Source: Spinacia oleracea (lineage: Eukaryota; Streptophyta; Magnoliopsida; Caryophyllales; Amaranthaceae). Taken from it: a stretch of DNA of 64,000 nucleotides. Position 1 is the first letter of the stretch, and every line of letters starts with the position of its first letter. The stretch covers positions 80,420,810 through 80,484,809 of the forward strand of contig NC_079489.1 in assembly GCF_020520425.1 (NCBI RefSeq), given 5' to 3'. A model generated the notes under the pieces. The model did no database searches. It was not told the origin of the DNA and was given only the letters and a program-made list of their open reading frames with translations. This document shows positions 1 through 64,000 of the stretch, in pieces. The position numbers were made by a program, and so were the translations under genes.

Positions 1-18
1 ATGTATCATAACCTAACA
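1..18 (+). mobile_element. Terminal 18 bp of a copia LTR cut by the window edge
   Basis: The window opens with ATGTATCATAACCTAACA. The reverse complement of this string is exactly the outer end of the copia LTR at 48279-48296. The flanking bases differ in the two places (CTTCC after this copy, CCTGG before the other). It is therefore most simply the CA-ending terminus of another LTR of that family lying to the left of the window, inserted just beyond the gag stop codon. Only 18 bases are visible, so chance or shared local ancestry cannot be fully excluded. Confidence 0.45.
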
Positions 19-61
19 CTTCCAAGACTTTGTATGAGACACCCTGGAGTTTGACAGTCTG

Positions 62-1618
62 TTAGGCACTTAGCATGAGATCGTACTCAGAAAACCCTAG
101 AGCCTTCAAGGTGGCGAGGGGGCAGATGTTTTCTTGAATATCGGTGGTTACCCTAGGTTCGGGGATCACCCAGTTTTGAGCATTTGGGAGTAGATGGCAA
201 AAGCTTGGAACCATCCGCTCGTAACCTGGCTTGTATATTGTATAGATCAAATTGCATGGAAATCCCTCTTCTTCATCTTCACAGTCATAGGAGATGGCTT
301 GGACCGAGGGAGTTTTCTTGGCCCCGGGTGGTAAGGGTAAGGTCTTGTTGTCGACCATGTTCTGGATCAAGCGCTTGAGCTTGTAGCAATCTTCGATATC
401 GTGACCCTTTCCTTGATGGTACTTGCAATGAGCTGTCGGATCCCAACTCTTTGATCTTTTGTCGACCGGACGATCAGGTGCTGGGCCGATTGGTGCTATG
501 ACTTGCTTCTCAACCAGCCGATCGAATGCCTCACTGTAAGACATACCAAGGTTTACGAACACCCTTTGTGGTCTGCCTTGATAGCTGCGCTGGTTAGCAT
601 TGTTCTTGAAGTTGCTTGACTTTGGACCTTGAGGAGCCTCTAGGACGTTGACCTCATGAACTTTGGACGTTGCTTCAGGTCTCTTTCCCTTCCACTTCTC
701 ACTTTGTGCAGCTGGGGTTGCTGTTGCTTTCATCAGGTCATCCTCTATGTCGACCCCGATGTCGTAGGTTCTTTTGAAGCTCTCTAGACCGAGGTACTTC
801 ATATGAGAGTTGTATTTCTGGAGAAGACCGGCAATGAAGATTTTGACTAAATCTCTCTCGGAGGGCCGAGTTACCATTTGGGATGCCATTTCCCTCCACC
901 GGTTGAGGTAAGTAGTGAAGCCTTCCTGAGGTCCCTGCCTGAGAACCTCTAGCTCCCTTAGAGTAGTTTGGAGTTGAATGTTGGGTTGATATTGCTCCAT
1001 GAATGCTCGAGCAACTGCTTCCCATGTGCATGTTTGATTCTCCTTGAGTGAGTAATACCATTTCTGGCAGACAGGTTCCAGAGACATGGGGAATACCACA
1101 GGGTATAGTTCCAGTTCAACCCCCTTGATGGCCATTGTAGCTCTGAAATTCTTGAGGTGGTATTTGGGATTGTCAGTTGATTTGAACTTTGGAATATCAT
1201 TGGCGGAGAACTTGTCCGGCAGATTCGCCTTCCCCTTGAGGTTGTCTTCCATTGAGGTGTCAAAGTAGTTTTCTTGATTGGTAACTTTACTGACCAGGCA
1301 TTCAATTTTCTTGGTTAGGTCATCAGTTTCTACGGCACCCAATTGGTTGCTTATGTTCTCGACATTGGCGCTGAGGCTGGCAAAAGCCGCTAGGAGTTGT
1401 GTGAGTTGATCAGAGGCAGACATTTGTACTTTTCCCTGAATGGGGCTAGGAGTTTGGTTTGCTGGAGATGATCTGGCTGCTTGTCCGATACCGGCTATGC
1501 GGGAGGCTAGGGCTGATGGAGTTCTTTTCAACCTCTCCCCTCTTCGGCGAACCCACAGGATCCTTAGACTCCTAGTTAAAACATACCAGGCGATTTTAGA
1601 ACTTGAACTTCCCGACAC
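62..1618 (-). CDS. Ty3-gypsy gag polyprotein
   Basis: The structural capsid/nucleocapsid protein of an LTR retrotransposon, which forms the virus-like particle. The frame is open for 518 codons from a GTG at 1618. The first in-frame ATG is at 1423 (453 residues, beginning MSASDQLTQ), and I cannot tell which start is used. The central third has the Retrotrans_gag pattern: KYHLKNF, then KWYYSL, then AFMEQYQPN, and the QGPQEGFTTYLNRW block. A CCHC-like knuckle with atypical spacing, CKYHQGKGHDIEDC, sits near residue 397. This form is typical of gag proteins of the Tat/Ogre side of the gypsy superfamily, an inference from motif style. A stop ends the frame at 62. Any protease, RT and integrase would lie to the left, outside the window. 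The long 5' leader is at 1619-4530. Confidence 0.85.
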   Translation of the reverse strand: MSGSSSSKIAWYVLTRSLRILWVRRRGERLKRTPSALASRIAGIGQAARSSPANQTPSPIQGKVQMSASDQLTQLLAAFASLSANVENISNQLGAVETDDLTKKIECLVSKVTNQENYFDTSMEDNLKGKANLPDKFSANDIPKFKSTDNPKYHLKNFRATMAIKGVELELYPVVFPMSLEPVCQKWYYSLKENQTCTWEAVARAFMEQYQPNIQLQTTLRELEVLRQGPQEGFTTYLNRWREMASQMVTRPSERDLVKIFIAGLLQKYNSHMKYLGLESFKRTYDIGVDIEDDLMKATATPAAQSEKWKGKRPEATSKVHEVNVLEAPQGPKSSNFKNNANQRSYQGRPQRVFVNLGMSYSEAFDRLVEKQVIAPIGPAPDRPVDKRSKSWDPTAHCKYHQGKGHDIEDCYKLKRLIQNMVDNKTLPLPPGAKKTPSVQAISYDCEDEEEGFPCNLIYTIYKPGYERMVPSFCHLLPNAQNWVIPEPRVTTDIQENICPLATLKALGFSEYDLMLSA

Positions 1619-1739
1619 ATGATATGATATGCATGCAATGAATGAGACCTAGACTTGACTCTAAGTGTCACTCCGAAGATTCGGGATTTTGGATTTTTGT
1701 ACTTGTATCCGGGATTTGCAACCCGTTGGAAGTGTTTGA

Positions 1740-2372
1740 GAGGAGCCTTCATTCTTTTGTAGAAGCCGACTCTTTGTACTAGAATTTGGGAAATCGAAAA
1801 AGAATATCTCGACCTATTGGAATTTGAACTGCTTTAAGGGAATTTCAACCCGCTCAAGAATTTGGAAATCGGACTTGTACTAGGAAATTGAATTTTGTAT
1901 TATTTCAAGGGAATTTCAACCCGTCAATATTTTAGGGGACTTTCAACCCGATTGGACTTGGAATATTTGAAGGGGATTTCAACCTGATTGAAAAGAGATT
2001 GATTTTGTATTGTTTCAAGGGAATTTCAACCCGTCAATATTTTGGGGAGTTTCAACCCGATGAGGAATTGGAATTTGCATTATTTCAGGGGAATTTCAAC
2101 CCTGAGATAGAATTCGAACTTGAATTTGTATTATTTCAGGGGATTTTCATCCCGTTGGAAGTATAATATTTTAGGGGAGTTTCAACCCATTGAAAGTAGA
2201 ATATTTTAGGGGAGTTCCAACCCGTGAATAGAATGCGGAATTTGAACTTGTACTATTTTAGGGGATTTTCAACCCATTGGAAAATTGAACTTGTATTATT
2301 TTAGGGAATTTTCAACCCGTCGGAAAATTGAATTTGTATTATTTCAGGGGATTTTCAACCCGTTGGAAGTAT
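1740..2372. repeat. Array of about 12 GGGRATTTCAACCCG mini-palindromes
   Basis: A core of the form GGG-(A/G)ATTTCAA-CCC recurs about every 45-60 bp. Examples are near 1839, 1910, 1931, 1974, 2018, 2042, 2090, 2139, 2174, 2213, 2261, 2303 and 2346. The GGG and CCC arms can pair, so each copy is a potential small hairpin. The intervals contain TTGTATTATTT and TTGGAA strings. Copies drift in the loop more than in the arms. Confidence 0.7.
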
Positions 2373-2509
2373 TTTGACTTTTGTACTTGGAAGACAAAGA
2401 TTTTTTTTGTAGCTTGAAGATGAGCTTGAAGTTTGAATTCGATTCGAAGTTTGAATTTTGAAATGGAAAGAGATGCACTTTTGTATATAGAATATGAGGC
2501 CTTGAATTT

Positions 2510-3550
2510 GGAAAATCCGGCATTATGCCGCCATGGATCTGAGACATTGAATTTGGAACTTGGAAAGTCCGGCATTATGCCGCCGTGGACTTGGAATTTT
2601 GAAGTGTTTGAGAATGAGATCGAATGAGGAAAATCATGCCATCATGGATTTCGGATTTGAAGCTTCGAATATAGGACTTGAGATTTGAAAGATTGGATAT
2701 AGGAATTTTGAACTTGAGGTTTGGAATATGGAATGGAAAAGTCAGCATTACGACGGCATGAATTTGGAACTTGAAATTTTGAGTATAGGACTTGAAGTAC
2801 GAAAGGTTGAACATGGAATTTGAGATTTTGAGTTGAAAAGTTGGCATTACGCCGGTGATGAGTTTGGATATTTGAACTTGAGGTTTTGAGATTGGAATTG
2901 GAAACTTGAGTTTGAGGTTTGAAGACTTGAATATTTGAAATAGGAAATCCGGCATGGCGCCGTTGGATTTGAGCTTTGATCTTGGAAATTTGACTAGAAA
3001 ATCCTGCATTATGACGCCGTTGTATTTGGGTTTTGAATTTTGAACTTGAAGTTTTGACTAGAAAATCCGGCATTATGGCGCCGTTGGATTTGGGTTTTGA
3101 ATTTTGAACTTGAAGTTTTGACTAGAAAATCCGGCATTATGACGCCGTTGGATTTGGACTTGCAAATTGAGGTTTTGGGCTAAAAAATTAAGTTTTGAAT
3201 TGAAAACTTGAAATTTGGATTTGAAGATCCGGCATAATGACGCCGTTGGATTGAATTTTGAACTTGAAATTTGGAATTTGGACTTGAAATCCGGCATTAT
3301 GACGCCGTTGGATTGAATTTGGAATTTGGACTTGAAAATCCGGCATTATGACGTCGTTGGATTGAATTTTGAACTTGAAATTTGAACTTGAAAATCCGGC
3401 ATTATGACGCCGTTGGATTGAATTTGGAATTCGGAATTTGGACTTGAAAATCCGGCATTATGACACCGTTGGATTGAATTTGAACTTGAAATTTGGAATT
3501 TGGACTTGAAAATCCGGCATTATGACGCCGATGGATTGAATTTTGAATTT
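2510..3550. repeat. Array of about 13 CGGCATTATGACGCCG mini-palindromes
   Basis: A 16-bp imperfect palindrome, CGGCATTATGACGCCG, recurs with a period near 55-65 bp and strongest order between 2945 and 3530. Copies lie near 2516, 2570, 2948, 3006, 3067, 3130, 3228, 3291, 3340, 3397, 3454 and 3513, with weaker copies near 2740 and 2842. Several variants keep paired arms (GGCATTATGCCGCC, GGCATTACGCCGG, CGGCATGGCGCCG). The spacers are TTGAATTTTGAACTTGAAATTTGG-like. Confidence 0.75.
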
Positions 3551-4542
3551 GGCATTTGTGCGTGAGGCGTGTTTGAGGGTTGTGAATCAAATGGAATGAC
3601 ACTCCTAAAGACCCTAAAATCGGCAATTTAGATGCATGAGGTTGAATGATGCTCCTAGGGGTTTGGTTTCCTAGTTGGAGGCTAATGGGTTTTGGCAAGC
3701 TAGATCGAACTCGGGGTTAGCCATTCACGCGTGCAAAGACGCCCACACAATGCACAGGTAGCACGTTGTCACACTAGTCATGAATATAAATGTGACATGC
3801 ACAGTTCTCAACCTAAGGTCGGTCTAAGTTTTGTATGATGCAAGTGGTCGGCTTAGGGTGCCAAAAGGTACTCGGCTAAGAGACGGATCCGGCGACAAGC
3901 TTTCACATCCGCCTAAGGGAAGTGTGTGTCGGCAGACGGCCTCCATACTTGACATCGGGAATGTCAAGAAAATGCCAAGTTTCGGTAGGCGCGGAAATGG
4001 TCACACACTTTGGTCAGGAACCGTATGGAGAGTCACCATTTCGTTGCCCCCGGGGCTAGCCCGAATGTAGAGCACATCCGTTTCGGCAAAGGTAGAAATT
4101 CATTTTGCACAAATATGGTTTTCGAAAAATGCATGAAATGCCTAGAAATTGAAAATTGAAATCGTACTTGAATTTGTATTTGTAAAGCTCGTTTTTCGGC
4201 ACTCGTTCACGAGGTTTGGGAGCGTCCTTCGAAGTTCAAAAACAGCCTAACTCCCAACACGAAAAGTTGAGCAAAAGTGGGCGACAAGCCACTGTGAGCC
4301 ACTGTCCTGGATGCAGGCAGTGGCGTTGGGCGCAGGGGCTGCGCGTTGCGCCAGTGCTGGCACCCAGTACTTAAGCAGATCAGTGGCTTGCTGCTCGAAA
4401 TCTACTCGCATTTTCGAAATTGAAGTTAGAAATTCCCCAGTGGAGTCGCTAGAATTGTAGAGGGGGTTTTTGTCGTCCCTTCCACAAGGGGTGCGCGCGG
4501 CGGTTCGTTTTAGAGAACCATTGAATTTTTGTGCCTCGAAGG

Positions 4543-4775
4543 AGTCGCCACCAAACATTATTTAAAGTCTCGTTTGGAGAGACCGCATGTGACTCTATTT
4601 TGGATAAGGCTTTGAATCCTCGAAACGGATGGGTGAGATCCGGGCACGGGAACGAAATGCTTATGAGCTTTAGAAATATTCAAGTACGTTGGCACAACAT
4701 TTTCTAAAATATACCCTACATTACGTTGGCACAACATTCAATTTGTCCTTAATTCAAACCCACATAGTCTGAACA
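4543..4775 (-). mobile_element. Truncated gypsy LTR end with adjoining primer-binding-like site
   Basis: In minus orientation the LTR end is followed by TTTGGTGGCGACTCC (complement of 4536-4550), a primer-binding-site-like string that recurs beside the LTR at 25044 and in the inverted copy at 4940. The LTR portion shares the CCTCGAAACGGATGGGTGAG and GATCCGGGCA blocks with 25090-25140. The LTR breaks off at about 4775, where a copy in the opposite orientation begins. Confidence 0.65.
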
Positions 4776-4779
4776 AGGG

Positions 4780-5060
4780 TATTTTCGAAAATGTTGTGTC
4801 ACGCACTTGAATTATTTCTAAAGCTCGCGGAATAAGCATCTCGTTCCTTGCCCGGATCACCCATCCGTTTCCAAGATTCAAGTCTTATCCTAATAGAGTC
4901 ATGTACGGTCTTTCCAAACAAGACCCTAAACAGTGTTTGGTGGCGACTCCTACAAAGTACAAAAATACGAAGGTTTCTAAAACAACCGCCCCAGTAGGGG
5001 AAAAATCCAAAAAACACTCCCTACAAACACAATATAGCAGCAACTCTTATCCTGAAGGTC
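4780..5060 (+). mobile_element. Second gypsy LTR end, leader fragment, opposite orientation
   Basis: This is a reverse-complement counterpart of 24970-25200 and, more loosely, of 4543-4775. It runs from TTTTCGAAAATGTTGTGTCACG through the TGGTGGCGACTCC site (about 4940) into a short piece of leader (CCGCCCCAGTAGGGGAAAAA), then ends in unrelated sequence. With its neighbour it forms a head-to-head arrangement. No coding remains. Confidence 0.7.
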
Positions 5061-5817
5061 ATATAAAGAGTACTATTCAGGCAAGCGATTTCAAAAAATA
5101 GGGTGAGAAGCAATACTACTCTGTTGGATCTTGTTGAACCACCCGCGTGGATTATGATTGAAATCATAATTTTAATATTTATTTGATTAATAAAATCAAT
5201 TTGGAAAACTCAATCCTTTTTCCATTTAAAAACCCTTCCTTGTATAAGGACACGTAAATTTGAATTGCTCAATTATATTATCAAAATCGGCTTAATTCGA
5301 TAATCAAAAACATCAATTCAATAATAAAAAACATTTCTATAAAATCAAAATAATAAATCAATGACGATTTACTTCCATAAACTATTATAATATGCTTAGG
5401 ATAAACTAATTGATAAAGAAGAGTTGGGCAAGAGTTATACCCTTAAGAGAAAACCGAGAGGCAGAGAAACAACAACACAGGAGTCCGGCAACTAAAACCA
5501 ACAATAACAATGCACGGCAACAACAACTGCAACAGCAACAGTGATTGCTCCGACAAGGAGGAGAATAAGAAGCGGATATGTGATTGTGGAGACATGGAAA
5601 CACCAATCAACAACCAAGGCAGCATCACCTGCAATAGGAAAACGCAGGCGGTGGAGGACGACGCACCACCAATATAGGAGAGAGAAAATCGACTGAGTTA
5701 GGGTTTGTAAATTAGCTTTTTTTTCAATTCAACAAATCAATGAACATGATTAAAGAGATTACACCTCAATAAAGTCGACCAAAGTCATACTACTCTTCAT
5801 TAGTTTGCACTTCATCA

Positions 5818-5864
<47 letters not shown>

Positions 5865-5865
5865 G
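5818..5865. repeat. (CCTCGT)n microsatellite
   Basis: About seven consecutive copies of the hexamer CCTCGT. One frame reads as alternating Pro-Arg, but there is no gene context. Confidence 0.9.
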
Positions 5866-7531
5866 CCATTATAAATTACGATCTACTATTAATAAGAAAT
5901 AAATCATTTATTTCAAATAAATACAATCGATATATAATGAGTACAATTAACAAATTACCTCATCCATATCCAATTCAGACATATCATAACCCAAAGTTCC
6001 AAAATATTTCTCATGTGCCCTTCCATAACTTCCATTAGTTTTTTTTTCTAGATTTTTATCTCCTTCTTGCTCTTGCAAATTATTGTCATCATTATTCTCT
6101 AAAATTTTCCTTTTGTTATGCTCTAAATCAAACGTGTTTTCATGTTAAGTAGCAGAATATGCAGATTTGATACATGTTTTGAAATAAATATATGTACAGC
6201 CAAGTATAATGTGTATGGGAGAGTGCAGGGCTTTTGGGGATGCAGGGCAGTTGGGCTACAAGAGTGCATTGATGCTGGTCTGGTTGGCAGGGGATGCAGT
6301 TCGTGTAGTGGCTTCGTGACGGTCGTGGTTGTTTGAGTGAAAGTTGGTGTACAGGTGACTGACAGGTAACGGTGGGATATTGTGCTGCCATTACCAAATA
6401 ATAAAAATAACTTACCTCCATGGAAATGACTGTTGTTTTTATCATCCTTTAACGCCTTTTTTCGTTGACGTTCTAGCAAACATGAATTATAAATTCATCA
6501 ATTCCTAATAAATGTGTAATTTAATCATATATGAAATAACATGAAAACTCTAATGACTTAATGAGCATATAAAATGAACCTTCTCGTAAAGCTGTAAGCT
6601 AGGGTTGCTTCAATAGTTCCGACTTCTTTCGTTCCATGTTTTGCTTATTTTTCCTTGTTCGATCTTGGTTTTAATAACTTAGGAACTGACATCGATGGAA
6701 TAAATTTACTCATTACTTTTGACCAGAACAAGTTTTAACAATAAAAAGTAAGTACGCAATGGATAATATACACAAAAGCTACCATTCAAGAAACGCATTG
6801 AGTCTTGGTAACATGAGAATACTCATTCAAGATAGTCTCAAGTAGGCTCTTTTATCTTTCAGAAAGATGTGAAATCATAATATAAACAACAGAAGGAAAG
6901 TAACTGTTCTGTTTGAGCAATCTGCAAAAGGATAGTTTTACGGTGTACATGTGTAGGTGAATCTACATCTATTGTAAGCTTTTAAGATAAAACAAGCACA
7001 CTGTAATTGTAAGCTTACAAGATTGCAGTGGTTAGCAGCTGTCGGTAATCTGTAGTAAGAAGCGAGGAGGCACAAATGCAACTTTTCGATCAATTAAGGG
7101 GTTGAGGAGGGGAAAATTATTTCAAGCTCCAGTCACAACTCAAGTGAGAAGCTTAGCTTTACATGATGGTCGTAAAACATAATTGTATACAAAAAATGAT
7201 GAAAATGTATTAGATGATCAGGAAATCATCGTCAACCACAATAAAAAAATAGTGCAGACATGCATCTCCAACTGTGCACAAAATGTGATGCAGGAAAGTA
7301 GACAGACCCGATCATCCAGGAAAACAAAACAATTAGACAAATAAACAAGAGTAGCTTGGAGAAAATAAAATGAAAACTTAAACAGAAGTTCAATCGTGCT
7401 GCACTGTAAACGTTTTTAAGTTACTGGAATCAAAACCCATGTTCTATCATGTTATTCCCTAGGTAATTAATCATCGTTTCTGCTTCAATAACTTGAGACA
7501 AAATCTCATAAACTTAACTCTAAAAGACACG

Positions 7532-7548
7532 CCCCCCCCCCCCCCCCC
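7532..7548. repeat. Poly-C tract, 17 bp
   Basis: An uninterrupted run of 17 cytosines in otherwise AT-rich sequence. Long mononucleotide runs are also frequent assembly or sequencing weak points. Confidence 0.9.
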
Positions 7549-8779
7549 TACCCAACTCTTCACCAGATGGTTAAACAAGGAATGCTGCAAATAAACGTTT
7601 TTGATAGACCCCAACACAAGTGAAAATCAAGAAAGAAACCTTTTACACTAGGAGATCCTTCTACGATAAAGGTTATTCAAGTGTCTAGGATGAAGTCTAG
7701 TACCAAGAGATGTTGCCTCATTGCTGGTGGAAATGTTCCATCATTGACCCACAAAGACCATAAAAACTATAAATATAAACTTTCAAATGCAAGAATGGCC
7801 GATTTCGCTTGGCTGAAAAATTATTCCAGCAGAAAATACAAGGCAGCTAACCTACTATGGGTTTGTTCTGTTCACCTTTCTTCCCTTCTACCCTGTACAA
7901 TCACTGGTAGTCAGCAGACCCAAATTTGAACTCGTGAGGGGTCAGGACAGCGAAGAACACCATGGCTGGGAGGCCCTGGCCCTAGCAGTACCAACAATTG
8001 TTTACTTTTTGTTTTTTCCTCTTTTAACTTCCACGCATCAAGATGATACTACTCAAAATCAACAGATAATATCAAGAAGCTATGGAATCAAATCTTCTCA
8101 ACAACCCAAGATCATAAGATAATGATGACAGGAAAGTTAAGGATCCAATTGAGAACCAACCCTACTCCATTAAGAACACACCCAACAAACAATGTTATTA
8201 GTCAGCTTAAACAAACATGGATGTTTGAGAAATATCTTCCCTTTACTCATTCATTCAAATATCAGTACATATTTCATATCATTGTTCTGATCAATCAATA
8301 ACATTCTTGCTCAGATTAGGCCTTTCACATTAGGAAAAAAAAATGTAATTAACTAAGTATTACAGAATACACATCAGGATAGATTTAAGCCAAAACTCCG
8401 GACCATTTGAATCTCCTTCTCTGAGCGCTTTTGAGGAAGCAATCAGAAAAGAAAAAGAAAGAGCATAGAAAACATCTAAATAGTATTATCCAAAATCCTT
8501 CCCCGCTTAGATGATAACATGAACAATTGTTTGAATTATTAAGAGTCAAAATTAAACAAGCCGCAATAAGATGAGAACATTAACCAAAACAAAGAAATTT
8601 CGTCCTAAACACATACAATTAATTGATAAGTTCAGATAATGTACTCCAATCCAAAATTCTCGCATAAACCAAACAAATCACACAAATTTGCCACATATAA
8701 ATGAATAAATTATTAAGAGTCAAAAAGTTGAAGAAAGATGCAACTACCTAATTTATGATATGGCAGCTTCGTAAAGATG

Positions 8780-8885
8780 AGGTTCAATTCCGGCAGGCGA
8801 TGTTCAATTTACGCAGGTGATGACGTTCAATTCCGGCAGGCGGAGTTCAATTTGCGCAGGCGAGATTCAATTTGTGTATGAGATG
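8780..8885. repeat. Short tandem repeat of GGCAGGCG-TTCAATTT units
   Basis: Four to five degenerate copies of a roughly 23-bp unit, (G/C)GCAGGCGA-GTTCAATTT, alternating TTCCGGCAGG and TTTGCGCAGG versions. Confidence 0.6.
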
Positions 8886-10445
8886 TTCAAGGCGTCGCAC
8901 AATGTGAAGAGAAAATCTCCATCGGTTTTGAAGTCCGCAATGAAATCGCTGCTTCTGAATATGAAAACTACAATTAGGTCTTTAGGGAAAAAATAAAACC
9001 TAATTGTACTTTCCATATTCAAGTACTGCGGGACTTTCTGGAGGGAATAATTGATTACGATTTTAAAAAGTCCCTCTGGGGATGTTGATTCGAGCAGGCA
9101 GCAATACAACATCAGAAATCTCCATACTTTTTTATTCTTTTTGTTATTGGAAAATATGTTTGACAAAATATATACTCCATCAAATTGTAATTTAAAAATA
9201 AGATTAGGGTTCGTACATTTACGAATATTCTAAAATTATATTTTAAAAAAATTATACTTCAATATATTTGAGTGATATAATTTTGTTTCTAAAGTTTTTG
9301 CATAATTAATAAATCTTGAAAATACTATTTTTATTTTTTGAAACTAAAATTAATTCATTGATAAAACGTCATACGACATCTACAAAAGAGATATGAATCT
9401 ATCAAATACTTAACAAATCGAATCAAATAAAACTGTTTTTCCAGCAAAACTACGATCGTTGCACGTCAAATATCTTGTATACCCTCTTACACATCGTTGT
9501 TTGATACAACCTTCAACGAGGGGTTCTTTTGATCTATTGTAGTTTTAAAATTCAATTAAATCAGATTCAATTGATTGTAGACCTAAAACTAACATTTGTT
9601 GCGACACCAAACAAGTCTTCTTTGACGAATAAAAAAAAATCATTTTTAGCAAATTATTATTATGTGGCATGTATTATTCTATAATCTATAAACATATATT
9701 TTTTTCCATAAATAATAAATCAAAAAAGGATAGAAACTAAAAATCAAAAATTAAAAATTAGAATTTTTTAAAGGAACTTTTTTTGGCAAAAAGTTTGCAC
9801 CATGGAATAACACGTGTCACTAATGGTGTCTGTTTTAGTATAATGTAATAGATTTTTGGACAATAACTCTTATGTGGCCATGTGGCAAATACATTTGGGT
9901 TAACAATTCCTTTTTTATTCATTTTTTATGGCAATTCGATTTTAGGTTTGGTTAAATGGTGTTGGGGTTAAAATAGGTCGAATTGAAACGGGTTTGGCTG
10001 CACTAAGGGGTGGATTTTGATCGGTTTCGGAAACCAACACGTCGATTCGGTTCTGTTAATAAAAAATTCCAATTGAAATGAGTCGGGATTTAAACAGTGG
10101 TCTGATTACGAGTAAGTGTGAATTTTTTTATCATTTTATAATATTAATAAGATATCAATTACATCTACAATTATAATCGTATACCGAAGGTAACAGGAAT
10201 AAAACAACATGAGATTATAACAAATATAGAGGTCACCCTCTTAAACTTGAAAAATTAAAGTTCATGTCAACAATAAGTTTTTTAAAGTTATAATAAAGTT
10301 TTATTAGGTTAAAAAGTTTCACTAAATTTCAATTTAAATCATGTCAATAAGTTTACACTAACTTCTTATATATAATTTTTTTTTTTAACTTTAAGAAAGG
10401 ACATTGATAATCATAAAGCCTCGGCATTGATGGTTAACACTTTAA

Positions 10446-10730
10446 TCTATAATCTATAATATATATAAAAAGGAGTTAATAAGAAAGTATACGAGACATG
10501 TGGCGCTATATTTATGAGTCGTTTGCTTCATGTAAATCTTCATATACATTAAAAAAAAAATCGAACATGATTTGTGTAATGTTCGAACCCCTAACCTTGA
10601 GTTTAAACAATAAACCTTTTACCACTAAACTATTACATATTCCATGTTATCATTGCAAACAAAATATGTATAACTAAATATGAATATTATTAATGTAGTA
10701 ACCCGGGGTATCGCTGGGGCCAAAAACTAG
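10446..10730 (+). mobile_element. Possible small non-autonomous Helitron
   Basis: The left boundary resembles plant Helitron 5' ends (TCTATAATCTATAATATATA, then AAAAAGGAGTTAATAAG). The right boundary is a GC-rich hairpin-like string (AACCCGGGGTATCGCTGGGG) followed by CCAAAAACTAG, that is, a CTAG terminus. The left flank ends in A as expected. The base after CTAG is A rather than the expected T, so the boundary or the identification may be wrong. Confidence 0.35.
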
Positions 10731-13132
10731 ATTTTTTTATTAAATATTGTTTTGGATATTAACGTCAACTTAACATAAAAAGTAAATGAAAAACTAGTAA
10801 AAATAAATGAAATCGGCCAAACATTGATGGACGGAGTCACATGAATCAATGGTTTTCTTGAAGCTAGGCCAACAAAACGTTTGGGCCTCTAGTATTGCAG
10901 CCAAAATTCGTTTCCTTAAAAAGAAGGCCAAAACATTGATGGACAGTGTTAGATGCTTCATTCGATGAGACGCAATTGGGTTTCATACTGACTTTGTGCC
11001 ATGAGAGTTCTAGGACAGGATGTTATGTAGGAAATAAAGTTGCACCAATTTCACATAATCATGCCAAATTGTGCATTCTAGATTCTAACATAAACTGAAC
11101 TTATTTGAACTTAGTTTTACTAAAATGAATCGAAATAAGTTAAAATAAATTAAAACAAACAGAACCTAGTTGAATATTCAATTGAATATGATATACCAAG
11201 TATAACATTAATGAGCTCAAACAACGTAGCAACGAGTCAAACAAGTTTCATCGGCGATGAATTAAATCAATGTTAGTTAAAAGTAATATTCATTTTCGAT
11301 AAAATTAGACCCATTATTTATTTTATTTACAAAATCCAACATATAGTCAAATACGTATTATACCATTTTAGTTTAAATATATAATCTCAAACAACATAAC
11401 AACGAGCCAAATAATGAAGTTATTTAAATAAGCTTGAAGTCAAATAAGTTCCAAAAAGTTCATATAATTTCTATTTATGTCAAACTCCTACAAATATAGT
11501 TTCTTGCAATCAAGACCGATTTAGTACAATCATTTGCTATAAATTTCAATCATGTTCAATCAGGTCCAATAAGATAAGTTATATTCAGATAAATTTAGGT
11601 ACGTGTTACAATACGAACATGACTCACTCTTAGTTCAAAACAAAGTAATGTTTAATTACTCGGTTGAATATATTGTAACGAAATAATTAATCCATTTATA
11701 AATAGTCATTAGTTTAAACACTCAAAAGGCTTAACAAAACCAACACGAAATAAAACACGAGCCTTTTTCGCAACTAGCCTACTACAAGCACCTGTAAGGA
11801 TTAGTAAGTGAGATCGCAATCCACAAATAGCAATAACAAGTCCCTATTCAAGGTTATAAGTTAAATTTCACAAAACCGTGCAATGCACCTAAGCTAACTG
11901 GTTATACAATACAATACAATCTATTGCGCGGTGATTTAGAGGTAGGAGCCCGTTGTTCTACATTGTCCAATTTCAATCCCGTTGCATGGAATTCATTTCA
12001 ATTTCATTTCCCGCTGTGCCTCATTGATTCAACAATTCATTTCAATTTCATTTCCCGCTGCGCCTCATTGATTCAACCAAAGAATTTTTTTCAGTCAAGC
12101 CAATATGTAACTCATTCTATTTCATATGAAGAATGAAACATAGGGTTTCTCTTAGTGAAAGTGAAACCCACAATTTCCTTTCCCTCAACAAATAATTACA
12201 ATTTCGTCAATCTTTGATTTCGTACATGAAGTTGCAATTACCGACGAAGAAGAAATTGGAGGAAGTGAGGGAAGAAGTGCTGCTCTTGGTGGTAAATTTA
12301 TTTCTCTATTGAGTATATAGATCTCGATTTTTATTGGGAAGCACCAAAAATGGAGTCTTGCTAAAGCTACCGATCAACAGGTAACTCCTATCCACCTCAT
12401 TTCTTTGCTCCGGGGTTTTTAAATTAAGCTTTTGTTGCAATCAATTAATCTTACTAAATTGAAGAAGACCATATTTTTTTTCTCATGAAGTTGTTCAATG
12501 TAAAAATCAGACCCTTGTTCCCATATCTTATGTCGTATTCTGCCTTTTCTATAAAGAGAAATTAATGTTGCGTTTAGTTTTCTTTCAGTGTGTCCTGTGG
12601 CATGTGAGCTGTAATTATGTAGCTAATTAATCTACTGATATAACAGATCAATTATTGGACATTCAGAGTGGGGAGTCAGTCTAATTTTTCCTGATGTTAT
12701 GATGTGAAGCAATAAGCAGTATTGATCAGTAGAGTGTCAATTTTAGTTCAAGTTTAAGATTATTGCTAACCTTGCATAAGTTGTATATTTTATTGGACAT
12801 AAATACTGGTAAAATTTTGTCGCCATACATGGATTTGGAATTCATACAGTAAATGGTTGTATGCAAATTCTAATTATAAATTAGGTTGGATTTTGTTAAT
12901 TGCTAAATATGCTAGTAGGTAGTATTCATTCATTCCTTCAGATCTGGCTTGTAGCGCGTATTGAGAACTTTGATGCCCATTTCGTATGAAAGGGGATGGG
13001 ATTGGTAGTTGGGCTGTGAACACATTTGAACCTTCTGTAGGAACTAATTTAATGTTTCTTATTTTGTAGTTAGACTGTGAACATCTCTATTGGTCTTTGA
13101 AGTAACCTTCACCATTTGCTAAACTAATACAG
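10731..13132. other. Intergenic or intron-like, no supported gene
   Basis: AT-rich sequence with a short tandem duplication at about 11991-12075, where a roughly 45-bp unit containing TTCATTTCCCGCTG is present twice. A purine-rich stretch near 12225-12292 starts with an ATG and ends at a good GT donor. It could be a first exon leading to the exon at 13133, but it has no recognisable domain. Confidence 0.35.
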
Positions 13133-13967
13133 GACCAAAGCAAAACTGAACATAACCAAATCTATAGGTTCTGATCAGTCTGCTACAAGACTTCATGAAC
13201 TCAGAAAATACATTCGAGCTAAACCAGGCGCGGATAATCTTTTAGTTTTGGTTGATATGATTAAGAGAGGCAAAGTGTCTCTTCGCATGATCAGGTATTT
13301 ATACATAGTGTTCAATTTTTTTTATTTCAGGGTGTTAGCTAAGGCTTGTGATTATGAGCTGTAGCACAATTAGTTTATTTTTAGTGTACTTTATTTATGA
13401 CAAAGGAAACTTCGCATAATTCAAAGGAAACAATGCAGATTCAGTTTGACTAATATAACCGGATAGGACATTCTTACTTGATCTCATTGACCGTGGCGTC
13501 ATCTAGAATCTAGTTATGGACGTTCAAGTGCCTGCCTGGTATAGAAATAAAGAGGCATCTTATCACCTTTTAGCTTGGTTGTAAGCGGTGAATAGTTTTT
13601 TTTTTTTCTTACAGGCATTGGTTCCTTTGCACTTATGTAGTCAATATAATGTTTGTTGAGAGTTTTTCTTCAAGGTCGGTAACTGTTTGTTAGTTCATAC
13701 ATCATTAGTCTTGAAAAGGAATGTTTGGAAGTTGAAACCCTAGAATATCCGAAATGAGTTTTAACTTGACTTATTTTCATGCCGCTGAAATGCTGGATTT
13801 GCCTGATTGAATCTAAAAAGGGAATCTTATCTGTGCCTGTCTACATTTGTCAAACAATCTAATATAATTTATTTATTTTAATTTCAGGAAAACAAAACTG
13901 CTCAAGGAGATCGGTGGACTGGAAAAGTTAACTTCGTTGAGATTATATTCAAACGTATTGGAACGTC
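13133..13967 (+). pseudogene. Exon-like blocks of an unrecognised gene fused to callose synthase remnant
   Basis: Two blocks have clean splice borders and an open frame across the join: 13133-13294 (AG before, GT after) and 13888 onward (TTTCAG before). Together they read as a helical, basic segment including LHELRKYIRAKPGADNLL and KTKLLKEIGGLEKLTSL. I do not recognise the family. The second block runs without a break into callose synthase coding at about 13968, so the two sources have been joined, as in a transposon-mediated capture or a deletion fusion. Confidence 0.45.
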
Positions 13968-14870
13968 TTCAGAAGTTTGACAGAATGTGGAGCTTTTTTA
14001 TTTTGGCTTTGCATGCAACAGTCTCTTCTGTTATCTTAATCTGAATGTGGAATAATGTTGCATTTCTGGTTATTTTCAGGCCATGATTATTATTGCACTG
14101 GAATGGCACAGGCGACCCAAGTGCAATATTCGAAGTATGTACTAAGCATACTTCAAATATTGCAGTTCATCCCAGCTTCAATAATTAAGCTTGTGCAAGG
14201 TAGGTTGTGCTACACTTAGTTCCATGCTTAAGTTTTTGTCATAAGCTCTAACAGAAAATTATTTCAAATCTAATTGTAAAGTTTTTTTATCTTCCCTTTT
14301 GCTCCTCCTTTTACGTTTATGGGTACTCTTAAAGCTGGTTTTTCTTTAGACTGGAGTCACTGCTTGAAATTATGTTGTTGCCGATTCTTTGGAGTTGTGA
14401 CTGTATATCCAAGTAAATTTGATGTTAATTTTTGTTTCTTGCTCTCAGCTGTCCTTGATGTGGTTCTCGGTTGGAAATCAAGACGAACCATGTCATTTAA
14501 TGTTAGGCTTAGGTACATTTTGAAGGTTGTCTCAGCTGCTGCATGGGTGGTATTCCTGCCAGTGACCTATGCATATTCTTGGGACAATCCCAAGAGTCGC
14601 ACAGACTATTAAAAGTAGGTTTGGGAGCAATGCTCACTCACCTTCACTGTTTTTTCTGGTTGTTGTCTATCTATTGCCAAATATGCTCTCTGACGTGTTG
14701 TTTTTGTTTCTTTCATACGATCTGCTCTTGAAAGATCCAACTACAGGATCGTGATGCTGATGATGTGGTGGTCACAAGTAGTCTAGGAAACTATATTTTT
14801 GTTGCCACCTTGTGAAGCCACGTGGGAGGAGGCTCTGTTGGTTACAGCAAATGCCACAGGAAGGAGCAAG
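13968..14870 (+). pseudogene. Callose synthase (glucan synthase-like) fragment, degenerate
   Basis: Fragments of the membrane region of a 1,3-beta-glucan (callose) synthase. The family is a large plasma-membrane enzyme making callose from UDP-glucose. Visible blocks are FDRMWSFFILAL (13968-14020), a second exon 14080-14199 (DPSAIFE, then VLSILQIL in a shifted frame), and a third from 14449 with AVLDVVLGWKSRRTMSF, LRYILKVVSAAAWVVFLPVT and AYSW. Then come SPSLFFLVVVYLLPN and IVMLMMWWSQ. Introns at 14021-14079 and 14200-14448 keep GT/AG borders. Single-base shifts are visible near 14104 and 14600, and a stop follows near 14785. The fragment is a small part of a roughly 1,900-residue family protein, so it is dead. 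Retained introns mean it did not arise by reverse transcription. Confidence 0.8.
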
Positions 14871-15107
14871 CACAAAGGACTTTATGCTCGACGGTACCAC
14901 TTGCAGCTTGTTATCCTAAATGTCAGCAGCATCTTTCAACTTCTTTAATTCATTCTCCGAGCTAGTTCTAACTACATGGGAAACATATATTGTTCTCATC
15001 AGTTAGCACAAAATTTCTGGTTAGCATGGGCTCACTTAAGATAATAAAGACTATGTGAACTAATATGTCACTACACTTTGTTTTATATGCAACTTCACAA
15101 ACTAATA

Positions 15108-15435
15108 CTCCCTCCGTCCCAGAATACTTGACCTGTTTTCCTTATCGGGCCGTCCCTTAATACTTGACCTATTTCTAAAAATGGAAATATTCTAACAATA
15201 TTATATTATTTCTCACTCCACCCCTATTAACCCACCTACCCCCTACTCCATACAAAAAATAATTAAAAATTCAACCCCTACTCTCCCCCAACCCCACCTC
15301 TTAACCCACCTCCCACTAACTACATTAAAATAATGCCCCACTATCAACTACTACCTATTAAACTAAATAAGTCAATTCAAGTTCCTTAAACTCTGTGCCG
15401 GTCAAACCGGGTCGAGTATTCCGGGACGGAGGGAG
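15108..15435. mobile_element. Stowaway-type MITE
   Basis: A 328-bp element with terminal inverted repeats CTCCCTCCGTCCC and GGGACGGAGGGAG, flanked by the dinucleotide TA on both sides (15106-15107 and 15436-15437). Both are hallmarks of Stowaway MITEs mobilised by Tc1/mariner transposases. No coding capacity. The sequence ATGTCACTACACTTTGTTTT occurs both 40 bp before the element (about 15065) and right after it (about 15437). This shows a local duplication that predates or accompanied the insertion. Confidence 0.92.
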
Positions 15436-15495
15436 TATGTCACTACACTTTGTTTTTTCCTCTTAAAACTACCATGACACTATACCAATAAAAAT

Positions 15496-15566
15496 AGTCT
15501 ATTAGCTCAACTGGCAGAGCTTTGTGCAATTGCACGATGATGTAGGTTCGAATCCTACATAGGCTA
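15496..15566 (+). tRNA. tRNA-like sequence with abnormal anticodon loop, probable pseudogene
   Basis: A cloverleaf can be drawn: 7-bp acceptor stem (AGTCTAT with ATAGGCT, one G-U pair), D stem GCTC/GAGC, anticodon stem TTGTG/CACGA, and T stem GTAGG/CCTAC closing the canonical loop TTCGAAT. The box B-like GGTTCGAATCC and a box A-like TTAGCTCAACTGG are present, and a TTTT terminator follows within four bases. The anticodon loop has only six bases (CAATTG) and lacks the invariant U33, so no anticodon can be assigned. It may be a decayed tRNA gene or the head of a tRNA-derived SINE. Confidence 0.5.
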
Positions 15567-15759
15567 CTTTTAGTTTAAATTATTATTCTCCTATTGGTTG
15601 ATCGTTTACTTTAGTTTATGATACCCTTATTAATACAAGGAAAAAATAAGAAACCTAATTCATGAAAAATAAGTCGGAGAAATGAACAGAAGAATATAAA
15701 AAATACGGCTACGAGCACAAAATATGGATAAAAAGCAAAAAAGAACAATAAAAATCAAA

Positions 15760-16700
15760 GACCTGACCTAAATTTTTTTTATTGCTAAAAAGCACTATTT
15801 AGGGACATTATAAAGTTCAATGATGCTAAAATAAAGGTTTTAAAGGCAAGCAATACTTTATTAAAGGGGAGTACTATACGCGTCGAGTAAAAGTAGGTTG
15901 CGTTTAGCAACCGTGTTATTAAAGCTAAAAAAATAATTTAGGGGCAACTAAAATTTCACTGATGATAATTTTTTTAGAGGTAACCATTACTTCATTAATG
16001 CTAAAAATACATTTTTAGGGGCAATTTATTTTTCATTGATGCTAAAAAATGTTTAGAGGCAACCATTACCTCATTAATGATAAAATGTACTTTTTAGGGG
16101 TAACTTAAATTTCACTGATGCTAAAAAAAAGGTTTTTGAGGCAAACATTATTTTAATAATTCTAAAAACTACTTTCTAGGGGCATCTAAAATTTAACAAA
16201 TGCTAAAAAATAAGCTATAGAGGCAACCATTATTTTTTTTATGCTAAAAAAAATATTTTAGAGGCAACAATTATTTCATTAATGCTAAAACGTATATTTT
16301 AGGGGTAACTAAAATTTAACTGATGCTAAAAAAAAAGTTGTAGAGGCAAACTTATTTTCTGATGCTAAAAAAATGTTTTAGAGGCAGCAATTATTTAATT
16401 AATGCTAAAAGGTACTTTTTAGGGGCAACATAAATTTCATTGACGCCAAAAAACAGTTTTAGAGGCAACTATAATTTCATTAATGCTAAAAGGTACTTTT
16501 TAGGGGCAACTTAATTTTTTTTTGATGCTAAAGAAACTTTTTAGGGGCAACCATTATTTTATTAATGCTAAAAAGTACTTTTAGGGGCAGGCTAAATTTC
16601 ACCCACCCTAAAAATAACTTTTAGGGGCTACCATAATTAACTAATGCTAAAAGACACTTTTAGAGGCCATAAAAAATGAATTGCCTCAAGGTGTTGCCTC
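15760..16700 (-). mobile_element. CACTA-like remnant with subterminal repeat array
   Basis: About 12 copies of a roughly 75-80 bp unit alternate TTTTTAGGGGCAACT-AAATTTCACTGATGCTAAAA and TTTTAGAGGCAACCATTATTTCATTAATGCTAAAA-type halves. This dense array continues, across the copia insertion, into the terminal sequence at 22945-22964, which in minus orientation reads CACTACAAGAAAATTTAGAT, a CACTA-superfamily terminus. Subterminal arrays of short repeats are where CACTA transposases bind. I could not find the opposite terminus, so the element is truncated or its other end has decayed. Confidence 0.6.
16696..16700. other. Target-site duplication GCCTC, left copy
   Basis: The 5-bp sequence GCCTC directly precedes the LTR at 16701 and is repeated at 22940-22944 directly after the other LTR. 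This marks a single clean integration event. Confidence 0.95.
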
Positions 16701-17533
16701 TGTTGCGATTAAAGCGAGAATTAGAACAAACTTATCTGATTCGATGAACTGAACGAAGAACAATTGTTGCGTCGTGGACACCCACTGTCCTAAAAGACGA
16801 TTCCGCGCTACCTCCCGGTGCAGTAGAACAGAATGCGGTCGCCCTCCAGGATTAGCGCAACTCCGACGTTGTGTGCACTCACAAAGCCGGATGGAGTCAG
16901 AACGTATGCCCAAAACCGAGAGCAATTTTGTGTGAGAGTAAGAATGTGTTTTCGTATTTTGTGTGTATGATTTTCTGTGTGAAGGGAACTGAAACTCTGA
17001 TTTAAATAATTAGAAGGAAAGCATTGCAACAGACAAAAACGGCTGAGGGAATGAATGTTGCAACAGCCAAAAACGGTCAGAGACATTGAATGTAGTAACG
17101 GACGTAATTAATCCAACGGTTACGTAATCAATACAGATTCCCGTAACAATGACTTAAGCAAAACGGTCCAGTTACCAAAAAGAATAGGGTTGACCCACAA
17201 AACCCACCCCACGCCCGCGAACCGCATTCCCAAGTACCAAGTACCAAGTACCAAGTACCAAGTACCAAGTACCAAGTACCAAGGCCCAAGGCCCAAGGCC
17301 CAAGGCCCACGGCCCACGGCCCGCGGCCCGCGGCCCGCGGCCCGCGCCCGGCCCGGCGCGCGCGCGCGTGTGTGATGTGTCCACCCATACCATTCTCACA
17401 CTTTCTTAAACAAGAGTTACACTCATTCCCCAATTAATAAACAAGAGGAATATGAAGAGTTTTTCCAATGTGGGACTCTTGAATTTTCACTCACCCTTTT
17501 TTCCTTTGTGTTTCCCAATGAGAATTTCCAACA
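16701..17533 (-). repeat. Left (3') LTR of the complete copia
   Basis: Runs from TGTTGCGATT to TTTCCAACA on the plus strand. A TATA-like ATTTAAATA lies at 17000-17008 on the minus strand, as expected for the LTR promoter. It contains seven GTACCAA heptamers from about 17234, grading into GGCCCAA, GGCCCAC and GGCCCGC heptamers. Confidence 0.95.
17234..17350. repeat. Heptanucleotide tandem array in LTR
   Basis: Seven GTACCAA units followed by three GGCCCAA, two GGCCCAC and four GGCCCGC units, then a CG-rich tail ending in alternating CG. Open frames across it (rich in LGTWYLV on the minus strand) are repeat translation only. Confidence 0.9.
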
Positions 17534-18093
17534 ATCCCCCACAGGTTCGAATATGCGGAAAAGAAAGAAAAGAAAGGAGAAGGATATTGGTTTTGGGCAA
17601 ACAAAACAATTGAATAGGTGTCAATGTCTTTCGACTTGAATTAACACTTAGTGACATTTAAGCTATGATCTCTTTCCTACCAAGTGACTTTCGTATTGAA
17701 CTTGATAGGGAGATAGAAACCCGTCACTTAAAGCACGCAACTGAATATGTATGACATTCTGACTCCGCGAATAAAGTGACGCCTTATACTGGCCATACGT
17801 CCGACCTGGATATGCTCATAGGTGCTCTAGAGAATAGCCCACATCGCAATTCTCATAGGAAGCGGCCACACTTCCACACCTACGTAGGTGAATCCCATCA
17901 AGTGTGAGCTACATTCACACCACCAAACATATGGTATGGGTTCATTAAGAGCCGTATGCTCAACCTCTTTCCTATTGTAGCAAGCACATTATAACATCTA
18001 GGGGATGGACAAAAAATAAAATTTTGTGCTTCCGAATTATAACAATAATGTCGTCCTTTGAACTCTGTGAGTAGGAGTTCATTATTTTACAAT
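17534..18093 (-). other. 3' untranslated region of the complete copia, with polypurine tract
   Basis: 560 bp between the gag-pol stop and the 3' LTR. In element orientation it ends in CTGTGGGGGAT immediately before TGTTGG, the expected place and composition for the polypurine tract that primes plus-strand synthesis. No open frame of note. Confidence 0.8.
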
Positions 18094-21000
18094 TCATTCA
18101 ACGGGCTTCAGGCCCATCCCTTCCGATGTTTCCAAAACTAGTTTTCTACATAGGCCTTTCGTTAACGGATCCGCAATGTTCATTTCAGACTTTACATAGT
18201 CTAGTGATATCACCCCACTTGACAACAATTCTTTGATGGCCTTGTGCCTCAAACGAATGTGCCTTTTCTTCCCATTGTAGGCATGGTTGTTTGCCACAGC
18301 AATAGCCGCTTGCGAATCACAATGAAGTGCAACTGAAGGAGCTGGCTTCCCCCACAGCGGAATATCTGCAAGCACATTTCTCAACCATTCTGCCTCATGA
18401 CCTGCCAATTCAAGAGCAATAAACTCAGATTCCATAGTAGACATAGCAGTACAAGATTGTTTACAAGATTTCCAAGACACAGCTCCACCCCCTAGGGTGA
18501 AAACATAACCACTGGTAGAGTTAATTTCATCATTGCCAGAAACCCAGTTAGCATCACAATAGCCTTCCAAAACTCCTGGAAACTTGGAGTAGTGCAAACT
18601 CCAATCCATGGTACCCTTAAGGTACCTGAGCAATCTCTTCAAAGCATCCCAATGTTCATGACTTGGGTTATGAGTATACCTGCTTAATCTACTCACAGAA
18701 TAAGCAATGTCAGGTCTAGTGTAGTTCATCAGAAACATAACACTACCAATAATCTTAGCATATTCAGATTGGCTAACAGGATCACCATTATTTTTCCTTA
18801 AGTGGATGCTTGGATCATAGGGAGTCCTAACTGGATCGACGTCAAAAGAGTTAAATTTTTTAAGTAACTTTTCAACATAGTGAGCTTGGCTAAGACAAAT
18901 GCCATTTGGAGTTCTCTTGATTTTCACTCCTAAAATCACATCTGCCTCACCCATATCTTTCATTTCAAACTTAGAACTTAGAAAACTTTTTGTCTCATTT
19001 ACTCGATCCAAATTAGTCCCAAAAATTAACATATCATCCACATAAAGACAAATAATCACACAACCATCAGAATCATGCTTAGAGTAAACACAAGAATCAC
19101 CTTCATTTACATGGAACCCATTACCTGTCATAGTCTTGTCAAATTTGTCATGCCATTGCTTTGGAGCTTGCTTAAGCCCATACAAGGACTTGACTAATTT
19201 ACAAACCTTATTCTCTTGACCAGGAACAACAAACCCTTCCGGTTGAACCATGTAAATTTCCTCATCCAAATCACCATTTAAGAATGCAGTTTTAACATCC
19301 ATTTGATGCACAACAAGATCATGAATGCAAGCAAGAGCAATCAAAGTTCTAATAGTAGCAATTTTAGTGACAGGAGAATAAGTATCAAAATAATCAATAC
19401 CATGCCTTTGGGTGAATCCCCTTACCACAATTCTAGCCTTATACTTGTCAATGGATCCAGTGGATTTCAATTTTTTCCTAAAGATCCATTTACAAGTAAT
19501 GGGCTTGCAACCCCTAGGCAGATCAACCAACTCCCAAGTATTGTTACTTAGGATTGACTGAAGTTCACTATCTATTGCCTCTTTCCAAAACACTGCATCA
19601 ACAGATTTCATAGCCTCTTCATAGGTCCTAGGATCATCTTCCAAAATAAAGACATAAACAAAGTCATCATCAATCAAGTAAGGTTCAGTTAAGAAAGCAG
19701 TAATAAAATCATCACCATAACTGGTTTCCTTTCTTGCCCTCTTGCTCCTCCTTGGCTCCAATTCAGAATTCACATCAGAGGTGGGAGGAGCAACAACAGG
19801 CATACTAGAAGAAGTGCTAGAAGAAGGCACATCATTGATACAAGATATTTTCAAAGGAAATACTGTTTCAAAAAACTCGGCATCTCTTGCCTCAATGATG
19901 TTACCACCTGCATAAGAATTGTTAGCACCTTTAACAAGAAAACGATATGCAGCACTTTGGTAAGCATAACCAATAAAAATACAATCAACCGTTTTAGGAC
20001 CAATCTTGTCCCTTTTGAAGCTGGGTATAGCCACCTTTGCTAGACACCCCCACACTTTCAAATAACTTAGGTTAGGTGCACGACCCTTCCATATTTCGTA
20101 TGGAGTCTTGTCTAGCTTCTTGTGAGGTACCCTGTTTAAAACATGACAAGCAGATAATATAGCTTCCCCCCACATGTTATCAGAAAACCCAGAACTAATA
20201 AGCATAGAATTCATCATGTTCTTCAATGTTCTGTTCTTCCTTTCAGCAATCCCGTTCTGCTCGGGTGTGTAGGGAGCCGTTGTCTCATGAATGATCCCAT
20301 TCTGCTCACAAAATGCCTTAAGAGTGTTAGGGTCATATTCACCACCCCTATCACTCCTAAGTCTCTTGATCTTCCTATCAAGTTGGTTCTCCACTTCGGC
20401 CTTGTATTTGAGGAACATTTCCTCAGCCTCATCTTTTGACCTGAGAAGATAAACCATGGTGAATCTTGAGCAGTCATCAACAAAAGTAATATAATACCTT
20501 TTACCACCCCTGCTCTCATAATTTTTAAAATCCCCCAAGTCACTATGAACAAGCTCTAGTACTTTAGTTTGTCTATCTATTGATTTAAATGGCTTCTTTG
20601 CAAACTTGGCCTCAACACATACTTCACATTTTGCAAAATCAGTTTTAGAAAAACTGGGAATCAAGTTAAGTTGTTTAAGCCTTTTAATTGAAGCAATGTT
20701 AAGATGACCCAACCTTGCATGCCATAAATCAATAGACTCAGCAATATAAACAGAAGAAGTACTAGCATTCTTATTCATAATTTCAAGTTTGACATCAAGA
20801 GTAAATAAACCCCCATTACAGAAACCCTTTCCCACAAACTCCCCATTATGAGTAATAACAAGCCTATCAGAATCAAATGAAAGCTTCAATCCAGCCTTCA
20901 TTAGCAAGCTACCAGAAATCAGGTTCCTACGCATTTCTGGAACATGCAACACATTGGTAAGAGTAATAAGTTTTCCAGAGGTAAGAGTGAGAACGATCTT

Positions 21001-22029
21001 CCCTTTGCCTTGAACAGTTGCAGAAGCTGAATTACCCATGAAGACATTTTCACCATCAGTTTTTTCGTAGGTAGTGAACATGTCTTTGTTGGTGCAAATA
21101 TGTCTCGTTGCTCCAGTATCAACGATCCATTCAGCAACATTACCTGTCAAGTTAGCTTCTGAAACAACAGCAACAAAATGGTTAGGATTAGAAACTTCAT
21201 TAGCTTCAGCAAGGTTGGCTTGGTTCTGATCCGACTTCTTCTTGGATCTGCAATCTACAGACTTGTGACCAGTTTTCCCACATTCAAAACACTTGCCCTT
21301 GAACTTATACTTCATTGGTTTCCCTTGAGGCTTGAAAGGACTTCCCTTTCCCTTAAACTTTTCAGAATATGCATGAGGCTTAGGTTCTACAAGGTTAGCC
21401 TTAGCAGACCCGGAAAACACAGATTGACCCTTATCCTTAATACGATTTTCCTCCTCAATTTTCAGGTGACCTACAAGCTCCTCTAAGGTAAGGTCCTTTT
21501 TCTTATGCATTAACTGATTACGAAAATCTTTCCAAGAGGGTGGGAGTTTCTCAATTAAAACTATAGCAAGGGTAATCTCACAAATACTCAAACCCTCGGC
21601 AGCCATGGCAATGCAAATATTTTCATAAGCATGAATCTGATCAATAATTGGTTTATCATCTTGGACTTGAAAAGCTAACCACTTACTGACACAATAACGC
21701 TTAGTACCAGCATCATCAGTTCCATATTTCTTTTCTAATGCATCCCAAATATCCCTAGCATGATTAAACCCCATATAGATATCAAGCAAAGTATTCGACA
21801 TATGATGCAGCAACATGCCCTTACATGTCCTATCATCTTTAGCAAATTTCAACTCAAAAGCATGCAATTCAGTTTCATCATCAGGTTCGACAACGTCATC
21901 AAGCACATAAGCAATCTCAATTTGTTCTAAATAGAATCGCATCCTAACAGCCCAACGTTTATAATTCTTGCCATCAAGAGGTTCTAACCTAGACATATCA
22001 GGAATCATGAATTTGGAAGTCAAAGCCAT
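18094..22029 (-). CDS. Intact copia gag-pol polyprotein, 1311 aa
   Basis: Encodes all proteins for copia retrotransposition. Order in sequence: gag (UBN2-like, residues about 1-230); a CCHC knuckle [14 protein letters not shown] near 248; aspartic protease active site [12 protein letters not shown] near 303. Integrase zinc motif starts with HARLGHLN near 435, with CEVCVEAK closing it. The integrase core has [14 protein letters not shown] and RSDRGGEY (about 563). RT carries [11 protein letters not shown] and the YVDD catalytic box near 998. RNase H has [17 protein letters not shown] and the [11 protein letters not shown] block. No frameshift or stop. The ATG at 22029 lies only 18 bp from the 5' LTR and is the first in frame. 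Lineage (perhaps Tork-like) is a guess. Confidence 0.95.
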
Positions 22030-22047
22030 AATAATCGTCTTTTAGAT
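22030..22047 (-). promoter_or_regulatory. Non-canonical primer-binding region
   Basis: In element orientation the 5' LTR is followed by ATCTAAAAGACGATTATT and then the gag ATG. It does not start with TGG, the complement of a tRNA CCA end, so it is not an ordinary 3'-end tRNA site. CTAAAAGACGATT here is the exact complement of AATCGTCTTTTAG inside the LTR (22137-22149). See the finding on self-priming. Confidence 0.6.
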
Positions 22048-22939
22048 TGTTGCGATTAAAGCGAGAATTAGAACAAACTTATCTGATTCGATGAACTGAA
22101 CGAAGAACAATTGTTGCGTCGTGGACACCCACTGTCCTAAAAGACGATTCCGCGCTACCTCCCGGTGCAGTAGAACAGAATGCGGTCGCCCTCCAGGATT
22201 AGCGCAACTCCGACGTTGTGTGCACTCACAAAGCCGGATGGAGTCAGAACGTATGCCCAAAACCGAGAGCAATTTTGTGTGAGAGTAAGAATGTGTTTTC
22301 GTATTTTGTGTGTATGATTTTCTGTGTGAAGGGAACTGAAACTCTGATTTAAATAATTAGAAGGAAAGCATTGCAACAGACAAAAACGGCTGAGGGAATG
22401 AATGTTGCAACAGCCAAAAACGGTCAGAGACATTGAATGTAGTAACGGACGTAATTAATGGTAATTAATCCAACGGTTACGTAATCAATACAGATTCCCG
22501 TAACAATGACTTAAGCAAAACGGTCCAGTTACCAAAAAGAATAGGGTTGACCCACAAAACCCACCCCACGCCCGCGAACCGCATTCCCAAGTACCAAGTA
22601 CCAAGTACCAAGTACCAAGTACCAAGTACCAAGTACCAAGTACCAAGTACCAAGTACCAAGTACCAAGTACCAAGTACCAAGGCCCACGGCCCACGGCCC
22701 ACGGCCCACGGCCCACGGCCCACGGCCCACGGCCCGCGGCCCGCGGCCCGCGCCCGGCCCGGCGCGCGCGCGCGTGTGTGATGTGTCCACCCATACCATT
22801 CTCACACTTTCTTAAACAAGAGTTACACTCATTCCCCAATTAATAAACAAGAGGAATATGAAGAGTTTTTCCAATGTGGGACTCTTGAATTTTCACTCAC
22901 CCTTTTTTCCTTTGTGTTTCCCAATGAGAATTTCCAACA
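22048..22939 (-). repeat. Right (5') LTR of the complete copia
   Basis: 892 bp, TG...CA, matching the left LTR base for base apart from tandem-repeat number. It has 13 rather than 7 GTACCAA units (22591-22681), seven GGCCCAC and three GGCCCGC units, and a 10-bp duplication GGTAATTAAT near 22460. A TATA-like ATTTAAATA is at 22347-22355 (minus). Confidence 0.95.
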
Positions 22940-22964
22940 GCCTCTGTATCTAAATTTTCTTGTA
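22940..22964 (-). mobile_element. CACTA terminus beyond the copia insertion
   Basis: After the target duplication GCCTC, the minus strand from 22964 reads CACTACAAGAAAATTTAGAT, a CACTA-type terminal inverted repeat. It connects in sequence with the repeat array ending at 16700, so the copia split this element. The base after the terminus begins the acyltransferase pseudogene. Confidence 0.65.
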
Positions 22965-24082
22965 GTGTTCTATCCGTCAAGTATTTCTTTCCCAGTGTGG
23001 GTCACAATAAGTTTTCGTACTTTCATTGCAGCCCAACCCAGTCCATTACCAAAGAACTCGCCCATCTTACAAGACCATTGGTCATAACTAAGAATATTGC
23101 CAAAGTAGTCATCTGAAATGGGTGGATCGAGCCGACCCCTGGCACCAATAGCCAACAAGCAAGTAGTTTTTTTTATCTAGTGGTAAGTCTCTAACTCGAA
23201 CGTTGGACTTCCATACAAGCACAATTAAAGCTTGAAAAGACGATATAACAACATTATTGGGTCCACCTTCTTGGTTGGCCTTAGCCTTAAGTCTCGCCAT
23301 CGAAGTTAGTGAAAAGTAGAAGATTCTCTCCCTCAACCGGTCGGGGTCATATCCAAGACATAAAAGCTCTTCCACATCAAGAAATGGAAATTTAATGACT
23401 TGGACATCCCAAGGCCTATAATTAAATAGCGGCATACGTGAAATCTTTGTGATCTCGCTAACATAATAATTCGATCTAAAGATTTTAGACAATATGTTAA
23501 AAAAATGAATAAAAGAGGTGTCATCTACCACGTTATGATTCATGCTAAACCCAAAGAACACCCCATCTAAAAGTCCAGTTGTCTGGATTGATAGTAATGC
23601 CTTAATATGACCATCATAATTTAGGTACTTTTCATCAAGATCAAAGAACGAATGAGCGACCGGAACATCAACGGGAGAAAGATCATCGGATATAGTGAGG
23701 TCAAGGGCAGTAGCATGGATGAATCTTGCTCCAGGGCCCTTGTTGCAATCAACTAAGACAAAGGTCGTGTTTTGTTCGGGTTGTTTTTGTGTCGCGAAAC
23801 GACCAGCTAACATATACGGAATAGAAATGTAAGAGGGCGATTGAGAGTGAATGTTTGGCTTTTCTAATAGATTGGACACTGTTAGGGTACGGGTAGTGTC
23901 ATTAATATTATCATCACCGTGGCCGATTTGGGAAGATGATAATGAAAAAAGAAGGCCCTTTGGAATAGGATCCGTTGATAAAACACAAGATCAACGGATC
24001 CTAAATGGTAAGATTGTTTAGCGGCTTCTATTTCGTGTTTTGGTTTAACAAAGGATTCTGAAATGAGTTTGATGGGTTTCAT
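22965..24082 (-). pseudogene. BAHD acyltransferase pseudogene, 3'-truncated
   Basis: A member of the plant BAHD family, which transfers acyl groups from CoA thioesters to alcohols or amines. It starts at 24082 with MKPIKLISESFVKPKHEIE, a typical N terminus. The catalytic HxxxD box is present as HNVVDD (23523-23537). A single-base deletion near 24020 shifts the frame after DLVF, and a second shift occurs near 23150, where the reading moves to GARGRLDPPISDDYFGN. The protein then ends at about 22970, where the CACTA terminus begins, so the C-terminal DFGWG box and the last quarter are missing from this strand. The gene was therefore broken by transposon insertion and has decayed since. Confidence 0.88.
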
Positions 24083-24959
24083 TTTGTTTAAAGCTTAACT
24101 TAAGATGATAATTTCATCTTATTGGTGTAATGTGTTTTATAATATATATGACGCTTAAATTTGCTATTCTAGATCGACAACGATTCAACGTAATTTTGTA
24201 GATAAAGCGGAAAGTTACAAAGACTACGGAGTATGGACTATTTAATTGGACATTAACTTATTTTTTGGAACTATTTTTTGTTGTTTCTGCTTTCTGCTTG
24301 CTGCTTGCTGCTTGCTGCTTGCATCATTACTCGCGTAGTTGCCGACGTAAAATGATTCTGGCCCTTTGTATTCTGGAATAAAAAATTTGTCCATCCGAAT
24401 GAACCCGGTCAACAATAATAATAGCGTAGATTCAAGTTAATCAATTTCTTCAAATAATCCTTTTACATAGTGACATTAATTATTTACGTATAAATTATAA
24501 TATATTAAAAATCAGTTCTCTTAGATATAGTAATCATATTTTGAATCAAAGTGGCCCTGTTTTTTAAAGTAAAATTTGACTTACAATTTTATTATTCAAA
24601 TACAACTCGTAATAATGGCACAAAATTAATATTTTTTTAATACTAACCCTAATAATGTTGGTCTTGCAATGATTGATCCGACGTGGACTCCTTTATATAG
24701 CTAAATAGCATTTTGACCCGTGCCTTGCACGACAGCATTTTGTAAAGTTTTATAAGAACTTACATAGTTATATTGCTCGACATACAATAACTTAGATGTT
24801 ATGATAAATTATTTATATGCATTGATAATTTTTTTATTAATGTAAGTTATAATTATATAAATAAATAGAACCACATTATGTATGTGTTAAGGTTATTACT
24901 AAGTTAATCTAACAACATTTAGTGAGAATAATCGATCAAAGGTGATGATAATTGTAGGA
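24083..24959. other. Intergenic stretch, no gene seen
   Basis: AT-rich, with a (TGCTTGC) heptamer repeat of about five copies at 24286-24322. The string CCCGTGCCTTGCACG near 24718-24732 can form a hairpin, and its complement CGTGCAAGGCACG also occurs at 45589-45601. It may mark the end of a small transposon, but I cannot define one. Confidence 0.4.
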
Positions 24960-25043
24960 CTAGTTTTTGATTCCCATTCCTACGGGGGCGGTTTTTTAGA
25001 AACCTTTGTATTTTTGTACTTTGTAGGATTCGCCACCAAACAA
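24960..25043 (-). mobile_element. Stub of gypsy leader with primer-binding-like site
   Basis: In minus orientation the LTR at 25044 is followed by TTGTTTGGTGGCGAATCC, a TGG-starting primer-binding-like site, then leader matching 4950-5020 in the other orientation. The element is cut off at about 24960, so nothing of gag is left here. Confidence 0.6.
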
Positions 25044-27065
25044 TGTTTAAGGTCTTGTTTGGGAAGACCGAAAATGACTCTATTAGGATAAGTCTTGAAT
25101 CTTCGAAACGGATGGGTGAGATCCGGGCAAGGGAACGAGATGCTTATTCCGCGAGCTTTAGAAATAATTCAAGTGCGTGACACAACATTTTCGAAAATAC
25201 CCTAGTTTAGACTATGTGGGTTTGAATTTAGGACAAATAGAATTTCTGCTTTGTATGGTGGTCACTTTGCTTTAAAGTTAATTTAGAGGAACCTAAGATC
25301 GGTTTGTCCAAGAAATTATCTTTGTTAAGCGTGGTGTAACCTTGTATTTTGTTGAATTTAGCATGTGAGGTGATGAAAGCGATAAACAAGTAAAGCAACA
25401 TCACAATTGAAAATAAATGCGGAATTAGTAAAGTACAAGACCCCCTAAAAATGGACTAGGGAGTAGGTCCACATTTCCTAGAAGGACTAGGCAAGTAAAG
25501 TTGCGGAATTGAAAGTGCGGAATTGAAATGCGGAATTGAAATTGCGTAATTGAAAGGTGCGGAATTGAAATTGCAATATTGAAAGGTGCGGAATTGAAAG
25601 GTGCATAAGTGAAATTGCGGAATTGAAATTGCAATATTGAAATAGAATTTAAGCACATGAGGTCCGAACGCCAAACGACTACTTAATAATAAGTGCGTCC
25701 GACACAGAGTCAAAGCTAAAAAATCTCAACTTAGGATGGATTGTTCACCCAAAGTATCCTAGATTTTGCATATAGAACTTGAACTTGAAAAGTTTGAAAC
25801 TTGAAATGTTGAACTTGAAATATTGAACTTGAACGTGAAATATTGAACGTGAAACTTGAAATATTGAACTTGAAACTTGAAATATTGAACTTAAGAGACT
25901 TGAATCTCAAAGATCGAGCCTTTTAATATTGAAAAGGTTAGATCTTTGATGAACTCTTACTTTGAAATGTTCCTAGTTTAGGGAAGTGATCATGAACAAC
26001 CCTAAACATCATTGGATCTTGAAACTTGAACTTGAAATTTGAAAAGTGGAGTCTTGAATCTCAAAGACTAAACCTTTAAACATTAGAAAGGTATCATATT
26101 TGATTACTCCCTATTTTGAAGGTGATTCTAGTTCAAGGAAGTGATTAAAAACAACCATGAACATCATTGAATCTTGAAAGTTTGTATTTTGCATCACATA
26201 AAGTTTTGATTTTGAAAGAAATGTATGATTGTTGTAAGTGACATTTTAAGTGTTAAAAATGCCAACTTACTAATCATTTTTGAAATAGGAAAATCAAAGA
26301 ACATGATTGAATATGGTGGGATTCGAAATTACCTATTTAGGCTTAGGCAAGAATTCCTTTTAGAGCTCCCAATTGCTTAGAACTTGAAAATTGTATGTGT
26401 TTTTGAAGGATTTTTGGATTTTGATTTGAGGGGCAATTTTTGTATTACGATGTTATGTTTCGATTTTGCCTCCCTTAATGCTTGAAATTAAGGGGTATTT
26501 ACAGGAGGATTGGCTGCTAAGCGCCAGCCATTGCCAGCGCAGCACGCAGCTGGCAGCGCCCAGCGCTGGTGACGTGGCGTGAATGCCGCCAAAATAAGGA
26601 CGCGGGCTTCGTCCTTGCTTTGCCTTGTATTGGTGTACCTTCGTACGAATTGTACGAAGTTTGGCACGTAGTGTTTGCTTGGGGGTTAAGACTTGATTTT
26701 GCGTCGAAAAACAAGCCGTTTTGGGTTTTTGAATTTCGGTTTTACGGGAAGAGGCACGGCTTGCTCGGTTTTGTGGGTTGGTGCCCGAATTTGGATTGCT
26801 TAATGTCATTTCGACTGGAAAAGGCCTTGTAAAACCAATGGAATGGTCCATTGGGTGAGATTGTACTTGGATTTTGAAATTGATTTTTGGATATTGTATT
26901 TTGTACCGAGTTCCGGAATGGGAACGACCTCGGGATCGGATTTTGGCTCTTGGATTTTGGAATGTTCTTAGCAATTGGAATTTCCGCATGGAGTTTCCCC
27001 AACCGCCTAGTAAGGATAATGGTATCGTCATCATCCCAGAGGGGAGACACGATTTAGGTGTCTAC
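25044..27065 (-). mobile_element. Complete gypsy LTR, minus orientation
   Basis: In minus orientation it starts TGTAGACACCTAAATCGTGT (27065) and ends CTTAAACA (25044), giving about 2.0 kb. Its 3' part matches the LTR pieces at 4543-5010 (GATCCGGGCAAGGGAACGAG and TCGAAACGGATGGGTGAG). A TATA-like TGTAAATAC lies near 26495-26504 on the minus strand. The interior holds simple repeats of (GC)GGAATTGAAATT (25500-25640) and TTGAACTTGAAAT (25790-25890). Open frames inside are repeat-derived. Only one LTR and a leader stub remain. Confidence 0.75.
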
Positions 27066-28295
27066 AGAAGCCTCCACTTTGACTTAGCGTTCTATAAGGA
27101 AAGCGCTAGTCAAAGTACTCGACTTGGGACGGAGAACGGTCAAGATGTTCTGCAATCAAGACCATTCTTTGTACGTCGGTATCTGCACAAAACAGGCGTT
27201 AGAAAAAAGGATAGAGTCTACCTCCGTGCCGTTATGACGACTCCGATTTGTACTTGTACTGTTCTTCCGCCTTTGGTCTAGGACGGAGCTTGGCATCGAA
27301 AATTTTGAATCTTGAATTTTTGAATCTTGAATTTTGAATTTTGAATACCCGGAGTTGATCCGTTGGGGATGTGCTTCACTGGGGATAAGAGCTTTTTATT
27401 GGCTCTTAAGATTTTGAAATTTCAGCTGACTTTCTTTGAGCTTGGGTCCGTTGGGATTCTTGAAATGCTCATCTGTTTGTGCTTGGAGATACAGGTGTAT
27501 ACCCGTATTTTCGGAGGATAGCATGATTCGACGTTTGATGCTTGGTGCAGAAAACCGTAGCAGCAAAGGACGTGCAATCAGCACGGGAGACCGCGCGCTG
27601 AAGATTCCTGCGCATGCAGCAGGCAGCGCTGGGCGCTAAACTCGGCGTTCGACACAGGGCTGTGCTATAAAAGCACCCCTTGCCGTGCCATTTTGAGGAA
27701 CGCTCACTTGAATTCTTTTGCTCTTCTCTCTCAAAGGTCGAATTGTCTCTCCCTTGGTCTTGTTCTTGCCTTGTCCATGTAAGTATTTCATGTTTTCTCT
27801 TATGAAATAATCTCTAGGATTGCATGTAGTTTGATCTTTCTTGTACTTTGGAATAATGCTTGTATGCTTAGGCTTCTTGAATTTTGTAGAGAATTGTTTG
27901 ATAGCCACTTGAACTGGAACTGTTGGAACTTGTAGATTTGAATTTTGAAAATTTTCTTGAATTTTGTAGATAGTAGTCTCACTAGTGACCTTGCGGGGTG
28001 TCGGGAGAGAATAGGTTAGGATTCCCAGATGTTGTTTGTAGAACTTTTGAATGCTGGCTTCGGCATGGGTAGCCTAGGCGTTGGTGTAGAACTTGTGTAC
28101 CTGCTTCGGCGTGGATAGCCTAGGCGTTGGTGTAGAACTTTGTATACCTGCTTCGGCATGGATAGCCTATGCGTTGGTTGTAGACTCTGTATGTTGAACT
28201 AGAGGTCCCTGGCTGAATTTGTACTGCCACTGGGGATTTTTGAATTTTTGACTTTGTATAGGCTAGTATAGGATAGCCTCTGAATCTTTGACTTT
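27066..28295 (+). other. Promoter-proximal leader of the PMD gene-bearing element
   Basis: Contains the TATA box at 27665 and transcribed-looking leader with TTGAATTTTG and TTGTAGAACTTG strings. A 3-copy tandem repeat of about 45 bp occurs at 28037-28185 (core CTGCTTCGGC-TGGATAGCCTA). The leader resumes after the CACTA transposon at 45747 with the same GGCTAGTATAGGATAGCC string on both sides (28261 and 45753). No protein-coding exon is evident before 45814. Confidence 0.5.
27665..27673 (+). promoter_or_regulatory. TATA box
   Basis: CTATAAAAG followed by a pyrimidine-rich leader. It is a canonical plant TATA box, on the same strand as the PMD gene that starts downstream. It could be the promoter of that gene or of an LTR of the host element. 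Confidence 0.6.
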
Positions 28296-28700
28296 CACTA
28301 CTACAAAACCCGCCCATTGGAGACGCTTTTTAGCCCATTTTACGACGATAATAAGCGTCGGAAATTTAGCTCTCGACGCTTCCTAGAAGCGTCGAGAAAA
28401 TTGAAGTCGAGAATTTTCTCGACGCTTTCGGGCGTCGAGATTGAAGTCGCCTTTTGCCGTCCACATTTTTAGTCTGGCGTCGAGAAGATCGACGCTTTTA
28501 TGCGTTTAGAATTTTGATATTGTTGTCGGCAACATTATTTTCCCGCTATGTCCACCTTTAAATATATATTTTTCTCGACGCCTAAAAGCGTCCAAAGATT
28601 TTGTTTGTCGACGCTTAAAAGCGTCTAAAAGTTTTTGCTGACGTGAATTTTAATCTAAATGAGCACGACTCCAAAAAGCGTCCATTTATTTGTATAAGCT
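28296..28700. repeat. CACTA subterminal repeats
   Basis: At least eight copies, in both orientations, of a CGACGCTT or AAGCGTCGAGA core (about 28346, 28374, 28387, 28419, 28431, 28475, 28488, 28577 and 28612). Matching copies near the other end are at 45618-45725. Confidence 0.8.
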
Positions 28701-29414
28701 TTTTCTTCCACGTATTCGTGTATCGCATATAAAGTATCATTCATCACAATTATAAATTTTTTAAAAATAAAGTGCAACACAAGATCAATGAAACCTGAAT
28801 TGTGAATAATTGGTCTTCAATTAACAATAAAATTAACTTACAAAAACTTAAGTAGTTTAAAATCATAGTACGTACACGTATGTTACTAACCAGAATCCAA
28901 AAATACACGCATCTATATCACTAATCGAAATCCTAACCAACAGTCCAAAACAACATCATAAATCAAACCCAAGAAATTTAAACTAAAACCTAAACTAACT
29001 AGCTAGCTAGGATGTACTATATATACTAAATATAGATGATCGATGGTAGTAGCTCATATGAAGCTCATCTGTCTTGGCCTTCATGCTGCTTTTGCACCTT
29101 ATCATGTTGGATGACCTTCAAAGAAAAATACAATTAAAATGTAATAAGTACATACTAAGTCGGAAACCAAAACCACGAAGGAAATTAAATACAACATGAG
29201 GAGAATTTCATATAAATTGTTTAATCACGCAAATTGTTTACATATCTTTGGACTTTAGCCTATTAGTTTTTCATGTAGGTTCATTCTTTTGTATTCATCA
29301 TGGCTGAAGAAGGAATTCATTACCTTAGTTACTTAGAAGAACGGTTCTTCTAGTGCAACTCTTAGGAAGATCAATAGGTTAAACCTATGGCCTTTTTACT
29401 CTTAGGAAGATCAG

Positions 29415-29520
29415 TAGGTTACTCTGTTTCATTTGATTCTAAAGCCTGAATTTCTTTGTCTATAGAAGCAACCCAACGTGGACGATCTTTAGCTTTCTTA
29501 TAGGATGATGGCTCAAAGAC
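29415..29520 (-). pseudogene. Tiny copia pol fossil
   Basis: The minus strand reads SSYKKAKDRPRWVASIDKEI followed by QALESNETE and a stop. This is the linker and start of copia RT (compare the SYKQAM...WHEAMQSELDSM type region in the element at 52-54 kb). It has no further coding on either side. Confidence 0.65.
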
Positions 29521-31116
29521 AAACCATCACATTTGAGATGAAAGAACAAAAATAGGATTTGAGTTTAAAAAAACATAAAATGAATGAAAAGAGGAAGAAA
29601 ATGATTATCTTCTGGTATTTATCTAGGTCTTATGACAGGTATAGAGTGGACAAAATCATTATATTCGAAAGGTAGTTTAGGTACACATGTAGAATAACAG
29701 GTACAAACATAGGTGAGTTTGAGTTGGAAGATGAGGATGGGTGTGATGTGGACAGGAAACAATAGGAGAAGAGACATTCAAATAAACATCTCTATTAGAT
29801 AATCTTAGTTATCTGTGATTGGAAATGTGATGGAATGGTAGTCTATATACATGGATTATGTCTGCATAAACATAAAAATAAAACTAATCAGTGTAAGTAA
29901 ACCATAAACAAGTTTGAAATGTAAAACCAATGCACTTGAAGACATAAACAAGAATATACCAAGCAAGAAAGCCACACGTACAAGATGACTCTTACAGGGA
30001 AAAAAATCACCATCAAGTAAATGGCCGAAATACCAACAATCAGGCTAAGATACAAGAAATCCTAAAAGATATTTAGAACAAGATTCAGCTGCCTTTCTTC
30101 TTTAACTAAGCTTACTTAAAAAATTATTAATTTCTTGACATATTACGATAATTAATCTTTCACACTATCTTACATCTTTCAACTGTTTTTTGGCAGCTGT
30201 TGCATATATCTTACTTAACCTGTGTAGAAATTTTGAAGAAATTAGGGAAAGTGGGTCATGATGAAACTAATGTTGCAAGGGTCTGATAGTAGAGATCAAA
30301 TCAGAGATAAAGATCAATAGTACGTATAGGATAATGGGGATCAGACCAACATTACAGCTTTGTGTAAACAGGCCTTTGCTTTATCCATTATGTTTCTTGG
30401 AAGAGTTTACAAATTCAATAACTTCATTCAATCTTCCCAACTGCAAGTGTTGATAGGTATCACAGTGAAGAGGCTACATCCATAATTTATATCTTCACAA
30501 CCACAACTTAAATTAATCATTGCATAAAAACCCATAGAAAAAATTGCATACTTGACCAACTAGTAGTATGTCCCCCTTTGCCATAATGTTTAGGCTTTTA
30601 GTTACCCGGAGTTCTCTGGCTATTTACAATTGGAAGTAAGAGTTTTCAACATATTTAATTCTATAATATTGCAAAATAGAGTCCAGTCTTATAAGTCTGC
30701 TTCAGACTAATTAGGTACAAACAGGCCATAATTTCTGGTGGAGAAAAAATGAGTCTGACGCATGTTCAATACTGAAACCTAATGAGCATCCTTTAGTGAT
30801 TTACTCTAGTATGGACTTGTGGAGTATGAATGAAGGAATCTATGCTAGAGAATATCAGGAAAACAGAAGAATCACCATCGGGTACAATGTAGTAAGAGGT
30901 TCTTATCAGTTTCTATTTTATAACGACAAACGGAAGGTAACAATGCAGCATATAGGGGATTGTCAACTCATGAGTAATAGGGGAATAACAAATAGTGGAA
31001 AATGAAAAAAATGTTAGGGGAAAGTAATATGCTTCTTTTCTCATTACCAATATAAAAGCACGTATTAAGGCAAAAACAATTCTCATTAGCCTTACTCCAA
31101 GCAGTGTAATGTTCAA

Positions 31117-31121
<5 letters not shown>

Positions 31122-31194
<73 letters not shown>
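31122..31194. repeat. (TA)n microsatellite
   Basis: About 36 TA dinucleotides, flanked on both sides by GTTCAA. Confidence 0.95.
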
Positions 31195-31197
<3 letters not shown>

Positions 31198-32932
31198 CAA
31201 CTCCACTAAGTGAAATTACAGTGAATGAACAACTAATAAACAACACAAAGTAATTACAGCTTATTGTCCACAGAACCAGAATCATGATTTTTCCCTCTCC
31301 AAAAGAACTAAAGCTCACATTTTATTACCACCAACAAGTTATATCTCAAAATATAAACACTCTCCCATATAACCTGCATACATTAAGAGCTAACCTGCAC
31401 ACACAATCTTGTCACCTAGTATGGACCTTGTCTAGCTAGGTATTCTGTAATTGGGGAGTATTGTATTCAACTTCTTCAATAAAAAAAAAACGGAGGCAAG
31501 TATACATAAAATCCATATACTAGTTGTACCCCTCATGCATTCAAAACAATTTACATCCTCATATTGAAATATTAAATACGTCTAACGAAAGGAGATGTTG
31601 ATCTTTATCTAAAAGTCCAAAGATAACGTACTTTTGGGTTGGAACTCAATTTACTTTTGGGTTTTCTGCCTGTCTTGGCTTGATTAAACAATATATCAAA
31701 TTATCAATGCATCATATAGAGAGACTAGAGTCCATATACAACTTTTTTGGGAATTGTTATTTTGTAAAGTATACTTTTGCATAGAATGAAAAATAAATCA
31801 ATTAGCAAGCAAACTGGGATTATTACAACCTCATATATAAATTGAAGAGATAAGATTTTCTTTAGAAAAAATACATGTAGGACTTGATCTAACTCTAGTG
31901 ATAGACTGACATCTCGTAAAATGATCAATTAGCTAAAACCGAGATAAATTATTCGTAAAATGTTATTCTGTAAAAGTCATTCATCAAGAAGATAACGAAT
32001 CCAAAACCTTAAACAATGAACAAGCATTAATAAACTAATCCCTATAAAACGATCAATCAACAATAAATCTAGATGCTTAACATTCATAGGATAACCAAGT
32101 CAGAATTGATCAAAATCAACATAATAATTCATACCTTTACAAAATTAATTCTTCAATCTACACGGTCATACATAAATGTATAACACTCAATGAGAATTTC
32201 AGAAAATTAACAGTTTAAAGATGGAGAGTAGGAAATAGTTTATTGCGTACCTCAGAAATTCGAGCACAAGGAAGCAAAATTTGGAAGAAAACTCAACTGA
32301 ATATAAATTAGAAGAATCTCGGGGTTTCCTCCTCTTTAATGTGTGAAGGGTGATGAGATCGAAGATGAAAATTCAATGAAAAAGGAATTTTCCACCAACC
32401 TGGGTACAAAAAATGTTGGAAGAGATAAACCCTTGAATTACTCCTCGAAAGTGCACCTTGCGATTCAAGCTCACTAATAATCCCTTGCACAACCTGTAAA
32501 ACAATTCACAATCACCAAAAAAGTAAAAGATGGACGAGGAACTCCCTCAAAAAATTCCAAACAATTGGGAAAGTATAAACAATAATCACCTTTCAGAAAT
32601 CAAGAGACTGAGCATAATCGAAAATCGGTCAAACCATATCAGAATCCTAATCAAAATTAATTCATAAAAATCAGAAGAACAAAAAAAATCAGCCAAATCA
32701 AGAACTAAATAACTGAAAAAACATCAAAATTAAGAAGATTAATTTAGTGGAGAAAGAAACGCTTAGCAGATTGAGCAGGACCTCTGAGAGAAGAGAGGAT
32801 GAAGTAGAGAAGTTGTTCGCCGAGTTTAGGATTGGAGTAGCATAACAGTCAGTAGATCGAGTGAGACGATTTTTCTAGGGTTTCTGCTAGGAGTTAGGAA
32901 GCAGTTTAATTTTTTAAGAGCGGGCCTGTTAG

Positions 32933-32941
32933 CTAAAGGTT
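32933..32941. other. Candidate 9-bp target duplication of the MULE, left
   Basis: CTAAAGGTT here and at 45545-45553. Nine base pairs is the usual Mutator-superfamily target duplication. From each copy the distance to the shared ACC(C/T)GGTCCA terminal block is 17 bp on both sides, which supports the boundaries. Confidence 0.7.
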
Positions 32942-33469
32942 CAATTCCGCTTGCATGGACCCGGTCCACCATTAAGGTTACCGCTTGCATGGACCCGGTC
33001 CACCATTAAGGTTACCATGGACCAGGGTAATTAGTTAATTTGCAGCGCTGAACCGTTTGAAATCACGTGTTCCAAAATAACAGAATGCGCGAAACCCTTA
33101 AATTGAAATCTCTCTCCTCCAGCAGCAGCTTCTCTCTCCTACAGCAGCTTCTCTCTCCTCCAACAGCTTCTCTCTCTTCGAGCTTCAACAATGGAGGACG
33201 ATTTAATCGATTTGAATATCGATTTAAATCGCGCAATAGAAGAAAAATTGTATAATTATGACGGTAATATTCGAATCCTAATAACTAACTACGAAGAAAA
33301 TTATAGTAACTTTCATACTCATTGAGTAATTATTATTATTTTAGAAAACTTAGAGAATCATAGAGAAGTATATGATGTTGAAGATGAAGATGAAGGCACA
33401 TCTCAGCAAGTTATGGTTGCAAATCAATGTATTGAAGAAAGTATGATATAGTATCTTTTAATATATATA

Positions 33470-35125
33470 TAGTAACTGTTATATTGATATAGTTAACATA
33501 TTATAATTGCAGTAGTGTAACTAACATAGAAAGAGGAATTATATTTAACGCAGAGTAACTATAACATACAAAGAGAAACTATGTTTAATGTAGAGTAACT
33601 ATCTCATATAGACAGGACTTATAGTAACTGTAGAGTAACTATAAACTATAGAGACTAACTATATAAAATGAAGAGTAACTATCACATATAAAGAAGAACT
33701 ATATACTGTAGAGTAACTATCACATATAAACAAGAGTTATATTAAGTGTGAGTAACTATAATATATAAACAGTAACTATATAAAATAAAGAGTAACTATC
33801 ACATATAATGATAACTATATTTAAAATAAAGTAACTATAATTTATGAATGGTAACTATATTAATTATAGAGTAACTTCACATAACGAAATAATATAAATA
33901 AGAAATAACTACATTTAATTTATAGTAACTATAACATATAAAGAATAACTATATTAACTGTAGAGTAACTATAACAATCAATAGATCCTAAGTAAGTATG
34001 TTAAATATAGAGTAACTATTACATGTAAAGAGTAACTATATGAACTGTAGAGTAACTATAACAATCAATAGATCTTAAGTAACAATGTTAATTATAGAGT
34101 AACTATAACATATAAAAAGTAACTATATAAAATGAAGAGTAACTATCACATATAAAGAAGAACTATATACTGTAGAGTAACTATCACATATAAAAAGGAG
34201 TTATATTAACTGTGAGTAACTATAATATATAAACATTAACTGTATAAAATGAAGAGTAACTATCCCATATAATGATAACTATATTTATAATAAAGTAACT
34301 ATAATTTATGAAAGGTAACTATATTAATTATAGAGTAACTTCACATAACGAAATAATCTATATAAGCAATAAACTACATTTAACTTATAGTAACTATAAC
34401 ATATAAAGAATAACTATATTAACTGTAGAGTAACTATAACAATCAATAGATCCTAAGTAAGTATGTTAAATATAGAGTAACTATTACATGTAAAGAGTAA
34501 CTATATGAACTGTAGAGTAACTATAACAATCAATAGATCTTAAGTAACAATGTTAAATATAGAGTAACTATAACATATAAAAAGTAACTATATAAAATGA
34601 AGAGTAAATATCACATATAAAGAAGAACTATATACTGTAGAGTAACTATCACATATAAAAAGGAGTTATATTAACTGTGAGTAACTATAATATATAAAGA
34701 GTAACTGTATAAAATGAAGAGTAACTGTCCCATATAATGATAACTATATTTATAATAAAGTAACTATAATTTATGAAAGGTAACTATATTAATTATAGAG
34801 TAACTTCACATAACGAAATAATCTATATAAGCAATAAACTACATTTAACTTATAGTAACTATAACATATAAAGAATAACTATATTAACTGTAGAGTAACT
34901 ATAACAATCAATAGATCATAAGTAAATATATTAAATATAGAGTAACTATAACAAATAAAGAGTAACTATATGAACTGTAGAGTAACTATAACAATTAATA
35001 GATCTTAAGTAACTATGTTAATTATATAGTAACTATAACATATAAAGAGTAACTATATAAATATTAAGAGTAACTATATAAATATTAAGAGTAACTATCA
35101 CATTTAATGATAACTATATTTGTAT
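33470..35125. repeat. GTAACTAT repeat array in transposase intron 2, with about 465-bp higher-order unit
   Basis: The intron is almost wholly built of AGTAACTATA-type units every 15-35 bp. A higher-order unit recurs, marked by ATAACGAAATAAT at 33881, 34345 and 34810, giving a period of 464-465 bp. The 3' end of the intron restores a normal TTTGTATTTGTACAG acceptor. Confidence 0.9.
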
Positions 35126-36181
35126 TTGTACAGGTTCAATAATACATTCAATTGATACAAACCACAACATCTTTGAAAATCCAAATAATGAGCAAGAAGA
35201 AAACATTGATAAAGAATTAGATGGCAGTTTAATTGGAGAAGCAAGGAAAGCAACCGATGAGATTTATGATCTATATTGCAAACATGCTGCTATTATTGGT
35301 TTTAGTGTACGAAAAGGGAAGAATAGATATAAAGAAGGAACCACAATTGTTAATGGAAAATACTTCTACTGCTCTGCTGTGGAATAAGAGACCCTCCTAA
35401 AAACAAAGAACTAAAAAATGAAGATGATCAATCAGATGCAAAAAAGAAAGAAAGGAGAAAGAGGGTTATGATAACAAGAACAAAATGTGAAGCTCAAATA
35501 TTTGCAAAGAAGAATGAAAATGGAGATTTTGAAATAGAAAAGCATGTAGTGGTACATAATCACCCATTGACAAGAGAAATAAGTAATTATCTCCACCGAT
35601 CGGAACGACAAATGACAGAACCTAAAAAAGAAGCTATTGAGGCAATGTCAGAATGTGGTCTAAGACCAATGGAGTCTTATAGGTATATGTCAACAGAAAC
35701 TGGCGGAGACGACTGTGTAGGTCATACGATGATTGATCATCTAAACTACTGCTACAAGTTAAAAATGAAGCAAATTGATGGCAAGGATTCACAAACACTA
35801 GTGAACAAACTGTATGACATACAATCAATAGATCCCGAGTTCTTTTTCAGAGTAAGACTCAATGCTGAAGGAAAAGTTGAGTGCCTATTTTGGAGGGATT
35901 CTATGATGAGAGAAGATTACAAAATATATGGAGATGTTCTAGTTTTTGATACTACATTCAGAACCAATAAGTACAATCTCATATGTGCTCCATTTGTTGG
36001 TATCAATAACCATTGCAAAAACACAATGTTTGCTTGTGCTTTCATTGGGGATGAAACCACAGAATCTTTCGTTTGGGTGTTTGAAACTTTTCTGAAGGCT
36101 ATGGGAGGAAAGCACCCTATATCAATTTTCACTGATCAAGATGCAGCTATTGCTGCTGGAATAGAACAGGTACCTCTTCAT

Positions 36182-36560
36182 ATATTATAGTTACTATTTT
36201 GACAATATAGTAACTCTTTATAAAATATAGTTACTATTTTAACAATATAGTAACTCTTTATAAAATATAGTTACTATTTTGACAATATAGTATCTCTTTA
36301 TAAAATATAGTTACTATTTTGACAATATAGTAACTCTTAATTCAATATAGTTACTATTCTGAAATTATAGTAACACTTTATAAAGTATAGTTACTATTTT
36401 GACAATATAGTAAGTATTTATAAAATATAGTTACTATTTTGAAAATATAGAAACTCTTATTAAAATATAGTTAATATTTTGACAATATAGGAATTCTTTT
36501 ATAAAGTATAGTAACTCTTTATAAAATATAGTTACTATTTTGTGGAACTATATATATTCA
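36182..36560. repeat. ATAGTTAC/GTAACT array in transposase intron 3
   Basis: About eight copies of a roughly 40-bp unit, ATAGTTACTATTTTGACAAT followed by ATAGTAACTCTTTATAAAAT. Each unit carries the motif in both orientations, so it can fold as a hairpin. The array lies wholly between donor (36170) and acceptor (36574). Confidence 0.9.
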
Positions 36561-38019
36561 TTATTGTTTTTCAGGTTTTTCCTTCTTCAAGACACAGGTT
36601 ATGCTTGTGGCACTTGAGTAAAAATGCAAACAGTAGGTTTGGTTTATTGAAGTCTGATAAAAACTTCAAAAACGCATTCTACAAGTGTTTAAGTGGGTGT
36701 ATAACACCAAATGATTTTGAAGAAACTTGGAAATCTATGATCAACACTTTTAAGCTGGAAAAATATGACTGGTTCAACAGATTGTATGGTCTTAAAGAAA
36801 AATGGTGTACAGCTTTAAGTAAAGATTTTTTTTCTGCCGGTATACTTTCTTCACAAAGAAGTGAAAGTACAAACCATGCTGTTGGTTTTAAAGCAAATAA
36901 AAGTACAACATTAACAGAGTTCTATAGTATTTTTCAAGCTACAATAAATCGATGGAGAAAAACCGAAGAAAAAGACGACTTTGACTGTACAAGGGGAATA
37001 CCAACTTCAGAGCTAAGTATGAGTGCTATATTAAAACAGGCAGCAAATGTATACACGATAACACTTTTCCGTGATTTTGAAGAAGAGTTCAAGCTTTCTG
37101 TGGCAAGTAGTACAATGTTCAAGGGAAGTGTAGGAAGAACAGTGTTTTTTGAAGTGTGGATAGAAGGAATAACAGGTAAAAAAACTATAAATCTTTATTT
37201 AATATTTAGAGTAGATGTTCTTTTGAATAATATTACATTATATGTAAATAATCTAACAGGATCAAGCCAAGAAGTTCAATACAAAATGGAAGATTCAACC
37301 GTCACTTGCACATGCAAAAACTTTGAAGAATCTGGATGGTTGTGCTTCCATTGTTTAAGAATATTGCATTTACATTCAATCAATACAATTCCAGATCGTT
37401 ACATAACAACAAGATAGACTAGATATGCAAAGAAACAGATATGGGAAAGGGTTGATACAATAAAAAGGGAGAAAGGTGAAATCAACAATTTTACTGGTTG
37501 GAGATTACATATGATCAGAAGGTAATTTTTTCAATATACATTAGTTCATTTTCATATAGTTACAATTACAGTTGATATTTTACTTAACACTTAAACTCTA
37601 TACCACAGATACTATAACTTAATTTTGAAAGGGCATAAGATAGCAAAGGCCAGAAAATTTATCGAGGAGAAGTTTAAAATGGATAATAAAGCAGTTGATG
37701 AAATCATAAAAAAGGAAGAAGAAAGGAAGGCAAAAGAAGAAGCTGCAAAGATAGCAGAACAAGAAAAGGCAAAAGCTGAAGCACAACGAGAAACACAAGA
37801 CGGGGAATCAACTAATTCTGAAATAACAATTGTGCTTGATCCTGATCGTGCTAATACTAAAGGAAAGAGTAAGAAGAGAATAAAGGGTCAATATGACAAT
37901 TACAAGCAGCCATCAAAGAAAGGAAAAAAGAAACACAAAGAATTTGGATCCAAGACACCCAATATTCAATTATTTACACCTAAAGAACAACTATTTTAGT
38001 GATGTTCTTGTTTTATTAT

Positions 38020-38900
38020 CATATACAGTTACTTCAACATTTTTAAACAAATTTATTGAGTGTTTATACTATAGTTCTCCTTTACAATACATAGTTACTA
38101 TACATTCAGTATAGTAACTCTTTATAAACACACAATTTTTATTTATAGTAACTCGTTATAAAATAGTTACTATTTTGACAATATAATATCTCTTAATACA
38201 ATATAGTTACTATTCTGAAAATATAGTAACTCTTTATAAAATATAGTTACTATTTTGACAATATAGTAACTCTTAATAAAATATAGTTACTATTCTGATA
38301 ATATAGTAACTCTTTATAAAATATACTTACTTTTTTTACAATATAGTAACTTTTTATAAAATATAGTTACTATTTAAAAAATATAGTAACTTTTAGAACA
38401 ATATAGTTACTATTCTAAAAAAATATAGTAACGTTTTTTATGCAATCAAAATGACTTATAGTAACTATATGTTACTCAAAAATAAAATACCATAAAAAAG
38501 AGAGTAATTGTATCTTATTAAAGATAACTATATCTGTAAGATAGTAACTATTTGAATTTATACACAAAATTATTCACTTTTTATATATACCAACTCTTCA
38601 CATTTAGTGGTCACCCTTCTTTACATATAGTAACTCTATATAAAATATAGTTACTATTTTGATAATATAGTAACTTTCGTTATGCAATCATATGACTTAC
38701 AAATTTATAAGAGTAACTATATTTGAAGAAAGGTAACTATTTCATTCAAATAGAAACTATATTTAAAATAAGTAAATTGAACAATCTGACACAAATACTG
38801 CAAAAGTTATAATTACTCTCATATATCAAACAATTAAAAATCATTGAGAGTAACTATATCAAACTTAGAATTAATTGTACATTCTAAGTAGTAATTCGAC
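38020..38900. repeat. Same repeat in the gap between the convergent genes
   Basis: Both orientations of the motif (ATAGTTACTAT and ATAGTAACT) fill the interval between the transposase stop (37999) and the protease stop (38946), thinning towards the right. The 3' untranslated and polyadenylation regions of both genes would lie in it. Confidence 0.85.
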
Positions 38901-39654
38901 TACATACAAACACAAAAAATTAAATTGTTTTTTCAGCAATAATTATTAACCACGTGAAGCACCTCGTCCACGTGCCTTCCCGCGTATGCCTCCTCGGGTG
39001 CGTCTCCCGCCTTTGCCACGTCCTTTCCCTTCAACATTGACATCTGTCTCAGCTTCATCTTCTGTTTCAACATGTTTGGATTTCCTTGCTGAACTATTTC
39101 TTGCAACAATTTCAATTTTTGAAGCATCATTCATGTATTTCTGCGTCAACTCTTCCCTTTGTTTAATTAGGGCATCCAAAACATCTCGTTTCCTGTATTT
39201 CCTGAATGCAACCATTCGTTTCAGATATTCATCTCTGTAACAATTCAAATCTGACAACACAATGGTGCCACAAATACAAGCCCTGAGAAACTTCCTGAAA
39301 TCTTCCTGCAAATATTTGAACAGTAACTATTAGAATAAAAACAGTAACTATGATAACAAAACAATAACTATAAAGAATGAAAAGAAAAATATGAATAACA
39401 TTAATTATTTTTAACACAAAAACTTACATCTGCCAAGGGATCAAGGTCAAAAATCCCAACACCATCTTGTACCGTTTCAACACCATGAAAAACCATCATA
39501 AACATCATCAAATAGACACAACAGTCTTTGTCATAAGCACCTCGCTTCCAATTACCACCGACCGGGATAAATTTGAAGCTTTTAATATCTTCATGATGAA
39601 TGTTATCCATATTTTTCAGTAGTTTTTCCAATGAAGAACACTGTACAAAACATA

Positions 39655-42600
39655 TAGTAGGTATTATCAACATATAGTAACCTTTGAAATCATATAGTAA
39701 CTATTACCAACATATAGTAAGAATTAAAATCATATAGTAACTATTAAAATCATATAGTAACTATTACCAGTTGGTTAAAAATCATATAGTAACTATTAAA
39801 ATCATATAGTAACCATTAAAATCATATAGTAACTATTAAAATCATATAGTAACTATTAGAATCATATAGGAACCATTAAAATCATATAGTAACCATTACC
39901 AACATATAGTAACCTTTGGAATCATATAGTAACTATTTTATAACGATAGTAACTATTTTAAAAACATAGTTACTGTTTTAAACAAATAGTAACCTTGTCA
40001 AAAATATAGTTCCTCTAAAAAAGAAAGACTAATATAAAGGTAACTATAACATTTATAGAGTAACTACAACAACAAAAAAGGTAACTATAAAAAAAACTTA
40101 CCAAGACAGAATAAGCTTTCTTCCTTTGTTCCATCTCTTTTGGTTCCAGAAGCATATTATCAAAGAAATAGACACTTTTGTCTTTCATACTAATGACAAA
40201 CAGGTAATAATGCTTCGGGTCTTCAATCAGAACAGGAGCATAAATCTATATAAAAAAGAAAAACAACAGATTACAACTACAAGAAAGGAGACAAAAAAAA
40301 AAGATAATATGGTTATATAAAGAAAATATAAATCATACCATATTACAATCTTTCAACGATTGAACTCCATTTACATCTTTCACACCATAATTAAGACAAA
40401 CACACAATTCAGACAAGATTTTTTCATTGCCTGGTTTCTCAATCAAATCAGCAACATATTTCTGCAAATCAATATTAAAAGAAAAATTAAACAAAGGCCA
40501 AAAAAATTTAAAATAATTAACATTTTATATTATTAAAAATATAACTTACACAATATGTGCCACCTAAAAACAGCTTCTGAGGAGAACCAGCAGGATTCCT
40601 TTCATTTTCATTCAATAAAAAAGCCCAAGCTTCAATATGAATCAAAAGAATATCAAATGTGGAAGGAAGGGTCCACATGTCATCTCTTCCTACCGCAATA
40701 AAATGATTGTATTGTATAACTTTATCACTGAAAAACATAAAAAAGAAACAATAAATATGTCAGAAGAATTATAAAGGTTACTATAATAAATAAAAGGTAA
40801 CAATAGAATATAAAAGGTAAATATAGTAAACAAAAGGATACTATAGTATACAAATAGTAACTATATTATATGAAAGGTTACTATAAAGTTAGGGCAACAA
40901 CTTCACTTTTAAGAAAGGTAACTATATTATATGAAAGGTAACTATATTATATGAAGGGTTACTATAAATAATGAAAAGTAACTATATTATATGAAAGGTA
41001 ACTACATTATATGAAAGGTAACTATAATATATGAAAGGTAACTATAATATATGAATGGTAACTATATTATTTGAAAGGTAACTATAAATTATTAAATGAG
41101 AAAACTTCTACTTACTCAGTCAAAATACCCTCTCCATCATTCAGAGCAGCAAAGTCCACAGCTTCTTGAACAAATGCTGGAAGATGCCTCATTAAATCTT
41201 CAAATGCTATCATAAACGGAGACATAAACATCACATTTTCCTCTATGCCATAGACACTGACATTCACTCTTGATACAACATGGTTGTTAATGATGCATTT
41301 TTGAAATGCAGCCCACACGCGCTCATATTCTTCTATTTCTTCATCATCATCCTCCGTAATTTCTTTATCTTTGCTTTTCAAAGAATCAAGAACTGCATTT
41401 ATTTGAGTGTCAGGATCAACTTCTCGAATAATTGCTTCGGTAGATGTTGTTGCATCAACAACAGCAGCTGTAACAACTGCAGGCTCAGTTGGAACAACGG
41501 CAGAAGGTTGAGGGACAGCAGTAACAACTGGATTGTTACTTGAACCAAAAATGTCATCCCAACCATTTGGTAGATTCTTCACCAACTGATGAATCTCCAC
41601 CAACTCATCAACCATCTTTTGATAAGTGGAATTTTCCAAAATATCATCGCCATGGTTCTGCGAAGGCATTGAAGCCTTTAATTTGAACAGCTCTTCAGCA
41701 TGGATGGCTGAAACTACATCCAGATCTCTCTTCATCAACAACCACTGACCATGAAAATCCTAATAACAAAATACATAAATTTAAATATGGAACATAATAT
41801 GAAAATTTAACTAAAAATACAAAAAATATTATAAGAAAATGTATCTATAGTATATAAAGATAACTGTATAAAAGTTAACTATAGTATATGAAAAGTAACT
41901 ATAGAATATAAAAGATAACTATAGAAAATAAAAGATAACTATAGTAAATAAAAGGTAACTATAGTATATAAAAGATATCTATAGTATACACAAGATAACT
42001 ATAGTACATAAAACATATAGTAACTATTTATACCATATAGTAACTGTTTAAAACATATAGTTACTATTTATTAAAACAAAGTAATGGTAACATAGTGTAT
42101 GAAAGATAACTATAGAATATAAAAGATAACTATAGAATATAAAAGATAACTATATATACCTACATTTACTAAACCAAAGATAATGATAACAATAGTGTAT
42201 AAAAGATAACTATACTATATATTGACAAATATATCAATAATAAAATAAACTTACATCAGTGGCTTTAGAGAAAATTTCTTCATCTGTAGGATGAGAATTA
42301 GGGATTTCAAACTGAAGAATCCTAGGACGCCGACTTGGAATTCGACGCCCAACATAGGTCTGTTCAGCTCTTCCCCCACTGCTGCCTGCTTCATTTTCTT
42401 TCGAAATAGATTTGATTTGGGCCAAATCTATTTGACCATCAACAAAAACAAACTTTTTGGAATTGGATACTTCTCCTTCTCCAATATACCAGAACCATAT
42501 AATGCACTCATATTGGCATTTTCAGCATGAATCCGATCGGTTACCATCTTCGATGTCCAATGCTGAATAAGAGGTAATTGATCAGGAATACCACTGGAAT

Positions 42601-45025
42601 TCCTAAACTTAATCCTCTGAAAATACACAAGTTGCAAAAACACAACACAGCCTCCAAATGTCTTTTGATCTTTGCCTTTCAATAAACAATTTTTAAATTT
42701 CACTGTTTCCTCACATAATACGTCAAGAACGTATTTACACCAATTGTATTTGGAAATCATTTTAGGATCTTCCAAAGCCTTAGCCAATCTCAAATCTACA
42801 GTCCTATTGGCTGTTGGAGTAAAAAATATAGAGAAAGCAACAAAAACAAATAATTGTTTAAACAGATCACCACCATCTGTCAACAATTTAATCTTGTCCT
42901 CAAGCAACCTTATAGGAATTTGAGCATTGACCTCTTCAAAACCGAACTCTTTTCTCCACTTGATCTTCAAATCAAAATCAGGATTAGTGGAATTGCGCCC
43001 ACATTTAACCCCTTCAACCTCCAACTCAGAAAGGGGGAGCATAAACAAATCGTACACATCATAATCAGTGATTTCAAATTGCTTGGAATCACTGATTGTA
43101 AACAGAGAACTCACACCATCAAAGCACTTGATGCACCAGTACATCATCTGAGTATTTTTTCGACTTAATTGAAGGCCTAACAATCCTCCAAACCCTATCT
43201 CTTGAACAGCTGCCTTTTGATCAGGAGAGAAGTCTTTAATTAATTTACACAATGATCCTCCTGAACATTGTGTATCAAAATTAAACCTGAAAAAAATGAA
43301 TAATGAAAGTAAGTCAGCTTTATATATCATATAGTAACTACTTAGAACACATAGTAACTGTTTAAAACATGTAGTAACTATTAGAAACATATAGTTACTA
43401 TTTAGAAAATATAGTAACTGTTTAAAACATATAGTAACCTTTCAAATAATATAGTAACTATACTACACATAGTACACATAGAACCTAGTTATAACATATA
43501 GTAATTATTTAGAAGATATAGTAACTGTTTAAAACATAAAGTAACTATTTAGAACATATAGTAACCTTTGATATAGTCAATATTGTAAACATAGTACACA
43601 TAGAACCTATTTAGAACATATAGTAACTGTTTAAAACATATAGTAACCTTTGGAGTCATATAGTAACTATTGTAAACATAATACACATAGAACCTATTTA
43701 GAACATATTTCAAAACATATAGTAACTATTTAAAACATATAGTAACCTTTGGAATCATATAGTAACTATTTAAAACATGTAGTAACCTTTGGAATCATAT
43801 AGTAACTGTTTACAACATATAGTAACCTTTGGAATCATATAGTAACTGTTTACAACATATAGTAACTATTTTAAAAAATATAGTAACTATTTAGAACATA
43901 GTAACTATTTTGAACATATAGTAACTATTTAGAACAATTAACTAAATTAAACTAACACTTACACGATAGGCAGGCCATCAGCGCCAACTTCTTTCAAAAC
44001 TTGTGAATGAAGTTGATGAGATTCAGGCTGTGGAACGTCAACTAGAGAAGAATTTTGTAAAACTAGTTGATTAGGTTGTTCTTCTTCAATTGCTTCTTTT
44101 TCAGATACAAGCGCAATTGCTTTTGATTTCGGACTGCCAGCCTTTTTGTTCTTCTTTATAGACACAGATTCCTTAGCAATTGAAACAAAACAATTATAAA
44201 ACAAAATATTACTATATAGTAACCATTACAATCACATAGTAACCAATAAAATCATATAGTAACCTTTCAAATAATATAATAAATACATAAACATAGAGTA
44301 TCCATTTAAATCAGATAGTAACTATTTATTCGACATAGTAACTGTTTAATTTTATAATAACATTTAAGAAAGATAGTAACTATTTATAACACATAGTTAC
44401 TGTTTTAAAGTTATATTTACTTTCTAAAAACGATAGTAACTATTTATAACACATAGTTCCTATTTTAAAGTTTATTTACTTTCTAAAAACACAGTAACTA
44501 TTTATAACACATATTTACTGTTTTAAAGTTATATTTACTTTCTAAAAAAGATAGTAACTAATTATAACACATAGTTACTATTTTAAAGTTAATTTACTTT
44601 CTAAAAAGACAGTAACTATTTTAAAAACATAGTTACTGTTTTAGAAATATAGTAACCTTTTAAAAATATAATTACCCTAAAAAACTACGAACAAACCAGT
44701 CACTAATAAAAACACTTAAAAACTTCGTAACATAAAATAAAAAGTAACTATATCTTTGAAACAGTAACTTCAAACAAAAACCACAAACATTTCAATAATT
44801 CAAAATCAAACAAAAAATAAGTTCGAATTACTAGAAATTTCTTCAGAAACAGCAAATAAAAGGTAACTATATCTTTGAAACAGTAACTGCATGAAACACT
44901 AAACCTAATTTCAGCAAAAACCACAAACATTTCAATAATTCAAAATCAAACAAAAAATAAGTTCGAATTAACAGGAATTTCTTCAGAAACAACAAATAAA
45001 AGGTAACTATATCTTTGAAACAGTA
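39655..45025. repeat. Same repeat in introns of the Ulp1-like gene
   Basis: Separate arrays occupy the introns at about 39655-40090, 40760-41100, 41830-42240, 43325-43945 and 44205-45025. Units are of the ATATAGTAACTATTT, AAAGGTAACTATA and AAAGATAACTATAG types. Exons between them are free of the motif. Array orientation and spacer text differ between introns. Confidence 0.85.
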
Positions 45026-45120
45026 ACTGCATGAAACACTAAACCTAATTTCAGCAAAAACCACAAACATTTCAATAATTCAAAATCAAACAAAAAATAA
45101 GTTCGAATTACCAGGAATTT
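44745..45120. repeat. About 140-bp triplication covering the exon 1 splice donor
   Basis: The block from CAAAAACCACAAACATTTC to GAATTTCTTCAGAAAC recurs at 44775, 44914 and 45054, a period of 139-140 bp. Each copy includes the end of exon 1 and its GT donor, so the gene has up to three donor copies. Confidence 0.8.
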
Positions 45121-45479
45121 CTTCAGAAACAGCATTTGGCCTTCTTCCTCGCCTTCGAGGAGCTTCAACAGCCATTTCAGCGACGGAATTGTCGAATTCA
45201 AGTTTCTTCGCTGCCGGTTTCTTCGCTGCCGGATTCTTCGGTGCCGCTTTCTTCACCATTTTTTAGAAAAAAGAAGATCGGAAGAGTAATTTGATGCAAA
45301 TGGATGAAAATAATCACTAAAATTAAATTTGAAATGGAGAGAGAAATTCAGAGAGAAGTTCGAAAGCAGTTTAGAGAGAGAAGTTGAGTGAGAAGTTCAA
45401 AAGCCGGGAAAAAGGAAATTAAAAAAAAACATATATATAATTAGGAAAGCACGTGACAGTTACACGCAACTTCTCGCAC

Positions 45480-45544
45480 GCAACAACGCAAAGACTATAA
45501 TACCCTGGTCCATAGCATGGACCAGGTTTACTATAGTGTAAATA
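45480..45544. repeat. Right terminus of the MULE
   Basis: TACCCTGGTCCATAGCATGG and ACCAGGTTTACTATAG. In inverted orientation they match the left block CATGGACCAGGGTAATTA and its neighbour CCCGGTCCA. Confidence 0.65.
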
Positions 45545-45553
45545 CTAAAGGTT

Positions 45554-45743
45554 ATAACATCGCGCAAATCAATATACAAGAAAACACACGTGCAAGGCAC
45601 GCGCATTCTCGACGCGGAAAGGAGCCGAAGAAATGCTCGACGCCCAAAAGCGACTAGAAAGCGCGGAAATTTAATTTTCCCCCAACGCTAAAGCCCAAGC
45701 GTCGAGCTCCTTGCGTCCAAAAATCACGCCTTTTGTAGTAGTG
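45554..45743. mobile_element. CACTA right arm and terminus
   Basis: 190 bp after the MULE. It has four subterminal TCGACGC-type repeats and the terminal TTTTGTAGTAGTG. Confidence 0.85.
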
Positions 45744-45813
45744 TTTTGTGCAGGCTAGTATAGGATAGCCCCCAGTTTAGAATCTTGACATTTCGTACTC
45801 TACTTGATTTAGT

Positions 45814-48293
45814 ATGCCTCGTCATACTCGGAGGAAGCTCGCCGAATGTTCGGTGGTTCGAGCTGTTGAGGAGGATGCTTCGGACGATGAAGCGGCTGCG
45901 ACCAACATGCCGGAGGGGGGTATGGTTCCTCGGAGAGCACCCACTTTCGTCGGCACTGGATGGAGTCCCTCCGATCTAGTGTTTCAACCGAAGTTTCACT
46001 TGTCTCAGCGGCCTCGCGCTGGTTTGGTTAGTCTTGTACTGTGTTTTATTATTGAACTTGTATAGGTTTTGAACTGACCGATTTATCCATAGGCTGATGG
46101 AGATCCGTTGCGCACCTATTTTCCTTGGCGGACCTTCACAAGGTTTTCCCTGCTATACAGGATGACGCGGAGGCTATGGAGATATGGCAGCAGACGGGCC
46201 TAGTCGACTTCTGGCGTGCCATGGGAGATACTCCGAGGAAGACGGGCATCAAACCCCGGTTACAGGCTTTGCTGGAGCGGTGGTGGGATACCACCAACAC
46301 CTTTCATATGGCATGGGGAGGAGATTACCATCACCCCTTTTGAGTTTGCGATGATCACGGGTCTTCCTTTTTCTAAGCTGATCGTGACTTTTGACTCGGA
46401 GCTGACGTGGCGCTCGGCCGTTGCCAGGGACTTGCTCGGCCCTGTTGTTGACTTGGCGGACGATGACACCCATGCTTCCGTGACTGTGATCATGGCGGCG
46501 ATCCGTAGCGTGGGTGTGTCTGCAGAGCAGAGGGTTAGGCTCTTCCTCTTGGCTTTGATGAGTAGCGTGATGGCCCTGAGCAGGAACAGTCGGGTGCACA
46601 TTAGCTTCCTGACAGCTTTGCAGGATTTGAGGGTCGTTTCGAGCCACAACTGGGGTGGTCTGGCATATAACCACCTCTTGTATAAGATGAAGTGGGCCTC
46701 CCGGACTCCGCCGGAGAGTGAACCGAGCATTGCTGCTTTGTGGAGTGTGCTGGAGGTATTTAAGACTCCTTGTACTTTGTGTCTTGTACTTGTATGTTTG
46801 TATCTTGAACTTGACTGATGTTTTCTTGTTTTTGAAAGATTTGGATGAACGAGCACTTCCCGACTTTTGCGCCGGCTCGCACTAGGGATGCGGCTTACCC
46901 GTATGTTTCCTCTTGGATAGGAGCGGTGCGCAGGAGGGTGCCTCTGGCGGCCTCCCGTAGAGCTTGGAGAGTTGTACCTGGTGATGAGGTAAACCTTTTG
47001 TACTGTTTTGTCTTTTTGTATTTGCACTTGTATAGTTGCCTGAGTTGTCTTCTTTGTAGGTGATTTGGCGTCCTTTTGCTGACGCGCATGTGCCTGCCTC
47101 AGCTACTCGTGCCCACTTCTTGTCCGGGCGGCGGGTCTTGCTCCCGGGGGTGTATCGCCACATGTGGTATCTGGGGGAGCGAGTGTCCCTTCAGCACAGT
47201 ACGGGGGATAGGCTTGTCCCCAAGGACCCACCGGAGTCCATGTTCGCGCCGGATGAAGAGCTTGCCCGGCTCTATTTGAATGCTAGGGGCGATGTTGTTT
47301 GCCGCTCGTGGAGGAATTTTGTAGACAGAAAGGGCCGCTATGACGACTTCTTGAGGAGGTTGGATCCACCAGTACGCTTTGTACTGTCGGTGAGCTCTTG
47401 AACTTTGTATCTTGTATTCTTGTATCATTGTATGAATGCTTGTAGGAGGAGGAGGTCGACCCCGAGGACATTCTCTATGTTGATAGGGTTGTCCGCTATA
47501 AGAACTCGGATGAGGAGCATGTGGAGGTGACCGTCCTTGTAGCTTCTCCTACGCACCGAAGGTCGTATGATGCTGTACCGGAACATTATGCAGCTGTAAG
47601 TACTGTTGCATTTTCTTGAAATTGATTGTAATTTTGTGTCTGGAAATTGATCTTGAATTTTGTACGCAGGCGCCTCGGGTGAGAGTGCGTCGTTGGATGC
47701 TCATAATTGATTCTTTGAAGAGACATTGTGCCAAGCTGACCCAGAAGCTTTCTGGCCGGAACAGAGAGGTGCTTTTCATTGACTTTGAGGCTTTGTATTT
47801 TAGAAACTTTGAACTTGGATGTCTGATTCTTGAACTTGTATTTTGTACAGGAGCGCCGTCGAGGCCGCATAGGTTCCGTTGATAGGGAGCCCCAGGTTGA
47901 GACTTCTTCGAGGCAGGAAGGACCGAGCTTGGATCTGGGACAGGGGTCCGGTGCTGGTACTTATTAGAGGCATTCTGATGCTGATTGGGGAGCTGCCCCT
48001 TTTGCATATGCTGATCCTACCAGGCATTCTTTTGGGGGTGCGAGCAGTTCGAGGCCTTTTGTTCCTCCTCCCAGTTACTATTTCGGAGGGAGCGGCCCTC
48101 AGCCTTGGGGCGCGGACCCTTGGGCTTGCTGGCAGGAGATGGAGAGGATGCGTCAGGCCCAAATGTTTGGGGGGCAGTGCCAGTTCATGGCGATGCCGCA
48201 GCCTTATCAGTACCCTTCCCCTCAGCAGGGAACCTATCACTCTCCCAGTACTCTTCATATTTCGGAGCAGGATCCTGGTGTTAGGTTATGATA
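45814..48293 (+). pseudogene. Plant Mobile Domain (PMD) gene, seven exons, damaged
   Basis: PMD proteins include MAIN/MAIL1 and many transposon-borne relatives; their roles are in silencing and genome stability or unknown. Exons: 45814-46026, 46093-46755, 46839-46988, 47060-47371, 47446-47595, 47670-47768, 47851 onward. All six introns (66-83 bp) are phase 0. PMD signatures are FHMAW...EITITPFEFAMITGLPF (about 46300-46370), VRLFLLALMSSVMA, and WGGLAYNHLLYKM. The C terminus is basic, then Gly/Pro/Gln-rich. Lesions: a one-base loss near 46120 and a one-base gain near 46318, which cancel and leave about 65 codons out of frame, and TAG at 47965-47967. The frame then stays open to 48293, where a copia LTR supplies the stop. 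Its promoter side is cut off by 17.4 kb of transposon. Confidence 0.85.
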
Positions 48294-48650
48294 CATATGA
48301 ATAAATATAAATCATGCGTAAAAACCTTAATGCCAGGAAACATATTATTTACACATAATCATATAGCATAATTTAGATGTATAAACTTTGTAGCGTGCCC
48401 TCCCTAGCTGCGCCCGAACCGAACAAGAACAAGTCTTTAGGACTCCAAGTGTCGTCCCTCCGTAGATAGTCCACTGCATGTCCGGATCCGCCTTAAGATT
48501 GACCAACTAGAATCGCCCTTAAGGTACTATATATTTTCGGCTAACAGGGCAAGAATATGGCTGATTTTTCTACTTAAAAATCATAGCTTTTTATTGTTTG
48601 AATACTTGGAATTGTGTCCATAAATTGTGACCCTAGGCACCTATTTATAG

Positions 48651-48660
48651 AGTTATGGAA
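48651..48660 (-). promoter_or_regulatory. LTR TATA box
   Basis: CTATAAATAG on the minus strand, about 370 bp from the LTR end; the same box is at 58766-58757 in the other LTR. Transcription would start some 30 bp further, giving an R-U5 of about 340 bp. Confidence 0.7.
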
Positions 48661-49059
48661 AAGGACTTGGAATCCTATTAGGATACGAATTAATTAAATT
48701 AGAATCCTAGTAGAACTCTTATATAATTAATTTATCTTTTAGGATTATGAATTTAATCATTAAACGAATCCTATACGCTTTAGGTTTCGTATGTGAACAC
48801 AAACACACACGCACTCACAGCAGCCCACGAGGGGCGCCATGCGCGCGCGCACAGCCCGAGCAACGCAGCCCAATTGCCACGAAGCCCACGACTGCCGTAG
48901 CCTTGGGCGCGCGTTGGGCCTGCCTTGCGGTGGGCCTGGCGCAGCCTTGGGCTGGCGTGTTGTGGCGCACGTTTCCCTTGCTGGACGTGGGCCTTGCTTC
49001 GTGTTGGGCCTTCGTCTAGCAAGCTCGTCATATGCTAATTCGTACGACGCGCTTCCGAT

Positions 49060-49375
49060 TAATTTCCCGATTCCGGAATTCATTTCCGATACGAACAATA
49101 TTTAACATTTCCGATTCCGGAATTAATTTCCGTCTCGAACAAATATTTAATATTTCCGTTTCCGGAATTGTTTTCCGATTCCGATAATATTTCCGATTCT
49201 GACAATATTTCCGTTTCCGGCAATATTTCCGATTCCGGCAATATTTCCATTTCCGATAATATTTTCCGATACGTACCATGTTTCCGTTTCCGGCAACATC
49301 TACGACTTGGATAATATTAATATTTCAGATACGATCCATATTTCCGTTTCCGGCAATATCATCGTTTCCGGAGTA
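49060..49375. repeat. TTTCCG(A/T)TTCCGG repeat in LTR
   Basis: A degenerate array, about 18 bp per unit, of AATATTTCCGATTCCGGCAA and variants. A diverged copy is at 59168-59490 in the other LTR. Its antisense frames are Asn/Arg/Lys/Tyr-rich and are not genes. Confidence 0.8.
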
Positions 49376-50365
49376 TTCATTTACTTGCCTCTGACGATCT
49401 CAGCTCCCATTGAAACCAAGGTCCGTCGATTCCGAATATCCATAGATGGAGTATTTAATGCCATTAAATACTTGATCTGTTTACGTACTATTTGTGTGAC
49501 CCTACGGGTTCAGTCAAGATTAAGCTTTGGATTAATATCATTAATTCCACTTGAAGTGAAGCGGCCTCTAGCTAGGCATTCAACTCACTTGATCTCACTG
49601 AATTATTAACTTGTTAATTAATACTGAACCGCATTTATTAGACTTAATATTATATGCATACTTGGACCAAGGGAATTATTTCCTTCAGTCTCCCACTTGT
49701 CCTTAGGGACAAGTGTGCATTTCCTAATTCCTTTGTCGCTTGATGCTTGCTCTTGAACATAAGGTAAGAGTTGTCATCCTTATTATGTCCAGAGGTATTT
49801 CTCGGTTTCGGAGTTCAACTGATCAAATAAATCATAGCCTATGATTCATCCGAGCACGACCATGCATTTTACAGTTTCTAGCTCTCCGAGTGGCCTTGTA
49901 CAACTTTTAAGCATCTCATCCCGATTTATGGGAGGACAATCCCAATCTTGCGATCTTGAGATTAGACTTCGTTTGATAGGTGATTACCTGAACATTGCCT
50001 TTATAGCCTCCTTTTACGGTGCGACGGTTGGTCAACGTCAAAGTAACCAGTTCTCAAACAAGTAATCTCAAATCACTCAGGTATTGAGGATTTAGTGTCT
50101 AATAATTTTAATGAAATTTACTTATGACAGATTTTCATCTCTTATAGTAAAGTTTCATAGGTCTGTCCGACACTAGTCTTCCCAAAGTAAGTATCTATGC
50201 AAATGATTACGACATTGCCATGTCCACATAGTTCAAGAAACAGAACTACTAGTCATCTTGCATTCTAGTCGTCTAACGTTTTCTATGCGTCCATCTTTAT
50301 AGAAAACTCCGACCAGGGACCATTTTCAACTTTTGACATTCAAGTTCACTTGATAGACAAGGACA

Positions 50366-50978
50366 TCAAAACCATTCTCTAATATGCTTGATTCCCATAG
50401 CTGCAGTGTGCGAGTTGTGCTTCGCCTGCGGCAGAGGTTTAGTCAATGGATCTGAGATGTTGTCATCAGTTCCAATCTTGCTTATCTCGACTTCTTTTCT
50501 TTCAACGAACTCTCGTAGAAGGTGAAATCTACGAAGTACATGCTTGACTCTTTGGTGGTGTCTAGGCTCCTTTGCCTGTGCAATAGCTCCGTTATTATCA
50601 CAATATAGGGCTATTGGTCCTTTAATGGAGGGGACTACACCAAGTTCACCTATGAACTTCCTTAGCCATATAGCTTCCTTTGCTGCTTCAAGTGCAGCAA
50701 TGTACTCCGTTGTAGAATCCGCAATGGTGCTTTGCTTAGCACTTTTCCAGCTTACTGCACCTCCGTTGAGGCAGAAGACAAACCCAGACTGTGATCTGAA
50801 ATCATCTTTGTCGTTTTGGAAACTTGCGTCCGTGTAGCCTTTAACAATTAATTCATCATCTCCACCATAGACCAGGAAGTCATCTTTGTGCCTTTTCATG
50901 TACTTCAGAATGTTCTTGGCCGCAGTCCAATGTGCCTCTCTTGGGTCTGACTGGTATTTGCTCGTAGCACTGAGTGCG
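50366..50978 (-). pseudogene. Copia RNase H part of the decayed element
   Basis: Reads [47 protein letters not shown] and the terminal IGTDDNISDPLTKPL, a copia RNase H ending in KHIREWF at 50366. Only six bases separate the stop from the LTR, leaving no room for an ordinary polypurine tract. It starts abruptly at the insertion at 50978. Confidence 0.85.
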
Positions 50979-52384
50979 CGATATGCATGTTTTTTATAGT
51001 ATTTTTACCCCCGTCCCTTAGTACTTTTATGTGTCAAACGTGCTCTTAGCAACCGTTTCTAGTACTAATGCGTGTTATTGAGTGTGCCTTGAGTTTCAGG
51101 TTTGATTATGATAAATTGGTCTTTTTAGACCCGTTTCATGTTGATCTAGGCCACTATATGAGCCCGAGGAAGTTCGGGATCTCCATCGTCGACTTTCGGG
51201 AGCCTTGGATGCTTATGGTTGAGCCCCGAGAGTTAGACTCAGTGATATGGGCGAGCTACATTGAAGATTGCAAATCGCCCTAGAAGCTGAGGGCGAAATG
51301 CAACCATCGGGCGGAATTTAGGCCATTTGGATTCATCAACGCGCGCCCGATCGGGCGCATCTCGCCCGATCCGGATCGGGCGGTCATCCTGGAGGCTATG
51401 TGGAGAGTTCACAAACCTCCCGATCGGGCGAATTTTGGCCCGATCGGGCCGACTATCGAGTGGATCGCCCGATCGGGCGAAGCGACGCCCGATCGGGCGA
51501 CGCCAACCTCCAGCAGTTTTTCGCGCATTTGTTTTCCTTTTTTTAGGCTTTATTTTGGTAAACTATATAAACAAGCTTTAATTATTTTTAGAGGACACTT
51601 TATTTTCTAGTATTGAACCTTAGTATTATTTCCCTTAGCCTAGTTTTCTCTCTAGTTTATGCAAAAACACTTAGTTTAATTCTCAATAAAAATTCAAGCT
51701 TTCACTTTCCTTTGTTCTTCAAATAGGTATTATTTCTTATTTCAATTCATTGTCTTGCTTTAATAATGCTTTCAATTATGATTATTGCTTTGTTTATTGT
51801 CAACATGCTTGAGTAGTTTAATTTCTAGGGTTGGGGATCCATGAATAATATGAAGGGATGATTGAATGATTATGATTGTTGGCATTGTAATTGATTCCTA
51901 TTGATTGGTTTATTTCACTATACAATTAGATTTGCGCAGGTTTAATTGTGGTAGTTATGCAATATCAAATTAAGATTCGAGAGATGCAATTTGATGTTTA
52001 GGCTTGTGTCAATAGGTGGAATTAGAGTTAATACGTAGCAAGAGCCCGTTAATTCTAAGTCTATGATTAGTATCGACTTGAGAGAGCATGCTAGTCTAAT
52101 TAATTACTTTGTTGATTATCGTGATTGTTCAATGTCCTGGATTATTATTTGTTGGCGAACCTATACCCTAGATTCCTTAATATATTGATTCATTCTTGTT
52201 TAATATTCGTTCGTAGTCTTAGCATACAAACCATCAACCAACTTTTGTTCACAATAGTCTAGACTAATTAATTGATAGTAGAAAGAACGCCTGTTTCCCT
52301 GTGGATTTGATCCTGACTTCCCTTGCTACCTAGCTAGTGGACCTTAGGTTATTTTTGATTAGGTGATACGACTTTAGCCTGTCA
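50979..52384. mobile_element. 1.4-kb insertion in copia RT, solo-LTR-like
   Basis: The copia coding is cut between ...PDVAYAL (right side) and LSATSKYQ (left side). The 5-bp GTGCG is repeated at both borders (50974-50978 and 52385-52389). The insert has no transposase or pol. It carries a GC-rich palindrome cluster (51340-51505) followed by AT-rich sequence ending TAGCCTGTCA. It looks like a solo gypsy LTR or other non-autonomous element; TG...CA limits would be 50984-52384. Confidence 0.65.
51340..51505. repeat. Cluster of CGCCCGATCGGGCG palindromes
   Basis: Six copies in 165 bp: GCGCCCGATCGGGCGC (51344), CGCCCGATCCGGATCGGGCG (51363), then CCCGATCGGG cores near 51419, 51438, 51467 and 51487. 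All are perfect inverted repeats rich in CpG. The one-frame translation (SDRARSG-like) is not a gene. Confidence 0.9.
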
Positions 52385-52389
52385 GTGCG

Positions 52390-53947
52390 TACGCAACATC
52401 CGGGCGATAGCATACATTATTGAACAAATCAATGATGCGTATGGAATCCCACTCATTCGTCTACGCTCATCAAGTGTTTTTGGGCACTGAGTCTTGCTTA
52501 GAGTCATTCCATGAAACATGGGTAGGTAGCCTCACTTGGAGTCTTCCATCTTGAACCTTTCAAGCACCTTATTAATATAAGTGCTTTGACTAAGTCCAAT
52601 CATCTTTTTAGATCTATCTCTGTAAATCTTGATGCCCAGTATGTACTGTGCTTCTCCTAGATCCTTCATCGAAAAACATTTCCCAAGCCAAATCTTGACA
52701 GAGTTCAACATAGGAATGTCATTTCCGATAAGTAATTCTCCTAGATCCTTCATCGAAAAACATTTCCCAAGCCAAATCTTGACAGAGTTCAACATAGGAA
52801 TGTCATTTCCGATAAGTAATATGTCGTCGACATATAGTACTAGAAAAGAAATTTTGCTCCCACTGACCTTCTTGTATACACAAGATTCGGATGCGTTCTT
52901 GAGGAAACCAAAGTCACTGACTGCTTCATCAAAACGTATATTCCAGCTCCTTGATGCCTGCTTCAATCCGTAGATTGATTTCTTAAGCTTGCATACCTTT
53001 TTAGCATTCTTTGGATCCTCAACACCCTCAGGCTGTGTCATAAACACAGTTTCTGTTAAAACGCCGTTTAAGAAAGCGTTTTTGACATCCATCTGCCATA
53101 TTTCGTAATCGTAATATGCAGCAATTGCTAACATTATCCGAATAGACTTTAGCATTGCAACTGGTGAAAAGGTTTCATCGTAATCCACACCGTGGACTTT
53201 CCTGTAACCTTTTGCAACCAATCTAGCTTTGAAAACTTCAAGTTTTCCATCCTTGTCCTTTTTCAATTTGAAAACCCATTTGCTTCCAATGGCTTGGTAG
53301 CCATCTGGCAAATCGACCAAATCCCATACTTGGTTTTCAGACATGGAGTCTAATTCAGATTGCATGGCTTCATGCCATTGCTTGGAGCTAGGGCTCGTCA
53401 TAGCTTGTTTGTAAGTCGCAGGTTCATCACTTTCAAGTAATAGAACGTCATAGCTCTCGTTCGTCAAAATACCTAAGTACCTTTCCGGTTGAGATCTATA
53501 TCTCTGCGATATACGCGGGGTCGCATCTCTAGATTGTCCATGATTCTCACCAGATACTTCTAAAGATCTCTGAGTTTCATCCCGAATGTCATCTTGAGCA
53601 TTCTCTAGAGTTTGTTGTTCGACTCGAATTTCTTCGAGGTCTACTTTTCTCCCACTTGTCATTTTGGAAATGTGATCTCTTTCCAAAAAGATACCATCTC
53701 GAGCAACAAACACCTTGTTCTCATATGTATTGTAGAAGTAATACCCCTTTGTTTCCTTTGGGTAGCCCACAAGGATACATTTGTCATATTTTGGATGAAG
53801 TTTGTCTGAAATTAATCGTTTGACGTATACTTCACATCCCCAAATCTTAAGAAAATACACTTTTGGAGGCTTTCCAAACCATAACTCATATGGAGTCTTT
53901 TCAACAGCTTTAGACGGAGTACAGCTGTATTTAGTGCATGTCCCCAA
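52390..53947 (-). pseudogene. Copia integrase end and reverse transcriptase of the decayed element
   Basis: Reads from VEKTPYELWFGKPP (integrase end) through WVFKLKKDKDG, QMDVKNAFLNGVL and SIYGLKQASRSW to the RT catalytic LYVDDILL. An 84-bp tandem duplication (52652-52819) repeats LLIGNDIPMLNSVKIW plus 12 residues in frame directly after YVDD. A TGA at 52532-52534 interrupts the frame after MEDSK, where protein-like sequence (GYLPMFHG, then PYAS and PDVAYAL) continues to 52390. Confidence 0.88.
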
Positions 53948-54723
53948 AATTCTATTAGAAGTTCGGCCTGACCCATCATTGATCTAACCATGTCTAGCAA
54001 GGTTTTGTTCCTCCGTTCCGACACACCGTTCCATTGTGGTGTTCCAGGAGGAGTCAATTCTGATAGAATTCCACATTCTTTCAGATGGTCATCAAATTCA
54101 TAGCTCAGATATTCACCGCCTCTATCAGACCGCAGTGCCTTAATCTTCTTACCTAATTGATTCTCTACTTCACTCTGAAATTCCTTGAATTTGTCAAAGG
54201 ATTCAGACTTTTGCTTCATTAGGTAGACATAACCATATCTACTGAAGTCATTAGTGAAAGTGATAAAGTAGCTGAAACCACCTCTAGCATTTTTATTCAT
54301 TGGTCCACATACATCTGTATGGATTAAACCCAATAGTTCAGTTGCTCTTTCTCCAACTTTAGAGAAAGGTTGCTTTGTCATTTTGCCAAGTAAACATGAT
54401 TCGCATTTACCATAATCCTCTAAGTCAAATGGTTCTAGAATTCCTTCCTTTTGAAGTCTTTCTATGCGTTTCAAGTTAATATGGCCTAATCGACAATTCC
54501 ACGGATAGGTGAGATATGAATCATCCTTTTTGGCCTTTTTGGTATTTATGTTATAAACTTGTTTGTCGTGATCTAATAAATAAAGTCCATTGACTAATCT
54601 AGCAGATCCATAAAACATCTCTTTAAAATAAAATGAACAACTATTGTCTTTTATTAAAAAGGAAAATCCCTTAGCATCTAAGCAAGAAACAGAAATGATG
54701 TTTTTTAGTAAGACTTGGAACAT
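53812..54723 (-). pseudogene. Copia integrase region of the decayed element
   Basis: Shows the zinc-binding segment CRLGHINLKRIERL...CESCLLGK and the catalytic core with LIHTDVCGPM, TFTNDFSRYGYVY and [10 protein letters not shown], then GVSERRNKTLLDM. The frame departs from the next block near 53930, a frameshift. Confidence 0.88.
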
Positions 54724-55144
54724 GGAAACACTCTTCCAGTTCCAAAACTAGCCCAGAGGGCAACGACAAATAATAAGTTCCTACAGCTAATGCAGTAGTC
54801 CGTGCTCCATTTCCCACTCGTAGGTCGACTTCACCCTTTCTTAACTTTCTACTTCTTCTTAGTCCCTGTGGATTGGAACATAAGTGTGAGCCACAACCTG
54901 TATCTAATACCCAAGAAGTTGAATTAGCAAGTATACAGTCTATAACGAAAATACCTGAAGATGGAACGACTGTTCCGTTCTTCTGATCTTCCTTAAGCTT
55001 CAAGCAATCTCTCTTCCAATGCCCCTTCTTCTTGCAGTAGAAGCATTCAGATTCAGAAGTGGGTTGGCTCACCTTCTTCTTTTCAAATTTGGGGGCCGCC
55101 TGGCTGCTTAGTCTGGCTGGCCTTGTTGCCACCTTTCTTAGCAT
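54671..55144 (-). pseudogene. Copia nucleocapsid and protease region of the decayed element
   Basis: A CCHC knuckle CFYCKKKGHWKRDC and the protease active site WVLDTGCGSHLC are in one frame, which runs into a frameshift after LTKKHHF near 54710. Confidence 0.85.
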
Positions 55145-55796
55145 TCCTCTTCTTTCCAGATTTCTTGAACTTGCCCACGCACCATAAGCACATCTTGCTT
55201 ATCACTTTAAGCGTCTTTTCAGCGGTCTTCAGCATACCGTGAAGCTCAAAGAGCGTTTTGTCCAGACTATTCATACTGTAGTTCAGTTTGAACTGATCAT
55301 ACCCGCTATGAAGAGAATGGAGGATGGTGTCTATAGCCATTTCCTGAGAAAATTGATGATCCAGCCGACTCATATTCTCAATGAGTCCAATCATTTTGAG
55401 AACATGTGGACTTACCGGCTCGCCTTTCTTAAGCTTGGTCTCAAGAATTTGCCTATGAGTCTCGAATCTTTCGACTCGAGCCAGATCTTGGAACATGTTC
55501 TTTAACTCACTGATGATCGTGAAAGCATCTGAGTTGATGAACGTTTTCTGTAGATCTGCACTCATGGTTGCAAGCATTAGACATTTCACATCCTTGTTGG
55601 CATCAATCCAACGATTGAGGGCTGCCTGAGTGACCCCGTCGCCCGCGGCTTCGGACATCGCCTCTTCCAGGACATACTCCTTTTCTTCCTGCATAAGAAC
55701 TATTTGCAAGTTCCTTTGCCAGTCAAGAAAGTTTTTCCCGTTCAACTTCTCCTTTTCAAGAATTGATCGGATGTTGAATGAATTGTTGTTTGCCAT
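55083..55796 (-). pseudogene. Copia gag of the decayed element
   Basis: Starts at the ATG at 55796 (MANNNSFNIRSILEK) with the copia gag layout LNGKNFLDWQRNLQIVL, then LDHQFSQEM and LHSLHSGYDQF. It shifts frame near 55100, just before the knuckle. Confidence 0.87.
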
Positions 55797-58403
55797 AGTT
55801 AAAACTACAATTGAAAAGAATAAACAAATAAATAATCATTCACAGTTTCTCTTAATAAACTTAAATTCTAGCATACATACATAATTTAATGTTCATTAAG
55901 CATTTTATTCAAGTTAGAATAAAATGATTCCAAGACCCTAAAACCATTGAAGAATTAAGCACATTATGTATTTTGACTCAATTCTAAAATCTCTTAGGTA
56001 AGCAAAAGCCTTTTGCTAATAGTCTAGAAATTATCTTGGTTGATAGGTACGTCTAAGAACTTATTAGGTAAACCTATCGATTTTTCCACGACATAAAAGG
56101 ACTCCTTACTTATATCGTTGAGTTTCACCAAAACTAACATGTACTCACAATTGCTTGTGTACCTTACCCCTTTAGAATCAATAAGTAACACCTCGCTATG
56201 GCGGAAAACTATTACTAAGATTGATGTAAAGGTTATCCAAGTAAGTGTTATTTTGGCATGGCACCTTTTAACTCAATTTTTAAGTTTGGAACTTAAGGCT
56301 CTTACTATGTTGGTTAGATTTTAAGTGAACTAAAATCCTTAATCATGCAACATAATCAAGCCACAATCTCATGCATATTTAAGAGATATTTAAAAGCAAT
56401 AAATAACTTAAAGCATGCATAAGATAAATGTGATCTAGTATGGCCCGACTTCATCTTGAAGCTTCAACTTCAAAGTCCGTCTTGAATTTCACCATGGGAG
56501 GCGCCATTTTCTTCAAATAGGATAAGCTATAATTAAACTAATTACAACTATTTGATGGTACGCAGAGCATATTTGAATTTTAAAACAAACTTTGGTGCAT
56601 TAGACCAATTACATTCAAATTAATGGTACGGATACCATATTTTCTATCCTATGTGGGCCATACTAGTCACTTCATAACCTGCAAAACAGTACATATACAA
56701 TATATACCATTCACCTATTCATTATCATGAATGGCCCACATAGCTGGTTAGTAAAACACATTGTTATGCATCACATAAATATTTGCAGCAATTAATCAAG
56801 GGCACCAATAATCTACCAATTATTCAGTCCTTATTAATTCTAATCAAGTTGTTTAACCTTAAAGGATTTGTAGACCTAATCAAGAGTTTATGACTAAAAA
56901 TGCTCCCACTTAAACCAATAAATTCATATGCTTTACTAATTTTAAGCATAAAATTGTATTTCTAGTCTGACCGGAAACATACAAATTTAATTAAAATTTA
57001 AAGCTCATATAAATTTATAATTGAATCCACTTATTTAATTTATTTTCAGTTGAATTTAAACGAATTTAAATTAATTCAAGGTTTTAATTTTAGTAAAATA
57101 ATTAGTATAAATTAAAATTTATAATAATTATAATATTCAAAATTAAAATCTGAGAAAACAATTTAAATTATTAATTTTTAAATTAATTAAAATTATTTCT
57201 GAACTGAAAATCTCAAATTAAAATTCAAAACGACTCAATCGTAACACGACGAGGCACCTGGGCTTGCGCCCAAGCCCCGTCGAGTGCACGAGGCTTAACG
57301 CCCCTCGACCGATCGTACAGCACCACGCAAGCAGGCCACGCTACGCGCAGCCCGCTCACTCGTCGCGCCTGCTTGCTTCGCGTATGCTTGCTTTGCTGGG
57401 CGCGGCAGCGCGCGCTGTGGCGCAGCACGCTTGCTGCCCACACGCGTCTGCTCGCTGGCTTGCGCCTTGGCCCATCGCCCTTGCCTACTCGCCCACGCTG
57501 CGCACAACACTTGACACAAGGGCAGCGTGCTGCCTTGTGCTTGTGTGCTATGGCCCTTGCTCGCTGCATTGTACCGCATGGGCCACGAGCTCCCTTGCTC
57601 GTCGTCGCATGACCGCACTATACAACATCCCTTAAGGGTTTCACGTAGCGTCCATTGCTTTGTGCGTGCAAGTTTTATGAGCGAATTTCATAAAAATTAA
57701 AACTTTTATTTCAAAATTAATGACAAATTAATAAATCATATTAATTTCATAATTTTAGGGCGAAAAATCGAAAATTTATTAATCAATTAATTTCCGATTA
57801 TCATGGATTCAAATCTAGGTCATAAAAATTTAAAATTTATCATAAATTAACAATTTTAATGGTGGTTTTAATCTTGGGTACCTAATTAAATCAATAATTA
57901 ATTATGAAAATCAAATCAATTCTAAATTATTCGAATTTCAACAAATTAATCATAATTACAAATTAGGTTGTATAATTAACAAGTCTAGGCATTCAAACTT
58001 GTTAAACATATACTGTAGGTCAATCAAAAATTCAAGATTTATCAACAAGAATCGCAAATATTCAATTTAACATCTTAAATATACAAACTTTTGCTTTCAA
58101 AAAACTAAAACCTCCGAAAAGTCATAGTTAGGCTTCGAATTTGGGAATTCTGGGTTCGGCCAAAAAGTAATAGTTTTGTCAAAATTTTAGAATGCCTTTT
58201 ACATGCGGAATTGACACAAAAATCACTCGATTTCGTTGAGTAACGAAGAAACTGCCGAAAAACTGCGTACATATAATTAAATAAACGCAATTTGCAATTA
58301 ATTAACAATTACGAAAATTAATCACCCCTTTTAGTTCTTTGCAAATTTGTAAAATTTAACCATGTTATGCAATCTATAGATTATGCAAATAATAAGAGGC
58401 TCG
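55797..58403 (-). other. Leader between copia 5' LTR and gag
   Basis: 2.6 kb, AT-rich, without a supported gene. The sequence abutting the LTR reads (minus) TATCACGAGCCTC, compatible with a damaged initiator-Met primer-binding site (TGGTATCAGAGCC). A GC-rich island occupies 57240-57670; frames across it are chance. Confidence 0.6.
57240..57670. other. GC-rich island in the copia leader
   Basis: About 430 bp rich in GCTTGC, CACGC and GCGC strings, flanked on both sides by sequence that is nearly all A and T. The three long open frames overlap and none resembles a protein family. Confidence 0.7.
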
Positions 58404-60473
58404 TGATACATATGAAGAAAACATAAATCATGCGGAAAAACCTTAATGCCAGGAAATATATTATTTACATATAATCATATAGCATAATTTATATGCATAC
58501 ACTTTGTAGCGTGCCCTCCCTAGCTGCGCCCGAACCGAACAAGAACAAGTCTTTAGGACTCCAAGTGTCGTCCCTCCGTAGATAGTCCACAGCACGTCCG
58601 GATCCGCCTTAAGATTGACCAACTAGAATCGCCCTTAAGGTACTATATATTTTCGGCTAACAGGGCAAGAATATGGCTGATTTTTCTACTAAAAAATCTT
58701 AGCTTTTTATTGTTTGAATACTTGGAATTTTGTCCATAAATTGTGACCCTAGGCACCTATTTATAGAGTTATGGAAAAGGACTTGGAATCCTATTAGGAT
58801 ACGAATTAATTAAATTAGAATCCTAGTAGAACTCTTATATAATTAATTTATCTTTTAGGATTAGGAATTTAATCATTAAACGAATCATATACGCTTTAGG
58901 TTTCGTATGTGAACACAAACACACACGCACAGCAGCCCACGAGGGGCGCCATGCGCGCGCGCGCACAGCCCGAGCAACGCAGCCTAAATGCCACGAAGCC
59001 CACGACTGCCGCAGCCTTGGGCGCGCGCTGGGCCTACCTTGCGGTGGGCCTGGCGCAGCCTTGGGCTGGCGTGTTGTGGCGCACGTTTCCCTTGCTGGGC
59101 GATGGCCCGGCTTCGTGCTGGGCCTTCGTCTGGCAGGCCTCGTCCGATGCTAATTCGTACGATACGCTTCCGATTAAATTCCCGATTCCGGAATTTATTT
59201 CCGATACGAACAATATTTAATAATTTCGATTCCTGAATGAATTTCCGTTTCGAACAAATATTTGATATTTCCGTTTCCGGAATTATTTTTCGATTCCGAT
59301 AATATTTCCGATTCTGACAATATTTCAGTTTCCGGTAATATTTCCGATTCCGGCAATATTTCCATTTCCGATAATATTTTCCGATACGTACCATGTTTCC
59401 GTTTCCGGCAACATCTACGACTTGGATAATATTTATATTTCCGATACGATCCATATTTCCGTTTCCGGCAATATCATAGTTTCCGGAGTATTCATTTCTT
59501 GCCTTTGACGATCTCAGCTCCCACTGGAACCAAGATCCGTCGATTCCGAATATCCATAGATGGAGTATTTAATGCCATTAAATACTTGATCCGTTTACGT
59601 ACTATTTGTGTGACCCTACGGGTTCAGTCAAGAGTAAGCTGTGGATTAATTTAATTAATTCCACTTGAACTGAAGCGGCCTCAAGCTAGGCATTCAACTC
59701 ACTTGATCTCACTGAATTATTAACTTGTTAATTAATACTGAACCGCATTTATTAGACTTAATATTATATGCATACTTGGACCAAGGGAATTATTTCCTTC
59801 AGTCTCCCACTTGTCCTTAGGGACAAGTGTGCATTTCCTAATTCCTTTGTCGCTTGATGCTTGCTCTTGAACATAAGGTAAGAGTTGTCATCCTTATTAT
59901 GTCCAGAGGTATTTCTCGGTTTCGGAGTTCAACTGATCAAATAAATCATAGCCTATGATTCATCCGAGCACGACCATGCATTTTACAGTTTCTAGCTCTC
60001 CGAGTGGCCTTGTACAACTTTTAAGCATCTCATCCCGATTTATGGGAGGACAATCCCAATCTTGCGATCTTGAGATTAGACTTCGTTTGATAGGTGATTA
60101 CCTGAACATTGCCTTTATAGCCTCCTTTTACGGTGCGACGGTTGGTCAACGTCAAAGTAACCAGTTCTCAAACAAGTAATCTCAAATCACTCAGGTATTG
60201 AGGATTTAGTGTCTAATAATTTTAATGAAATTTACTTATGACAGATTTTCATCTCTTATAGTAAAGTTTCATAGGTCTGTCCGACACTAGTCTTCCCAAA
60301 GTAAGTATCTATGCAAATGATTACGACATTGCCATGTCCACATAGTTCAAGAAACAGAACTACTAGTCATCTTGCATTCTAGTCGTCTAACGTTTTCTAT
60401 GCGTCCATCTTTATAGAAAACTCCGACCAGGGACCATTTTCAACTTTTGACATTCAAGTTCACTTGATAGACA
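58404..60473 (-). repeat. 5' LTR of the decayed copia (right copy)
   Basis: 2,070 bp closely matching 48290-50359, including TATA box (58766-58757), GC-rich island (58915-59150), TTTCCG array and TTGATAGACA end. It lacks the last 11 bases, TGTTAGGTTAT, of the left copy. It is followed on the right directly by another copia interior, so it may serve two elements. Confidence 0.8.
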
Positions 60474-63400
60474 TTTCTTAGTCACAGGACTGGTCCTGAC
60501 AGTCTATCTTGAATATATCGTCAAATTGAAGGGACTCATCATTTAATACTAAACCAAGATTAAATGAAATATGAAAATACATTTCATATATGATAAATGT
60601 TTAACCATAATGTTTTACAACCATGGGCCTCAAACCCATCTTTAAAACAGTTCATGGAATTCAAAGCTATGCTTGATTTCCAGTGCTACAATGTGAGTGT
60701 TGCTTCTCACTTGTTGCATAGGTTTAGTTATCATCCTTTTCCAATCTTAATATCCTTTTTATCGAATGTTCTTCGAGATATGATGATAAGATCTTTTGAG
60801 TTTGTTTATTTTGTGATCTAGTCTTTCTTTGCTACATTAGTGGTTCTACGCATTTTGCAATGAAGAACCATTAAGTCAACAGACATGTGATCTACCCAAG
60901 TTCAGTGAAGAACTCTTTAACATAAACAACTCTGTTTTATTGCTTCTTAGGCAATAAGTAATTTTACTTCAACTGTATAGGTTGCTAGTGATGCTTTGTT
61001 TGGATTTGCTTATCCAAGCAGTTCACAGATATGTGGAAGACTTTCCAGCTATATCTTAGAACATAGAAATTAATATTTAATTTCCCACGCAACAACTCAT
61101 GGTCTCCAATCCATGTTGCCATTTCAAAACACGATACTCTATAGCCCGTCCTTGTCAATGGTTAACTCCAAAGGAATCTTGCTTGATCCTTTGCCAGTGT
61201 TTATGCGTGTAGCATCAATATTTAGCATATCTTATTTCCTTGAATCAAGAACTATTCCTATGTACCTTTTCAAGTACCATAAATTTTTCTTGATCTTAAT
61301 CTAGTTGATCTTTACTTAGACCAATAGAGATTGGTATGTGTTCTTGATGCCTAAAGCCATACGATACATTTTGGCGATCCTCATATTATATCATACATGA
61401 TAAATTCTTTTGCAGAATAATTCCCAATTGAATTCTATTCATGTAACTTTAGCTCATTCAATTTCAGCAGATACTGAATCCAGTTAATTCTTTGACATAT
61501 AATATAGGTTTAAGAATCTCATTTAGACTCTTTGATGTTTAACTTAGTAAATGCTTATACATAGTTCAAACATTCTTTACTTAGATTTATTCACATGGGT
61601 CGAATATCTACAATGGAGTCTTTCGTGTTTGATTTAGTAAATGCCATTACTTACTCCAAAACAATATCATAAGATCTTTGTAAATAGATCTTAATACCCA
61701 GTATGTACTAAGTTTCGCCTTGATCCGTCATTGATGAATAATTTTCAAATCTAAGTCATTAGCATTTGAATGTTATTTCACAATAGAGAGATATGTGTAT
61801 GACACACATAGGACCAATTAAGTTTTATGTACTCCCACTAAACTTCTTTTATATCTATAAGAATCATGTACATTTTATGAAACTAAAATACTTATTAGCT
61901 TCACTAAAATACAATTCCAATTCCCAATTGCTTGCTTAAATCTGTATTTAGATTTCATAAGCTAGCATTCATTTCAAGCATTATTTGGATCCACAAATCC
62001 TATGACATGCCATGTACATAGTTTTCTTCCAACATTTGATTGAGGAATATGTTTTGTCATCCAATTTCCATATGTACCAATATGCAATCATTGCTTGAAT
62101 TATAGACTTAAGCATTACGATTTTGCATGAGGTTTCAACACAATCCACACCGTGAATTTGCTTGTAACCTTTAGCAACTAATCTAGCTTTGTGTGTGAAC
62201 ACAATTTCATGTTTGATGGTTTTTATCCTTAAAACAAACTTGCAACCAATAGGTGTGAAAATTATTCTTGCAAATTAACAAAATTTCAATTTTGTCATCA
62301 AAACATTGAGTATATTTTATGGCCTCTAACCATTTAAAACATTTGAGTCTATATATGACCTCTAACCATTTTAGGGAATCTGGGTTTCGTCATAGCTTTC
62401 TTACAGGTCACAAACTTATTAATCTACATGATAATAGTTTGACTGCAAGTTGTAGGTTTCTTCACTATCTAATAGAAGAATCGCATAGCTTCAGTGACCT
62501 GAACTCCATGTTTCTTCACTATCTAATAGAAAAATCTCATAGTTTCAGTGACTTGAACTCTATGCCTACTTGGGTATAGAACATCAAACAATAGAATATC
62601 AATATCCACTTGAAGGTCCTTTGAATATTCTGTTCTCCCTGAAGCACTTGTAAAGTCTTCTAAGAGATGTCTATTCTTTAAAAGCCACTTCTAAAGTCCT
62701 TAAAGAATACGTGTTCGGATTTTCTAAAGAACTTCGAAAAGCCTCTGGAATTTCCGTTTATGTTTGTTGTTCGCCTCGAAGACTTTCGAGGTCTATTTTC
62801 TCCCACTTGTCATTTTGGAAACGAATCTCCAAAAGGACATTATTTCGAGCAAACAAACATTATGCTCTCAAAAATTCGTGGTAGAAACAATACCCTTGTG
62901 TCTCATCACAATGAAACATATATCTATACTTGGGCCTTAGTTTGTTGAATAACAAACACTAAGCTCCCACTGAGTTTAGGAACTCTGTAGATATATTATG
63001 AAAAGATATTCTGAAATTACTTTTCAATAGCTTTGACGAATTTGGTTTAGTTTGGTGGTAGTTGAGCATTTTGTTTTAGAAATTATAGGAAAAGTCTTTA
63101 TGATTCATCATTGATCGAATCAAGTACTAATTGACTTCGATCATTCCACTTAGATATGCCATATCTCATGGAGCTAGATTGTGAAATTACAACACACAAT
63201 CATTGATGATCATTTTTGGTCTCAAGCAATCATTAACATGATCTATCCTAGATCTTTATGATTTCTTACCAAGTGGGATTTATACTTCTGAATCTTTGAA
63301 CTAGCCAAATAGATTCAAACTTATATCACATTGAGTAAATAAACCTATATTCACTCAAATCTGTGTGAAATAATAAAGTCATAAAACCTTTCTTTAGCTT

Positions 63401-64000
63401 TGAACTCTATTGTCTAGGCGTTCTAACAATAGTTCATATCTTTTGTTACTTTCAACAAGTAAGACTAGATGTCTTAAATTGATCTAGAAATCAATGAACT
63501 TTCAAAAGTCCATCAAAATAGAGCTTTTGAATGTTAACTTGTTGATATGGTCTAAGCAACAGTGCCAAAGATTAGTGGAACTTAAATCAAGGGGTTGATT
63601 TGAACCTAGTAAAGTTTATATTTAAAGAGTTGTTTGTTTTAATCAAGCATATTGACTCAACCCGTAAATGACCATTTCATTCAAATAAACAAACAAACAA
63701 GCATTGTTTTTGTTCTTCTGAATGTGAGTCTTTCTGTGTTTGAAGCAGAAATTTAGGTATGCTGATTATGGAACAAAATAGCCATTAAGTTTCAGCCTTT
63801 GAGAGGACTTAAAACAAACTTAGATGACCCTACAACTAATGTAGCATTTCCATGCTTCATTTCCCACTTGTAGGTCATTAGTGTATCCTAGCTTCCATTG
63901 TTTGAGTTATTACCAAAGTAAGGACCTCAAGCGGTATATATGATACCATGGAAGTTTGATTGCTAGGTCACTGCTCTTTAAACATAAACTTATAGGTAGA
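60474..64000 (-). pseudogene. Heavily decayed copia interior, runs off the window
   Basis: Collinear with 50362-54850 but far more diverged and without long frames. RNase H equivalents lie near 60670-60800. RT equivalents are near 61690-61760 (AATACCCAGTATGTACTAAG versus ATGCCCAGTATGTACTGTG) and 62140-62200 (HKARLVAKGYKQIHGVDCVET). The segment near 62790-62830 matches the CTCCCACTTGTCATTTTGGA block at 53650. Protease/gag-edge equivalents are near 63840-63880. No function remains. Confidence 0.75.

Follow-up and report, generated by a model that had tools for sequence, protein, structure and literature searches.

Dense arrays of one short word occupy the introns of a spinach MULE and the gap between its two genes. 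By analogy with VANC proteins of Arabidopsis, we think it probable that a VANC-like anti-silencing protein encoded by the element uses these arrays as binding platforms; the second gene (gene 2) is its most likely source. The scheme itself is known from Arabidopsis. Of main interest would be its recurrence in spinach, where a single genome holds several motif systems. If the reading is right, the spinach genome, far from Arabidopsis, has VANC-type anti-silencing that is sequence-specific, with three strong motif systems and two weaker ones coexisting there.

The window analysed is a 64-kb stretch of DNA. The element, hereafter family A, is 12.6 kb long (32942..45544). Its termini, CAATTCC... 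and ...GTGTAAATA, agree with those of three other full-length copies. Perfect 9-bp target-site duplications flank all four full-length copies examined; in the window the duplicated sequence is CTAAAGGTT (left, 32933..32941; right, 45545..45553). Terminal inverted repeats are absent or degenerate. When the end regions were compared in inverted orientation, the longest match spanned 12 nt (13 nt as overlapping pieces); it is internal, near 33017 and 45501. By its transposase, 9-bp duplications and absent or degenerate terminal inverted repeats, the element is a VANDAL-type non-TIR MULE. It is also young, and has spread recently; three full-length copies differ by 0.34-0.39%.

The element carries two opposed genes, defined by Pfam matches and gene models. 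The ORF list of the window gave no further long ORF outside these models that could be a third gene, such as the VANB of VANDAL21. Gene 1 (33191..37999, + strand, six exons) encodes the transposase. Its MULE (PF10551, E 2.8e-18), FAR1 (7.5e-7) and SWIM (1.5e-4) domains all score above cut-off. In the window copy, the reading frame is broken in exon 3 (near 35.38 kb), and a TAG lies in frame at 37415. Gene 2 (38946..45259, - strand, nine exons) combines a DUF1985-like exon 3, a Peptidase_C48 (Ulp1) domain in exons 7-8 and an RG-rich C-terminus. The frame of the window copy is broken near 42.47 kb; exons 2-9 are open, with no internal stop, in one of three young full-length copies. For exon 2, an end at 43963 is more likely than the modelled 43965, a shift that leaves the motif counts unaffected. 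The joint between exons 1 and 2 is tentative, as frame is not kept there.

Published VANCs carry DUF1985 and DUF287 (Hosaka 2017, Fig. 5). In gene 2, the DUF1985 match has an E value of 0.0021 in the window and 0.0075 in another copy, both below the Pfam cut-off. Sister families, described below, gave DUF1985 matches of 0.00039 (family F) and 0.045 (family D), likewise below cut-off. The family D exon scores above cut-off for the plant mobile domain (PMD), not DUF1985, and the family C exon had no Pfam hit, DUF1985 included. The C48/Ulp1 domain (PF02902) reached E 7.4e-7 and 29.7 bits, against a cut-off of 20.7, with exons 5-9 of another copy; the single window exon gave E 0.008, below cut-off. 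A Pfam scan of gene 2 exons 3-9 gave no DUF287 hit. DUF287 has been gained and lost among VANCs. Hence, we do not take it as defining a VANC.

A search of solved structures (PDB) with pieces of gene 2 returned no VANC and nothing useful; the best match of one piece was a DNA repair phosphohydrolase (E 0.004). Single-sequence fold prediction of the exon-3 domain gave a mean pLDDT of 38 and was unusable. A VANC21 crystal structure was mentioned as unpublished in 2022. Exon 3 of gene 2 in families C, D and E is 41-45% identical to that of family A, compared with 60-63% for exon 3 of the transposase gene. VANC is likewise reported to diverge faster than VANA (Hosaka 2017), and we count the faster divergence of gene 2 in favour of the VANC-like reading.

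We take the family A motif as ATAGTWACTAT, with core GTAACTAT. The initial annotation described far over a hundred copies of GTAACTAT/ATAGTTAC inside the MULE, avoiding exons almost completely. We counted 113 exact matches in the window (90 on the + strand, 23 on the -), compared with 2.54 expected by chance and a maximum of 7 over 100 shuffles. All lie within 33555-45010. The placement proposed for them, in introns of two opposite-strand genes and the gap between their 3' ends, also holds: introns contain 100 matches in 5,615 bp and the intergenic gap 13 in 946 bp. There were no exact matches in 5,508 bp of exons, in the 249 and 285 bp of MULE ends, or in the 51,397 bp of the window outside the MULE. 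With one mismatch allowed, there were 286 matches in the MULE, four in exons and 40 outside.

The largest array fills gene 1 intron 2 (33441..35133); it has 44 matches, all +, and contains a 465-bp unit repeated 3.1 times at 96%. Gene 1 intron 3 (36170..36574) has eight matches, all -, in a 40-bp unit. The intergenic array (38000..38945) has 13 (5 +, 8 -). In gene 2, matches number 11 in intron 1 (44172..45111), 11 in intron 2 (43287..43964), four in intron 3 (41760..42254, together with eight GATAACT-type units), eight in intron 4 (40728..41115), 11 in intron 7 (39641..40101) and two in the 122-bp intron 8 (39306..39427). In the intron 1 array, a tandem duplication of 140 bp makes up the 5' part (45.1-44.8 kb). 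Thus, six of the seven introns of at least 388 bp hold 8 to 44 exact matches, gene 2 intron 3 being the seventh; the five introns below 100 bp have none or one each. As first suggested, copies of the word have built up within a single MULE. The claim that spacer text is private to each array is only partly right. A 49-nt exact stretch is common to the intergenic array and gene 1 intron 3, and several gene 2 introns have exact stretches of 26-38 nt in common. Hence, the arrays seeded one another or have a common origin.

The motif is also present in all ten further family A copies fetched. Their 708 matches comprise 701 in non-exon element DNA, one in an exon and six beyond the BLAST-covered part. 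Restriction to the MULE, true of the window, does not extend to the genome. There, GTAACTAT-N12-GTAACTAT occurs 3,327 times, compared with four for the reversed pattern, and same-strand pairs of the family B word 2,558 times, compared with one. Fetched places with the family A pattern were mostly copies of the family A element. For at least one array (L002-L008), no window protein matched below E 0.1. The array at C1:2.57 Mb is possibly a non-autonomous element. An ordinary satellite does not fit these arrays, because exons split them and sister families use other words. Same-strand spacing peaks at 20 bp in family A and 21 bp in families B and C. When all family A pairs within 250 bp were pooled, the best phases were 9.5-10.25 and 19.5-20 bp; helical-phase averaging gave no peak at 10.5 or 21 bp in this family. 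The spacing of VANC target motifs is reportedly helically periodic.

We sampled five more distant families (B-F), four of which have other words in place of GTAACTAT. The words are clear in B (TAGTTAAC) and C (GTTAAAGT), both with 21-bp spacing, and weak in D (AAGTTTACC, 22-bp spacing) and E (TAGTGACC). Exact counts, in the order GTAACTAT/TAGTTAAC/GTTAAAGT/AAGTTTACC/TAGTGACC, were 113/2/0/0/0 for A, 0/63/0/0/0 for B, 0/0/80/0/0 for C, 0/1/0/5/1 for D, 3/0/1/0/11 for E and 1/0/0/0/2 for F. The matrix is nearly diagonal. This is partly by construction, since each word was picked from its own family; the near-empty off-diagonal is not. Families D and E are both word-poor, and 5 of the 31 one-mismatch matches in E are in coding DNA. 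The 7-kb stretch of family F, which holds gene 2 only, has no array. Thus, the motif differs between related families, strongly for A, B and C and weakly for D and E.

No gene 2 match, among those listed, adjoins the fetched family B transposase. In B, introns of 384, 327 and 705 bp interrupt three stretches, each of which is a single exon in A. These introns are largely array units, though the third joint is unclean in the copy read. One family B donor, AG/GTAACTT, coincides with the start of an array. It is conceivable, if doubtful, that arrays make introns, first growing inside coding DNA and then being converted into introns themselves. An anti-silencing platform could then spread through a gene without harming the protein. 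Equally, the other families may have lost the introns.

We propose the following scheme. The gene 2 protein would recognise a short family-specific word. Dense repetition of the word at about two helical turns (20 bp in A, 21-22 bp in the sisters) would allow many molecules to bind along the element. We infer that the protein, once bound, removes DNA methylation from copies of its own element, so that the transposase and gene 2 would be expressed. The sites would lie in introns and the gap because tandem duplication can multiply the word in such DNA and leave the protein unaltered. The word is thus probably tied to evasion of silencing, as the initial annotation supposed; its suggestion of a decoy comes close, and a landing platform for an element-encoded protein fits better. 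If the scheme is right, with gene 2 exon 3 at 41-45% identity and words as different as GTTAAAGT and GTAACTAT, the specificity code could be readable from natural pairs. Such a protein-DNA code could lead to locus-specific demethylation tools.

The tests gave no clean sign of selection on the word. A lopsided count in young copies, 10 of 2,590 motif cells compared with 204 of 18,095 spacer cells, was rejected; it misleads because motif sites were chosen from the window copy. A symmetric count found no protection in young copies (variable columns, 10/896 in motifs and 77/5481 in spacers, p 0.64). In older copies, 104/683 motif and 913/3074 spacer columns vary, a difference that misaligned array register could cause. 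Comparison of neighbouring units was mixed by array, with the spacer agreeing more than the motif in three of the eight tested.

These results bear on passive growth, in which slippage repeats accumulate in AT-rich introns of a young MULE, and the word is an ancestral unit that duplication and gene conversion have carried from array to array. The unprotected motif columns, the three arrays with better-agreeing spacers, the 26-49-nt exact stretches and the recent duplication in the largest array all favour it. Conversely, the exact word, in either orientation, returns in nine of nine noncoding blocks above 110 bp even though their spacers differ. The sister families have the same layout with another word at 20-22-bp spacing, which is hard to obtain without a reader of the word. 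We regard passive growth as unlikely. Less probable still is that the arrays are internal sites bound by the transposase of the element, as proposed initially. FAR1 and SWIM are domains of a DNA-binding type, but the motif is missing from the terminal regions, where the transposase must act, and the word is wholly different between families whose transposases remain alike in exon 3. Least probable, by a little, is control at the RNA level, also among the early ideas, through a splicing enhancer, decoy splice sites or hairpins that govern intron retention. In its favour, the word resembles a donor and branch point, and two of three array stretches fold better than shuffles; the stretches were gene 1 intron 3 in full, 589 nt from gene 2 intron 1 and 601 nt from gene 1 intron 2. 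Against it, the z values have opposite signs (-5.0, -2.95 and, for the largest array, +2.87, where each of the 20 shuffles folded better), GTAACT does not occur among the 13 modelled donors, the motif also occupies the gap, and its orientation to transcription is mostly opposite between the genes (44 sense and 9 antisense in gene 1; 6 and 41 in gene 2).

The binding-platform reading has close precedents. In Arabidopsis VANDAL elements, noncoding tandem repeats contain a short motif, specific to the family, to which the VANC anti-silencing protein binds (Hosaka 2017); in the window and in the further copies, the motif is likewise short, dense, tandemly repeated and noncoding. VANDAL21 (Hiun) has the motif YAGTATTAY, dense and often tandem in noncoding DNA, introns included; coding probes without it bind VANC21 poorly, and the repeats expand and contract (Hosaka 2017). 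Family A is similarly a non-TIR MULE-type element with a dense short motif in noncoding DNA and introns. It differs in its motif, in having two genes seen rather than three, and in a gene 2 with a C48 domain and no DUF287 found in exons 3-9. VANC21 also occupies terminal noncoding DNA, whereas the terminal regions of family A are motif-free. VANDAL6 and VANDAL8, with VANC6, provide a second example of such a system, from a related family (AGTTGTCC and AGTTGTAC; Hosaka 2017), paralleling the family-specific words found here. Their word is not the same, and VANC6 binds in vitro, while our evidence is from DNA sequence. KIU are Ulp1-bearing VANCs in non-TIR MULEs (PMC13317346), and the second gene of family A has a predicted Ulp1/C48 domain, as KIU do. 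The Arabidopsis KIU/Kaonashi group has three genes (PMC13317346), compared with two seen in the spinach host, and the words described here are absent among the KIU/Kaonashi motifs found in print. Nevertheless, with a non-TIR MULE, a DUF1985-like and Ulp1-bearing second gene and family-specific motifs, KIU/Kaonashi is the nearest architectural match.

The word GTAACTAT, counted together with its complement, occurs 113 times in the 64-kb window, against 2.54 matches expected and 7 or fewer in any of 100 shuffles. All matches are confined to 33555–45010, inside the non-TIR MULE here called family A (32942–45544). Genes were modelled from ORFs and splice signals; by these models, 100 matches fall in introns (5,615 bp), 13 in the intergenic gap (946 bp) and none in exons (5,508 bp). 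This bears out the initial annotation of over 100 motif copies at 33.4–45.0 kb in MULE introns and spacer, with almost none in exons. No matches were found in the 51,397 bp of window beyond the element. The word is present in 9/9 noncoding blocks longer than 110 bp, and three of its 7-mers are common to all nine. The context of exact matches gave a wider pattern, ATAGTAACTAT, that is close to a palindrome. Matches on the same strand are chiefly 20 or 40 bp apart; a pooled helical phase of 10.5 bp does not fit. Comparisons across family A copies and neighbouring units gave no clean evidence of selection on the word.

Other copies were sought in the assembly of 894,210,420 bases (242 contigs). 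With 139 of 1,437 candidates scored, a transposase exon gave at least 141 matches; a gene 2 exon, for which 119 of 2,968 candidates were scored, gave at least 120. Ten of the 141 transposase matches, hand-picked to run from 99% down to 81% identity, were retrieved; some cover the element partly. The word was found in all ten, with 21–111 matches per 14.5 kb and 708 in total. Exons were avoided here too: 701 matches are in non-exon element DNA (45,244 bp) and 1 is in an exon (41,589 bp). The remaining 6 lie outside the BLAST-covered part (58,177 bp) and, like the exon match, belong to the most diverged copy. A dense array of the word, with spacers different from those of the window, also occurs at G000:C1:2570195-2573871 (L002-L008). 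In tblastn, nothing in this array matched the MULE proteins of the window at E < 0.1. It may be a non-autonomous element, or may belong to a different family with the same word.

Three further full-length family A copies align to window positions 32981–45544 or 32981–45550. Judged by eye from flanking sequence, all four full-length copies have a perfect 9-bp target duplication, each with its own sequence (CTAAAGGTT, ATTAGGTAC, ATGGAGTAG and ATATAGACT). Inverted matches between the two end regions are short (12 nt) and internal. Gene 1 encodes a transposase with FAR1, MULE and SWIM domains. Gene 2 is oriented oppositely; exons 5–9, taken from another family A copy, match Peptidase_C48 (Ulp1) above cut-off, and exon 3 has a sub-threshold match to DUF1985. 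DUF287 was not found in the scanned exons 3–9 of gene 2, and no third gene was evident among the element ORFs. The window copy is probably defective because both genes are broken: gene 1 by a frame break near 35.38 kb and a TAG at 37415, gene 2 by a frame break near 42.47 kb. Among the matches listed, many other copies of the two searched exons lack an internal stop, and gene 2 exons 2–9 of one other copy are open through to the stop. Three full-length copies differ by just 0.34–0.39%; hence, family A is young.

A 34-bp unit at the left end of the element (32947–33016) is doubled in the window copy and single in the three other full-length copies. At 44775–45134, a 140-bp tandem duplication (2.6 copies) repeats the end of exon 1 of gene 2, splice donor included, within intron 1. 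A TTTCCGATTCCG-type tandem repeat, probably part of a dispersed repeat, occurs twice in the window (49062–49318 and 59174–59446) and again beside a family F locus (L051, 6049–6322). Paired heptamer arrays, CCAAGTA then CCACGGC, are at 17230–17365 and 22587–22749, ~5.4 kb apart.

Five more distant loci represent sister families, with transposase identities of 58% (B), 62% (C), 63% (D) and 65% (E); F was reached via gene 2, at 42%. Words picked from each family's own sequence were over-represented: TAGTTAAC in B, GTTAAAGT in C, AAGTTTACC in D and TAGTGACC in E. No array was seen in the gene 2 stretch of F. Tandem array periods are 21 bp (B and C) and 22 bp (D). When the words of A–E were counted in each family, the cross table was almost diagonal. 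Genome-wide, the family B word pair gave 2,558 matches, versus 1 for the reversed pattern. Family C is multi-copy (143 matches to its gene 2 exon, other families included). One-mismatch word matches are low in D (9) and E (31, of which 5 fall in coding DNA); the D and E motif systems are weak. Identity of C, D and E to family A is 41–45% for gene 2 exon 3 and 60–63% for transposase exon 3. Thus, gene 2 diverges faster than gene 1. All seven words (those of A–E and the two published for VANC21 and VANC6) have AGT on one strand, in the forms AGTAACTA, AGTTAAC, AGTTAAAG, AGTTTACC, AGTGACC, AGTATTAY and AGTTGTMC. This could perhaps reflect a conserved protein contact.

The family B transposase gene (locus L052) has extra introns at 3063–3446, 4827–5153 and 5549–6253, within single exons of family A. 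All three are largely array units; the second is built of TTAACTAATT-type units rather than the exact word. By tblastn, the first is missing in A, D and E, with no clear call for C, and the second and third are missing in A, C, D and E. The joint of the third is not clean in L052. At ~5925–6265, its acceptor is present twice together with the opening bases of the exon that follows (gatgtcacaatatgcaggatg), a copied exon edge within an array. These additional array-filled introns of family B suggest the boldest reading, a rather unlikely one: that arrays may give rise to introns.

Passive repeat growth explains the arrays in part. It accounts for copying between arrays but leaves the parallel layouts of sister families unexplained. 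The suggestion that the word provides intron-dwelling transposase-binding sites is opposed by its absence from the element ends (0 matches in 249 + 285 bp). A splicing or read-through device acting in RNA, also raised initially, is argued against by the mostly opposite orientation of the word in the two genes (44 sense and 9 antisense in gene 1, 6 and 41 in gene 2).

Most measurements fit the scheme of VANC, a motif-binding anti-silencing protein of Arabidopsis non-TIR MULEs: a candidate reader, and a dense noncoding word at roughly two-turn spacing that differs by family. The reader, probably the product of gene 2, would bind the family's own word, for which the noncoding arrays, at about two-turn spacing, would serve as a platform; binding would then lead to demethylation of the element. 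Against this stand the sub-threshold DUF1985 match, the lack of a visible DUF287 or third gene, the 10.5-bp misfit and the lack of a clean selection signal. The VANC domains DUF1985, DUF287 and Ulp1 have reportedly been gained and lost, and specificity is said to be set by motif sequence, density and helical periodicity.

This kind of system is already known. In the open-licence literature (a scope that leaves out Sasaki 2022), we have met neither these motifs nor a genome other than that of Arabidopsis with several motif sets. Hence, family A is a further case of a known kind, not a new kind. VANDAL motif repeats turn over fast (Hosaka 2017) and, according to Sasaki (2023), RNA-directed methylation hits the same noncoding regions as the VANC system. 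The words published for VANC21 and VANC6 are nearly absent from the spinach families (0–2 matches in each). VANC6 has a word and targets other than those of VANC21 (Hosaka 2017); likewise, the related spinach families carry different words. Ulp1-carrying VANCs of non-TIR MULEs, as described in a 2026 review (PMC13317346), resemble family A gene 2 with its Peptidase_C48 domain. Finally, the noncoding tandem repeats of VANDAL21 carry YAGTATTAY, to which VANC21 binds (Hosaka 2017); family A likewise has a dense short word in noncoding tandem repeats.
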